The notes beneath the pieces are model-generated. The model ran no database searches, was not told the origin of the DNA, and saw nothing but the letters and a program-made list of their open reading frames with translations. From Rhodospirillales bacterium (lineage in GTDB: Bacteria; Pseudomonadota; Alphaproteobacteria; Rhodospirillales; Magnetovibrionaceae): DNA of 38,722 nucleotides. The stretch covers positions 1 through 38,722 of the forward strand of contig JANLGW010000060.1 in the NCBI GenBank assembly GCA_024653965.1. The letters run 5' to 3'. Position 1 is the stretch's first letter, and every line of letters starts with the position of its first letter. The position numbers and the translations under genes were made by a program. Positions 1 to 38,722 of the stretch are shown here, piece after piece.

Positions 1-906
1 CAGCGCCCCGCCCAAACGCAGCGCCCCGGCGGCAAACTCGGCGGTACTTTGGCCCAAGGCCTCGGCCAGCCCATGCGAGACATCGGGAAAAAGCGCAAAA
101 GCACCCGCGAATACCGCCGCCACCAGGGCGAACAAAGCGATAAAACGCGCGTAATCTTGGCCCGTTTTCAGGCCCAAGCCGTTGGGTTTACGGTATGGCG
201 GTTCGTCCACCACCAGCGTGGTGAGCACGCCAGCAATCATCACCCCAGCCATGGCGAAATAAGTGCCGCGCCAGGCGCTATAGTCGTAACCTTCGATCAC
301 GTCCCACAATCCCGCCAGCTCCAGCGCGCCCGCGCCCGCCACCAACATGCCTAATCGATAGCCCGCAATGTAAGTTGCCGACATCAGGCCTTGCAGGTCT
401 TCATCGGCGCTTTCGATGCGATAGGCGTCGATCACGATGTCTTGCGTGGCGGAACAAAACGCCAAAGCCACCGCGCCCAACGCCATGGCGGTCAGGTGCT
501 GCACGGGATCGGTCAACGCCATGAAACAAAGGCTTAAAATAACGCCCGCCTGCGCCAACAACAACCACGCCCGCCTGCGCCCCAGCATGTTGGCCAGCAG
601 CGGCACCGGCAGGCGGTCGATCAGCGGCGACCAGATGAACTTAAAACCGTAGGCCAGCGCCGCCCAACTGAAAAAGCCGATGGTGGTGCGCTCGATGCCG
701 GCCTCGCGCAGCCACACCGACAGGGTGGAAAACACCAAATAAAGCGGCACACCCGCCGAAAAACCCAGAAACAGCAGCGCCATGACCTTGGGGCTTAAAA
801 ACGCCCGCACACTTTCGCCCCACGTCCGGCGCGGTTTGGCATCGAGCAATTCGACGATCTCGGAGCGGTCGGCCTTATCGGTCTCGGGGTCAGTCATGGG
901 GGTCAT
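1..906 (-). CDS. ampG: AmpG-family muropeptide MFS transporter, 3' end off the left edge
   Basis: The minus-strand frame is open over 302 codons to the window edge, so only the N-terminal part is present. AmpG carriers import anhydromuropeptides across the inner membrane for cell-wall recycling. Family features seen: an SPKVMALLFLGFSAGVPL first helix, GRRRAWLL after helix 2-3, the signature SATQDIVIDAYRIE, and a YIAGYRLGMLVAGAGAL helix, all in AmpG order. The start is ATG at 906 or the in-frame ATG at 897; a GAGGA lies 3 bases before the first and 12 before the second, so the choice is open. Other AmpG-like MFS paralogues cannot be excluded. The gene stands alone and is convergent with nothing visible here. 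Confidence 0.85.
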   Translation of the reverse strand, partial: MTPMTDPETDKADRSEIVELLDAKPRRTWGESVRAFLSPKVMALLFLGFSAGVPLYLVFSTLSVWLREAGIERTTIGFFSWAALAYGFKFIWSPLIDRLPVPLLANMLGRRRAWLLLAQAGVILSLCFMALTDPVQHLTAMALGAVALAFCSATQDIVIDAYRIESADEDLQGLMSATYIAGYRLGMLVAGAGALELAGLWDVIEGYDYSAWRGTYFAMAGVMIAGVLTTLVVDEPPYRKPNGLGLKTGQDYARFIALFALVAAVFAGAFALFPDVSHGLAEALGQSTAEFAAGALRLGGAL

Positions 907-1016
907 CGTTCCTCGGCACAGGGTTAGCGCAGTGTGCCCGCGCCACCTTGAGAACGGGTTAACGCCGCTCCATGCTTTTTTGTTTCGGTGACGGTTTACT
1001 CAATAGAAGTAAAGAC

Positions 1017-1090
1017 TTAAACCACAGAGCGCACAGAGAACACAGAGTTAAATATTTCCTCGGTGAACTCTGTGTCCTCGGTGGTGAATA
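1017..1090. repeat. Palindromic CACAGAG-type intergenic repeat
   Basis: An imperfect inverted repeat lies between the transporter and arfB. The outer arms ACCAC (1021-1025) and GTGGT (1081-1085) pair. The inner arms ACACAGAGTT (1040-1049) and AACTCTGTGT (1066-1075) pair perfectly. CACAGAG recurs in tandem in the left arm. Elements with this CACAGAG core are scattered through many unrelated genomes, from memory; their function is unknown. Confidence 0.7.
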
Positions 1091-1131
1091 TTTTTTCCCG
1101 CGCGCGGCGGCGAAGGTGGCGTGCTTAGGCT

Positions 1132-1557
1132 TCAGTCATGATTAGGGCGTACACGCCCACGGGTTTTTTTGATCTCGCCGGAACGTTTTTTACTTTCGAC
1201 CCGGCGCTCTTTGGACGCCAGCGTGGGCCGGGTGGCGCGGCGGCGTTTGGGCGGCACGGCGGCTTGGGTGATCAATTCGACCAGCCGGGCGCGCGCGTCT
1301 TTGCGGTTCGCATCTTGGGTGCGAAAACGCGAAGCGGTCAGCACGATCACGCCGTCTTGGGTCATACGCGATCCGGCCAGGCGTTTGAGGCGCAAAAATA
1401 CCGCATTATCCAAAGCCGGACAGTGGCGGGCGTCGAAGCGCAACTGCACCGCGGTGGAAACCTTATTAACGTTCTGCCCACCCGCGCCGGGAGAACGAAT
1501 GAAGCTCTCCTCCAATTCGTCCTCATTGATTTCAATCGTGTCGGTGACGTGCAGCAT
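1132..1557 (-). CDS. arfB: Alternative ribosome-rescue factor ArfB (YaeJ/ICT1 family)
   Basis: A 141-residue, codon-independent peptidyl-tRNA hydrolase that frees stalled ribosomes without a release factor. The catalytic GGQ is at residues 26-28 within SPGAGGQNVNKVST. The C-terminal tail is rich in Lys and Arg (residues ~100-141), which in this family threads into the empty mRNA channel. The length (~140) is normal and excludes RF1/RF2, which carry codon-recognition domains. The start is the ATG at 1557, giving the usual short N-terminus before GGQ. It is read alone on the minus strand and diverges from the small membrane gene at 1663. Confidence 0.93.
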   Translation of the reverse strand: MLHVTDTIEINEDELEESFIRSPGAGGQNVNKVSTAVQLRFDARHCPALDNAVFLRLKRLAGSRMTQDGVIVLTASRFRTQDANRKDARARLVELITQAAVPPKRRRATRPTLASKERRVESKKRSGEIKKTRGRVRPNHD

Positions 1558-1662
1558 GGGGGGAGTTTACGCCACATCCTACGCAATCGTCACCCCCGCA
1601 CCGCCACCTTGTGTTATCATGATAACGCCCCCTATCTCAGCGATTGGCAAAGGAGATATGTG

Positions 1663-1917
1663 ATGGATCTGCGAACCCTCACCGCTTTTTTCAAATGGTG
1701 TACCCTTCTCACCGGCGGTCTGCTGGTGTTTTCAGTCGTTCTTTTTGCCGTCAACGTCGATGGTTGGTATGCATTGCACAACAGCATTCTGCCCATCACC
1801 CGTGAATCCTATGATCTCGTGCTCTATATGATGTTTGGCGTGTACGAATTTTTCTTTTGGTGTTTTTGCGTCATTCCCTACATCGCGCTCTGGATCATCG
1901 GAAAAAATCGCACCTGA
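1663..1917 (+). CDS. Small DUF6868-like inner-membrane protein
   Basis: An 84-residue protein with two hydrophobic segments (about residues 13-30 and 52-80) around a short polar stretch with ITRESYDLV. It begins MDLRTLTAFFKWCTLL and ends VIPYIALWIIG, a pattern I recall from the DUF6868 family, whose function is unknown. The ATG at 1663 follows AGGAG (1651-1655) by seven bases. The reading frame is open much further upstream, but that part is antisense to arfB. A strong bidirectional terminator follows at once. It is probably a single-gene transcription unit. Confidence 0.7.
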   Translation: MDLRTLTAFFKWCTLLTGGLLVFSVVLFAVNVDGWYALHNSILPITRESYDLVLYMMFGVYEFFFWCFCVIPYIALWIIGKNRT

Positions 1918-1920
1918 ACA

Positions 1921-1954
1921 AAAAAGCCCGGAGCAATCGCCCCGGGCTTTTTTT
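1921..1954. terminator. Bidirectional Rho-independent terminator
   Basis: AAAAAGCCCGG (1921-1931) pairs with CCGGGCTTTTT (1942-1952) around a 10-base loop. An A run lies on one side and a T run on the other, so the hairpin can stop both the small membrane gene (plus) and typA (minus), which converge here. Confidence 0.9.
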
Positions 1955-1976
1955 ATCACTCATCAACGCTACGCGA

Positions 1977-3791
1977 TCAGCTTTCCATCGCGCGCGATTC
2001 GCGTTTGCGCTTGTTGGGATCCAAATAACGTTTACGCATGCGAACGTTTTGCGGCGTGACTTCCACCAGCTCGTCGTCTTGAATATAAGCGATCATCTGT
2101 TCCAAGCTGAGGCGGCGCGGCGGCGTCAGACGCACCGCTTCATCGGTACCCGATGCACGCACGTTGGTCAGCTGTTTGCCCTTCAGCGGGTTCACTTCCA
2201 AATCGCCGGGGCGGGAGTGTTCGCCGATGATCATGCCGGTATAGACCTTCACCTGGGCGCCGATGAACAACGGTCCACGGCCTTCCAGGTTGAACAGCGC
2301 ATACGGAACGGAGCTTCCGGCGTCGGTAGAGATCAGCACCCCGTTGCGCCGGCCGGGCAACGTGCCCGAGTACGGAACGTATGAATGAAAAATACGCGCC
2401 ATGATGCCGGTGCCGCGTGTTTCGGTAAGGAATTCGCCCAAATAACCGATCATGCCCCGTGCCGGAACGTGGAAGATCATGCGGGTCTTGCCCGCACCGG
2501 CGGCGCGCATTTCCTTCATCTTGCCTTTGCGCAACGACAGCGCTTCGACCACGATGCCGGAATATTCTTCATCGACGTCGATGGTGACTTCTTCCAACGG
2601 CTCGTGACGCTTGCCATCGATTTCCTGATACACCACACGCGGGCGCGACACGGAAAGTTCGAACCCTTCGCGGCGCATCTGTTCGATCAATACGCCCAAC
2701 TGCAATTCACCACGACCGGCAACGTCATAAGCGTCGTTGTTTTCAGACTCGGTGATGCGCAGCGCGACGTTGCCTTCGGCTTCGGAAAACAGACGATCGC
2801 GGATCATGCGGCTGGTGACCTTGGTGCCTTCGGTGCCGGCCAGCGGGCTGTCGTTGACCGCAAACATCATCGACAACGTGGGCGGATCGACCGGCTGGGA
2901 TTCCAGGGCTGCGTTCACCGCCATGTCGCAAATGGTATCGGCCACGGTCGCCTTGGCCAGACCCGCAATGGCGACCAGATCGCCCGAATGCACTTCGTCG
3001 GCGGGAACGCGTTCAAGCCCGCGAAACGCCAGCAGCTTGGTGATGCGGCCTTGTTCAATCAGTTCACCTTCGCGATTTAATGCCTTAATCGACATGCCCG
3101 GTTTGGCGGTACCCGAATGCACCCGGCCCGTAAGCACACGGCCCAAGAAGTGATCGTATTCCAACGTGGTGGCGAGCATCGAGAACGGCGCATCCATGAT
3201 CACCTTCGGCGCGGGCACGTATTGCAAGATGGTATCGAAGATGATGTCCATATTGACTTGCGCGCCTTCCGGTTCCGCCGCCGCCCAACCGTTTTTGGCC
3301 GACGCGAAGATGGTCGGAAAGTCGAGCTGTTCGGGCGTGGCATCAAGCGCGCTGAACAGATCGAAAATTTCGTCTTGCACTTCATAAGCGCGCTGTTCGG
3401 GTTTGTCGACTTTGTTGACCACGACGATGGGTTTCAGGCCCAATTTAAGCGCCTTGCCGGTGACGAACTTGGTTTGCGGCATCGCGCCCTCGGCGGCGTC
3501 GACCAACAACAACACGCCGTCGACCATGCTCAAGATGCGTTCCACTTCGCCGCCGAAGTCGGCGTGACCCGGGGTGTCGACGATGTTGATGCGCGAGCCT
3601 TTCCATTCGACCGAGGTCGGCTTGGCGGTAATGGTAATGCCGCGCTCGCGTTCCAGCTCGCCGGAATCCATGGCGCGTTCCGTCACTCTTTCATTGTCGC
3701 GAAAGGTGCCGGATTGTTTTAACAGCACGTCCACCAGCGTGGTTTTGCCATGGTCAACGTGAGCGATAATCGCAATGTTGCGAATGTTCAT
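1977..3791 (-). CDS. typA: Ribosome-associated GTPase TypA/BipA
   Basis: A 604-residue translational GTPase, full length for the family. It acts on ribosome assembly and stress or cold adaptation by binding at the factor site. Domains in order: the G domain with P-loop AHVDHGKTT (residues 10-18), switch [10 protein letters not shown] and NKVD; an EF-Tu-like beta barrel; EF-G-like domains III and V; and the TypA-specific C-terminal domain, with [18 protein letters not shown] marking the family. The ATG at 3791 is preceded by AAGGA. It ends against the shared terminator at 1921-1954 and appears monocistronic. Confidence 0.97.
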
Positions 3792-3850
3792 CGGGGTGTG
3801 TCCTTAATCAGGCGTATGCCTTGTTTCAATGTAACTTATAAACTCCGTTC

Positions 3851-3935
3851 GTCACCCCCGCGAAAGCGGGGGTCCAGGCCCCCATCGCGCCCTGCCAAAT
3901 CTGCTGGCTGGATTCCCGCTGACGCGGGAATAACG
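3851..3935. repeat. Dispersed double-hairpin GTCA/CCCCCGC intergenic element
   Basis: Two strong hairpins face each other. CCCCCGC-gaaa-GCGGGGG spans 3855-3872 and TTCCCGC-TGA-CGCGGGAA spans about 3913-3930. The motifs GTCCAGG (3872-3878) and CTGGATTC (3908-3915) and the outer GTCA/TAAC complete a composite palindrome. This is the well-known proteobacterial intergenic repeat of the 'CCCCGCGAAAGCGGGG...CTGGATTCCCGC' type. It lies between the kinase gene and typA, both minus strand, and could end or stabilise transcripts. Confidence 0.8.
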
Positions 3936-3955
3936 GTTTTGAACGAAGCGTCCGT

Positions 3956-4951
3956 TTATCCTAACTTCTGTTGCACCACTTCGTTCAGCGGCGTTTCGGG
4001 ACGCGCGCCGAAGTGGCTGATGATTTCCGCCGCCGCAATGCCGCCCAGCCGCGCGCAGTGCGCCAGGTCGTCGGCATGGCCGTTGGTGTAGCCAAACAAA
4101 AATCCAGCGGCATAAGCATCGCCCGCACCGGTGGTGTCGATGACCTTGATGTTTTTTTCGGCATCAACGATATGCACGTCGTCGCCGTGGATCACCACCG
4201 AGCCCTTGGCCGAACGGGTCAGCGCCGCGATCTTGCAGTGGCCGCGCACGTGTTGCAGGGCTTCGTCGAAACTGTCCACCTGATAGAGCGACAAGATTTC
4301 GTCTTCGTTGGCGAACAGGATATCGACGTGATTTTCCACCAGCTCCAAAAAGCTGTGGCGGTGGCGATCGACGCAGAACGCATCGGACAACGACAACGAC
4401 ACTTCGCGCCCGGCGTCATGCGCCAATTCGGCGGCGCGCACAAACGCGGCCTTGGCTTCCTCACGATCCCACAAATAGCCTTCGAGGTAGATCACCTTGG
4501 AAGCACGCACCACGTCTTCGTCGACGTCATCGGGGCCAAGCTCGGCACACGCGCCCAAAAAGGTGCTCATGGTGCGTTCGGCGTCCGGCGTGACGTTGAT
4601 CAGGCAGCGCGCGGTGGCGATGCCGTCGGTCGCGGGCGTAGTCGGAAAATGCACCCCGATGGCTTCGATGTCGTGATGAAAGACTTTGCCCAGCTCGTCG
4701 TTTTTAACCTTGCCGATAAATGCGCCACGCCCGCCCAAGCTCGCCAGGCCGGCGATGGTATTGGCCGCCGAGCCGCCCGAACATTCGATGGCCGGGGCCA
4801 TATCGCCATAAAGACGATCCGCCGTCTCAGCATCGATCAGCGCCATGGTACCCTTGGTCATGGAATGGCGCGCCAAAAAGGCGTCGTCGGCGTGAGCCAG
4901 CACGTCCACGATGGCGTTGCCGATGCCGACCACGTCAAACCGCGCGTCCAT
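3956..4951 (-). CDS. PfkB-family carbohydrate kinase, probable adenosine kinase
   Basis: A 331-residue ribokinase-fold kinase. Close relatives in Alphaproteobacteria are usually named adenosine kinase (adenosine + ATP to AMP). It shows the N-terminal PfkB glycine motif SGGSAANT (residues 58-65) and the C-terminal catalytic DTTGAGDAYAAGF, whose Asp is the base and whose GAGD forms the anion hole. The ATG at 4951 is preceded by AAGGAG at good spacing. A longer frame reaching 4969 would place that Shine-Dalgarno inside the gene, so I reject it. Another nucleoside or sugar substrate is possible from sequence alone. Confidence 0.85.
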   Translation of the reverse strand: MDARFDVVGIGNAIVDVLAHADDAFLARHSMTKGTMALIDAETADRLYGDMAPAIECSGGSAANTIAGLASLGGRGAFIGKVKNDELGKVFHHDIEAIGVHFPTTPATDGIATARCLINVTPDAERTMSTFLGACAELGPDDVDEDVVRASKVIYLEGYLWDREEAKAAFVRAAELAHDAGREVSLSLSDAFCVDRHRHSFLELVENHVDILFANEDEILSLYQVDSFDEALQHVRGHCKIAALTRSAKGSVVIHGDDVHIVDAEKNIKVIDTTGAGDAYAAGFLFGYTNGHADDLAHCARLGGIAAAEIISHFGARPETPLNEVVQQKLG

Positions 4952-5210
4952 TTTGCGTCTCCTTAGCAATTAAGTATAAAGGCCCTCCACCCGGAAGGCC
5001 CCCAATTGGCGCGCAGTATAGCCATGCCGGGCTTAAGAGCAAGGGCCGTGGGCATTTATCGAATGCACCCGTCACCCCTGCGCCCCAGCCCCTTGCGCCG
5101 CCGGGTCAAGCCCGCTATCTCTTTTGGGCCGAAAAAATCTAAGATGGAATGGGGCCCGGCTTGCAAGGCCACTTGCAACGCCACTTGAACCCCCCTGGGA
5201 GATTTCGCCG

Positions 5211-5972
5211 ATGGGCCGTATAATATCCGCGTATTTCAAGGGCTTCGAGCAATTGGCCGATCCCCGCACCCGCGCGGTGATCTTGGCCTCGATCGCTTGG
5301 TCGGGGGCCATTTTCATCGGCCTTTTGCTCGTCGTTTGGTTCACGCTCGGCTCGACGGTCCTCTTTACCTTAGGCTGGCTGGAGGGTCTGGTCGATGTGC
5401 TGGGCGGCTTCGCCACGCTCATTTTCACCTGGCTTTTATTCCCCGCCGTGGTCACCGCCGTCGGCGCGCTGATGCTGGACCGGGTGGTCGGGGCGGTCGA
5501 GCAACGCCATTACCCGCACCTAGCCATCGCACCGGGGCAGAGTTTTGCCGAAAATCTAGGGCCGACACTTAAGTTTTTGGGCGTGACCGTGGGCCTCAAC
5601 CTGTTGTGCCTGCCCTTACTGTTCATCCCGCCGCTGTTTCCGTTCGTTTATTACGCCCTCAACGGCTATCTGCTGAGCCGCGAATATTTTGAAATGGTCG
5701 CCCTGCGGCGCGTTTGTGCAAGCGACGCCGAGGCCTTGCGCCAGCGCTGGAAAACATCGCTGTTCATTGCCGGTGTGGGTTTTGCCTTCATGCTCACCGT
5801 GCCCATCCTCAACGTCATCGCGCCGATCATCGCCACCGCCGCCACCGTCCATCTGTTCGAAGCGTGGCGCGCCAAGGACGGCCTGAAGGATAAAACAGGC
5901 CAAAACGATCGCGGCAAAGTGGCGTTACGCACCCCCTCCACCAACCTGACCGACGACAAGATGGGGGGCTAA
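5211..5972 (+). CDS. EI24-domain inner-membrane protein (CysZ-like)
   Basis: A 253-residue polytopic membrane protein with about five or six hydrophobic helices: residues ~24-48, 56-85, 120-150 including LCLPLLFIPPLFPFVYYALNG, and 185-215. The N-terminal KGFEQLADPRTR and the NGYLLSREYFEMVALRR motif after the central helices are typical of the EI24 family (CysZ in E. coli is a sulfate permease). The alphaproteobacterial members are of unknown function. ATG 5211 follows GGGAG. The frame is open upstream from 5124, but that extension is polar and lacks a ribosome site. The lipoprotein gene at 5976 follows by three bases, so the two are probably cotranscribed. Confidence 0.82.
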   Translation: MGRIISAYFKGFEQLADPRTRAVILASIAWSGAIFIGLLLVVWFTLGSTVLFTLGWLEGLVDVLGGFATLIFTWLLFPAVVTAVGALMLDRVVGAVEQRHYPHLAIAPGQSFAENLGPTLKFLGVTVGLNLLCLPLLFIPPLFPFVYYALNGYLLSREYFEMVALRRVCASDAEALRQRWKTSLFIAGVGFAFMLTVPILNVIAPIIATAATVHLFEAWRAKDGLKDKTGQNDRGKVALRTPSTNLTDDKMGG

Positions 5973-5975
5973 ACC

Positions 5976-6386
5976 ATGCGCTTTTTGACCCTGGCCGCCC
6001 TGCTGATCACCCTGTCTGCCTGCGCCGCAGGGCCGGACGAAGAACGCCCACGCGCCACCACCGCCGCCCAAACCACCGCAACACACTATGCGACGGCCGA
6101 TCAACCGCCTGCGGGCGGGCCTGCCAAAATCAAAGTCACCGCCCAGCAATTGCTCGGTCAAAACGACGCTTGGCTGGTGGCGCATTTGGGCCATCCGACC
6201 TTTAGGCGCGCCGACCGGGTGGCCAGCCTGTGGCAGTACAAAAACCATCAATGCATGTTGAACGTCTTTTTATATGCCGACGAAAGCAACGCCGCCGCGC
6301 CCAAGCGCATCTTGCATTTCGATGCGCGCGATAGCAACGGCCACAATACGGATCGCGAGCACTGTTTAACCGTGCTGCAAGATTGA
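5976..6386 (+). CDS. Small conserved-type lipoprotein
   Basis: A 136-residue protein with a lipoprotein signal: MRFLTLAALLITLSAC, with lipobox LSAC and Cys16 as the acylated residue. A low-complexity Thr/Ala linker follows, then a small domain (residues ~50-136) with GQNDAWLVAHLGHPTFRRAD and WQYKNHQCMLNVFLY. This resembles the SmpA/BamE-like 'L..LG.P...R' arrangement seen in many short alphaproteobacterial lipoproteins, though I cannot name a family. The start lies three bases after the EI24 gene. It converges on the hemerythrin gene, with a 12-base gap. Confidence 0.75.
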   Translation: MRFLTLAALLITLSACAAGPDEERPRATTAAQTTATHYATADQPPAGGPAKIKVTAQQLLGQNDAWLVAHLGHPTFRRADRVASLWQYKNHQCMLNVFLYADESNAAAPKRILHFDARDSNGHNTDREHCLTVLQD

Positions 6387-6398
6387 TGTAATGTCCAA

Positions 6399-6836
6399 TT
6401 AAGCTGACGCAGATTTTTGAGGATCATATTTGGCGAACAGAGCGCTCATTTCCTGATCGATGTTTTTAAGCTCTTCAAAATATTCTTGCGGAATCAGGCC
6501 CAGCACGTTCGGCACCTTGCCCATGGCGCGGTTTTTTTCGAACTGTTCTTCGCCATAGGTCAGCAAATCGCGAAACAGCTTGTGGTTTTCTTTATGGCGG
6601 CGAAAGTGGTCACGCACTTCGTCGTTTTGCTCCAACAGCATCATATCGTGCTCTTCCACATTGAAATGCACCCGCAAGACATCTTGCAATTGCATGAAGG
6701 AGTCATAGATTTCATCAAATCCGGCTGGTTGTTTAAGCAATGCCGCCAAACGACGGGATTGATCAGCAATTTCAACATGCAGGCGATCAATTTCCGAATG
6801 ACCGGTGACGGAGCGTTTATCATATTCATAGAGCAT
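6399..6836 (-). CDS. Bacteriohemerythrin-like protein with an altered ligand set
   Basis: A 145-residue, single-domain hemerythrin fold; the family binds O2 or NO at a di-iron site in a four-helix bundle. Likely iron ligands are His20 (IDRLH), His57 and Glu61 (HFNVEE), and His77 and His81 (HFRRH), with a further His at 85. The last canonical ligand pair (His-x4-Asp) aligns with Glu122 and Asp127 in EELKNIDQEM, so the fifth His appears replaced by Glu. It is cytoplasmic, with no signal peptide. ATG 6836 follows AAGGG by about ten bases. A TATAAT box lies 62 bases upstream. Confidence 0.82.
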   Translation of the reverse strand: MLYEYDKRSVTGHSEIDRLHVEIADQSRRLAALLKQPAGFDEIYDSFMQLQDVLRVHFNVEEHDMMLLEQNDEVRDHFRRHKENHKLFRDLLTYGEEQFEKNRAMGKVPNVLGLIPQEYFEELKNIDQEMSALFAKYDPQKSASA

Positions 6837-6897
6837 AGCGTTTTGCCCTTATTGCGGAAAATTGCGGGGCGCTTTTTGGGTCTTAATGACAGGTCCC

Positions 6898-6926
6898 ATT
6901 ATATACCTCGGCGCATACCACCTACA
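6898..6926 (-). promoter_or_regulatory. Candidate sigma-70 promoter for the hemerythrin gene
   Basis: On the minus strand a perfect TATAAT (6898-6903) lies 17 bases from TGTAGG (6921-6926). The -10 is strong and the -35 weak, so an activator might be needed. The leader would be about 55 bases. Confidence 0.5.
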
Positions 6927-6962
6927 GCACTGTTTGTACCCTCCATAAAATGGTCAAGCGCT

Positions 6963-7610
6963 TCAGCAAATCTTGGCGTCGTAAGCACATAAATCGCTAA
7001 CGATGCAATTGGCGCAATCGGGCTTGCGTGCCTTGCACACATACCGCCCGTGCAAGATTAGCCAGTGGTGCGCATGGACCATAAAGGATTGCGGAATTTG
7101 CTTTAACAAGGCTTGTTCCACAGCCAGCGGTGTTTTTCCCGGCGCCAGCCCAGTGCGATTGGCGACACGAAAAATATGCGTATCCACCGCCATGGTCGGC
7201 TCATGCCAGCATACGTTGAGCACCACGTTAGCGGTTTTGCGCCCAACTCCGGGCAAGCGCTCCAGCAAGGCACGATCGCGCGGCACCTGGCCGCCGAATT
7301 CGTCAACCAGCATACGGCTGAGCGCGATGACGTTTTTGGCCTTATTGTTATACAGCCCGATGGTTTTGATGTGCTGTTTAAGGCCGTCCAGCCCCAGCGC
7401 CAGCATGGCTTGCGGCGTGTCGGCGATCTTGAACAATTTTTCGGTGGCGCGGTTTACACCCACATCGGTGGCTTGCGCCGACAGGGCCACCGCCACCACC
7501 AGGGTATAGGGGTTGGTCCAGTTCAATTCGGATTTGGGCTCTGGATTGTGCGCGCGAAGCCGGGTGAAAAACTCCTGCACGCCTGTTTTGTTCATGGCTG
7601 TTTTGTTCAT
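6963..7610 (-). CDS. nth: Endonuclease III, base-excision repair DNA glycosylase/AP lyase
   Basis: A ~215-residue enzyme that removes oxidised pyrimidines and nicks AP sites. It has the helix-hairpin-helix ERLPGVGRKTANVVLN, with Lys of GRKTA as the catalytic nucleophile; the catalytic Asp is in AVDTHIFRVANR. A complete 4Fe-4S loop, C-X6-C-X2-C-X5-C, lies near the C-terminus (CKARKPDCANC...C). The start is uncertain: in-frame ATGs lie at 7646, 7619, 7610 and 7595. TAAGG precedes 7610 by about 11 bases and 7619 by 2-3. A 15-base tandem duplication creates two of the four candidates. It diverges from the DUF2244 gene. Confidence 0.95.
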   Translation of the reverse strand: MNKTAMNKTGVQEFFTRLRAHNPEPKSELNWTNPYTLVVAVALSAQATDVGVNRATEKLFKIADTPQAMLALGLDGLKQHIKTIGLYNNKAKNVIALSRMLVDEFGGQVPRDRALLERLPGVGRKTANVVLNVCWHEPTMAVDTHIFRVANRTGLAPGKTPLAVEQALLKQIPQSFMVHAHHWLILHGRYVCKARKPDCANCIVSDLCAYDAKIC

Positions 7611-7661
7611 GACTGTCATGGCCTTACCGTACCCGCTTTTCGTCATATTTTTTACTGGAAA

Positions 7662-7691
7662 TTGCCGGGCGATATTGTCACATATTATAGT
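7662..7691 (+). promoter_or_regulatory. Candidate promoter giving a near-leaderless DUF2244 transcript
   Basis: TTGCCG (7662-7667) and TATAGT (7686-7691) are 18 bases apart. The predicted start point falls within a few bases of the ATG at 7695. No Shine-Dalgarno is visible before that ATG, which fits a leaderless or very short 5' end. Confidence 0.35.
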
Positions 7692-7694
7692 ATC

Positions 7695-8213
7695 ATGAGA
7701 ACCATCGACATTACCGAACAGGAACGCGACCAAAATGGGCTGAAGGCCTTGGTCATGACGTTGCGCCCGAGGCGCAGCGCCGATCCGCGCGTGGCTTATA
7801 CGCTGTGCGGCGTATTGGCGGTGATCTGGTTCAGCGCAGGCGTCTTGATCACCTACATGGGCGGCTGGCCGATCATCGGCTTTTTTGGCGGCGAATTTAT
7901 CTTTATCGCCGCCCTGGTGCACATTTTCATGCGCCGCACCGACGTGGTGGAAACGGTCGAAATCACTGCCAAAGACATTACCGTTCACCGCCGCGAATTG
8001 GGCCGCGAAGAAAGCAAGGTCTTTCCCGCCTATTGGGCGCATGCGGATTTTTCCGGCTCGCCCACCCAAAACGCCGCGCTGGAAATTCGCAGCCATGGCG
8101 AGGCGATTGAAATCGGGCGTTTTTTATCAGCCTCGGAAAAAGACCGCACCGCGTGGAAGCTCAACGATGTGCTGCAACGCTTTAGGGTCGCAGCCGCACA
8201 AAAGGAACAATAG
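7695..8213 (+). CDS. DUF2244-type membrane protein
   Basis: A 172-residue protein with two adjacent transmembrane helices (residues ~35-57 and 60-79, the latter with GGWPIIGFFGGEFIFIAALVH). These are flanked by an N-terminal TLRPRRSADPR and a soluble C-terminal beta-rich domain beginning VVETVEITAKDITVHRR. The 'LRP-RSL/S..R', WP..GFFG and E.V.IT...I.V.RR motifs are those of DUF2244, a common alpha- and betaproteobacterial family of unknown function. The frame runs upstream antisense to nth; ATG 7695 is the first start clear of that gene. No ribosome-binding site is evident. Confidence 0.8.
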   Translation: MRTIDITEQERDQNGLKALVMTLRPRRSADPRVAYTLCGVLAVIWFSAGVLITYMGGWPIIGFFGGEFIFIAALVHIFMRRTDVVETVEITAKDITVHRRELGREESKVFPAYWAHADFSGSPTQNAALEIRSHGEAIEIGRFLSASEKDRTAWKLNDVLQRFRVAAAQKEQ

Positions 8214-8312
8214 CCCTAAGCATCTCCCTTGGCATCTCGCTGGGCTCTCAATTGTATTGTATGCAGCCCATCGCTTGTGGCACGCTTGTGACATCAATAA
8301 CAACACACAAGT

Positions 8313-9710
8313 GTGCCCCCCATGATCTCCCCTGTGACCTCCCCCGCGCCTTCTCCTGTAAGCTCCCCCGCGCCCATTGCGCAAACGCCCCACGCCATTG
8401 GCGAGCCGTATCCGCTTAAGCGCAATTATTATACCCGCGTCGTGCCCGCCATCTTCTTTTTGCTGGTGCTGCTGAGCGGCCTGTTGTGGTTTGCCTTCGA
8501 TCAAGTCACCCAGCACATCTATCTCGAACAAGCGCAAATTCGTTCCGAGGTCATTGTCGATGTGCTCCAAGACGGCTCGCCCGACGCCTGGAATGCATTC
8601 ATCACGGGCAAAGCGACACCGGAACATCTCGATGAACTCGGCATCGCTTTCAATGAACAGGTCGAGCGCCAAAAACTCATCAGCCTCAAAGTTTACGACC
8701 TCACGGGCACCGTCATCTACGACATCAATCCGGGCAATATCGGCAAAGTGGAAACCGCGCCATCGCTACGCCAGGTTATCCTCAGCGATCAGCCGGCCTT
8801 GGTGCGCAAAACGGCAGGCGACGGCACGCTGGCCTATGAGATTTATATTCCCTATCTGGACGTTGATGGAAACCTGCGCGCCATCTTCGAAGTTTATGAA
8901 GAAGTCGGTTATCTGGACACCTTGCTTTTGGAAACCGCCCTACCCGCCATTGCCGTGCCGGTCGCGCTGCAGATCGTGCTCATGTTGGGCTTGGGCGTCT
9001 TGGTGCGCCGCGCCCAGGGCGATATCGACCAGCGTACCGCCGCCATCGGCCAGTTGAGCCGACGGTTGGAGACCTTCGTTTCGTCAAGCGCGATCAAGGC
9101 CGCGCGTAATGCCCACGATATGGATACCATTCCGTCGCTTAAAATGACCTGTACGCTGTTTCATTCCGATGTGCGCGACTTCACCAGTTTTGCCGAAGAC
9201 AACCCGCCGGAGCGGGTGGTGTTTTTCCTCAACGACCTGATGACCATTCAGGTCAAGATCGTTAGCGAGTTCGGCGGCGACGTGGACAAAATGATCGGCG
9301 ATGCGCTGCTGGTGCGCTTTGAAGGCAAGGACGCGGAGCGGCGCGCCATCGATGCCGCCAAAGCCATTTTGGATGCGGTGCGGCGCGCTTCCCTGGCGCG
9401 CGGTTTGGGCATCGGCATTTATACCGGGCAGGTCATTTCCGGCGCGATCGGGCCAAAGTCGCGGCGTGACTTCACGGTGATCGGCGACAGCGTCAATATG
9501 TGTGCACGGCTTTGTTCGCAGGCGGGCGCGGGTGAGATCGTGGTCGATGCCGCTACCGTCGCGGCGGCGCAAAACACTGGCCCAAGCACTGGCCAAAACA
9601 CCGATCAAGACAATGACTTCCAGGCCGCCGAAAGCCTGAACGTCAAAGGCCATAACGAACCGCTGATCGTGCAGCGCTGGAACGTCGGCGCCTTAGGTCA
9701 AAAGAGCTAA
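8313..9710 (+). CDS. Membrane-anchored class III adenylate cyclase
   Basis: A 465-residue protein making cAMP from ATP. A Pro/Ser-rich N-terminus (residues 1-30) precedes TM1 (~45-66), a periplasmic sensor-like region (~67-210), TM2 (~212-233), a short linker without an obvious HAMP domain, and the catalytic domain (~280-455). The two metal-binding Asp are in FHSDVRDF and in GGDVDKMIGDALL. Purine-selecting residues appear to be Lys in DKMIGD and Asp in RRDFTVIGDSVN, which favours ATP over GTP. The start is GTG 8313 or ATG 8322; neither has a Shine-Dalgarno, and a stop at 8298 closes the frame upstream. A Crp/Fnr-family protein is encoded at 26969. Confidence 0.88.
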   Translation: MPPMISPVTSPAPSPVSSPAPIAQTPHAIGEPYPLKRNYYTRVVPAIFFLLVLLSGLLWFAFDQVTQHIYLEQAQIRSEVIVDVLQDGSPDAWNAFITGKATPEHLDELGIAFNEQVERQKLISLKVYDLTGTVIYDINPGNIGKVETAPSLRQVILSDQPALVRKTAGDGTLAYEIYIPYLDVDGNLRAIFEVYEEVGYLDTLLLETALPAIAVPVALQIVLMLGLGVLVRRAQGDIDQRTAAIGQLSRRLETFVSSSAIKAARNAHDMDTIPSLKMTCTLFHSDVRDFTSFAEDNPPERVVFFLNDLMTIQVKIVSEFGGDVDKMIGDALLVRFEGKDAERRAIDAAKAILDAVRRASLARGLGIGIYTGQVISGAIGPKSRRDFTVIGDSVNMCARLCSQAGAGEIVVDAATVAAAQNTGPSTGQNTDQDNDFQAAESLNVKGHNEPLIVQRWNVGALGQKS

Positions 9711-9840
9711 AGGCCAGACCGGGGAAAAATCAAAAAGCGCGGAAGGCCGCAAGGCAACTGGCGGCACGGCAAAGAACAGGTAAACCCCGCCAAATTTCCG
9801 CTATTGCCAGCAAAGCAACCATACCGGGCGTCCGGCGTGG

Positions 9841-9868
9841 ATGTCTGCTTATGACCCAATGCAGACGT
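9841..9868. repeat. Remnant of an alphaproteobacterial TGTCTGC...GCAGAC dispersed repeat
   Basis: GTCTGC (9843-9848) and GCAGAC (9861-9866) flank ATGACCCAAT. This matches, from memory, a dispersed intergenic element common in alphaproteobacteria, whose shadow translation contains SALGHKQT. It explains the spurious 90-codon minus-strand frame here. The rest of the gap 9711-9985 shows nothing I can name. Confidence 0.45.
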
Positions 9869-9985
9869 CTTCAACAGCGAGCTTTTGCTTTTAAACATCT
9901 CCACGTTTTCCTTGATGCCCAACACCTTTATTTCCTTCATGGTTGTGATAAGCTGCCACCCATAACAACTATGAGGCATTCCTAG

Positions 9986-10693
9986 ATGAAGCGTTTACTC
10001 GTTCTTCCCATTGTGTTTTTTACCCTTGTCGCTACGAATGTACGCGCGGGCACAAAAGAAGCGGCGGCGGAAGATTATACGGCCCGTGTTGGGGAGCTTA
10101 CCCCTCTCGCAGATGGTGGCAGTGCCTTGGCCCAATTACAAATGGGACTTATCCTTCGATCTGGATTGGGTGGCATTCCAAAAGACCCCGAGCGGGCCTT
10201 CGGCTATCTCCTTAAAGCCGCTGAGCAAGATCAATGGAACGCCCAATATGTAGTCGCCGGTATGTATGCGGAAGGCTGGGGTGTTCCTAAAAATCAAGTT
10301 TCCGCACTCAGGTGGGCCAGTATTGCCGCTGGACGGGGCAGTGAAGCGGGATTGAGCATAGCAGAGGTGCTTCGAAGCGCTCTCGACCAAACATCTAGAC
10401 AAAAGGCACAATCAATGGCGGATCAGTGGTCTCAGGCCACCTTGATTGATGGCCGCCCTACCGAGGAATACAATGTTAAGTGTGTGGCTCTCCAAGTTCA
10501 GATTGATGAAGCCAAGGACTTTATGAACGAGGTGAAAACTGAAGCGGAAGCCAAAGAATTAATATCGGCAACCGGAGCAATAAGATGGTCAAGCCTTGGC
10601 ATGATCTATCCATCCGGTACGGTTGCCCTGTCTGATGTCGCCCGTCGGTACAGAGGATTGCTCGACATTAAATCTAGCAAAAAGTGCCTCTAG
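9986..10693 (+). CDS. Secreted Sel1-repeat (SLR/TPR-like) protein
   Basis: A 235-residue protein with a clean Sec signal peptide (MKRLLVLPIVFFTLVATNVRA, cleaved before Gly22-Thr). It carries two or three Sel1-like repeats (residues ~45-130). Key motifs are ALAQLQMGLILRSGLGG, PKDPERAFGYLLKAAEQD, AQYVVAGMYAEGWGVPKN and ALRWASIAAGRG. Such repeats bind partner proteins, often in envelope or signalling contexts. The C-terminal ~100 residues are not recognised and contain two Cys that could pair. ATG 9986 follows GAGG by nine bases. It stands alone and converges on dapB across a long hairpin. Base composition is slightly less GC-rich than its neighbours. Confidence 0.8.
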   Translation: MKRLLVLPIVFFTLVATNVRAGTKEAAAEDYTARVGELTPLADGGSALAQLQMGLILRSGLGGIPKDPERAFGYLLKAAEQDQWNAQYVVAGMYAEGWGVPKNQVSALRWASIAAGRGSEAGLSIAEVLRSALDQTSRQKAQSMADQWSQATLIDGRPTEEYNVKCVALQVQIDEAKDFMNEVKTEAEAKELISATGAIRWSSLGMIYPSGTVALSDVARRYRGLLDIKSSKKCL

Positions 10694-10700
10694 TGACCTG

Positions 10701-10740
10701 CTTACCTCAGAAATTACGTGTAACGTATTTCTGAGGTAAG
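10701..10740. terminator. Long perfect hairpin between convergent genes, no U tract
   Basis: CTTACCTCAGAAAT (10701-10714) is perfectly complementary to 10727-10740. ACG/CGT extends pairing into the loop. It lies 8 bases after the Sel1 gene and 4 bases before the dapB stop on the other strand. No T run follows on either side, so it may act as a 3'-end stabiliser rather than a classical terminator. Confidence 0.65.
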
Positions 10741-10743
10741 ACA

Positions 10744-11553
10744 CTAGGCGAAGCCCAACACGTCTTTCATCGAATAGAGGCCCGGCTTTTGCCCCCCCAC
10801 CCACAGGGCGGCGCGTACCGCGCCCGAAGCAAAATTTTCGCGCGATGAAGCCTTGTGGCTGATCTCAAGGCGTTCACCCGTTCCAGCAAACATCACCGTG
10901 TGGTCGCCAAACACGTCGCCGCCGCGCAAGGTGGCAAAACCAATGTCACCCAAACGGCGTGCGCCGGTAATGCCGTCGCGCACCTTGTCGGCGACGTCGT
11001 CCAAATTGACGTTACGCCCCGCCGCCGCCGCACGGCCCAAGGCCAACGCGGTGCCGGAGGGTGCGTCTACTTTGTGATGGTGGTGCATTTCCAAAATTTC
11101 GATGTCGTAAGCCTCGGGCAAAATACGCGCCACCTGCTCGACCAAACCCAACAGCACATTCACGCCGACCGAATAATTGGCCGCCTGCACCAGCGCGGTT
11201 TTTTGCGCCGCACGATCAATGACAGCTTGCTGCGACACATCCAGCCCGGTGGTGCCGATCACCAAACATGTGCCCATATCGGCGGCCAGCGCGGCATGCG
11301 CCACGGTCGCGGCGGGCGCGGTAAAATCGATGATGACGTCGGCGGCTTTAAACAAAGCGCGGGTATCGGAGGTGAGCGCCACGCCGCACGCATCAAAGCC
11401 CGCCAGTTCGCCCAAGTCGCGGCCCATGTCGGGATGGCCCGTCATTTCCACGCCGCCCGCCAGCTCCGCGCCCTCGGCCTTCACGATCGCGCTGATTAAC
11501 ATGCGCCCCATGCGCCCGGCGGCGCCGACAATTGCGATTTTCATCAACTTCAT
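10744..11553 (-). CDS. dapB: 4-hydroxy-tetrahydrodipicolinate reductase
   Basis: A 269-residue NAD(P)H-dependent enzyme of the lysine/diaminopimelate pathway. The Rossmann glycine motif VGAAGRMGR is at residues 9-17. The catalytic and substrate signature EMHHHHKVDAPSGTA, with its His pair and Lys, is intact near residue 155. IGTTGL is also present. The length matches the family. The start is ATG 11553 or the in-frame ATG 11544; neither has a strong ribosome site. dapB commonly follows dnaJ in related genomes (from memory); here an opposite-strand gene (11724-12365) separates them. It converges with the Sel1 gene. Confidence 0.96.
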   Translation of the reverse strand: MKLMKIAIVGAAGRMGRMLISAIVKAEGAELAGGVEMTGHPDMGRDLGELAGFDACGVALTSDTRALFKAADVIIDFTAPAATVAHAALAADMGTCLVIGTTGLDVSQQAVIDRAAQKTALVQAANYSVGVNVLLGLVEQVARILPEAYDIEILEMHHHHKVDAPSGTALALGRAAAAGRNVNLDDVADKVRDGITGARRLGDIGFATLRGGDVFGDHTVMFAGTGERLEISHKASSRENFASGAVRAALWVGGQKPGLYSMKDVLGFA

Positions 11554-11667
11554 CCGTCTTTGGCCAAAATACTGCGTCTGTTTCGATGATTAACACCAAG
11601 TCACGGCAAATGCCACACCCTTGCCCAAATGAAGTTCCCATTAAGCCCTGGGACAAAATGCACGTAT

Positions 11668-11679
11668 TGGTTTAAACCA
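11668..11679. promoter_or_regulatory. 12-base palindrome TGGTTTAAACCA, candidate operator
   Basis: A perfect palindrome sits in an AT-richer patch between the divergent dapB and the PD-(D/E)XK-like gene, 45 bases before the latter's ATG. It could be a regulator site; no regulator is encoded next to it. Confidence 0.35.
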
Positions 11680-11723
11680 TACATGGATCAACACTTATAC
11701 ATCATCAACTTTTGGGGGAAATA

Positions 11724-12365
11724 ATGAATCGCATATCCAAGCAGAAGCTTATCCGTGCGGCATTTGGCGGCCTGCAATTGGCGGAACAAAAATTTTCCAA
11801 ACAAACGGGCAATGCCTTACCGTTTGCCCGCGCGCCAGAATACATGCTGGCCACCAACATTGCGGAGAAACTGCATCAGGCCGCACCCAACCATATGACG
11901 TGGCTGGAATTTCAGTTGGACCAAGCGCGGCTGGCCGCGCGCGGCCACGATATCGAACCCATCGACCGACGACGGCGCGGGGGCCGCTGCGACATTTTAA
12001 TGTGCTGGGCCGCCAGCAAAGAACCGCGTGCCGCGTTCGAGGTCAAACGCGACGTGCAAACACTCAGCACCCTTAAACCCGATGCCCGGCGCATCATCGG
12101 TTTGTTGAGCGGCGGTGTGGAAGGCAACACCTTACAATTTGGCGCGGTGATTTTTTCCACCATGGCCGATTGTGTGCATGGCAAAAAAGTCATCCGTGAC
12201 CGGGTGACGATGCTGCGCGAGGGGCTGCTGAAATGGCAACGGCGGGAAGGCTGTAATGATGTACGACTGAACATCATCAGCGGCGGCATTCGCAAACGCC
12301 GCGCCGGAGATTATTGGGCATCGCTGGCGCTGATCGCGGAGAGAAACGACAGCCCGTTAAATTGA
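11724..12365 (+). CDS. Orphan PD-(D/E)XK nuclease-like protein
   Basis: A 213-residue protein I do not recognise as a named family. Residues 86-108 read GGRCDIL...FEVK. Asp90, Glu106 and Lys108 give the D-(X)n-E-x-K spacing of PD-(D/E)XK nucleases, and Glu39 in a predicted helix (PEYMLATNIAEKL) could be the extra acidic ligand. The C-terminal half alternates beta-like stretches (LQFGAVIFST) with helices. It could be a restriction or repair-type nuclease or an inactive relative. ATG 11724 follows GGGGGAA; a longer TTG start at 11712 would bury that site. It lies on the opposite strand inside the dnaJ-dapB interval, which suggests insertion. Confidence 0.7.
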   Translation: MNRISKQKLIRAAFGGLQLAEQKFSKQTGNALPFARAPEYMLATNIAEKLHQAAPNHMTWLEFQLDQARLAARGHDIEPIDRRRRGGRCDILMCWAASKEPRAAFEVKRDVQTLSTLKPDARRIIGLLSGGVEGNTLQFGAVIFSTMADCVHGKKVIRDRVTMLREGLLKWQRREGCNDVRLNIISGGIRKRRAGDYWASLALIAERNDSPLN

Positions 12366-12377
12366 GCGGTTGGAGAG

Positions 12378-13569
<1,192 letters not shown>

Positions 13570-13575
13570 TCATGA

Positions 13576-13642
13576 CCGGGCTTAACCCGGCCATCTCTGC
13601 CCCGCCTCACAGACGGCCATGCCCGAACTTCCGTCCGGGCAT
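13576..13642 (-). other. Pair of hairpins in the dnaK-dnaJ intergenic region
   Basis: CCGGG-CTTAA-CCCGG (13576-13590) and CATGCCCG...CGGGCATG (13618-13642) could both fold in the dnaK-dnaJ transcript. They could attenuate read-through or protect the dnaK 3' end, giving more dnaK than dnaJ message. Confidence 0.5.
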
Positions 13643-13678
13643 GTCGCCTATGGCTATTTTTCCGCGCCGGAAAAACCT

Positions 13679-15610
<1,932 letters not shown>

Positions 15611-15687
15611 GTCTTTATCTCCGTCTTAGGCGAACCTTAATAACCCAATCTCTTGGCCTTTGCAGCGCCCGGGTTTCGGTCCCCTCA

Positions 15688-15717
15688 GGGTTTTCTCTAA
15701 ACTGGGTTTTCTCTAAA
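15688..15717 (-). repeat. Tandem direct repeat in the dnaK leader
   Basis: GGGTTTTCTCTAAA occurs at 15688-15701 and again at 15704-15717, spaced 16 bases apart. A perfect 6-bp hairpin (GGCGCG 15720-15725, CGCGCC 15732-15737) lies just upstream in the transcript direction. All sit between the candidate promoter and dnaK. Confidence 0.6.
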
Positions 15718-15744
15718 TTGGCGCGTTTGCTCGCGCCGCTGGGT

Positions 15745-15772
15745 ATATAGGCCTGTATTTTTCGTTGCGCAA
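15745..15772 (-). promoter_or_regulatory. dnaK: Candidate RpoH (heat-shock) promoter of dnaK
   Basis: On the minus strand CTATAT (15745-15750) lies 16 bases from TTGCGC (15767-15772). Alphaproteobacterial RpoH promoters typically read CTTG...CTATAT with this spacing. The -10 matches well and the -35 only at TTG. The leader would be about 130 bases. Confidence 0.45.
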
Positions 15773-15824
15773 CATGCAGCCGCTAAAGAATCCGGTCGAA
15801 ATTAGGCCTTTTTCAACTTTCGCC

Positions 15825-16535
15825 TTAAATTTCCTCGTTCACAGCCTGACCGGAACCCTGGCCGCCCTGTTCGTAGGCGTTTGGGGCCTTTTGCCCGCCT
15901 TCCGGCGCGGTTTCGCCCGCCTCACCTGCCGCTTCGGTTTTAACGCCGCCGGTGGACACGATCACCTGGGCGGGGCGCAACAGGCGGTCTTGGATGGTAA
16001 AGCCCGCGCGGATCACCTTCATCACGGTATTGGCCGGAACGCTGGTATCTTCCATCTGGCTGACGGCTTCGTGGATATTGTGGTCGAACGGCTGGCCTTC
16101 GGCGGGCACCGGCTTGATGCCCTGGGCTTCAAAGACGCTCAACAGCTCTTTCATCGTCATTTCAATGCCGACGTAGAGGTTTTCCAGGTTTTGGTCGGCC
16201 AGACGCGCCTCTGGCGACACGCTCATCATCGCAAAACCTAAGTTATCGGCCACGCGCACGATATCGCGGGCAAAATTGGTGACCGCGTATTTGGCCGCAT
16301 CGGCCTTTTCCCGCGCCGCGATGCGCCGGGTGTTTTCGGCCTCGGCCATGGCGCGCAGCAGTTTGTCGTTCAGTTCTTTGATGATCAGCGCCGGATCAGG
16401 CTCGGCGGCGGTCTCTACGTTGGCCTGGACGTTGGCCTGGGCATCAGCCTCGATATCAGCCTGGGCATTAGCCTGGGTATCGGTTTCGCCGCCAATTTGC
16501 GAATCTTGTTGCGAATCTTGCGTTTCGTCGTTCAT
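15825..16535 (-). CDS. grpE: Nucleotide exchange factor GrpE
   Basis: A ~236-residue cytoplasmic exchange factor that releases ADP from DnaK. The acidic N-terminus contains a degenerate four-residue repeat (AQAN/AQAD/AQAN, residues ~20-45). The long dimer-forming helix (ELNDKLLRAMAEAENTRRIAAREK) follows, then the beta-wing signature with GIKPVPAEGQPFDHNIHEAV and IQDRLLRPAQVIVS. The ATG at 16535 is chosen because the acidic MNDETQDSQQ start is family-like. The frame is open up to an ATG at 16613, and the extra 26 residues are basic and Cys-rich, so I reject them. It lies downstream of hrcA and upstream of dnaK. Confidence 0.95.
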   Translation of the reverse strand: MNDETQDSQQDSQIGGETDTQANAQADIEADAQANVQANVETAAEPDPALIIKELNDKLLRAMAEAENTRRIAAREKADAAKYAVTNFARDIVRVADNLGFAMMSVSPEARLADQNLENLYVGIEMTMKELLSVFEAQGIKPVPAEGQPFDHNIHEAVSQMEDTSVPANTVMKVIRAGFTIQDRLLRPAQVIVSTGGVKTEAAGEAGETAPEGGQKAPNAYEQGGQGSGQAVNEEI

Positions 16536-16614
16536 CTCGATGAAATCCGTTCGGTTAAAGGGGCGCGCGCAGCGCCGTTGGCACGTATTTAGCCTATTTT
16601 CGTTTGAGATCAAG

Positions 16615-17661
16615 TCACCCGATGAGCTTGGACACCAGCTTCGAGGTATAATCGACCATCGGAATAATGCGCGCGTAGTTCATACGGGTCGGCCCGATCA
16701 CGCCGATGGCGCCGACGATGCGCTCTTGGCTGTCGCGGTACGGCCCCACCACCATCGAACAGCCCGATAGGCCAAACAGGTTATTTTCCGCGCCGATGAA
16801 GATCTGCACCCCTTCGGCGGTGTCGGCGCGTTCGATCAGACCCGCCAGGGTTTCCTTGGTTTCCAAGGCTTCAAACAGGGCGCGGATGTATTCCAAATCG
16901 GCCTGCGCGGTCAAATCGTTCAATAAACGCGACTGACCCTTGATGATCAGCGAGCCGCCCGAAACGCTGCGCCCGCCGCCCCCGGCCCACACCGCGACAC
17001 CTTCTTCCACCACCTTTTGCGTCAGGTGATCCAGATCGGCTTTATGCTGGGTCAGTTCAAGCTGAATGGCGACCAGCGCGTCTTCCAGCGTGCGCCCCAC
17101 CAGCCGCGCCGACAAATAATTGGTCGCCTCGACCAGCGCCGAGGGCATCACGCCCAACGGCACATCGATAATACGATTTTCCACCACGCCATTTTCGGTC
17201 ACCAACACCACCAGGGCGCGGCCCGGATTGAGCGCCACAAATTCGATATGTTTCAAGGGGGCCTGAGTTTTGGGCGCGACCACCAGACCCGCCATGTGGG
17301 TCAGGCCCGACAGCGCCTGGGTGGCGCGTTCCAACATGCCTTCGACCGATGAACCGGACGCTTTGCATTCGCCTTCAATGCTTTGGCGCTCGGCGTGGGT
17401 CAGGTTGCCGACCTCCAGCAGGCCGTCGACAAACAGCTTCAAACCCGCTTCGGTGGGCAGCCTGCCCGCCGACGTATGCGGCGCGAACAGCAATCCGGCG
17501 TCTTCCAAATCGGCCATGACGTTGCGGATGGTGGCGGGCGACACCCCTAAGCCCGGCTGTTTAGAAAGCGTGCGCGACCCCACCGGCGAACCCGTTTCCA
17601 GGTAAGCGTCGACGATGCGGCGAAAAATTTCGCGTGAACGGGCGTTGAGATCGGTGATCAT
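16615..17661 (-). CDS. hrcA: Heat-inducible transcription repressor HrcA
   Basis: A 348-residue repressor, normal length. The N-terminal winged helix (residues ~1-75) contains PVGSRTLSKQPGLGVSPATIRNVMADLEDAGLL, the family hallmark. GAF-like and inserted dimerisation domains follow, ending with VVGPYRDSQERIVGAIGVIGPTRMNYARIIPMVDY. HrcA normally binds CIRCE (TTAGCACTC-N9-GAGTGCTAA) with GroE help; I found no CIRCE in this window, so its targets are presumably elsewhere, such as groESL. No Shine-Dalgarno precedes ATG 17661, and a promoter-like pair sits almost on the start. It diverges from rph and precedes grpE. Confidence 0.96.
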   Translation of the reverse strand: MITDLNARSREIFRRIVDAYLETGSPVGSRTLSKQPGLGVSPATIRNVMADLEDAGLLFAPHTSAGRLPTEAGLKLFVDGLLEVGNLTHAERQSIEGECKASGSSVEGMLERATQALSGLTHMAGLVVAPKTQAPLKHIEFVALNPGRALVVLVTENGVVENRIIDVPLGVMPSALVEATNYLSARLVGRTLEDALVAIQLELTQHKADLDHLTQKVVEEGVAVWAGGGGRSVSGGSLIIKGQSRLLNDLTAQADLEYIRALFEALETKETLAGLIERADTAEGVQIFIGAENNLFGLSGCSMVVGPYRDSQERIVGAIGVIGPTRMNYARIIPMVDYTSKLVSKLIG

Positions 17662-17670
17662 GGCTTAAGG

Positions 17671-17699
17671 AATGTATGGATGCGCCCCAAGGGCGTCAA
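17671..17699 (-). promoter_or_regulatory. hrcA: Candidate sigma-70 promoter of hrcA
   Basis: On the minus strand TACATT (17671-17676) lies exactly 17 bases from TTGACG (17694-17699). The expected start point is only ~4 bases before the ATG, consistent with the missing ribosome site. Confidence 0.45.
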
Positions 17700-17745
17700 T
17701 GCAAAGCATTGATGCCCGGAGAGACAAAACATTGAGCGTCAATGC
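17691..17745. promoter_or_regulatory. Three GCGTCAATGC-type sites in the hrcA/rph divergon
   Basis: GCGTCAATGC occurs at 17693-17702 and 17736-17745, with an inverted near-copy GCATTGATGC at 17706-17715. The first two form a near-perfect 12-bp-arm hairpin (17691-17717, one G-T pair). The set overlaps the candidate hrcA -35. It may be an operator array; the sequence is unlike CIRCE. Confidence 0.5.
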
Positions 17746-17825
17746 GGTCTTTACCTCTAGACCTCGGGGGCTGTGGCAGGTAGCTTGTCGCCCAACCTAC
17801 CACAGCAACCGTTTAGGAAATACCC

Positions 17826-18545
17826 ATGAGACCTTCTGGCCGCGCCTTCGACGAACTGCGCACCGTCACCTTAGAGCCCGGCTTCGCCAAACACGCCGAA
17901 GGTTCGTGCCTGGTCAAATTCGGCGACACCCACGTGATCTGCACCGCCAGTCTGGAAGAACGGGTGCCATCGTGGATTCGCGGCACCGGCAAGGGCTGGG
18001 TCACGGCGGAATATGGCATGTTGCCGCGCGCCACCGGATCGCGCATGAACCGCGAAGCCGCCAAAGGCAAACAATCGGGCCGCACCCAGGAAATCCAGCG
18101 CCTGATCGGGCGCAGCCTTCGCGCCGTCACCGATTTGGAAGCGATGGGTGAAATTCAGGTCACCGTCGATTGCGACGTGATCCAGGCCGACGGCGGCACC
18201 CGCACCGCCTCCATCACCGGGGCCTATGTGGCGCTGCATCAGGCGTTTCAAAACGCGGTTGAGCGCGGCATTATCAATAGCGTGCCATTGATCGACCAAG
18301 TGGCCGCCGTCAGCTGCGGCCTGTTCAAGGAAACGCCGCTGCTGGATCTGGATTATCTGGAAGATTCCGCCGCCGAAGCCGATACCAACTTCGTGCTGAC
18401 CGGAGCCAAGGGCATCGTCGAAATCCAGGGCACGGCGGAAGATTATCCGTTTTCCGAAGAACAGTTCTTCAGCCTGATGACCTTAGCCAAAAAAGGCGTC
18501 GGTGAATTGATCGTGCTGCAGCGCCGGGCCTTGGGCTTGGAATAA
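17826..18545 (+). CDS. rph: Ribonuclease PH
   Basis: A 239-residue phosphorolytic 3'-5' exoribonuclease that trims tRNA 3' ends, usually as a hexamer. It begins [45 protein letters not shown], the family N-terminus. It contains [22 protein letters not shown] and the phosphate/active-site [19 protein letters not shown] with its catalytic Asp. The length is standard. ATG 17826 is preceded by AGGAAA. It diverges from hrcA and is followed six bases later by rdgB, an arrangement often kept in Alphaproteobacteria. Confidence 0.97.
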
Positions 18546-18551
18546 CCCGCG

Positions 18552-19160
18552 ATGGCGCGAAAATTCACCGGCGGCACCCTGGTCATCGCCAGCCATAATG
18601 CGGGCAAGGTGCGCGAAATCCACGATCTTTTGGCCCCCTTCGGCGCGGACGCCATCAGCGCGGGTGATTTGCATCTGGCTGAGCCGGTCGAAGACGGCGA
18701 CAGTTTTACTGCCAACGCCCGCATCAAGGCGCTGGCGGCGGCGAAAGCCGCCAACCTGCCCGCGCTGGCAGACGATAGCGGGCTATGCGTTCACGCCTTG
18801 AATAATGAGCCGGGGGTGTATAGCGCGCGCTGGGCGGGCGAAAATAAAGATTTTACCGTCGCCATGCGACGCATCGAAGACGCGCTGAACGTCAAAAGTG
18901 CCCAAAATCGCAGCGCGCATTTTGTCTGTGCGCTGTGTCTGGCGTGGCCCGACGGCCATACGGAGTGTTTCGAGGGCCAGGTGTTCGGGGCCATGACCTG
19001 GCCACCGCGTGGGGACAGGGGTTTCGGTTATGATCCCACCTTCGTCCCCGATGGGCATGACATCACCTTTGCCGAAATGGCGCCTGAACAAAAACACCGC
19101 ATGAGCCACCGCGCGGCGGCGTTCAACTTGCTGGTGGCGGCGTGTTTTAAGGGCGATTAA
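18552..19160 (+). CDS. rdgB: RdgB/HAM1 non-canonical purine NTP pyrophosphatase
   Basis: A 202-residue house-cleaning enzyme that hydrolyses dITP, XTP and ITP to monophosphates, keeping them out of DNA and RNA. The family motifs are intact: the substrate loop [14 protein letters not shown] near the N-terminus, the metal site [35 protein letters not shown], and the C-terminal [11 protein letters not shown]. It starts six bases after rph and probably shares its transcript. The gene downstream on the same strand is hemW, with a minus-strand gene between, so the usual rph-rdgB-hemW run is interrupted here. Confidence 0.96.
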
Positions 19161-19208
19161 GCCCCGTTTTGCGCCGTTTTATTGTTTTCAGCCATTTCTC
19201 GTTTCGAT

Positions 19209-19799
19209 TTAACCGCCGACCGCCTGCGCACAGGCTTCGATATGACGCGCGCGCACGGTGCCGGGTTTGTAATAGCCCCCGCCCGGCATCAGGCGGGCCA
19301 GATCGGCCTCGATCACGCGCCGCCCCGCCGCATCGATCATCGGCGCCTGACCGGGCAGGCCCTTGATCAGGGTCTGAATGGCGGTGCAGTCGGCGGCATC
19401 TTCGTCTTGGCCCATCTGCGCATCACTAACGGCGCTGGTGCGTAGCGTGTGGCCCAAGGTGTGGTGCGCACATTCGTGTTCCAGCCAAAACAGGCGCGAC
19501 ACCGCACGGTAGCGGTTCATGAGCTTGGGATTATAGATGATATTCAATTGCGTGCCGCCGGCCAAGCGCTCAGCCAGAGAAAGCATTGTCAGCTTTGGAT
19601 CGCTGATCACGCTCACGGGCAAGACCACCCTGCCCTTGCCCACCAGCACCCTGCACGCAAAGGCGCGGATCAGGGCATCGGCATCGGGCGGCGGCGCGGA
19701 CTGGGCCGAGACGGCGAACGCCGCCATAATTCCGCAGAGCGCCACCAGCAGCCTCCGCATCGCATGAACGGCTTTATCCCCCAACTTGCTTAATTTCAT
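19209..19799 (-). CDS. Exported HExxH putative zinc metallopeptidase
   Basis: A ~196-residue protein with a signal peptide-like N-terminus (hydrophobic LLVALCGIMAAFAVSA, cleavage near AQSA). The gluzincin-type zinc motif HECAH lies at residues 108-112, inside WLEHECAHHTLGH. The nearby EDAAD (133-137) could give the third zinc ligand, as in M48-like or other small peptidases. No TM helix follows, so the product is probably periplasmic. The protein is otherwise unrecognised. The start could also be 19811 or 19760; 19799 has GGATGAG eight bases upstream. It lies between rdgB and hemW on the opposite strand. Confidence 0.72.
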   Translation of the reverse strand: MKLSKLGDKAVHAMRRLLVALCGIMAAFAVSAQSAPPPDADALIRAFACRVLVGKGRVVLPVSVISDPKLTMLSLAERLAGGTQLNIIYNPKLMNRYRAVSRLFWLEHECAHHTLGHTLRTSAVSDAQMGQDEDAADCTAIQTLIKGLPGQAPMIDAAGRRVIEADLARLMPGGGYYKPGTVRARHIEACAQAVGG

Positions 19800-19882
19800 G
19801 CTATGGCTCATCCGTGCAATTTTCGCCCCCTTAACAAGACGCTGTTAAGCGCCCAATGTGTTCCCGAGTGTTCCCAACAGCC

Positions 19883-21037
19883 ATGAACTCAAAGCCCGCC
19901 CCGCTCGCCCTTTATGTGCATTGGCCCTGGTGCCTCTCCAAATGCCCGTACTGCGATTTCAACTCCCGCCCCGCAGACCCGGCGAATTTGCCCGAGGCGG
20001 CGTACCTAAACGCCATCACCGCCGAGCTAAATCATTACGCTAGCCAAACGAATGGCCGCAACCTCACCAGCATTTATTTTGGCGGTGGCACGCCGAGCCT
20101 GATGGAGCCCCAAACCGTGGCCCAAGTTGTTGAGTCCGCAAGCCGCCTGTGGGGGCTTCATTCTGACTGCGAAATCACCTTGGAAGCCAACCCAACCTCC
20201 GTCGAGGTGGCCAAATTGCGCGGTTTTCGCGCGGCGGGCGCAAACCGGGTCTCGGTCGGCGTGCAGGCGTTGAACGATGCCGACCTACGCGCCTTAGGCC
20301 GCGAACATTCCGCCACCCAGGCGTTACGCGCGCTCGACATCGCGGGCGCGGTCTTTGATCGTTTCACTTTCGATCTAATTTACGCGCGCCCGGAGCAAAC
20401 GTTGCGAGCGTGGGAAAAAGAACTGAGCCAAGCGCTGGCGGTGGGCAGCGATCATCTGTCGCTCTATCAATTGACTGTTGAGCCGGGTACGGAATTTTTC
20501 CGCCGCAACGTGCGCGAGGCCGACGAAGACCTGGCCGTTAAGCTTTTTTATCTCACGCAAGAGATGATGCAAGGGGCCGGCCTGCCCGCGTACGAGATTT
20601 CCAACCATGCCCGCCCGGGCGCACACAGCCGCCATAACCTCACCTATTGGACCGGCGGCGATTATGTCGGCATCGGCCCCGGCGCCCACGGGCGCATTCG
20701 TGATCAGGGTGTGACCTCGGCCACGCATCAAATCAGTGATCCGGCGCGCTGGCTGGAAGCGGCCACAAAACACGGCCACGGCACCGCCAAAGTGCGGATT
20801 TTGAGCGCTGCGGAACGCGCCGCCGAACTGCTGCTGACCGGGCTGCGCCTGCCCGAAGGTGTGTCGCGCGAGCGTTTTACCGAGCAATCAGGCCTCGACA
20901 TTATGCAAGCCCTAGACCCGCAAGGGCTTAAAATACTGGTGGATGCGGGTTTAGTCAAACTTGACGATAGCACACTATGCGTTAGCCCCGAAGGCCGCCT
21001 GACGCTCAACGCGATTTTAGAGCGCCTACTGGTTTAG
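19883..21037 (+). CDS. hemW: Radical SAM heme chaperone HemW
   Basis: A ~384-residue radical SAM protein once annotated as an oxygen-independent coproporphyrinogen oxidase; current knowledge makes it a heme-trafficking chaperone. The N-terminal YVHWPWCLSKCPYCDFNS holds the CxxxCxxC cluster motif with the HemW-type CPYCDF. FGGGTPSLM, TLEANPTS and RVSVGVQAL are the SAM-barrel motifs, and GIGPGAHGRI and a C-terminal HemN_C region follow. ATG 19883 is favoured over 19856 because the family starts just before LYVHWP; neither start has a good ribosome site. Its 3' end converges on the LpoA-like gene. Confidence 0.93.
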   Translation: MNSKPAPLALYVHWPWCLSKCPYCDFNSRPADPANLPEAAYLNAITAELNHYASQTNGRNLTSIYFGGGTPSLMEPQTVAQVVESASRLWGLHSDCEITLEANPTSVEVAKLRGFRAAGANRVSVGVQALNDADLRALGREHSATQALRALDIAGAVFDRFTFDLIYARPEQTLRAWEKELSQALAVGSDHLSLYQLTVEPGTEFFRRNVREADEDLAVKLFYLTQEMMQGAGLPAYEISNHARPGAHSRHNLTYWTGGDYVGIGPGAHGRIRDQGVTSATHQISDPARWLEAATKHGHGTAKVRILSAAERAAELLLTGLRLPEGVSRERFTEQSGLDIMQALDPQGLKILVDAGLVKLDDSTLCVSPEGRLTLNAILERLLV

Positions 21038-21061
21038 ACGCTAACGCCTGACTGTTGAAGT

Positions 21062-22552
21062 CTAATAATTGGGAAAAGCTTTCGGCGCGGGGTCAATCAC
21101 GACAGCCGCGCGCCGCCCAACTTCCAGCACCGCTAGGCCGCGTTCGGCCGCGCCATCGGCGTGAAAGCGGAAAATGCCGTCACGCCCGATATAACCGCCC
21201 GGCTGCGATAAGCTGGCATGACTAAAAGGACCGTCATAGCCTTGATCCTGACTGCCGAGCACCACCGCCAGGGCGGTCGCGTCGTAGGCCAGCGTCGCCA
21301 AACGGTGCGGGCGCTGGCCAAATGCGGCAAAATATTGGTCGGAAAAAGCCTGACGCACGGCGGGGTCGGGGGCCGCATACCAGCCGCCGATCAGCGCCGG
21401 CTCGCCGCCGAGACCCTGCTCGTCCCACTGGCCGGTACCGAGAATTTTCACCTGCTTAGGGTCAATGTCGTAATACGGCAGCAGTGCCGCCACCGCCACC
21501 AGACGCTTACCGCCATCGGCCACCAGCAACGCATCGAACGGCACATCGCCGATGGTTTGCAGGTTTTCCAGGCGCTTCAGCGCCAATTGCGACACTTCAT
21601 CGTCATGCGCCTCCAGGGTGCGGCGCTGTTCTTCCAAGGCCCGACGGCGTTCTTCATAGTTGGCTATGTCTTTAACCGGCGCGGAGAACTCGCCCGCTTG
21701 CGGATCGTAAAATTCAGCCCGCACCACCTCGACGCCCAAGCGCACCGAGACACCGTGCATCGCGCCCAGCACCGCATCGCCATAAGGCCCGCGCGGCGCA
21801 AGCAGGGCAAAGCGCCGCGCCCCTTTCGTTGCGGCATATTCCACCACCCGGCGCACTTCGTCACCGGGGAAAAAGCCCATGGTGTAAATGCCGTCACCCA
21901 CCACCGTGCGGTCGGATGAAAACGCCACCACCGGCACGCTTGCGGCGCGCGCGATATCGGCCACGGCGCGCACCGACGACGCCAGCAACGGGCCGACGAT
22001 CATCGTCGCTCCATCGGCCACCGCCAGACGCGCGGCTTCGGCGGCGCCTTCCGACGTGCCTTTGGTGTCTTGCACCAGCAATTCAAAATTCTGCCCGGCA
22101 AAATCAAACAAAGCCATCTGGGCGGCATTCAGCAGCGCAGCGCCCACGATCTGGTTGGGGCCGGATAACGGCAAAAGTACGGCAACCCGCAGCCCGCGTG
22201 CCTGCGGCACCGAAGGCGGTTCAAGAATTTGCCCGTCTTCGCTGCGCGGAATGCTGCCAAGCAAGGCTTCCAGCGACGGCAACATGGGTGGCCGATCACC
22301 GGACGATTCGCCGGACGGCGCACCGACTTGTCCTTGCGGCGCATAAGGCGGAAGCCCGCCCGGCTGGGCGGTCGAAGATTGGGCCGAAGATTTCGGCGGC
22401 ACATTGATCGGTTTGGGCTTGCCGCCAATGCCTTCAACACCAAGCTGCGCGCACGCCGCCAAGACGCCGCCCACCACCAGGATGGCGATAGCCGGCGTCA
22501 AACGGGCGCAACGTACACGAAGCGGTTGCAAAAAACGGGTTACGGGCGTCAT
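21062..22552 (-). CDS. LpoA-like penicillin-binding-protein activator lipoprotein
   Basis: A 496-residue lipoprotein. The hydrophobic segment AIAILVVGGVLAAC has lipobox LAAC and is followed by a Pro/Gln/Ser-rich linker (residues ~40-115). A periplasmic-binding-protein type 1 fold (~120-490) comes next, with VAVLLPLSGPNQIVGAALLNAAQMA at its start and TLAYDATALAVVL near its end. This architecture is that of alphaproteobacterial 'penicillin-binding protein activator' (LpoA/YraM relatives), which in gammaproteobacteria reaches from the outer membrane to PBP1A. ATG 22552 follows GGAGG by 11 bases. It diverges from yraN, as in the E. coli lpoA-yraN region, but rsmI is absent here. Confidence 0.85.
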   Translation of the reverse strand: MTPVTRFLQPLRVRCARLTPAIAILVVGGVLAACAQLGVEGIGGKPKPINVPPKSSAQSSTAQPGGLPPYAPQGQVGAPSGESSGDRPPMLPSLEALLGSIPRSEDGQILEPPSVPQARGLRVAVLLPLSGPNQIVGAALLNAAQMALFDFAGQNFELLVQDTKGTSEGAAEAARLAVADGATMIVGPLLASSVRAVADIARAASVPVVAFSSDRTVVGDGIYTMGFFPGDEVRRVVEYAATKGARRFALLAPRGPYGDAVLGAMHGVSVRLGVEVVRAEFYDPQAGEFSAPVKDIANYEERRRALEEQRRTLEAHDDEVSQLALKRLENLQTIGDVPFDALLVADGGKRLVAVAALLPYYDIDPKQVKILGTGQWDEQGLGGEPALIGGWYAAPDPAVRQAFSDQYFAAFGQRPHRLATLAYDATALAVVLGSQDQGYDGPFSHASLSQPGGYIGRDGIFRFHADGAAERGLAVLEVGRRAAVVIDPAPKAFPNY

Positions 22553-22641
22553 CGACGCTGAAGCCTCCGAAAAAACCTGCTAGCTTAGGCGCAGGCCAAA
22601 TCCATACAAAATGATGGCTGTAGGGTAGCGGGAGGCGCGGC

Positions 22642-23043
22642 ATGAGTAAACCATCCGATGATCGAAAACCTGCCGAAAACCACAAAAAACGTGCGCAACG
22701 CCGCGGCCTTTGGGCGGAAGGGTTGGCGCGGTTATACCTGCGCCTTCACGGGCGGCGCATTCTGGCGCACAATTTCAAAACGCCCGTGGGCGAAATCGAC
22801 ATCATCGCCCGCCGGGGCAACCTGATTTCGTTCGTCGAAGTGAAAGCCCGCAAAGACGCGGCCACCGCCGCACTGGCCATCCATGCCCACCAACAAGGGC
22901 GCATCATCCGTGCGGCACAGGTGTTTTTGCTGCAAAACCCGGCGCTGGGCCATTGCGACATTCGCTTTGACGTGGCGCTGGTCAGCGGCCCGCTGAGCCT
23001 CACCTATATGGCCGATGCGTGGTCGGCAAGGGTCGACGATTGA
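22642..23043 (+). CDS. yraN: YraN/UPF0102 family endonuclease-like protein
   Basis: A 133-residue small PD-(D/E)XK-fold protein. The family motifs are present: RGLWAEGLARLYLRLHGRRILAHNF, then GEIDIIARRGNLISFVEVKAR with catalytic-type Asp, Glu and Lys. The C-terminal RFDVALV follows. The biochemical role is unsettled; structural relatives are Holliday-junction or restriction-type nucleases. The ATG follows GGGAGG. The neighbourhood (LpoA-like gene upstream, BON lipoprotein downstream) matches the lpoA-yraN-diaA-yraP order of gammaproteobacteria minus diaA, which supports the assignment. Confidence 0.93.
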   Translation: MSKPSDDRKPAENHKKRAQRRGLWAEGLARLYLRLHGRRILAHNFKTPVGEIDIIARRGNLISFVEVKARKDAATAALAIHAHQQGRIIRAAQVFLLQNPALGHCDIRFDVALVSGPLSLTYMADAWSARVDD

Positions 23044-23146
23044 CGTTTTTCGCCTTTTTTCTGCCGCCCTTTTCTGAGATTGTCACCGCTTATTAACCCG
23101 CAGCCCTTATCTTTGAGTTCCGATTTAACCGACATTGAGAAATTTC

Positions 23147-23857
23147 ATGAAGCCATCCGCCTTGCATTTATCGATTTTCAGTCTCGGCTGCGCCCTAATC
23201 TTGGGCGCCTGCGCGCCGGTAGGCGCGGTCATGGGCGCGGGCGCGGCATCGGGCCTTGCGGCCTATCAAGAGCGCGGCATCGATGGCGTGGCGCGTGATC
23301 TTGGCACATCCAGCCGCATCCTCGACATGTACTTCCGCCACGACCATGCCTTGCTCAAAGACATCAGCATCGAAGTTTATGAAGGCCGCGCGCTTCTGAC
23401 CGGCTTGGTCGCCAATGAAACGATCCGCGCCGACGCGGTGCGCCTAGCGTGGCAAGCCGACGGCGTTACCGACGTGATCAACGAAATCCGCGTGACCTCC
23501 GAGGGCAACGCGTTCGATACGGCCCGCGACGCCTGGATTTCTTCCCGGCTGCAGGCCGAACTGACCTTCGACGAACAGGTCTATGCCATCAATTACGCCG
23601 TCGAAACCGTCGCCGGCACGGTGTACCTGATCGGCATTGCACAAAACGAAGAAGAACTTGAGCGCGTGAAAAATCATGCGCGCTCGATTTCCTACGTCCA
23701 GCACATCGTCAGTCACGTGCGCGTTAAATCTTCGTCTTCATCGCCATTGTATTCGTCGTCGACTTCATCACCCGTGTCGGATTCGCCCGCGCCGTCTTCA
23801 TCCCCGTCTTCACCTTCGTCGTCTTCGGAGGCGGTAACGTCGGTGCCGCTCGAATAA
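23147..23857 (+). CDS. BON-domain outer-membrane lipoprotein, DolP/YraP-like
   Basis: A ~236-residue lipoprotein. The signal ends in lipobox LGAC (near residue 20), followed by a short Gly/Ala-rich segment. Two BON domains follow (about residues 60-125, with VYEGRALLTGLV and GVTDVINEIRV, and 130-200, with VETVAGTVYLIGIAQNEEELERV and VQHIVSHVRV). DolP in E. coli supports outer-membrane integrity and septal amidase activity; the synteny with LpoA and YraN favours the same role. The last ~38 residues are an unusual Ser/Pro-rich tail absent from typical DolP. ATG 23147 follows GAGA; TTG 23135 is a less likely alternative. Confidence 0.85.
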   Translation: MKPSALHLSIFSLGCALILGACAPVGAVMGAGAASGLAAYQERGIDGVARDLGTSSRILDMYFRHDHALLKDISIEVYEGRALLTGLVANETIRADAVRLAWQADGVTDVINEIRVTSEGNAFDTARDAWISSRLQAELTFDEQVYAINYAVETVAGTVYLIGIAQNEEELERVKNHARSISYVQHIVSHVRVKSSSSSPLYSSSTSSPVSDSPAPSSSPSSPSSSSEAVTSVPLE

Positions 23858-23916
23858 CCGGCGTCCATCAGGGGCGATTTTCAGTCTAAGTCCACGTCCA
23901 AGTCTAAGGCCAAGCC

Positions 23917-24762
23917 ATGACCCTTCGTGATACGCTCATCCACCTTGGCGCACAGCCCGACGATCAGATCATTTTGGCCGAAACGGCGCTGATGCTCGCG
24001 CTGTGGGCCGAGCCGACGTTGGAGTTAGGCCCCTATCATCGCCACCTGCAGGCCTTGAGCGAAGACGCACAAAATTATCTGCACGACGACGACGCGAGCG
24101 TGCTCTTAAGCGCCGAAGCGGCCCGGCAAATCATTCATCGCCGTTACGGTTACACCGGCATCTTGCAACCCGGCGACCCCGGCGAACAGGGCGACGGCGC
24201 CAACCTCGCCCGAACCATCGACAAACGCCGGGGCGGCGCGATGGCGCTCGGCATTTTATATCACCACGTTTTTACCGCCTTAGGGCTAATCGTCGAAATT
24301 CTCGATTTTCCCGCCCGGCCCTTGGTGCGCATCGAAGACAAACACGGCCAGCGCCTAGTGCTGGACCCGGTCGACGGCGGGCGCTCGATCGATGCCCGCG
24401 GGCTGCGCGAATTGTATCGCCACTACCGGGGCGGCGACGGCGCGCTTGATCCGTTCAGCCTATCGTCGTTGAACCAACGCGACGTATTGATCGCCCTGCA
24501 AGATCAAATCAAGGTGCATCATTTGCGTCTGGCTGCGCCCGAAGCGGCGCTGGCGGCGCTGGAAGCGGCATTGCTGATCGCGCCCAACCATGCCCGGCTG
24601 TGGCGCGAAGCGGGGCTGTTGCACGCTAGGCTCGATCATGTCGGCGACGCCATCGCGGCCTTGAGGCATTTTTTAGATTTGCCGGGAGGCGAGGCGCACC
24701 GCTATACCGTTTCTCAGTTGTTGCAACAGCTGCAAAACCGCGAGGATAAAAAACCGTCATGA
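23917..24762 (+). CDS. SirB1/transglutaminase-like protein with C-terminal TPR
   Basis: A 281-residue cytoplasmic protein of the SirB1 family (transglutaminase-like fold, function unclear). The N-terminal half has ALMLALWAEP and LSAEAARQIIHRRYGYTG. The central RRGGAMALGILYHHVFTALGL and VEILDFPARPLVRI blocks are the family core, but the usual Cys nucleophile region reads GAMALG, so protease or transglutaminase activity is doubtful. The C-terminus (~205-275) has two TPR-like helix pairs (ALAALEAALLIAPNHARLW, AIAALRHFLDLPGGEA). Its TGA overlaps the gshB ATG (ATGA at 24759-24762), so translation is probably coupled. Confidence 0.82.
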   Translation: MTLRDTLIHLGAQPDDQIILAETALMLALWAEPTLELGPYHRHLQALSEDAQNYLHDDDASVLLSAEAARQIIHRRYGYTGILQPGDPGEQGDGANLARTIDKRRGGAMALGILYHHVFTALGLIVEILDFPARPLVRIEDKHGQRLVLDPVDGGRSIDARGLRELYRHYRGGDGALDPFSLSSLNQRDVLIALQDQIKVHHLRLAAPEAALAALEAALLIAPNHARLWREAGLLHARLDHVGDAIAALRHFLDLPGGEAHRYTVSQLLQQLQNREDKKPS

Positions 24763-25703
24763 GCCTTAAAGTCGCCCTGCAAATGGACTTCGTCGAAACC
24801 TTAAACATCGACGCCGATTCCACCTTCGTCATCGGCTTGGAGGCTCAGGCGCGCGGCTACGAGCTGTTTTATTACCACCCCGACCAGTTGATGATGGAAG
24901 ACGGTCGGGTGATGGCGCGTGCGCAGCGTTTAAACCTGCGCCGCGAATTGGGCAACCACTACACGTTGGGCCAAGCGGAACTGACCGATCTTTCCACCTT
25001 GGACGTGGTGTGGCTGCGCCAGGATCCGCCGTTCGACATGGCGTATCTGACCACCACCTATCTGTTGGAGCGCCTGCAGCCAAAAACGTTGGTGGTCAAC
25101 AATCCGATGGAAGTGCGGGGCAATCCGGAAAAACTCTATATCGCCCAGTTTCCCGATTTGATCCCGCCCACGCTGATCAGCCGCGATACGGCGGCGATCC
25201 GGGCGTTTCGCGAAAAACACGGCGACATCATCGTCAAGCCGCTGTACGGCAATGGCGGCTGGGGGGTGTTCCACATTGCCCCGGGGGATGAAAACTTAAA
25301 TACATTGCTTGAAATGCATATGGCCGCATCGCGCGAACCGCTGGTGGTGCAGGCCTACATTCCGGCGGTGCGCCAGGGCGACAAACGCATCATCTTGATC
25401 GATGGCGAGCCGAAGGGCGCGATTAACCGCGTGCCACCCGAAGGCGAGGCGCGTTCCAACATGCATGCGGGCGGCACGCCACAACCGTGTACGCTCAATA
25501 AACGCGACCTGGAAATCTGCGCCGCCATCGGCCCGGACTTGCGCCAACGCGGGCTGCTTTTTGCAGGCATCGACGTGATCGGCGGTTATCTGACCGAGAT
25601 CAACGTCACCTCGCCCACCGGCTTGCAGGAAATCCGCCGTTTTGACGGCGTGGCGCTGGAACAAGACATCTGGAACGCCATCGAGGCCCGCCTAAAGGCC
25701 TAA
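24759..25703 (+). CDS. gshB: Glutathione synthetase
   Basis: A 314-residue ATP-grasp ligase joining gamma-glutamylcysteine and glycine. The prokaryotic GshB N-terminus is MSLKVALQMDFVETLNIDADSTF. VWLRQDPPFDMAYL, the ATP-grasp lysine segment IIVKPLYGNGGWGVF, and the C-terminal metal and substrate motifs GIDVIGGYLTEINVTSPTGLQEI are all present. The length is standard (~315). Its ATG overlaps the upstream stop. Glutathione made here would support redox balance. It ends convergent with the NTF2-like gene across a short hairpin. Confidence 0.97.
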   Translation: MSLKVALQMDFVETLNIDADSTFVIGLEAQARGYELFYYHPDQLMMEDGRVMARAQRLNLRRELGNHYTLGQAELTDLSTLDVVWLRQDPPFDMAYLTTTYLLERLQPKTLVVNNPMEVRGNPEKLYIAQFPDLIPPTLISRDTAAIRAFREKHGDIIVKPLYGNGGWGVFHIAPGDENLNTLLEMHMAASREPLVVQAYIPAVRQGDKRIILIDGEPKGAINRVPPEGEARSNMHAGGTPQPCTLNKRDLEICAAIGPDLRQRGLLFAGIDVIGGYLTEINVTSPTGLQEIRRFDGVALEQDIWNAIEARLKA

Positions 25704-25708
25704 AGTCT

Positions 25709-25727
25709 ACGCCTAAACCTTAGGCGT
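25709..25727. terminator. Short perfect hairpin between convergent gshB and the NTF2-like gene
   Basis: ACGCCTAA (25709-25716) pairs with TTAGGCGT (25720-25727) around ACC. The minus-strand stop codon lies within it. There is no T run. Confidence 0.45.
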
Positions 25728-26094
25728 TAGGCCCCAGCAGTTCCGCCAAACGGATGGTCCACGCACCGGCGCGGTTTTTCACCAACACATATAAATAGGC
25801 GTAAGCCTCCACCGTTTCGCCGCCTGCATCTTGCAACACATAGGCGACGGTGGCGGTGGCGTGATCCGGGCCGGACAAGCTGTAATCGCGCACCTGAACA
25901 TCGACCGCAATCACGCCCCGGGTGCGCAGCGTCGCCAGAAAACCTTCCAGGTGCTGAGCCAATTCATCGGCGTCGATGATCGCGTCCGCACCGGCCTGAT
26001 TGACGATCAGGCACGGATAGGCGAAGTGGCGCTCGATTTCTGCCGCATCATGCGCCAAAAACGCCGCGGCATACGTTTCAAAGTAGCGTTGCAC
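25720..26094 (-). CDS. NTF2-like/SnoaL-type small protein
   Basis: A 124-residue cone-shaped NTF2-like fold: the helix MQRYFETYAAAFLAHDAAEIERHFAYPCLIV, then beta strands with VIAVDVQVRDYSLSGPDHATATVAYVLQDAGGETVEAYAYLYVLVKNRAGAW split across strands 3-6, ending AELLG. Such proteins act as small-ligand binders, isomerases or immunity factors; nothing here fixes the ligand. The start is GTG 26094, preceded by AAGGGC at nine bases. It is the last of five minus-strand genes that begin at 28670, though 74 bases separate it from the next and cotranscription is unproven. Confidence 0.65.
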   Translation of the reverse strand: MQRYFETYAAAFLAHDAAEIERHFAYPCLIVNQAGADAIIDADELAQHLEGFLATLRTRGVIAVDVQVRDYSLSGPDHATATVAYVLQDAGGETVEAYAYLYVLVKNRAGAWTIRLAELLGPNA

Positions 26095-26168
26095 GTTTTT
26101 TGCCCTTCACTTTTTGCGCCTCAACGGGGCCGCCCGGTATTCAAGGTTATATAGGCAACTCTTGCCGC

Positions 26169-26846
26169 TTATACGAGCTCTGCCCGGTCTTTTTTACCGC
26201 TCATATTTTCCGTTTGGCGTTGCGTTTCCGACTTCCGGTCCTCGGCAATTTCTTGATGCGCCAACAGCGGGCCTAAACCCATCTTCCCTTGCAACAGCCC
26301 GCCGCCTTGCACACCGCTTTGTATCGTCGTGGCCTGCATCGACACGGTGGTCGTGCGCACGCTGAGCTCCGCCTTGTGCACGATGCCCACCGTATGCTGG
26401 TTTTGATCTTTGCCCTGGCTCTTTAACGCGGCGCTGGCCGCCATGCGTTTGATGATTTCGTTATCGACGATCTTTTCCACCTGGGCACGCTGTTCGGGCG
26501 ACATCGCGCTTAGGTCTTCCTCCGAATAACCCATGGCTTCCAAGATCTTTTTGCGCAGCTCTTTGAGTTTTTCTTCTTGCAGATCATCGACGAACGCAAC
26601 GAAGCCCTTTTCGCGAATGCGCTCGATCAGCGTCGGTTCATCTTCTTTAGCGGGCGTGTCTTCTTTCGTTTTGCTCGGCGCGGCAGCGCTGCTGTCCGTC
26701 ATCTGGGCCGTCATCTGAGCCGCCGCCTGGGCGAGGGCATCGCCGAACGACGTTGCCGCCTCCGTCCCATCCGTCCCGGCCTGAACACCAGACTGAACAT
26801 AAGACGCCATCTGGGTGGCGAACGGATTGGTGTGATCGATTTTCAT
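26169..26846 (-). CDS. Unknown charged helical cytoplasmic protein
   Basis: A 225-residue protein with no signal peptide, no membrane helix and no family I recognise. The N-terminus is Ala/Thr/Gln-rich (residues 1-60). A Lys/Glu-rich segment (60-75) precedes a predicted helical core (76-145) with IREKGFVAFVDDLQEEKLKE and LEAMGYSEEDLSAMSPEQRAQVEKIVDNEI. The C-terminus is Gly/Gln-rich and polar. The EDLSAMSPEQRAQVE motif resembles short helical segments of flagellar or export-associated proteins, but that is weak. ATG 26846 follows AGGAG. It is located between the Crp/Fnr regulator and the NTF2-like gene. Confidence 0.7.
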   Translation of the reverse strand: MKIDHTNPFATQMASYVQSGVQAGTDGTEAATSFGDALAQAAAQMTAQMTDSSAAAPSKTKEDTPAKEDEPTLIERIREKGFVAFVDDLQEEKLKELRKKILEAMGYSEEDLSAMSPEQRAQVEKIVDNEIIKRMAASAALKSQGKDQNQHTVGIVHKAELSVRTTTVSMQATTIQSGVQGGGLLQGKMGLGPLLAHQEIAEDRKSETQRQTENMSGKKDRAELV

Positions 26847-26968
26847 GGCTTTTCTCCTACTGGACGTGCGTGCACATTTTGCCGCTTAAGCGGCCCATAG
26901 ACGAGATGCAAGCAAAGGCCATGCCACGGATTTTAGAGTTAGGACTTGAAGATAAGATGACGCGGCGC

Positions 26969-27631
26969 TTAAACCGATCCCGCTTTGGCGCATTTGGCCA
27001 GGGCGCTTAAATCAAGCAGGCGCAGCCGCCCGCGCCCCGTTTCCACCAAGCCGGAGGCAACCCATTCGCCCACCTGCCGCGCCACCACTTCGCGGGTGGT
27101 GCCGATGTGATGGGCCAGTTCTTGCTGGGTGCCCAGCACCAGGCCTTCGCTGGATGCGTGAGTGAGCAAAAAGGCCGCGAGGCGCTGATCTAAGCGCGTG
27201 GTGTGTACCTCTTCCAACTCGGCCATCAGGCGAAACACCGCCGTCGATAACGCGCGCACGGTCAAATCTTGAATACCGCGCTCACGCTCGAACAAGGTGC
27301 GATAGAGTTGGCCGGGCACGATGCCCACGACCGTATCGGCGGCGGCCTCGACCCATGCCGGATAGAGCAGATCGTTAAACAGGCTGTTCAGCGCCAACAC
27401 GCAGGTTTCACCGGGGCGGATGAAATACAGCGTCGCTTCTTTGCCGCCGGGGCCGAAGGTATAAACGCGCAGCTGCCCGTGCAGCACAAAATACGCGCCC
27501 GAAACCGTGTGGCCCTTTTCGATCACCGCCCTGCCGCGATGCAAGGTGCGGCGCACCAAACGCTTTTGCAGCAACGCCTGGGCATCCTTGGATAGTTCGC
27601 TATAGAACTTTAGGGTATCAAGCTCCGCCAC
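26969..27631 (-). CDS. Crp/Fnr-family transcriptional regulator
   Basis: A 220-residue regulator. The N-terminal cyclic-nucleotide-binding-like beta barrel (residues ~20-115) has GRAVIEKGHTVSGAYFVLHGQLRVYTFGPGGKEATLYFIRPGETCVLALNSLF. The dimer helix is ~115-150. The C-terminal Crp-type helix-turn-helix is ~165-205, with TQQELAHHIGTTREVVARQVGEW. Cys99-like residues are few, so an FNR-type 4Fe-4S sensor is unlikely. The canonical cAMP-pocket pattern is not obvious either, so the signal is unknown. The start is GTG 27631 with AGAGG five bases upstream. It follows the DUF4142 gene after a 148-base hairpin-rich gap. Confidence 0.9.
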   Translation of the reverse strand: MAELDTLKFYSELSKDAQALLQKRLVRRTLHRGRAVIEKGHTVSGAYFVLHGQLRVYTFGPGGKEATLYFIRPGETCVLALNSLFNDLLYPAWVEAAADTVVGIVPGQLYRTLFERERGIQDLTVRALSTAVFRLMAELEEVHTTRLDQRLAAFLLTHASSEGLVLGTQQELAHHIGTTREVVARQVGEWVASGLVETGRGRLRLLDLSALAKCAKAGSV

Positions 27632-27669
27632 ACCATCCTCTTATTTTATTTCGTTTAGGCGGACGCAAA

Positions 27670-27762
27670 CGGCGTCCGGTCCAGGGGCCCCCGGGAAGTT
27701 CCCGGAAAGACTATTGTGCCTGGACCGAACGCCGCCGCCAAGGGGTAGGGCGACCTTGGCGG
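27670..27762. repeat. Nested inverted-repeat element between the DUF4142 and Crp/Fnr genes
   Basis: Outer arms at 27670-27685 and 27719-27734 pair at 15 of 16 positions. They enclose a perfect CCGGGAA-G-TTCCCGG hairpin (27691-27705). A further perfect pair, CCGCCAAGG (27735-27743) and CCTTGGCGG (27754-27762), follows directly. It could be a processing or termination structure, or a small non-autonomous repeat element. Confidence 0.6.
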
Positions 27763-27779
27763 TATTTGGGGCGGTATTT

Positions 27780-28331
27780 TTAAGGCGCGATATCCAGTTT
27801 GCGCGCTACGTCTTTGGTCGCCGCGAGGTGCGCCTCAAAACCCGGCAAGACGTTGCTCACCAGATTTTGAAACTGCGGATTTTTGATTGACGGCAACAAG
27901 GTGCCTTTGACCGCATCGATCACCGCCTGATGAAAGGCGATTTCATGCAGCAGATAAGCGCGGTCGAACGCCGGGCCGGACAGAGCTTCCAGCTTGGCCA
28001 GCGTCTGCGCCTGATCGGCCAAAGACTGATCACCATCGGGCGGGGTGCCGACATAACCCAAACCCTGGGCCAATTCGCGGCCCATCTGTTGCACCGCCGA
28101 GTGGTCGTTCACCACCATTTTCGCCAACGCCTTAACCTCGGGAGCATGGGCTTTTTTCCAGCCCAGCCGCCCGGTCGAAATGTCGGCCATATTGGCTTGG
28201 TCGAAAATGGCGTAAATGGTTTCGTCGTCTAGCCCTGTGCCTGCCTGGGCGGGGGCGCTCACCAGCAAGGCCAGCGCGGCCAGAGTGCTGAGCGAGCAAA
28301 GCTTCAATATGTTTTTGCAAATAGGATTCAT
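27780..28331 (-). CDS. DUF4142 exported ferritin-like protein
   Basis: A 183-residue protein with a Sec signal peptide (hydrophobic LSTLAALALLVSAPAQA, cleavage after AQA, residue ~30). The mature part is a four-helix DUF4142 domain: ETIYAIFDQANMADISTGRLGWKKAHAPEVKALAKMVVNDHSAVQQMG contains the conserved Ala-x-x-x-Lys and Asp-His. FDRAYLLHEIAFHQAVIDAV supplies further His residues. DUF4142 proteins are periplasmic and ferritin-like in fold, common in stress-linked loci, with no proven activity. The ATG follows GGAGAG. It lies 36 bases downstream of the DUF4242-like gene. Confidence 0.85.
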   Translation of the reverse strand: MNPICKNILKLCSLSTLAALALLVSAPAQAGTGLDDETIYAIFDQANMADISTGRLGWKKAHAPEVKALAKMVVNDHSAVQQMGRELAQGLGYVGTPPDGDQSLADQAQTLAKLEALSGPAFDRAYLLHEIAFHQAVIDAVKGTLLPSIKNPQFQNLVSNVLPGFEAHLAATKDVARKLDIAP

Positions 28332-28367
28332 GGTCTCTCTCCTTAAAGGGGGGGGTGCGTAAAGCGC

Positions 28368-28670
28368 TTAAGCGGCGCGGCTGAAAAACAGGTCGCCGAG
28401 CGTCGCCATCTGAACTTCGGTGATGGAATCGAACGGCAGCAATACCCGGTCATGCCCGCGGCGCACGGCATCGGCATCGGGCGCCATGGTGAGGCAAAAC
28501 GCACGGTCATCGGCAAAACCGACATGCACGCGCACGATGATCACACCTTCGGCGGCGCAGGCTTCTTCATACTGGGCAAAAAAGCCTTTGAACTGTTCGG
28601 GCGTGAGGCCGGTGGGAAAGGTTTGCTGTTTGGCGTCGTGGGTATCGATGAAAAATTTCAAGCTTGGCAT
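28368..28670 (-). CDS. DUF4242-like (SCO4226-type) small protein
   Basis: A 100-residue ferredoxin-like-fold protein. LTPEQFKGFFAQYEEACAAEGVIIVRVHVGFADDRAFCLTMAPDADAVRRGHDR gives the family pattern: a helix, then strand VxxxRVHVG, then RAFCLTxAPDxxAVRRxH. Streptomyces SCO4226 of this family binds nickel; whether this member does is unknown. ATG 28670 is preceded by GAGGAG. It is the first gene of the minus-strand set with the DUF4142 and Crp/Fnr genes. A dyad at 28741-28766 lies 70 bases upstream. Confidence 0.75.
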   Translation of the reverse strand: MPSLKFFIDTHDAKQQTFPTGLTPEQFKGFFAQYEEACAAEGVIIVRVHVGFADDRAFCLTMAPDADAVRRGHDRVLLPFDSITEVQMATLGDLFFSRAA

Positions 28671-28740
28671 TTTTAAGTCTCCTCGGTCGTCGGCAGTTCA
28701 AATCATTGTGATGCCCGAAGACTAAGGCCCGCATGGGCCG

Positions 28741-28766
28741 CGTTCTGTAGCCTAAGCTACACAACG
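28741..28766. promoter_or_regulatory. Dyad operator candidate TGTAGC-N4-GCTACA
   Basis: TGTAGC (28746-28751) and GCTACA (28756-28761) flank CTAA. The symmetry extends to CGTT (28741-28744) and AACG (28763-28766), with one unpaired C on each side. The half-site spacing is that of Crp/Fnr-family sites. It sits between the divergent DUF4242-like operon and the REC-GGDEF gene. Confidence 0.5.
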
Positions 28767-28906
28767 GAAATTTTTCTCCCGCCCCTAAAACCCTTTATGG
28801 GCCGCGATGTTGTAATTGTTTAAAAAGACCCTGCGGCACACCAAATATGAACTCTCGTGCGCAGAACGCGCTGTTCAGCTTCTCCTATTGAAAGAAGGAG
28901 TTTGCC

Positions 28907-29824
28907 GTGCGTTTTTTGCTCATCGAACAGGATAAAGATTACGCCGAGCGCCTGGGCGCCATGATCGAAACGTGTTGCCCGCGCGGAGTCGAAATCGACC
29001 TGACCTACCGCTGCGATACCGCGCACACCTTGATCGGCACGCACAATTACGATGTGTGTTTTTTGGAATACCTGTTGGATGCGCCATGCACCGGGTTGGA
29101 CTTGCTGCGTGAACACAATCACGCCTCGTCGTTGACCGCATTTGTTTTGCTCACCACCCACGCCAACAAACAAGCGGCGTTCGAGGCTTTGGTGCTGGGC
29201 GCGATGGATTATCTCATCAAGGATCGTTTCACCCCCTTTGAGCTGGCCAAATGCATTGCCTATTCGATGTATTTAAAACACCGCGAAGTGAAACTGCAGA
29301 CCGACGCCTTGCGCGATAGCCTGACCGGCCTTGGCAATAAGGGGCTGTTTCACGCGCAGCTGGAGCAGGCCGCCAAGCGCGCCTCACGCGACGATGAAAT
29401 TTTAGGCCTGCTGGTCATCGATATCGACGGTTTTAAGACCGTCAACGATCAATACGGCCACACCGTGGGCGATCTGCTGTTGCAGCAAATCGCCGAACGC
29501 ATCGTCATGGAAACCCGCGCCAGCGACGTCATCGCGCGCATCGGCGGCGATGAGTTTGCCGCCATTTTGATCAAACCAAAATCCGTTGATCACATCTACG
29601 CCGTGGGCAAAAAGCTTGAACAGGCGCTCACCGCGATGCCGTATAATTTAAACGGCACCATTGTCAAAATCGGCGCGAGCGTGGGCAGTTCCATCCTGCC
29701 CGACGATGGCACCGATCTGAACGCCCTGTTCAAGCTGGCCGATACCCGCATGTACAAAGCCAAAAACACCAAAAAAATCGGACGCGACCACGCCCGCGAT
29801 TATATGGATCAGGTGCTGCGCTGA
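28907..29824 (+). CDS. Response-regulator diguanylate cyclase (REC-GGDEF) with Glu at the phospho-site
   Basis: A 305-residue cytoplasmic protein predicted to make c-di-GMP from two GTP. The REC domain (residues ~1-125) has the acidic pair region FLLIEQDKD, but the phospho-acceptor position reads Glu54 (VCFLEYLL) instead of Asp; Thr in LLTTH and Lys in YLIKD are kept. The GGDEF domain (~140-300) has DSLTGLGNKGLF, DIDGFKTVNDQYGH and the intact RIGGDEFA. The inhibitory I-site RASD lies five residues before GGDEF, so product feedback is likely. The start is GTG 28907 with AAGGAG at 28895-28900. Confidence 0.92.
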   Translation: MRFLLIEQDKDYAERLGAMIETCCPRGVEIDLTYRCDTAHTLIGTHNYDVCFLEYLLDAPCTGLDLLREHNHASSLTAFVLLTTHANKQAAFEALVLGAMDYLIKDRFTPFELAKCIAYSMYLKHREVKLQTDALRDSLTGLGNKGLFHAQLEQAAKRASRDDEILGLLVIDIDGFKTVNDQYGHTVGDLLLQQIAERIVMETRASDVIARIGGDEFAAILIKPKSVDHIYAVGKKLEQALTAMPYNLNGTIVKIGASVGSSILPDDGTDLNALFKLADTRMYKAKNTKKIGRDHARDYMDQVLR

Positions 29825-29830
29825 TTTTTC

Positions 29831-29858
29831 TTGCACAGCCAATCCAGCGCCCTACACT
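29831..29858 (+). promoter_or_regulatory. Promoter of the comM remnant and membrane gene
   Basis: TTGCAC (29831-29836) and TACACT (29853-29858) are 16 bases apart. The same hexamers, spacer length and 33-base distance to the ATG recur before intact comM. Confidence 0.6.
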
Positions 29859-29891
29859 CATTCAGGATAATGAATGATAACGGGGCACTCC

Positions 29892-29945
29892 ATGGTCGCA
29901 CGCATCACCACCGCCGCGTTTCAGGGCACCCAGGTGCAGCAATGA
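29892..29945 (+). pseudogene. Duplicated 5' fragment of comM, 17 codons then stop
   Basis: Bases 29890-29940 are identical over 51 bases to 30502-30552, the start of comM. The frame reads MVARITTAAFQGTQVQQ and stops at TGA 29943-29945. That stop overlaps the ATG (29942) of the downstream membrane gene as ATGA, so the fragment could act as a translated leader peptide. It is probably a remnant of a duplication rather than a functional ComM. Confidence 0.85.
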
Positions 29946-30412
29946 GGCTTGCCGTGGAGCAATACCCTGATCAAACAAAACCGCACAAGATCATGGTAGC
30001 GATAAAGCTCCTCTACACTGCATTCGGCATAGAGTTGATGCTGAGTTTTCTGGATGATTTTTTAACGGGTGAGCTGTTTTCGTTTGGCGGCCTGTTCGGC
30101 CTGTTTCTTATTTTTTGGATATATTGGGCGCTTATCCGATTGATAGATCGTGGTCATAAAAAAGCGCTGATCGTTTTTTCGACGTGTGTCATTTTGAATT
30201 GGGCGTTTGTCATCTCTGTGCTGATTTTTGATCTTCCCATGGAAAGTTTTACCCTTGCCGAAGGGGCGATATCGCCCCGATCCAATAATTTGCTTTTTAA
30301 CACCCTCTCCACATCAGCGAGTGTCATGAACGCCATCGCACTCTACTTACTATTCCAAAAATCATCTTTTGGATGGTTTGGGCAGCGGGCCCAGATGAAG
30401 CGCGTCGGTTAA
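29942..30412 (+). CDS. Orphan four-helix membrane protein inside the comM repeat unit
   Basis: A 156-residue protein of no family I recognise. A short polar N-terminus precedes about four hydrophobic segments: residues ~17-34 (VAIKLLYTAFGIELML), 43-64 (LFSFGGLFGLFLIFWIYWAL), 73-94 (ALIVFSTCVILNWAFVISVLIF) and 125-142. A short basic C-terminal tail follows. Base composition is clearly less GC-rich than comM or gshB, which hints at recent acquisition. ATG 29942 overlaps the comM-fragment stop. No independent ribosome site is clear, so translation may depend on coupling. Confidence 0.65.
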   Translation: MRLAVEQYPDQTKPHKIMVAIKLLYTAFGIELMLSFLDDFLTGELFSFGGLFGLFLIFWIYWALIRLIDRGHKKALIVFSTCVILNWAFVISVLIFDLPMESFTLAEGAISPRSNNLLFNTLSTSASVMNAIALYLLFQKSSFGWFGQRAQMKRVG

Positions 30413-30442
30413 TGGGCCAGTAGCGCCTTCAACATAAACCCC

Positions 30443-30470
30443 TTGCACGCCCAGAAGCTGCCGATACACT
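30443..30470 (+). promoter_or_regulatory. comM: Promoter of comM
   Basis: TTGCAC (30443-30448), a 16-base spacer and TACACT (30465-30470) lie 33 bases before the comM ATG. Both hexamers and both distances are identical to the upstream copy, although the spacer and leader sequences are unrelated. Confidence 0.6.
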
Positions 30471-30503
30471 CGTAAGATCACTTTTTACGAGCAGAGAGTT
30501 CCC

Positions 30504-32045
30504 ATGGTCGCACGCATCACCACCGCCGCGTTTCAGGGCACCCAGGTGCAGCCCGTCGACGTGCAGGTGCATATGGCGCAGGGGCTGCCGAGTTTCACCA
30601 TCGTCGGCCTGCCCAATAAAGCGGTGTCGGAGGCCAAAGAACGCGTGCGCGCCGCCCTTTCGGCACTGGGACTGGCGCTGCCGCCCAAACGCATCACCGT
30701 CAATCTTTCGCCCGCCGACACGCTCAAAGAAGGCTCGCACTTCGACCTGCCCATCGCGCTCGGCCTGCTCACCGCCATGGGCGCGCTGCCCGAGGGTGAA
30801 ATAGCGGGGCACATGGCGCTCGGCGAATTGGCGCTGGACGGCACGTTGACCGCCGTTTCCGGGGTGCTGCCCGCCGCCATCCACGCCCATGGGTGCAATC
30901 TGGTGCTGATCTGCCCGGCAAAACAAGGCGGCGAGGCGGTGTGGGCGGGCGAGGCGCTTAGCGTGCTGGCACCCCAATCTTTGATCGAATTGCTCAATCA
31001 TTTCAAAGGTGTACAATTGCTCAAACGACCGCAGGCCACCCTCGCGCCGGATTTAAGCGGTCCGCACCTTGATCTGGCCGACATCAAAGGCCAGGAAAGC
31101 GCCAAACGCGCGTTGGAAATCGCCGCCGCTGGCGGGCACAATTTATTGATGAGCGGCCCGCCCGGATCGGGTAAATCGCTGCTGGCAAGACGCTTGCCTG
31201 GCATCTTGCCGCCGCTGACGCCGTCCGAGGCGCTGGAAGTCTCGATGATTCATTCGCTTAGCGGAACGTTACCCGAGGGCGGATTGATGCGCACCCGGCC
31301 CTTTCGCGATCCACACCATTCGGCAAGCACCGCGGCCTTGGTCGGCGGCGGCACCCAGGTGCGCCCCGGCGAGGTGTCGCTGGCCCATTTGGGTGTGCTG
31401 TTTTTAGACGAATTGCCAGAGTTTCAGCGCCCGGCGCTGGAAGCGTTACGCCAGCCGATCGAAAGCGGCGAGGCCGTAGTGGCGCGCGCCAGCGCCCATG
31501 TTTCGTTTCCGGCACGATTCCAACTGATCGCCGCCATGAACCCGTGCCGCTGCGGCCATTTGGACGACGCAAGCCAAGCCTGTTCGCGGGCGCCCAAATG
31601 CGCGGAAGATTATCAGGGCCGGTTGTCCGGACCGTTGCTGGACCGTATCGATTTGCACGTCGATGTGCCGCAGGTACCCGCATCTGATCTGGCCCTCCCG
31701 CCGCCCTGTGAGACCAGCGCCGACGTCAAGGCCCGCGTGGCCGCAGCACGCGCCATCCAGAGCGAGCGGTTCGAAGCTTTAAACAGCGACGCGCGCACCA
31801 ACGCCGAAGCCGACGGGCGTCTGCTGGAAAGCATCGCGCCCCTGGACGGCGCGGCCAAACTCCTGCTGGCCGATGCGGCGGCGCGCATGCGCCTGAGTGC
31901 GCGCGCCTACCACCGTATCCAGCGGGTGGCGCGCACCGTCGCCGACCTGGATGGATCGCAAGCGATCTTAAAGCTGCATGTGGCGGAAGCGTTGAGTTAC
32001 CGCCGCCGCCTGCCGGGGCGGCAAACCGTCAGCATGTCCGCTTAA
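30504..32045 (+). CDS. comM: YifB/ComM family Mg-chelatase-like AAA+ helicase
   Basis: A 513-residue hexameric AAA+ protein; ComM promotes branch migration during natural transformation in several bacteria. The N-terminal Lon-protease-like domain is residues ~1-165 (VDVQVHMAQGLPSFTIVGLPNKAVSEAKERVRAAL). The Mg-chelatase AAA domain (~185-400) has Walker A GPPGSGKSLLARRLPGILPP and Walker B-type VLFLDELPEF, followed by AAMNPCRCG. The C-terminal domain is Mg_chelatase_C (ARAYHRIQRVARTVADLDGS). ATG 30504 has GAGAG just upstream. The gene is intact; its first 49 coding bases are duplicated 612 bases upstream. Confidence 0.95.
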   Translation: MVARITTAAFQGTQVQPVDVQVHMAQGLPSFTIVGLPNKAVSEAKERVRAALSALGLALPPKRITVNLSPADTLKEGSHFDLPIALGLLTAMGALPEGEIAGHMALGELALDGTLTAVSGVLPAAIHAHGCNLVLICPAKQGGEAVWAGEALSVLAPQSLIELLNHFKGVQLLKRPQATLAPDLSGPHLDLADIKGQESAKRALEIAAAGGHNLLMSGPPGSGKSLLARRLPGILPPLTPSEALEVSMIHSLSGTLPEGGLMRTRPFRDPHHSASTAALVGGGTQVRPGEVSLAHLGVLFLDELPEFQRPALEALRQPIESGEAVVARASAHVSFPARFQLIAAMNPCRCGHLDDASQACSRAPKCAEDYQGRLSGPLLDRIDLHVDVPQVPASDLALPPPCETSADVKARVAAARAIQSERFEALNSDARTNAEADGRLLESIAPLDGAAKLLLADAAARMRLSARAYHRIQRVARTVADLDGSQAILKLHVAEALSYRRRLPGRQTVSMSA

Positions 32046-32127
32046 TTTCATTTTTTATCCTTTAGACATCCGATGCTTGCTATGCATCTTAAGCGCCATC
32101 AATACCTGCAATTAACCGAGGCCCACC

Positions 32128-33147
32128 ATGAACGAACCCATTCTTTCGCCAGCACACGATGATCTGCCTACGCAATTTTTGTTTCGTATTTCTTTGCTCG
32201 CCATAGGCGGCGTGCAGGGCGGGGCGTTTTATATTCTGATGCGCCCCGAAATAAAGGGCTTTTTTTTACAGTCCTCGCACGCTGCCATCTCTATTTTTTT
32301 CGCATTGGCGCCCGTCTTGCTGATCTTATTGCTGCAGCGAACCAGCGAACTGCGCGATGTTTTTATGGCCGTCTTAACAGCCATGTTCACAGCAGGACTG
32401 TATAAATTTGCGTTTGACCACCTCAATTTTGATATCAACTCGATCAACCCCATTTTGGGTGACGCGTCGCAGAACTTGACCTATCCAATCGCCTTCATCG
32501 TCACGTTTCTGGTGGTGTTGATCGTGCCCACGCCCTTTTACCAAGCCGCCCGTACAGAGGGGAGGTTTGCCTTTCCCTATCACCATTTATTTTTATTTTC
32601 TTGGACAAACGTTCTATCCATTTTGGTCGCAGGTTTTTTCGTCTGCATCGTTTGGGGGTTGCTTTTTCTTTGGGGTCAATTGTTTAACCTGATCGGCATT
32701 AAATTTTTCTCCACACTCTTTAGCCAGTCTTGGTTTTCTTCCATCATTTCAGGGGTTGCTTTTGGCTTGGGCGTTGCCTTAGCGCGCGAGCGTGCGGCCA
32801 TTATTCAAGGTCTCCTAAAATTAATTTTGACGTTATTTCGCATTCTCGCCCCTACCTTGGCGACGATCATCGTTATCTTTCTGCTCTCCTTGCCATTCAC
32901 CGGGCTCGATACGCTCCTGAATACGCATTTTGCGGCACGCATATTACTGACGGCCGTGTTTTTCATGATTTTGTTTCAAAATGCCGTCATTCAGGCGATC
33001 GATACCGCCAACGCATTTTCACGGCCGACCAATTTTATGGTCATGGCCGGAAACATCGCCCTGCCGGTTTTAGCCGCCCTCGCGGGGGCATCCATCTTTC
33101 AGCGCATCGACCACAATACGGGTGGACACCGGCACGTTGGTACATGA
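32128..33147 (+). CDS. DUF4153 membrane protein, N-terminal part of a split gene
   Basis: A 339-residue polytopic membrane protein with about nine hydrophobic helices. GLLFLWGQLFNLIGIKFFSTLF, SGVAFGLGVALARERAAII and LLSLPFTGLDTLL are the DUF4153 signatures (function unknown). The last ~11 residues (after FQRID, near 33111) look unrelated to the family. The expected continuation, QYGWTPARWY, lies in the -1 frame from base 33114. The gene is therefore frameshifted, or split, relative to the family. ATG 32128 is preceded by a GAGG-like site. It is less GC-rich than its neighbours. Confidence 0.8.
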   Translation: MNEPILSPAHDDLPTQFLFRISLLAIGGVQGGAFYILMRPEIKGFFLQSSHAAISIFFALAPVLLILLLQRTSELRDVFMAVLTAMFTAGLYKFAFDHLNFDINSINPILGDASQNLTYPIAFIVTFLVVLIVPTPFYQAARTEGRFAFPYHHLFLFSWTNVLSILVAGFFVCIVWGLLFLWGQLFNLIGIKFFSTLFSQSWFSSIISGVAFGLGVALARERAAIIQGLLKLILTLFRILAPTLATIIVIFLLSLPFTGLDTLLNTHFAARILLTAVFFMILFQNAVIQAIDTANAFSRPTNFMVMAGNIALPVLAALAGASIFQRIDHNTGGHRHVGT

Positions 33148-33950
33148 TCATCTTAACCATCGTGGCGCTGGCATACGCCCTTGGATACACGGTTTGCGTT
33201 CTGCTCAAGCGCGAGGCATGGCCCGTCGGCGTCGCGCGGGTCAACCCCATCATCGCCATAGCCGTCGTGATCCTCGCCATCGGCATTCATCTGCCCCCAC
33301 TTGAAGCGTTCACCGTCTCCGCGCAAGACCAGCTTCGCCGCCTGCGTTTAGGCAAGGTGGAGATCGGTCAATTCGATTTTGCTTACCTGAAATTCGAATT
33401 GGGCGCACCTGGACGCCAAGCGCTCGCGGAGATTCAAAATGACCCGCAACTCATGGCGAACAGAGACATCGCCAATGGGCTTGCACATCTCTCTGGGCTC
33501 AGCCGTTATGCTTTGCCCAAATTTGACCAATCCCGGCCAGAATTTTCTGAATCCTCATTACGCGACATTGCTAGCTATATGGATCTATTTCCATCCGACC
33601 CAGATCATCAAGTCGATATCAGTCGCCTAGATCTCAAGACCAATAATTTTCTTTTTTTAAACTGCCGAACCGCCGCGATGAACAAAAATCCCCGCTGTGC
33701 GTTCCTATCGGTGGATATCAATAACGACGGACGCACCGACGCCGCTCTGCTGCACCTCGGTATGGGCCTCAAAACATGGCTACAGCAAAACGACGGATCT
33801 TGGATTGCCGGGCCTGATCTCCAGGCCGACAATGCCACCACCGCCCTAAAACACCGCGCAGAAATGAATGCCGCCATAAACCGTGGTGAAATTCAATTGC
33901 AGCCACACGCCTTACAAGACGTTGTTATAGACGGCATTCGTTTCCAATAA
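33144..33950 (+). CDS. DUF4153 C-terminal part, ATGA-coupled to the N-terminal part
   Basis: The frame continues the DUF4153 protein. From 33114 it reads QYGWTPARWYMIILTIVALAYALGY, a family motif. Two TM helices and a soluble domain (from about 33310 on) with FDFAYLKFELGAPGRQALAEI follow, and a C-terminal VDINNDGRTDAALLHLG stretch resembles a Ca-binding loop. If translated separately, the first ATG is 33144, overlapping the upstream TGA (ATGA), giving 268 residues that lack the QYGW segment. Whether the parts work as two chains, one frameshifted chain or not at all is open. It ends four bases before the SHOCT gene. Confidence 0.7.
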   Translation: MIILTIVALAYALGYTVCVLLKREAWPVGVARVNPIIAIAVVILAIGIHLPPLEAFTVSAQDQLRRLRLGKVEIGQFDFAYLKFELGAPGRQALAEIQNDPQLMANRDIANGLAHLSGLSRYALPKFDQSRPEFSESSLRDIASYMDLFPSDPDHQVDISRLDLKTNNFLFLNCRTAAMNKNPRCAFLSVDINNDGRTDAALLHLGMGLKTWLQQNDGSWIAGPDLQADNATTALKHRAEMNAAINRGEIQLQPHALQDVVIDGIRFQ

Positions 33951-33954
33951 TCGC

Positions 33955-34302
33955 TTACGATTTAAGCGCGTTTTTGCGTTCTTCAAATTCGGCTTTGTCG
34001 ATTTCGCCCTTGGCGAAACGTTCTTCCAGCAGCGCCAGGGCGCTGGAACCACCATGATGATGGCCGCAACGCCCGCCGGTGCAGCCCGCCATGCGCGCCA
34101 CGCCGATGACGACAACCGCGATCACCGCGATCACGATGATAAACATCAAAGGCCCCATGATCATGCCGCCCCAGCCCCAGCCATCGCCGCCGCCCCACAT
34201 GGGATGATAACCGTAACCTTCGCCCGGCTGGGCAAGCGCCACGTCGGCCATCACCATCAGACCGGTCGCCAAGCCTGCGGACATCAGATTCTTCAATTGC
34301 AT
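33955..34302 (-). CDS. Small exported SHOCT-domain membrane protein
   Basis: A 115-residue protein. The signal-like N-terminus MQLKNLMSAGLATGLMVMADVALA is followed by a Gly/Trp-rich stretch (GGGDGWGWGG) and one TM helix (PLMFIIVIAVIAVVVIGVA). A His/Cys cluster CTGGRCGHHHGG comes next, and a C-terminal SHOCT motif, ALALLEERFAKGEIDKAEFEERKNAL. SHOCT segments mediate oligomerisation. The CxxxxCxHHH cluster could bind metal. The frame is open to 34464; ATG 34302 is chosen for its GGGAG site and signal. It is the last gene of the minus-strand run from hisB. Confidence 0.8.
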   Translation of the reverse strand: MQLKNLMSAGLATGLMVMADVALAQPGEGYGYHPMWGGGDGWGWGGMIMGPLMFIIVIAVIAVVVIGVARMAGCTGGRCGHHHGGSSALALLEERFAKGEIDKAEFEERKNALKS

Positions 34303-34402
34303 GAGAATTCTCCCGTACCGAAAGACGGCCCTATCGCCGCCTGCACACGATATGGGAATGAAGGGCGCGATTTGCCAGCCCAAACCACGCTTTTTCGGGG
34401 AT

Positions 34403-34657
34403 TTAATCGCGGGCGCAACAACTCTTGCCCGCAAGCTGTACCGGCGGGCAGGGCACGTCGCCATAGGAGCAAAACACGCAGCAATCGCCCTTTTTCGCCT
34501 TCAGCAGCACGTGGCAATGGACGCATTCGTGAAAAAACTGGCACGAATTGGTGGGCATTTCCAAGGTTTGGCTATGGCCGCACTCGGGGCAGGTCAACGT
34601 CGAATGGGTGATGGTGCCATCGGGGGCAACGCCTTCGATGGGGCCGAGGATCGCCAT
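34403..34657 (-). CDS. GDCCVxC-domain protein
   Basis: An 84-residue Cys-rich cytoplasmic protein. STLTCPECGHSQTLEMPTNSCQFFHECVHCHVLL carries a CPxCGH zinc-ribbon pair and a second ECxxC. The signature KKGDCCVFCSYGDVPCPP defines the GDCCVxC domain family (some members elsewhere are selenoproteins; all positions here are Cys). Function is unknown; redox or metal handling is plausible from the Cys content. ATG 34657 has GGAG eight bases upstream. It lies 23 bases after the HIT gene and may be on the his transcript. Confidence 0.85.
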   Translation of the reverse strand: MAILGPIEGVAPDGTITHSTLTCPECGHSQTLEMPTNSCQFFHECVHCHVLLKAKKGDCCVFCSYGDVPCPPVQLAGKSCCARD

Positions 34658-34680
34658 TTTAACGCTCCATCTTCTTAACG

Positions 34681-35040
34681 TTAACGCACCGGCATTGGCC
34701 CTAAGGGCCTACCGCCAAACAGATGCACGTGAAAATGCGGCACTTCCTGGCCGCCGTGCAGGCCGGTATTGCTGAGCGTGCGATACCCCGTCGCGGCCAA
34801 ACCTAACTCGCGCGCCACCTTGCCCACCGCGCGGTAAAACCCGGCAATTTCATTGTTTGAACCATTGAGCGTGAAATCATCCAGCGACACATAGGGGCCT
34901 TTGGGGATCACCAGCACATGCACCGGGGCGGCGGGGGCGATATCGTTGAACGCCAGCGCCCACTCGTCTTCATAAACCGTGGCGCAGGGAATTTCGCCGC
35001 GCAAGATCTTGGCGAAGATATTGGTGGTATCGTAAATCAT
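34681..35040 (-). CDS. HIT-family nucleotide hydrolase (HinT-type)
   Basis: A 119-residue histidine-triad protein with the active-site triad HFHVHLFGG near the C-terminus, and N-terminal IFAKILRGEIPCATVYEDEWALAFNDIAP and VHVLVIPKGPYVSL as in HinT. Family members cleave adenosine phosphoramidates and aminoacyl-AMP; the physiological substrate is uncertain. ATG 35040 starts 30 bases after the hisE stop. A HIT gene at the end of the his operon is common in Alphaproteobacteria. Confidence 0.93.
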   Translation of the reverse strand: MIYDTTNIFAKILRGEIPCATVYEDEWALAFNDIAPAAPVHVLVIPKGPYVSLDDFTLNGSNNEIAGFYRAVGKVARELGLAATGYRTLSNTGLHGGQEVPHFHVHLFGGRPLGPMPVR

Positions 35041-35069
35041 GGCAATCTCTATAGCCCGCTATTTAAAAC

Positions 35070-35396
35070 TTACAATTCGCCGCGCGCGCGTTTTTCTTCA
35101 ACGCCCGACATACCCTCACGCCGGGCCAATTCAGCCCATACGTCCGCTGGCGCGACACCGGCGTCCGCCCACAGCACCAACAGATGATAAATCAGATCGG
35201 CGCTTTCGGCGGTCAGTTCTTGCGGGCCCTGCACCAGGGCGGCGATGTTCACTTCGACCGCCTCTTCGCCGACTTTTTGCGCGATGGCTTGGCGGCCCTG
35301 GTGAAACAGCTTGGCCGTCCACGATGTCGCCGGGTCCGCGCCGCGGCGGCTTTGAATGGTGGTAAACAGACGATCCAAGATATCGGCGTTGCTCAT
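35070..35396 (-). CDS. hisE: Phosphoribosyl-ATP pyrophosphatase
   Basis: A ~108-residue, all-helical MazG-like enzyme for step 2 of histidine synthesis (PR-ATP to PR-AMP + PPi). SWTAKLFHQGRQAIAQKVGEEAVEVNIAAL and ESADLIYHLLVLWADAGV hold the conserved metal-binding Glu and Asp residues. ATG 35396 is chosen over TTG 35402 because GGGAGGG sits at proper spacing for the ATG. It is a stand-alone hisE; the partner hisI is not in this window. Confidence 0.95.
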   Translation of the reverse strand: MSNADILDRLFTTIQSRRGADPATSWTAKLFHQGRQAIAQKVGEEAVEVNIAALVQGPQELTAESADLIYHLLVLWADAGVAPADVWAELARREGMSGVEEKRARGEL

Positions 35397-35438
35397 ACTC
35401 AACCCTCCCCCAAATGCAAAGTGTTCAGCGCGCTCGCC

Positions 35439-36212
35439 TTAAACAGGCAGGCCGTCCAAACGCACATCGATGCCATGCGCCGCCATGTAGTGTTTGGCTT
35501 CGGCAATGGTATACGTTCCGAAGTGAAAAATCGAGGCCGCAAGTACCGCCGAGGCATGACCGTCGCGCACGCCTTCGACTAAGTGTTCGAGCGTACCCAC
35601 TCCGCCCGACGCGATCACCGGCACGCTCACCGCATCGGCGATGGCGCGCGTCAGCCCTAAATTGAAACCTTGTTTGGTGCCATCGCGATCCATCGAGGTG
35701 AGCAAAATTTCCCCCGCGCCATAAGACGCCATGCGCTTGGCCCATTCGACCGCGTCGATGCCGGTGGCGTTGCGTCCGCCGTGGGTGAAAATTTCATATT
35801 TGCCGGGGGCGACGGTTTTGGCGTCAAGTGCGACGACGATGCACTGCGCGCCGAATTTCTCCGCCGCCTCGCGCACGAAGTCTGGATTGTTGACCGCAGC
35901 GGTATTGATCGACGCTTTATCCGCGCCCGCCAGCAACAGTTTGCGAATGTCTTCGGTGGTGCGCACGCCGCCGCCCACGGTCAGCGGCATGAAACACTGC
36001 TCGGCGGTGCGCCGGACCACATCATAAATGGTGTCGCGATTTTCGTGAGATGCGGTGATGTCGAGGAACGTCAGTTCATCGGCGCCCGCCGCGTCATAAA
36101 GGCGCGCCTGTTCCACCGGGTCGCCCGCATCGACCAGATCGACAAAGTTGACGCCCTTCACCACACGGCCGTTCGCCACATCGAGACAGGGAATGATGCG
36201 CGCCTTGAGCAT
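35439..36212 (-). CDS. hisF: Imidazole glycerol-phosphate synthase, cyclase subunit
   Basis: A 257-residue (beta-alpha)8 barrel that turns PRFAR plus ammonia from HisH into IGP and AICAR. Catalytic Asp11 is in [19 protein letters not shown] and the second Asp is in [12 protein letters not shown]. The phosphate-binding loops LTVGGGVRT and [13 protein letters not shown] are intact. The start lies two bases after hisA. It works with HisH, encoded two genes upstream. Confidence 0.97.
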
Positions 36213-36214
36213 GG

Positions 36215-36964
36215 TTATAATCCCGTCTCGTACATGCCGTTGACTTTAAGCAGATTCACCGCATCGCGCACGTTGATGGCGTGATCATAAATCGCGCGGC
36301 CCGAGATCACGCCTTCCAGCACCCTGCCGCCGCGTTGTTTCAATTGCCGCAGGTCTTCCATATTCGACACGCCGCCCGAGGCGATCACCGGCGTGGAAAT
36401 GGCGCGCGCCAATTCGATGGTGGCGTCGATATTGGGGCCTTGCATCAGGCCGTCGCGCGCGATGTCGGTAAAGATGATCGCCGCCACGCCCGCGTCTTCA
36501 AATTTTCTCGCCAGATCGAGCGCCGAAATATCGGACACTTCGGCCCAGCCTTCGACCGCCACAAAGCCATTTTTGGCATCGACGCCGACCGCAATGCGCG
36601 ACGGAAACGCCTTGCACGCCTCGATGACAAAATCGGGATCTCGTAGCGCGACGGTGCCCAAGATTACGCGGCGCACGCCGCGGTTCAGCCAAAATTCGAT
36701 CGTGCGCATGTCGCGAATGCCGCCACCCAGTTCTACCGGCACACGGGCTTGATCGAGGATGCTTTGCACCGCGCCCGCGTTGACCGGCTTGCCTTCAAAC
36801 GCGCCGTTGAGATCGACCACGTGAATCCATTCACAGCCATCATCGACGAAGGCCTTGGCCTGTGCGCCGGGGTTGGCGTTGAACACCGTGGCCTGATCCA
36901 TCTCGCCGCGCAACAGGCGCACACACTGGCCGTCCTTTAGATCGATGGCGGGGAAAAAAATCAT
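36215..36964 (-). CDS. hisA: ProFAR isomerase
   Basis: A 249-residue (beta-alpha)8-barrel Amadori isomerase of histidine synthesis (step 4). Catalytic Asp is in [18 protein letters not shown] and the second catalytic Asp in [34 protein letters not shown] and [12 protein letters not shown] bind the two phosphates. Paralogy with the adjacent hisF is evident. ATG 36964 lies directly after the hisH stop (36968), so the three genes hisH-hisA-hisF are tightly packed. Confidence 0.97.
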
Positions 36965-36967
36965 CTC

Positions 36968-37609
36968 TCAAGGCTTCCACTTTAAAAAATTGGCGATCAG
37001 GCGCAGTCCCAGCGCCTGACTTTTTTCCGGGTGAAACTGGGTGCCGAACAAATTGTCGCGACCCACCGCCGCCGTGACCGGCCCACCGTAATCCACTTCG
37101 GCCCACACCTGTTCGGCGTCTTCGGGCACGAAGTGAAACGAGTGTACAAAATACGCATGCTGGCCATCTTGGATACCGTCGAACAGCGCGTGTTCGCCCT
37201 TGAGGCGCAAATCGTTCCAACCCATGTGGGGAATTTTCAAATCAGGATTGTTCGGCGTCAGCGCTTTAACCTCGCCCTTGATCCAATCGAGGCCCTGGGT
37301 GTCGCCGAACTCGCGCCCCCAGGTGGCCATCAGTTGCATGCCGACACAGATGCCGAAAAAAGGCCGCGCTTTTTTGATCACCATCTCATTCAGCGCGTCG
37401 TGCAGGCCGCTCACCGCTTCCAGTCCTAAGCGGCAATCGGCAAACGCACCCACGCCCGGCAGCACGATGCGGTCGGCGGCCAAGACCTGATCAGGATCGC
37501 CGCTGACTTGCACGTCGGCGCTTAAGCCCGTCTCAAGCGCCGCGCGCTCAAACGCCTTGGCGGCGGAGCGCAGGTTGCCCGAACCGTAATCGATGATGAC
37601 AACCTTCAT
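36968..37609 (-). CDS. hisH: Imidazole glycerol-phosphate synthase, glutaminase subunit
   Basis: A 213-residue class I glutamine amidotransferase that feeds ammonia to HisF. The nucleophile elbow is [12 protein letters not shown], with the catalytic Cys. The His and Glu of the triad are in [13 protein letters not shown]. The N-terminal [21 protein letters not shown] is typical. Its ATG overlaps the stop of the DUF2628 gene by four bases (ATGA), so translation is probably coupled. Confidence 0.97.
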
Positions 37610-38001
37610 CGCACGGCTTCCAGCAGATGGGCGGTGAGATCGGGATGCTCGTCGAAATAACGCCGCTCGGCGTCTTCGTTTGAGGCGCCCGTGACCACGC
37701 CGACTTCATGCAGCCCGCGCAGCGCCAACAATTCGCGGCGCAATTCATTGGCACCGAAGCCGATCAACAGCGCCATGCCCACTTGCACGGCACCCTGAAC
37801 GCCTAAGTCGGCGAACAGCAGGGGGATCAGCGCGTTCGCCAGCAGTTGCAACCCGAACAACATCAGCGCCGCATCCCAAGCGCCGATGTACAGCGCCCAC
37901 ATAAAACCAAATGCCGCCGCACCCCAGGAAAAACCATCCGGCACGACCGCCAGGTCGGATTTTTTACCGTTATCGCGAAGGTGAACGCTGTAAATCATCA
38001 C
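37606..38001 (-). CDS. DUF2628 small membrane protein of the his operon
   Basis: A 131-residue protein. The N-terminal [46 protein letters not shown] has the DUF2628 pattern (VPDGFSW..FFFPLWALYRGLW-like) and runs into the first of about three TM helices (residues ~25-88). A soluble, acidic C-terminus with [13 protein letters not shown] follows. Function is unknown; it recurs between hisB and hisH in Alphaproteobacteria. It starts with ATGATG (38001 or 37998) and overlaps hisH. Confidence 0.85.
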
Positions 38002-38016
38002 GAACCCGTACTGCGC

Positions 38017-38628
38017 TTAAAGCGAACCGCCCAAAACACCCTTGGTGGACGGCACTTGATCGGCCTTACGCGGATCGATCTCGACCGCTTGGCGCAACGC
38101 GCGCGCCATCGCCTTAAAACAGCTTTCGGCGATGTGGTGATTGTTTTCGCCATAAAACGTTTCGACGTGCAGGGTCAGCCCCGCAGCCTGCGCGAAAGCA
38201 CCGAACCACTCTTTAAATAGCTCGGTATCCATCTCGCCCAGTTTATCGCGCACGAACTCGACCTGCCACACCAGATAGGGGCGGTTGGAAGCATCGAGCG
38301 CCACCCGCGTCAGGCTTTCATCCATCGGCGCGATGGCGGTGCCGTAGCGGTTGATGCCACGACGATCGCCCAGCGCCTGGGTGAAGGCTTCGCCCAAAGC
38401 GATGCCCACGTCTTCGGTGGTGTGGTGAAAATCGATGTGCAGATCGCCCGTCGCCTTGATCTTAATGTCGATCAACGAGTGGCGCGACAGCTGCTCCAGC
38501 ATGTGGTCCAAAAACCCGATGCCGGTGGAAATGTCATACTGCCCGGTGCCATCGAGGTTCAGCTCGACGGTGATCTGGGTTTCGTGGGTTTTGCGCTCAA
38601 CGCGGCCAACGCGGGTTTTGGGACGCAT
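38017..38628 (-). CDS. hisB: Imidazoleglycerol-phosphate dehydratase
   Basis: A 203-residue Mn-dependent dehydratase (monofunctional form, no HolPase domain). [12 protein letters not shown], the metal-binding [16 protein letters not shown], and the mirrored [22 protein letters not shown] show the internal duplication with its His-rich metal sites. ATG 38628 is preceded by AAGGAG. It is the first gene of the visible his operon. The remaining ~90 bases to the window edge probably hold the promoter; I see no clear -35/-10 there. Confidence 0.97.
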
Positions 38629-38722
38629 GGGGCGGTCTCCTTAGGCTAAAGATGAATTGTTGTAACAGGTTCAAGGCCCCGGTTCCAGTATCAAAGGAAC
38701 CTGATCACGGCGCTTTGCGCGC

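Follow-up and report, generated by a model that had tools for sequence, protein, structure and literature searches.

A 612-bp comM leader–cargo unit with counterparts in other Alphaproteobacteria: a possible scar of mobile DNA

Introduction

How does a membrane gene come to lie between a complete comM gene and a second, short copy of the 5' end of that same gene? The question is raised by a 38,722-base stretch of DNA (referred to below, at its full length, as the window), where such a unit is found directly upstream of comM. The product of this gene is described in PMC10293859 as facilitating recombination of DNA taken up by transformation. The original prediction read the arrangement as a captured cargo gene or as the scar of a mobile element that used the comM start as its target. 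Here, we compare the unit with comM loci of related genomes and weigh the processes that could have produced it.

Results

The repeat unit and its cargo gene

The intact comM gene (30504..32045, + strand; ORF list and ComM search) encodes a YifB/Mg chelatase-like AAA ATPase of 513 aa; the name comM is that of the original prediction and of annotated relatives. A repeat search of the window bore out the predicted pair of identical copies, composed of CC and the first 49 nt of comM: an upstream copy at 29890..29940 and a downstream copy at the start of the intact gene, at 30502..30552 (both + strand; 51 nt, 100% identity, spacing 612), such that the ATG codons are at 29892 (fragment) and 30504 (intact gene). 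This pair is the only exact direct repeat of at least 25 nt in the window, where the longest exact repeat expected by chance is ~15–16 nt, and a whole-genome search found one copy of the unit in the window's genome (G000). A fragment of the target gene, which ends at nt 49 (codon 16–17), is found on one side of the insert, on the same strand as comM and upstream of it, with other DNA between.

The 561 bp between the copies hold a single sizeable gene, the cargo gene (29942..30412, + strand; ORF list and database searches), which encodes a 156-aa membrane-protein-like product; a 193-aa ORF from 29831 is the same gene with a longer, in-frame TTG start. The enclosed DNA (29941–30501) is AT-richer, as had been predicted, with 46.3% G+C vs 58.2% for the whole window. 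The 156-aa protein matched no Pfam family at E 0.01, and searches for relatives found none among the other 316 genomes from the order (1/317, i.e., the window itself), none in plasmids and no confirmed one in viral contigs. The cargo gene ends 91 nt before comM, i.e., its stop does not overlap the comM start, the ORF list holds no recombinase between the copies, and a search of the unit itself yielded neither an attachment motif nor an integrase.

Neighborhood of comM

To the left of comM, relatives retain a gshB-like gene (24759..25703, + strand, from the comparison of loci), and to the right are genes that are presumably HIT, hisE and hisF; this gene order is found both in the window and in genome G021. 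The gene content of the gshB–comM interval differs among the loci read. Three genes in the window at 25704–29830 (CRP-like, DUF4142-like and a 100-aa gene) are common with G011 at 58–69% identity; G011 alone among the family loci read has these genes, the others carrying different ones there.

Among the family loci read, with 1.5–4 kb upstream covered and nearest ComMs ~80% identical, no upstream comM fragment was found except in G017, where a comM start lies at a contig end and differs from that on the other comM contig of this genome, a possible second case in the window's family. Another family member, G009, has a comM split near codon 283–296, at Walker B (L041 = G009:C61, L040 = G009:C28), and the ORFs between the halves, labeled by eye, resemble TnsA, TnsB, TnsC and TniQ, i.e., a Tn6022-like insertion.

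That the unit is an artefact of draft assembly is a thought invited by the 153 contigs of this genome and by other cases that lie at contig ends (G017, G056, G294), but the unit is internal to a contig of 38.7 kb, where conserved genes lie to either side of it, and the same architecture is found in isolate genomes and in one single-contig genome, which makes an artefact very improbable.

Duplicated promoter-like sites and the leader frame

A promoter-like site, identified by motif and putatively functional, precedes each copy: CTTGCAC...TACACTC at 29830..29859 (+ strand; TTGCAC 29831–29836, a 16-nt spacer, TACACT 29853–29858) upstream, and its counterpart before intact comM at 30442..30471 (+ strand; TTGCAC 30443–30448, TACACT 30465–30470). 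CTTGCAC and TACACTC are equidistant from both ATGs, with no shift (29830/29853 vs 30442/30465), and also precede comM in members of the window's family. The remainder of the 70 nt before the ATGs has diverged, with little shared beyond the two motifs, and the 70-nt alignment score is modest (22 of 500 shuffles equal or better); the weight for upstream homology is placed on the two in-register motifs, not on the overall score. It is probable from these motifs that the promoter and the 5' end of comM were duplicated together. The duplication originally described as 51 identical bases does contain them, but the block reaches further upstream than claimed, and the combination of 51 identical bases with diverged promoters suggests gene conversion.

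The in-register motifs also bear on transposition. Equal direct repeats flanking a membrane gene are what an insertion with a 51-bp target-site duplication would leave; however, comM-promoter motifs in register before both copies mean that the right copy exceeds a duplicated target, the sole sizeable gene in the 561 bp is the membrane gene, and repeat lengths among relatives range from ~50 to 890 bp. A target-site duplication was set aside on account of the in-register motifs, and we consider it barely conceivable.

The upstream copy opens a 17-codon comM leader frame, MVARITTAAFQGTQVQQ (29892..29945, + strand), which may be expressed. Its TGA (29943–29945) overlaps the ATG (29942–29944) of the 156-aa membrane gene as ATGA. 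The upstream copy had been described as a dead fragment of 17 codons; the length is right, but the fragment is not plainly dead and, judged by its reading frame, need not be so, because its stop overlaps the cargo start.

The pattern GTTC-N7-GTTC, which we take to be LexA-box-like, or its complement was observed in 13 of 30 comM upstream regions (L012, L014, L018–L022, L024, L025, L028, L029, L031, L049), and the same upstream-region scan found it before neither of the window copies; a LexA-box link was set aside. In PMC6473078, comM is named among LexA-regulon genes.

Recurrence of comM N-termini in other genomes

Stray N-terminal matches were already seen in a full-length ComM search of 60 relatives. 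A profile built on residues 1–50 (A1) detected comM in 262 of the 317 genomes searched from the order, and 19 of the 262 gave two or three N-terminus matches, vs two matches in 3 of the 254 genomes (of 317) that matched a profile covering 49 positions at the C-terminus (A3). The difference (19/262 vs 3/254) has a Fisher p of 0.0007, which serves only as a guide because at most ~21 candidates were scored per genome and the genomes are not independent. The number 19 is a lower bound because the window was itself missed, its fragment being too short.

The 19 genomes were reread together with the single-match genomes G115 and G034. A same-strand 5' fragment lies upstream of comM on one contig in 13 of them, the nearest 0.5–2.1 kb away (G021, G068, G141, G152, G155, G157, G159, G163, G164, G165, G181, G219, G291); the downstream comM runs off the contig in G141 and is itself split at Walker A in G164. 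The remaining six are G256, where comM is disrupted, and G017, G054, G056, G126 and G294, which involve contig ends or other contigs, the pair in G056 being only a 141-base contig overlap. Two comM 5' fragments without an intact comM nearby were also observed (L039, G034:C41:79-237, and L037, G054:C191:13488-13640); by eye, one of the two runs into IS3-like transposase sequence and one precedes a hydantoinase-like gene.

A second sample, drawn evenly from the class, comprised 387 genomes at least 90% complete. Here, comM was present in 323, of which 12 had two or more N-terminus matches, and in six of the 12 a same-strand fragment is located 0.8–4.7 kb before a full comM (G348, G359, G382, G469, G481 and G604, with G469 a single-contig genome). 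The other six are G457, with comM split at codon 34, and G402, G508, G510, G552 and G558 (other contigs or contig ends). The search for comM 5' fragments in front of other genes, which the original prediction proposed as a check, was accordingly successful in other genomes.

Outside these samples, 5,381 places in 5,375 E. coli genomes match the first 200 bases of yifB, with a maximum of two per genome, i.e., duplication of the comM 5' end is at most rare in this species. A tblastn search with the 50-aa N-terminus matched 49 plasmid and 20 phage records; four of these 69 were examined and showed full yifB, yifB annotated as two pieces, or a 900-nt phage gene, and among these four no carrier of a comM 5' piece as attachment site was recognized.

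Architecture of the units in relatives

The similarity between copies extends upstream of the ATG in G163, G219, G068, G181, G291, G021, G348, G382, G481 and G469, and begins at the start codon or at most 4 bases before it in G141, G152, G155, G157, G159, G164, G165, G359 and G604, a group to which the window belongs by exact match. The left fragments end at variable positions, from nt 48 to 214. Cargo types vary and include an L,D-transpeptidase, DUF4279, a phosphodiester glycosidase, cytochrome b561 with a dihaem cytochrome c, an N-6 methylase, an HD protein and a helix-turn-helix protein; 12 of 20 proteins scanned (the L138 recombinase described below among the 20) have no Pfam match, and G068 has no clear gene between its copies. 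Pieces of comM occur in a row, four in G141 and two in G157.

In 8 of 27 tabulated units, the leader stop overlaps, as ATGA, the ATG that opens an ORF of ≥97 aa (the window, L087, L094, L095, two in L098, L099 and L115), and 19 of the 27 have no such overlap; in L089 the ATGA leads into a 51-aa ORF only. The cargo is fused in frame to the leader in L093. An overlap between the end of the cargo gene and the start of the comM that follows is seen in several Magnetospirillum relatives (L087, L090, L094, L097, L098, L099, L106).

A plain local duplication of the comM promoter and 5' end, between the copies of which an unrelated gene arrived later, would explain why the block from promoter to ATG appears doubled, as well as the long near-identical blocks seen elsewhere, e.g., 350 bp at 97% identity in G163. 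The copies in relatives enclose different genes, however, and a single duplication of the whole block is at odds with 51 identical bases next to a diverged promoter; this explanation is rather improbable.

Filled and empty alleles

Between two M. fulvum genomes, DSM 13234 (L109) and MGU-K5 (L110), the alignment covers the promoter and comM as far as nt 104 and resumes at an ATG; the extra DNA between the break and this ATG distinguishes the filled from the empty allele. The same pattern, with a break near nt 105, is found for P. caucaseum SO-1 (L126) and P. marisnigri SP-1 (L125). It had been predicted that recombination between the repeats would delete the enclosed gene and leave a single intact comM. 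The M. fulvum alleles have this geometry, but insertion and loss are indistinguishable there.

For the upstream fragment of P. caucaseum, the closest sequence is that of the sister species (92/105). This does not hold for the downstream nt 1–105 (81/105) but holds once more for the 208 bases that follow (189/208), similarity farther on being variable, down to 34/52. By these counts the downstream nt 1–105 look foreign. The downstream copy in M. fulvum looks native (99/104 vs 95/104), i.e., the two species disagree on which copy is foreign.

Entry points, recombinases and a junction motif

Many fragments in relatives stop at nt 90–111, near codon 32–35. Others, found twice in L087 and also in L094 and L140, consist of comM 1–16, 1–30 or 1–37 joined to pieces whose ends lie near codon 217, shortly before Walker A. 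Near-identical duplications (94–97%) that end at comM nt 137–143 were observed in L086 (G219), L088 (G163) and L141 (G382), and may mark a third entry point. A common insertion site at nt 104 for all units was considered and dropped in view of the Walker A relics (L087, L094, L140) and the ends at nt 137–143. The recurrent ends are near codon 32–35 and at Walker A, and the comM start itself as the point of entry, which the original prediction had proposed, is not supported; the window fragment, which ends at nt 49, breaks at neither of the two recurrent points.

A recombinase is found at one of the recurrent points and recombinase-like ORFs at the other. In G457 (L138), an insert of ~5.5 kb is located at the codon-32 point, a 523-aa protein with Resolvase, Recombinase and zinc-ribbon domains adjoins its left junction, and comM has a short new N-terminus. 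At Walker A, comM is split and its 3' part lies elsewhere in P. marisnigri (L125), P. caucaseum (L126) and the MAG of L120, with serine-recombinase-like ORFs, labeled by eye, near the junction in L126/L136 and L120/L137. The hosts of comM split at Walker A are two Paramagnetospirillum species and a related MAG (L125, L126/L136, L120/L137); in L125, ORFs near or beyond the junction resemble a relaxase and a primase by eye. A single query with the L138 recombinase had no match in G000, and among 10 family genomes searched only G013 had one.

The motif CCNNTT, which was chosen after looking, lies shortly past the break in 6 of the 11 fragments assigned to codon 32 (nt 96), 5 of 8 Walker A fragments and 2 of 12 other ends, with shuffle means of 1.05, 0.98 and 1.02, respectively, site classes and ends having been assigned by eye. 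In the codon-32 class, it lies 9 or 10 bases past the placed break each time, the breaks of L098 and L144 having been set at nt 90 (indels); the Walker A motif windows were not set to one base. The window break lacks this post hoc motif.

These entry points have to be set against a one-sided homologous addition, where an incoming membrane gene with a comM start is joined by homology on the right and illegitimately on the left, after codon 16, without an integrase. Such an addition explains the doubled promoter and 5' end as well as the variable left ends (nt 48 to 214), and it agrees with the foreign appearance of the 5' end in P. caucaseum. It also explains the downstream copy in G469 (L143), where a 201-bp internal gshB fragment (7523–7723), 97.5% identical to the resident gene, abuts the duplicated comM promoter behind the N-6 methylase cargo, a block that looks like the product of recombination with other chromosomal DNA. 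However, the addition predicts neither fragment ends at codon 32–35 and Walker A, nor the junction motif, nor recombinases at the same points, and differences in the 51 coding bases, too, would be expected from a donor whose promoter is so unlike. We consider it possible, on balance unlikely.

Discussion

A possible decayed integrative element

The reading that we consider best, at evenly balanced confidence, is that an integrative element, most likely one that depended on a large serine recombinase for its movement, entered comM and has since decayed, with the 612-bp unit as its scar. The original alternatives, a captured cargo and a mobile-element scar in comM, would be two halves of this one reading, which is the one in closest agreement with the comparison of genomes; the comM start as target is not supported. 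An element would first insert toward the 5' end of comM, either around codon 32–35 or at Walker A (codon ~217), leaving the promoter and the 5' codons upstream of the insert. The 5' end of comM would then be re-supplied behind the insert; its source would be the element or, through recombination, another comM-bearing molecule. Deletions would subsequently leave only one or a few genes of the element, and the comM piece upstream would be trimmed. What remains of comM would act as a leader: the cargo would be driven from its promoter and start, through translational coupling to a short frame that ends in ATGA.

What can be read from the sequences of relatives is that comM fragments recur, that filled and empty alleles exist, that a serine recombinase is present at codon 32 and recombinase-like ORFs at Walker A, and that a junction motif and stop/start overlaps occur. 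That the window arose by the same steps, with the 5' end re-supplied in one of the ways above and a coupling that works, we infer, because no attachment site or integrase has been kept there.

The evidence for a scar comprises the recurrence of comM N-termini, the filled and empty alleles, the recombinase at codon 32 and the recombinase-like ORFs at Walker A, CCNNTT, the ATGA overlaps, and the two papers on serine integrases discussed below. Against it, the window fragment ends at neither entry point and without the junction motif, and several fragments in relatives end elsewhere, e.g., at nt 137–143, with 19 of 27 units having no ATGA overlap with an ORF of ≥97 aa. The recombinase-bearing elements seen (L125, L126, L120, L138) carry no comM 5' copy, which leaves the re-supply step without a source, and the foreign-looking copy differs between species, being downstream in P. 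caucaseum, yet the downstream copy looks native in M. fulvum. Finally, 51 identical nucleotides beside strongly diverged promoters require gene conversion or an odd donor. Our confidence in the scar goes no further than an even balance because element marks are absent from the window, the L138 recombinase has no match in G000, and the 51 identical bases lie beside diverged promoters.

If elements that enter comM regularly shrink to small genes with a comM leader in front while comM is rebuilt, the locus records how hosts tame insertions, and the host gains new co-expressed genes at a DNA-processing gene. A further reading, which we hold doubtful, is that the comM start is an alphaproteobacterial gene-acquisition locus, integron-like without an integrase of its own, where foreign genes are repeatedly acquired behind a retained leader and translationally coupled to it, comM being rebuilt each time; were this true, arrays such as those in G141 (four pieces) and G157 (two) could lose units via recombination between comM pieces.

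Comparison with known systems

Integron gene cassettes are small genes in tandem behind a resident promoter. The tandem comM units (four pieces in G141, two in G157) resemble them in this respect, but the repeated part is here comM coding sequence. SXT, which inserts in prfC, is an integrative element that replaces the 5' end of its target gene; the likeness lies in a native 5' end displaced to one side and an intact gene with a new 5' end, whereas elements of the SXT type carry their own integrase and here none was found with a comM 5' copy. AbaR islands are grouped with the comM-targeting transposons. The magnesium chelatase gene of the serine-integrase studies we take to be of the ComM family (ComM/YifB-type).

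Of the site-specific serine integrases predicted by Durrant et al. 2022 (PMC10083194), 12.4% are reported to target a magnesium chelatase/ATP-dependent protease gene, and the Wolbachia prophage sr1WO is a serine-integrase element in a magnesium chelatase gene, portions of which flank the element (PMC9203015). If that target gene is of the ComM family, the L138 and Walker A elements look similar to those described (PMC10083194, PMC9203015); in those systems, however, a full element splits the gene, whereas the window has a full comM downstream, an insert with no recombinase, and a 5' piece that forms a leader. Tn6022-like and Tsy transposons are described as entering comM at Walker B via TnsF, thereby splitting it (Faure et al. 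2023, PMC10293859). These share with the window comM as a dedicated target and, for Tsy, a 5' portion of comM upstream of the element; the window differs in that its unit is at codon 16, not at Walker B, and comM is whole.

Insertion of serine-integrase elements in a magnesium chelatase/comM-type gene is already known. For comM 5' fragments and cargo before an intact comM, i.e., recurrent, partly tandem and often translationally coupled leader–cargo units, we found no earlier description in titles and the beginnings of abstracts, mainly of the open literature, which is weak evidence of novelty. Set beside these systems, comM is a favored target of several kinds of mobile DNA, and arrangements like that of the window recur before comM elsewhere in the Alphaproteobacteria, apparently scars left by such DNA on entering this gene.
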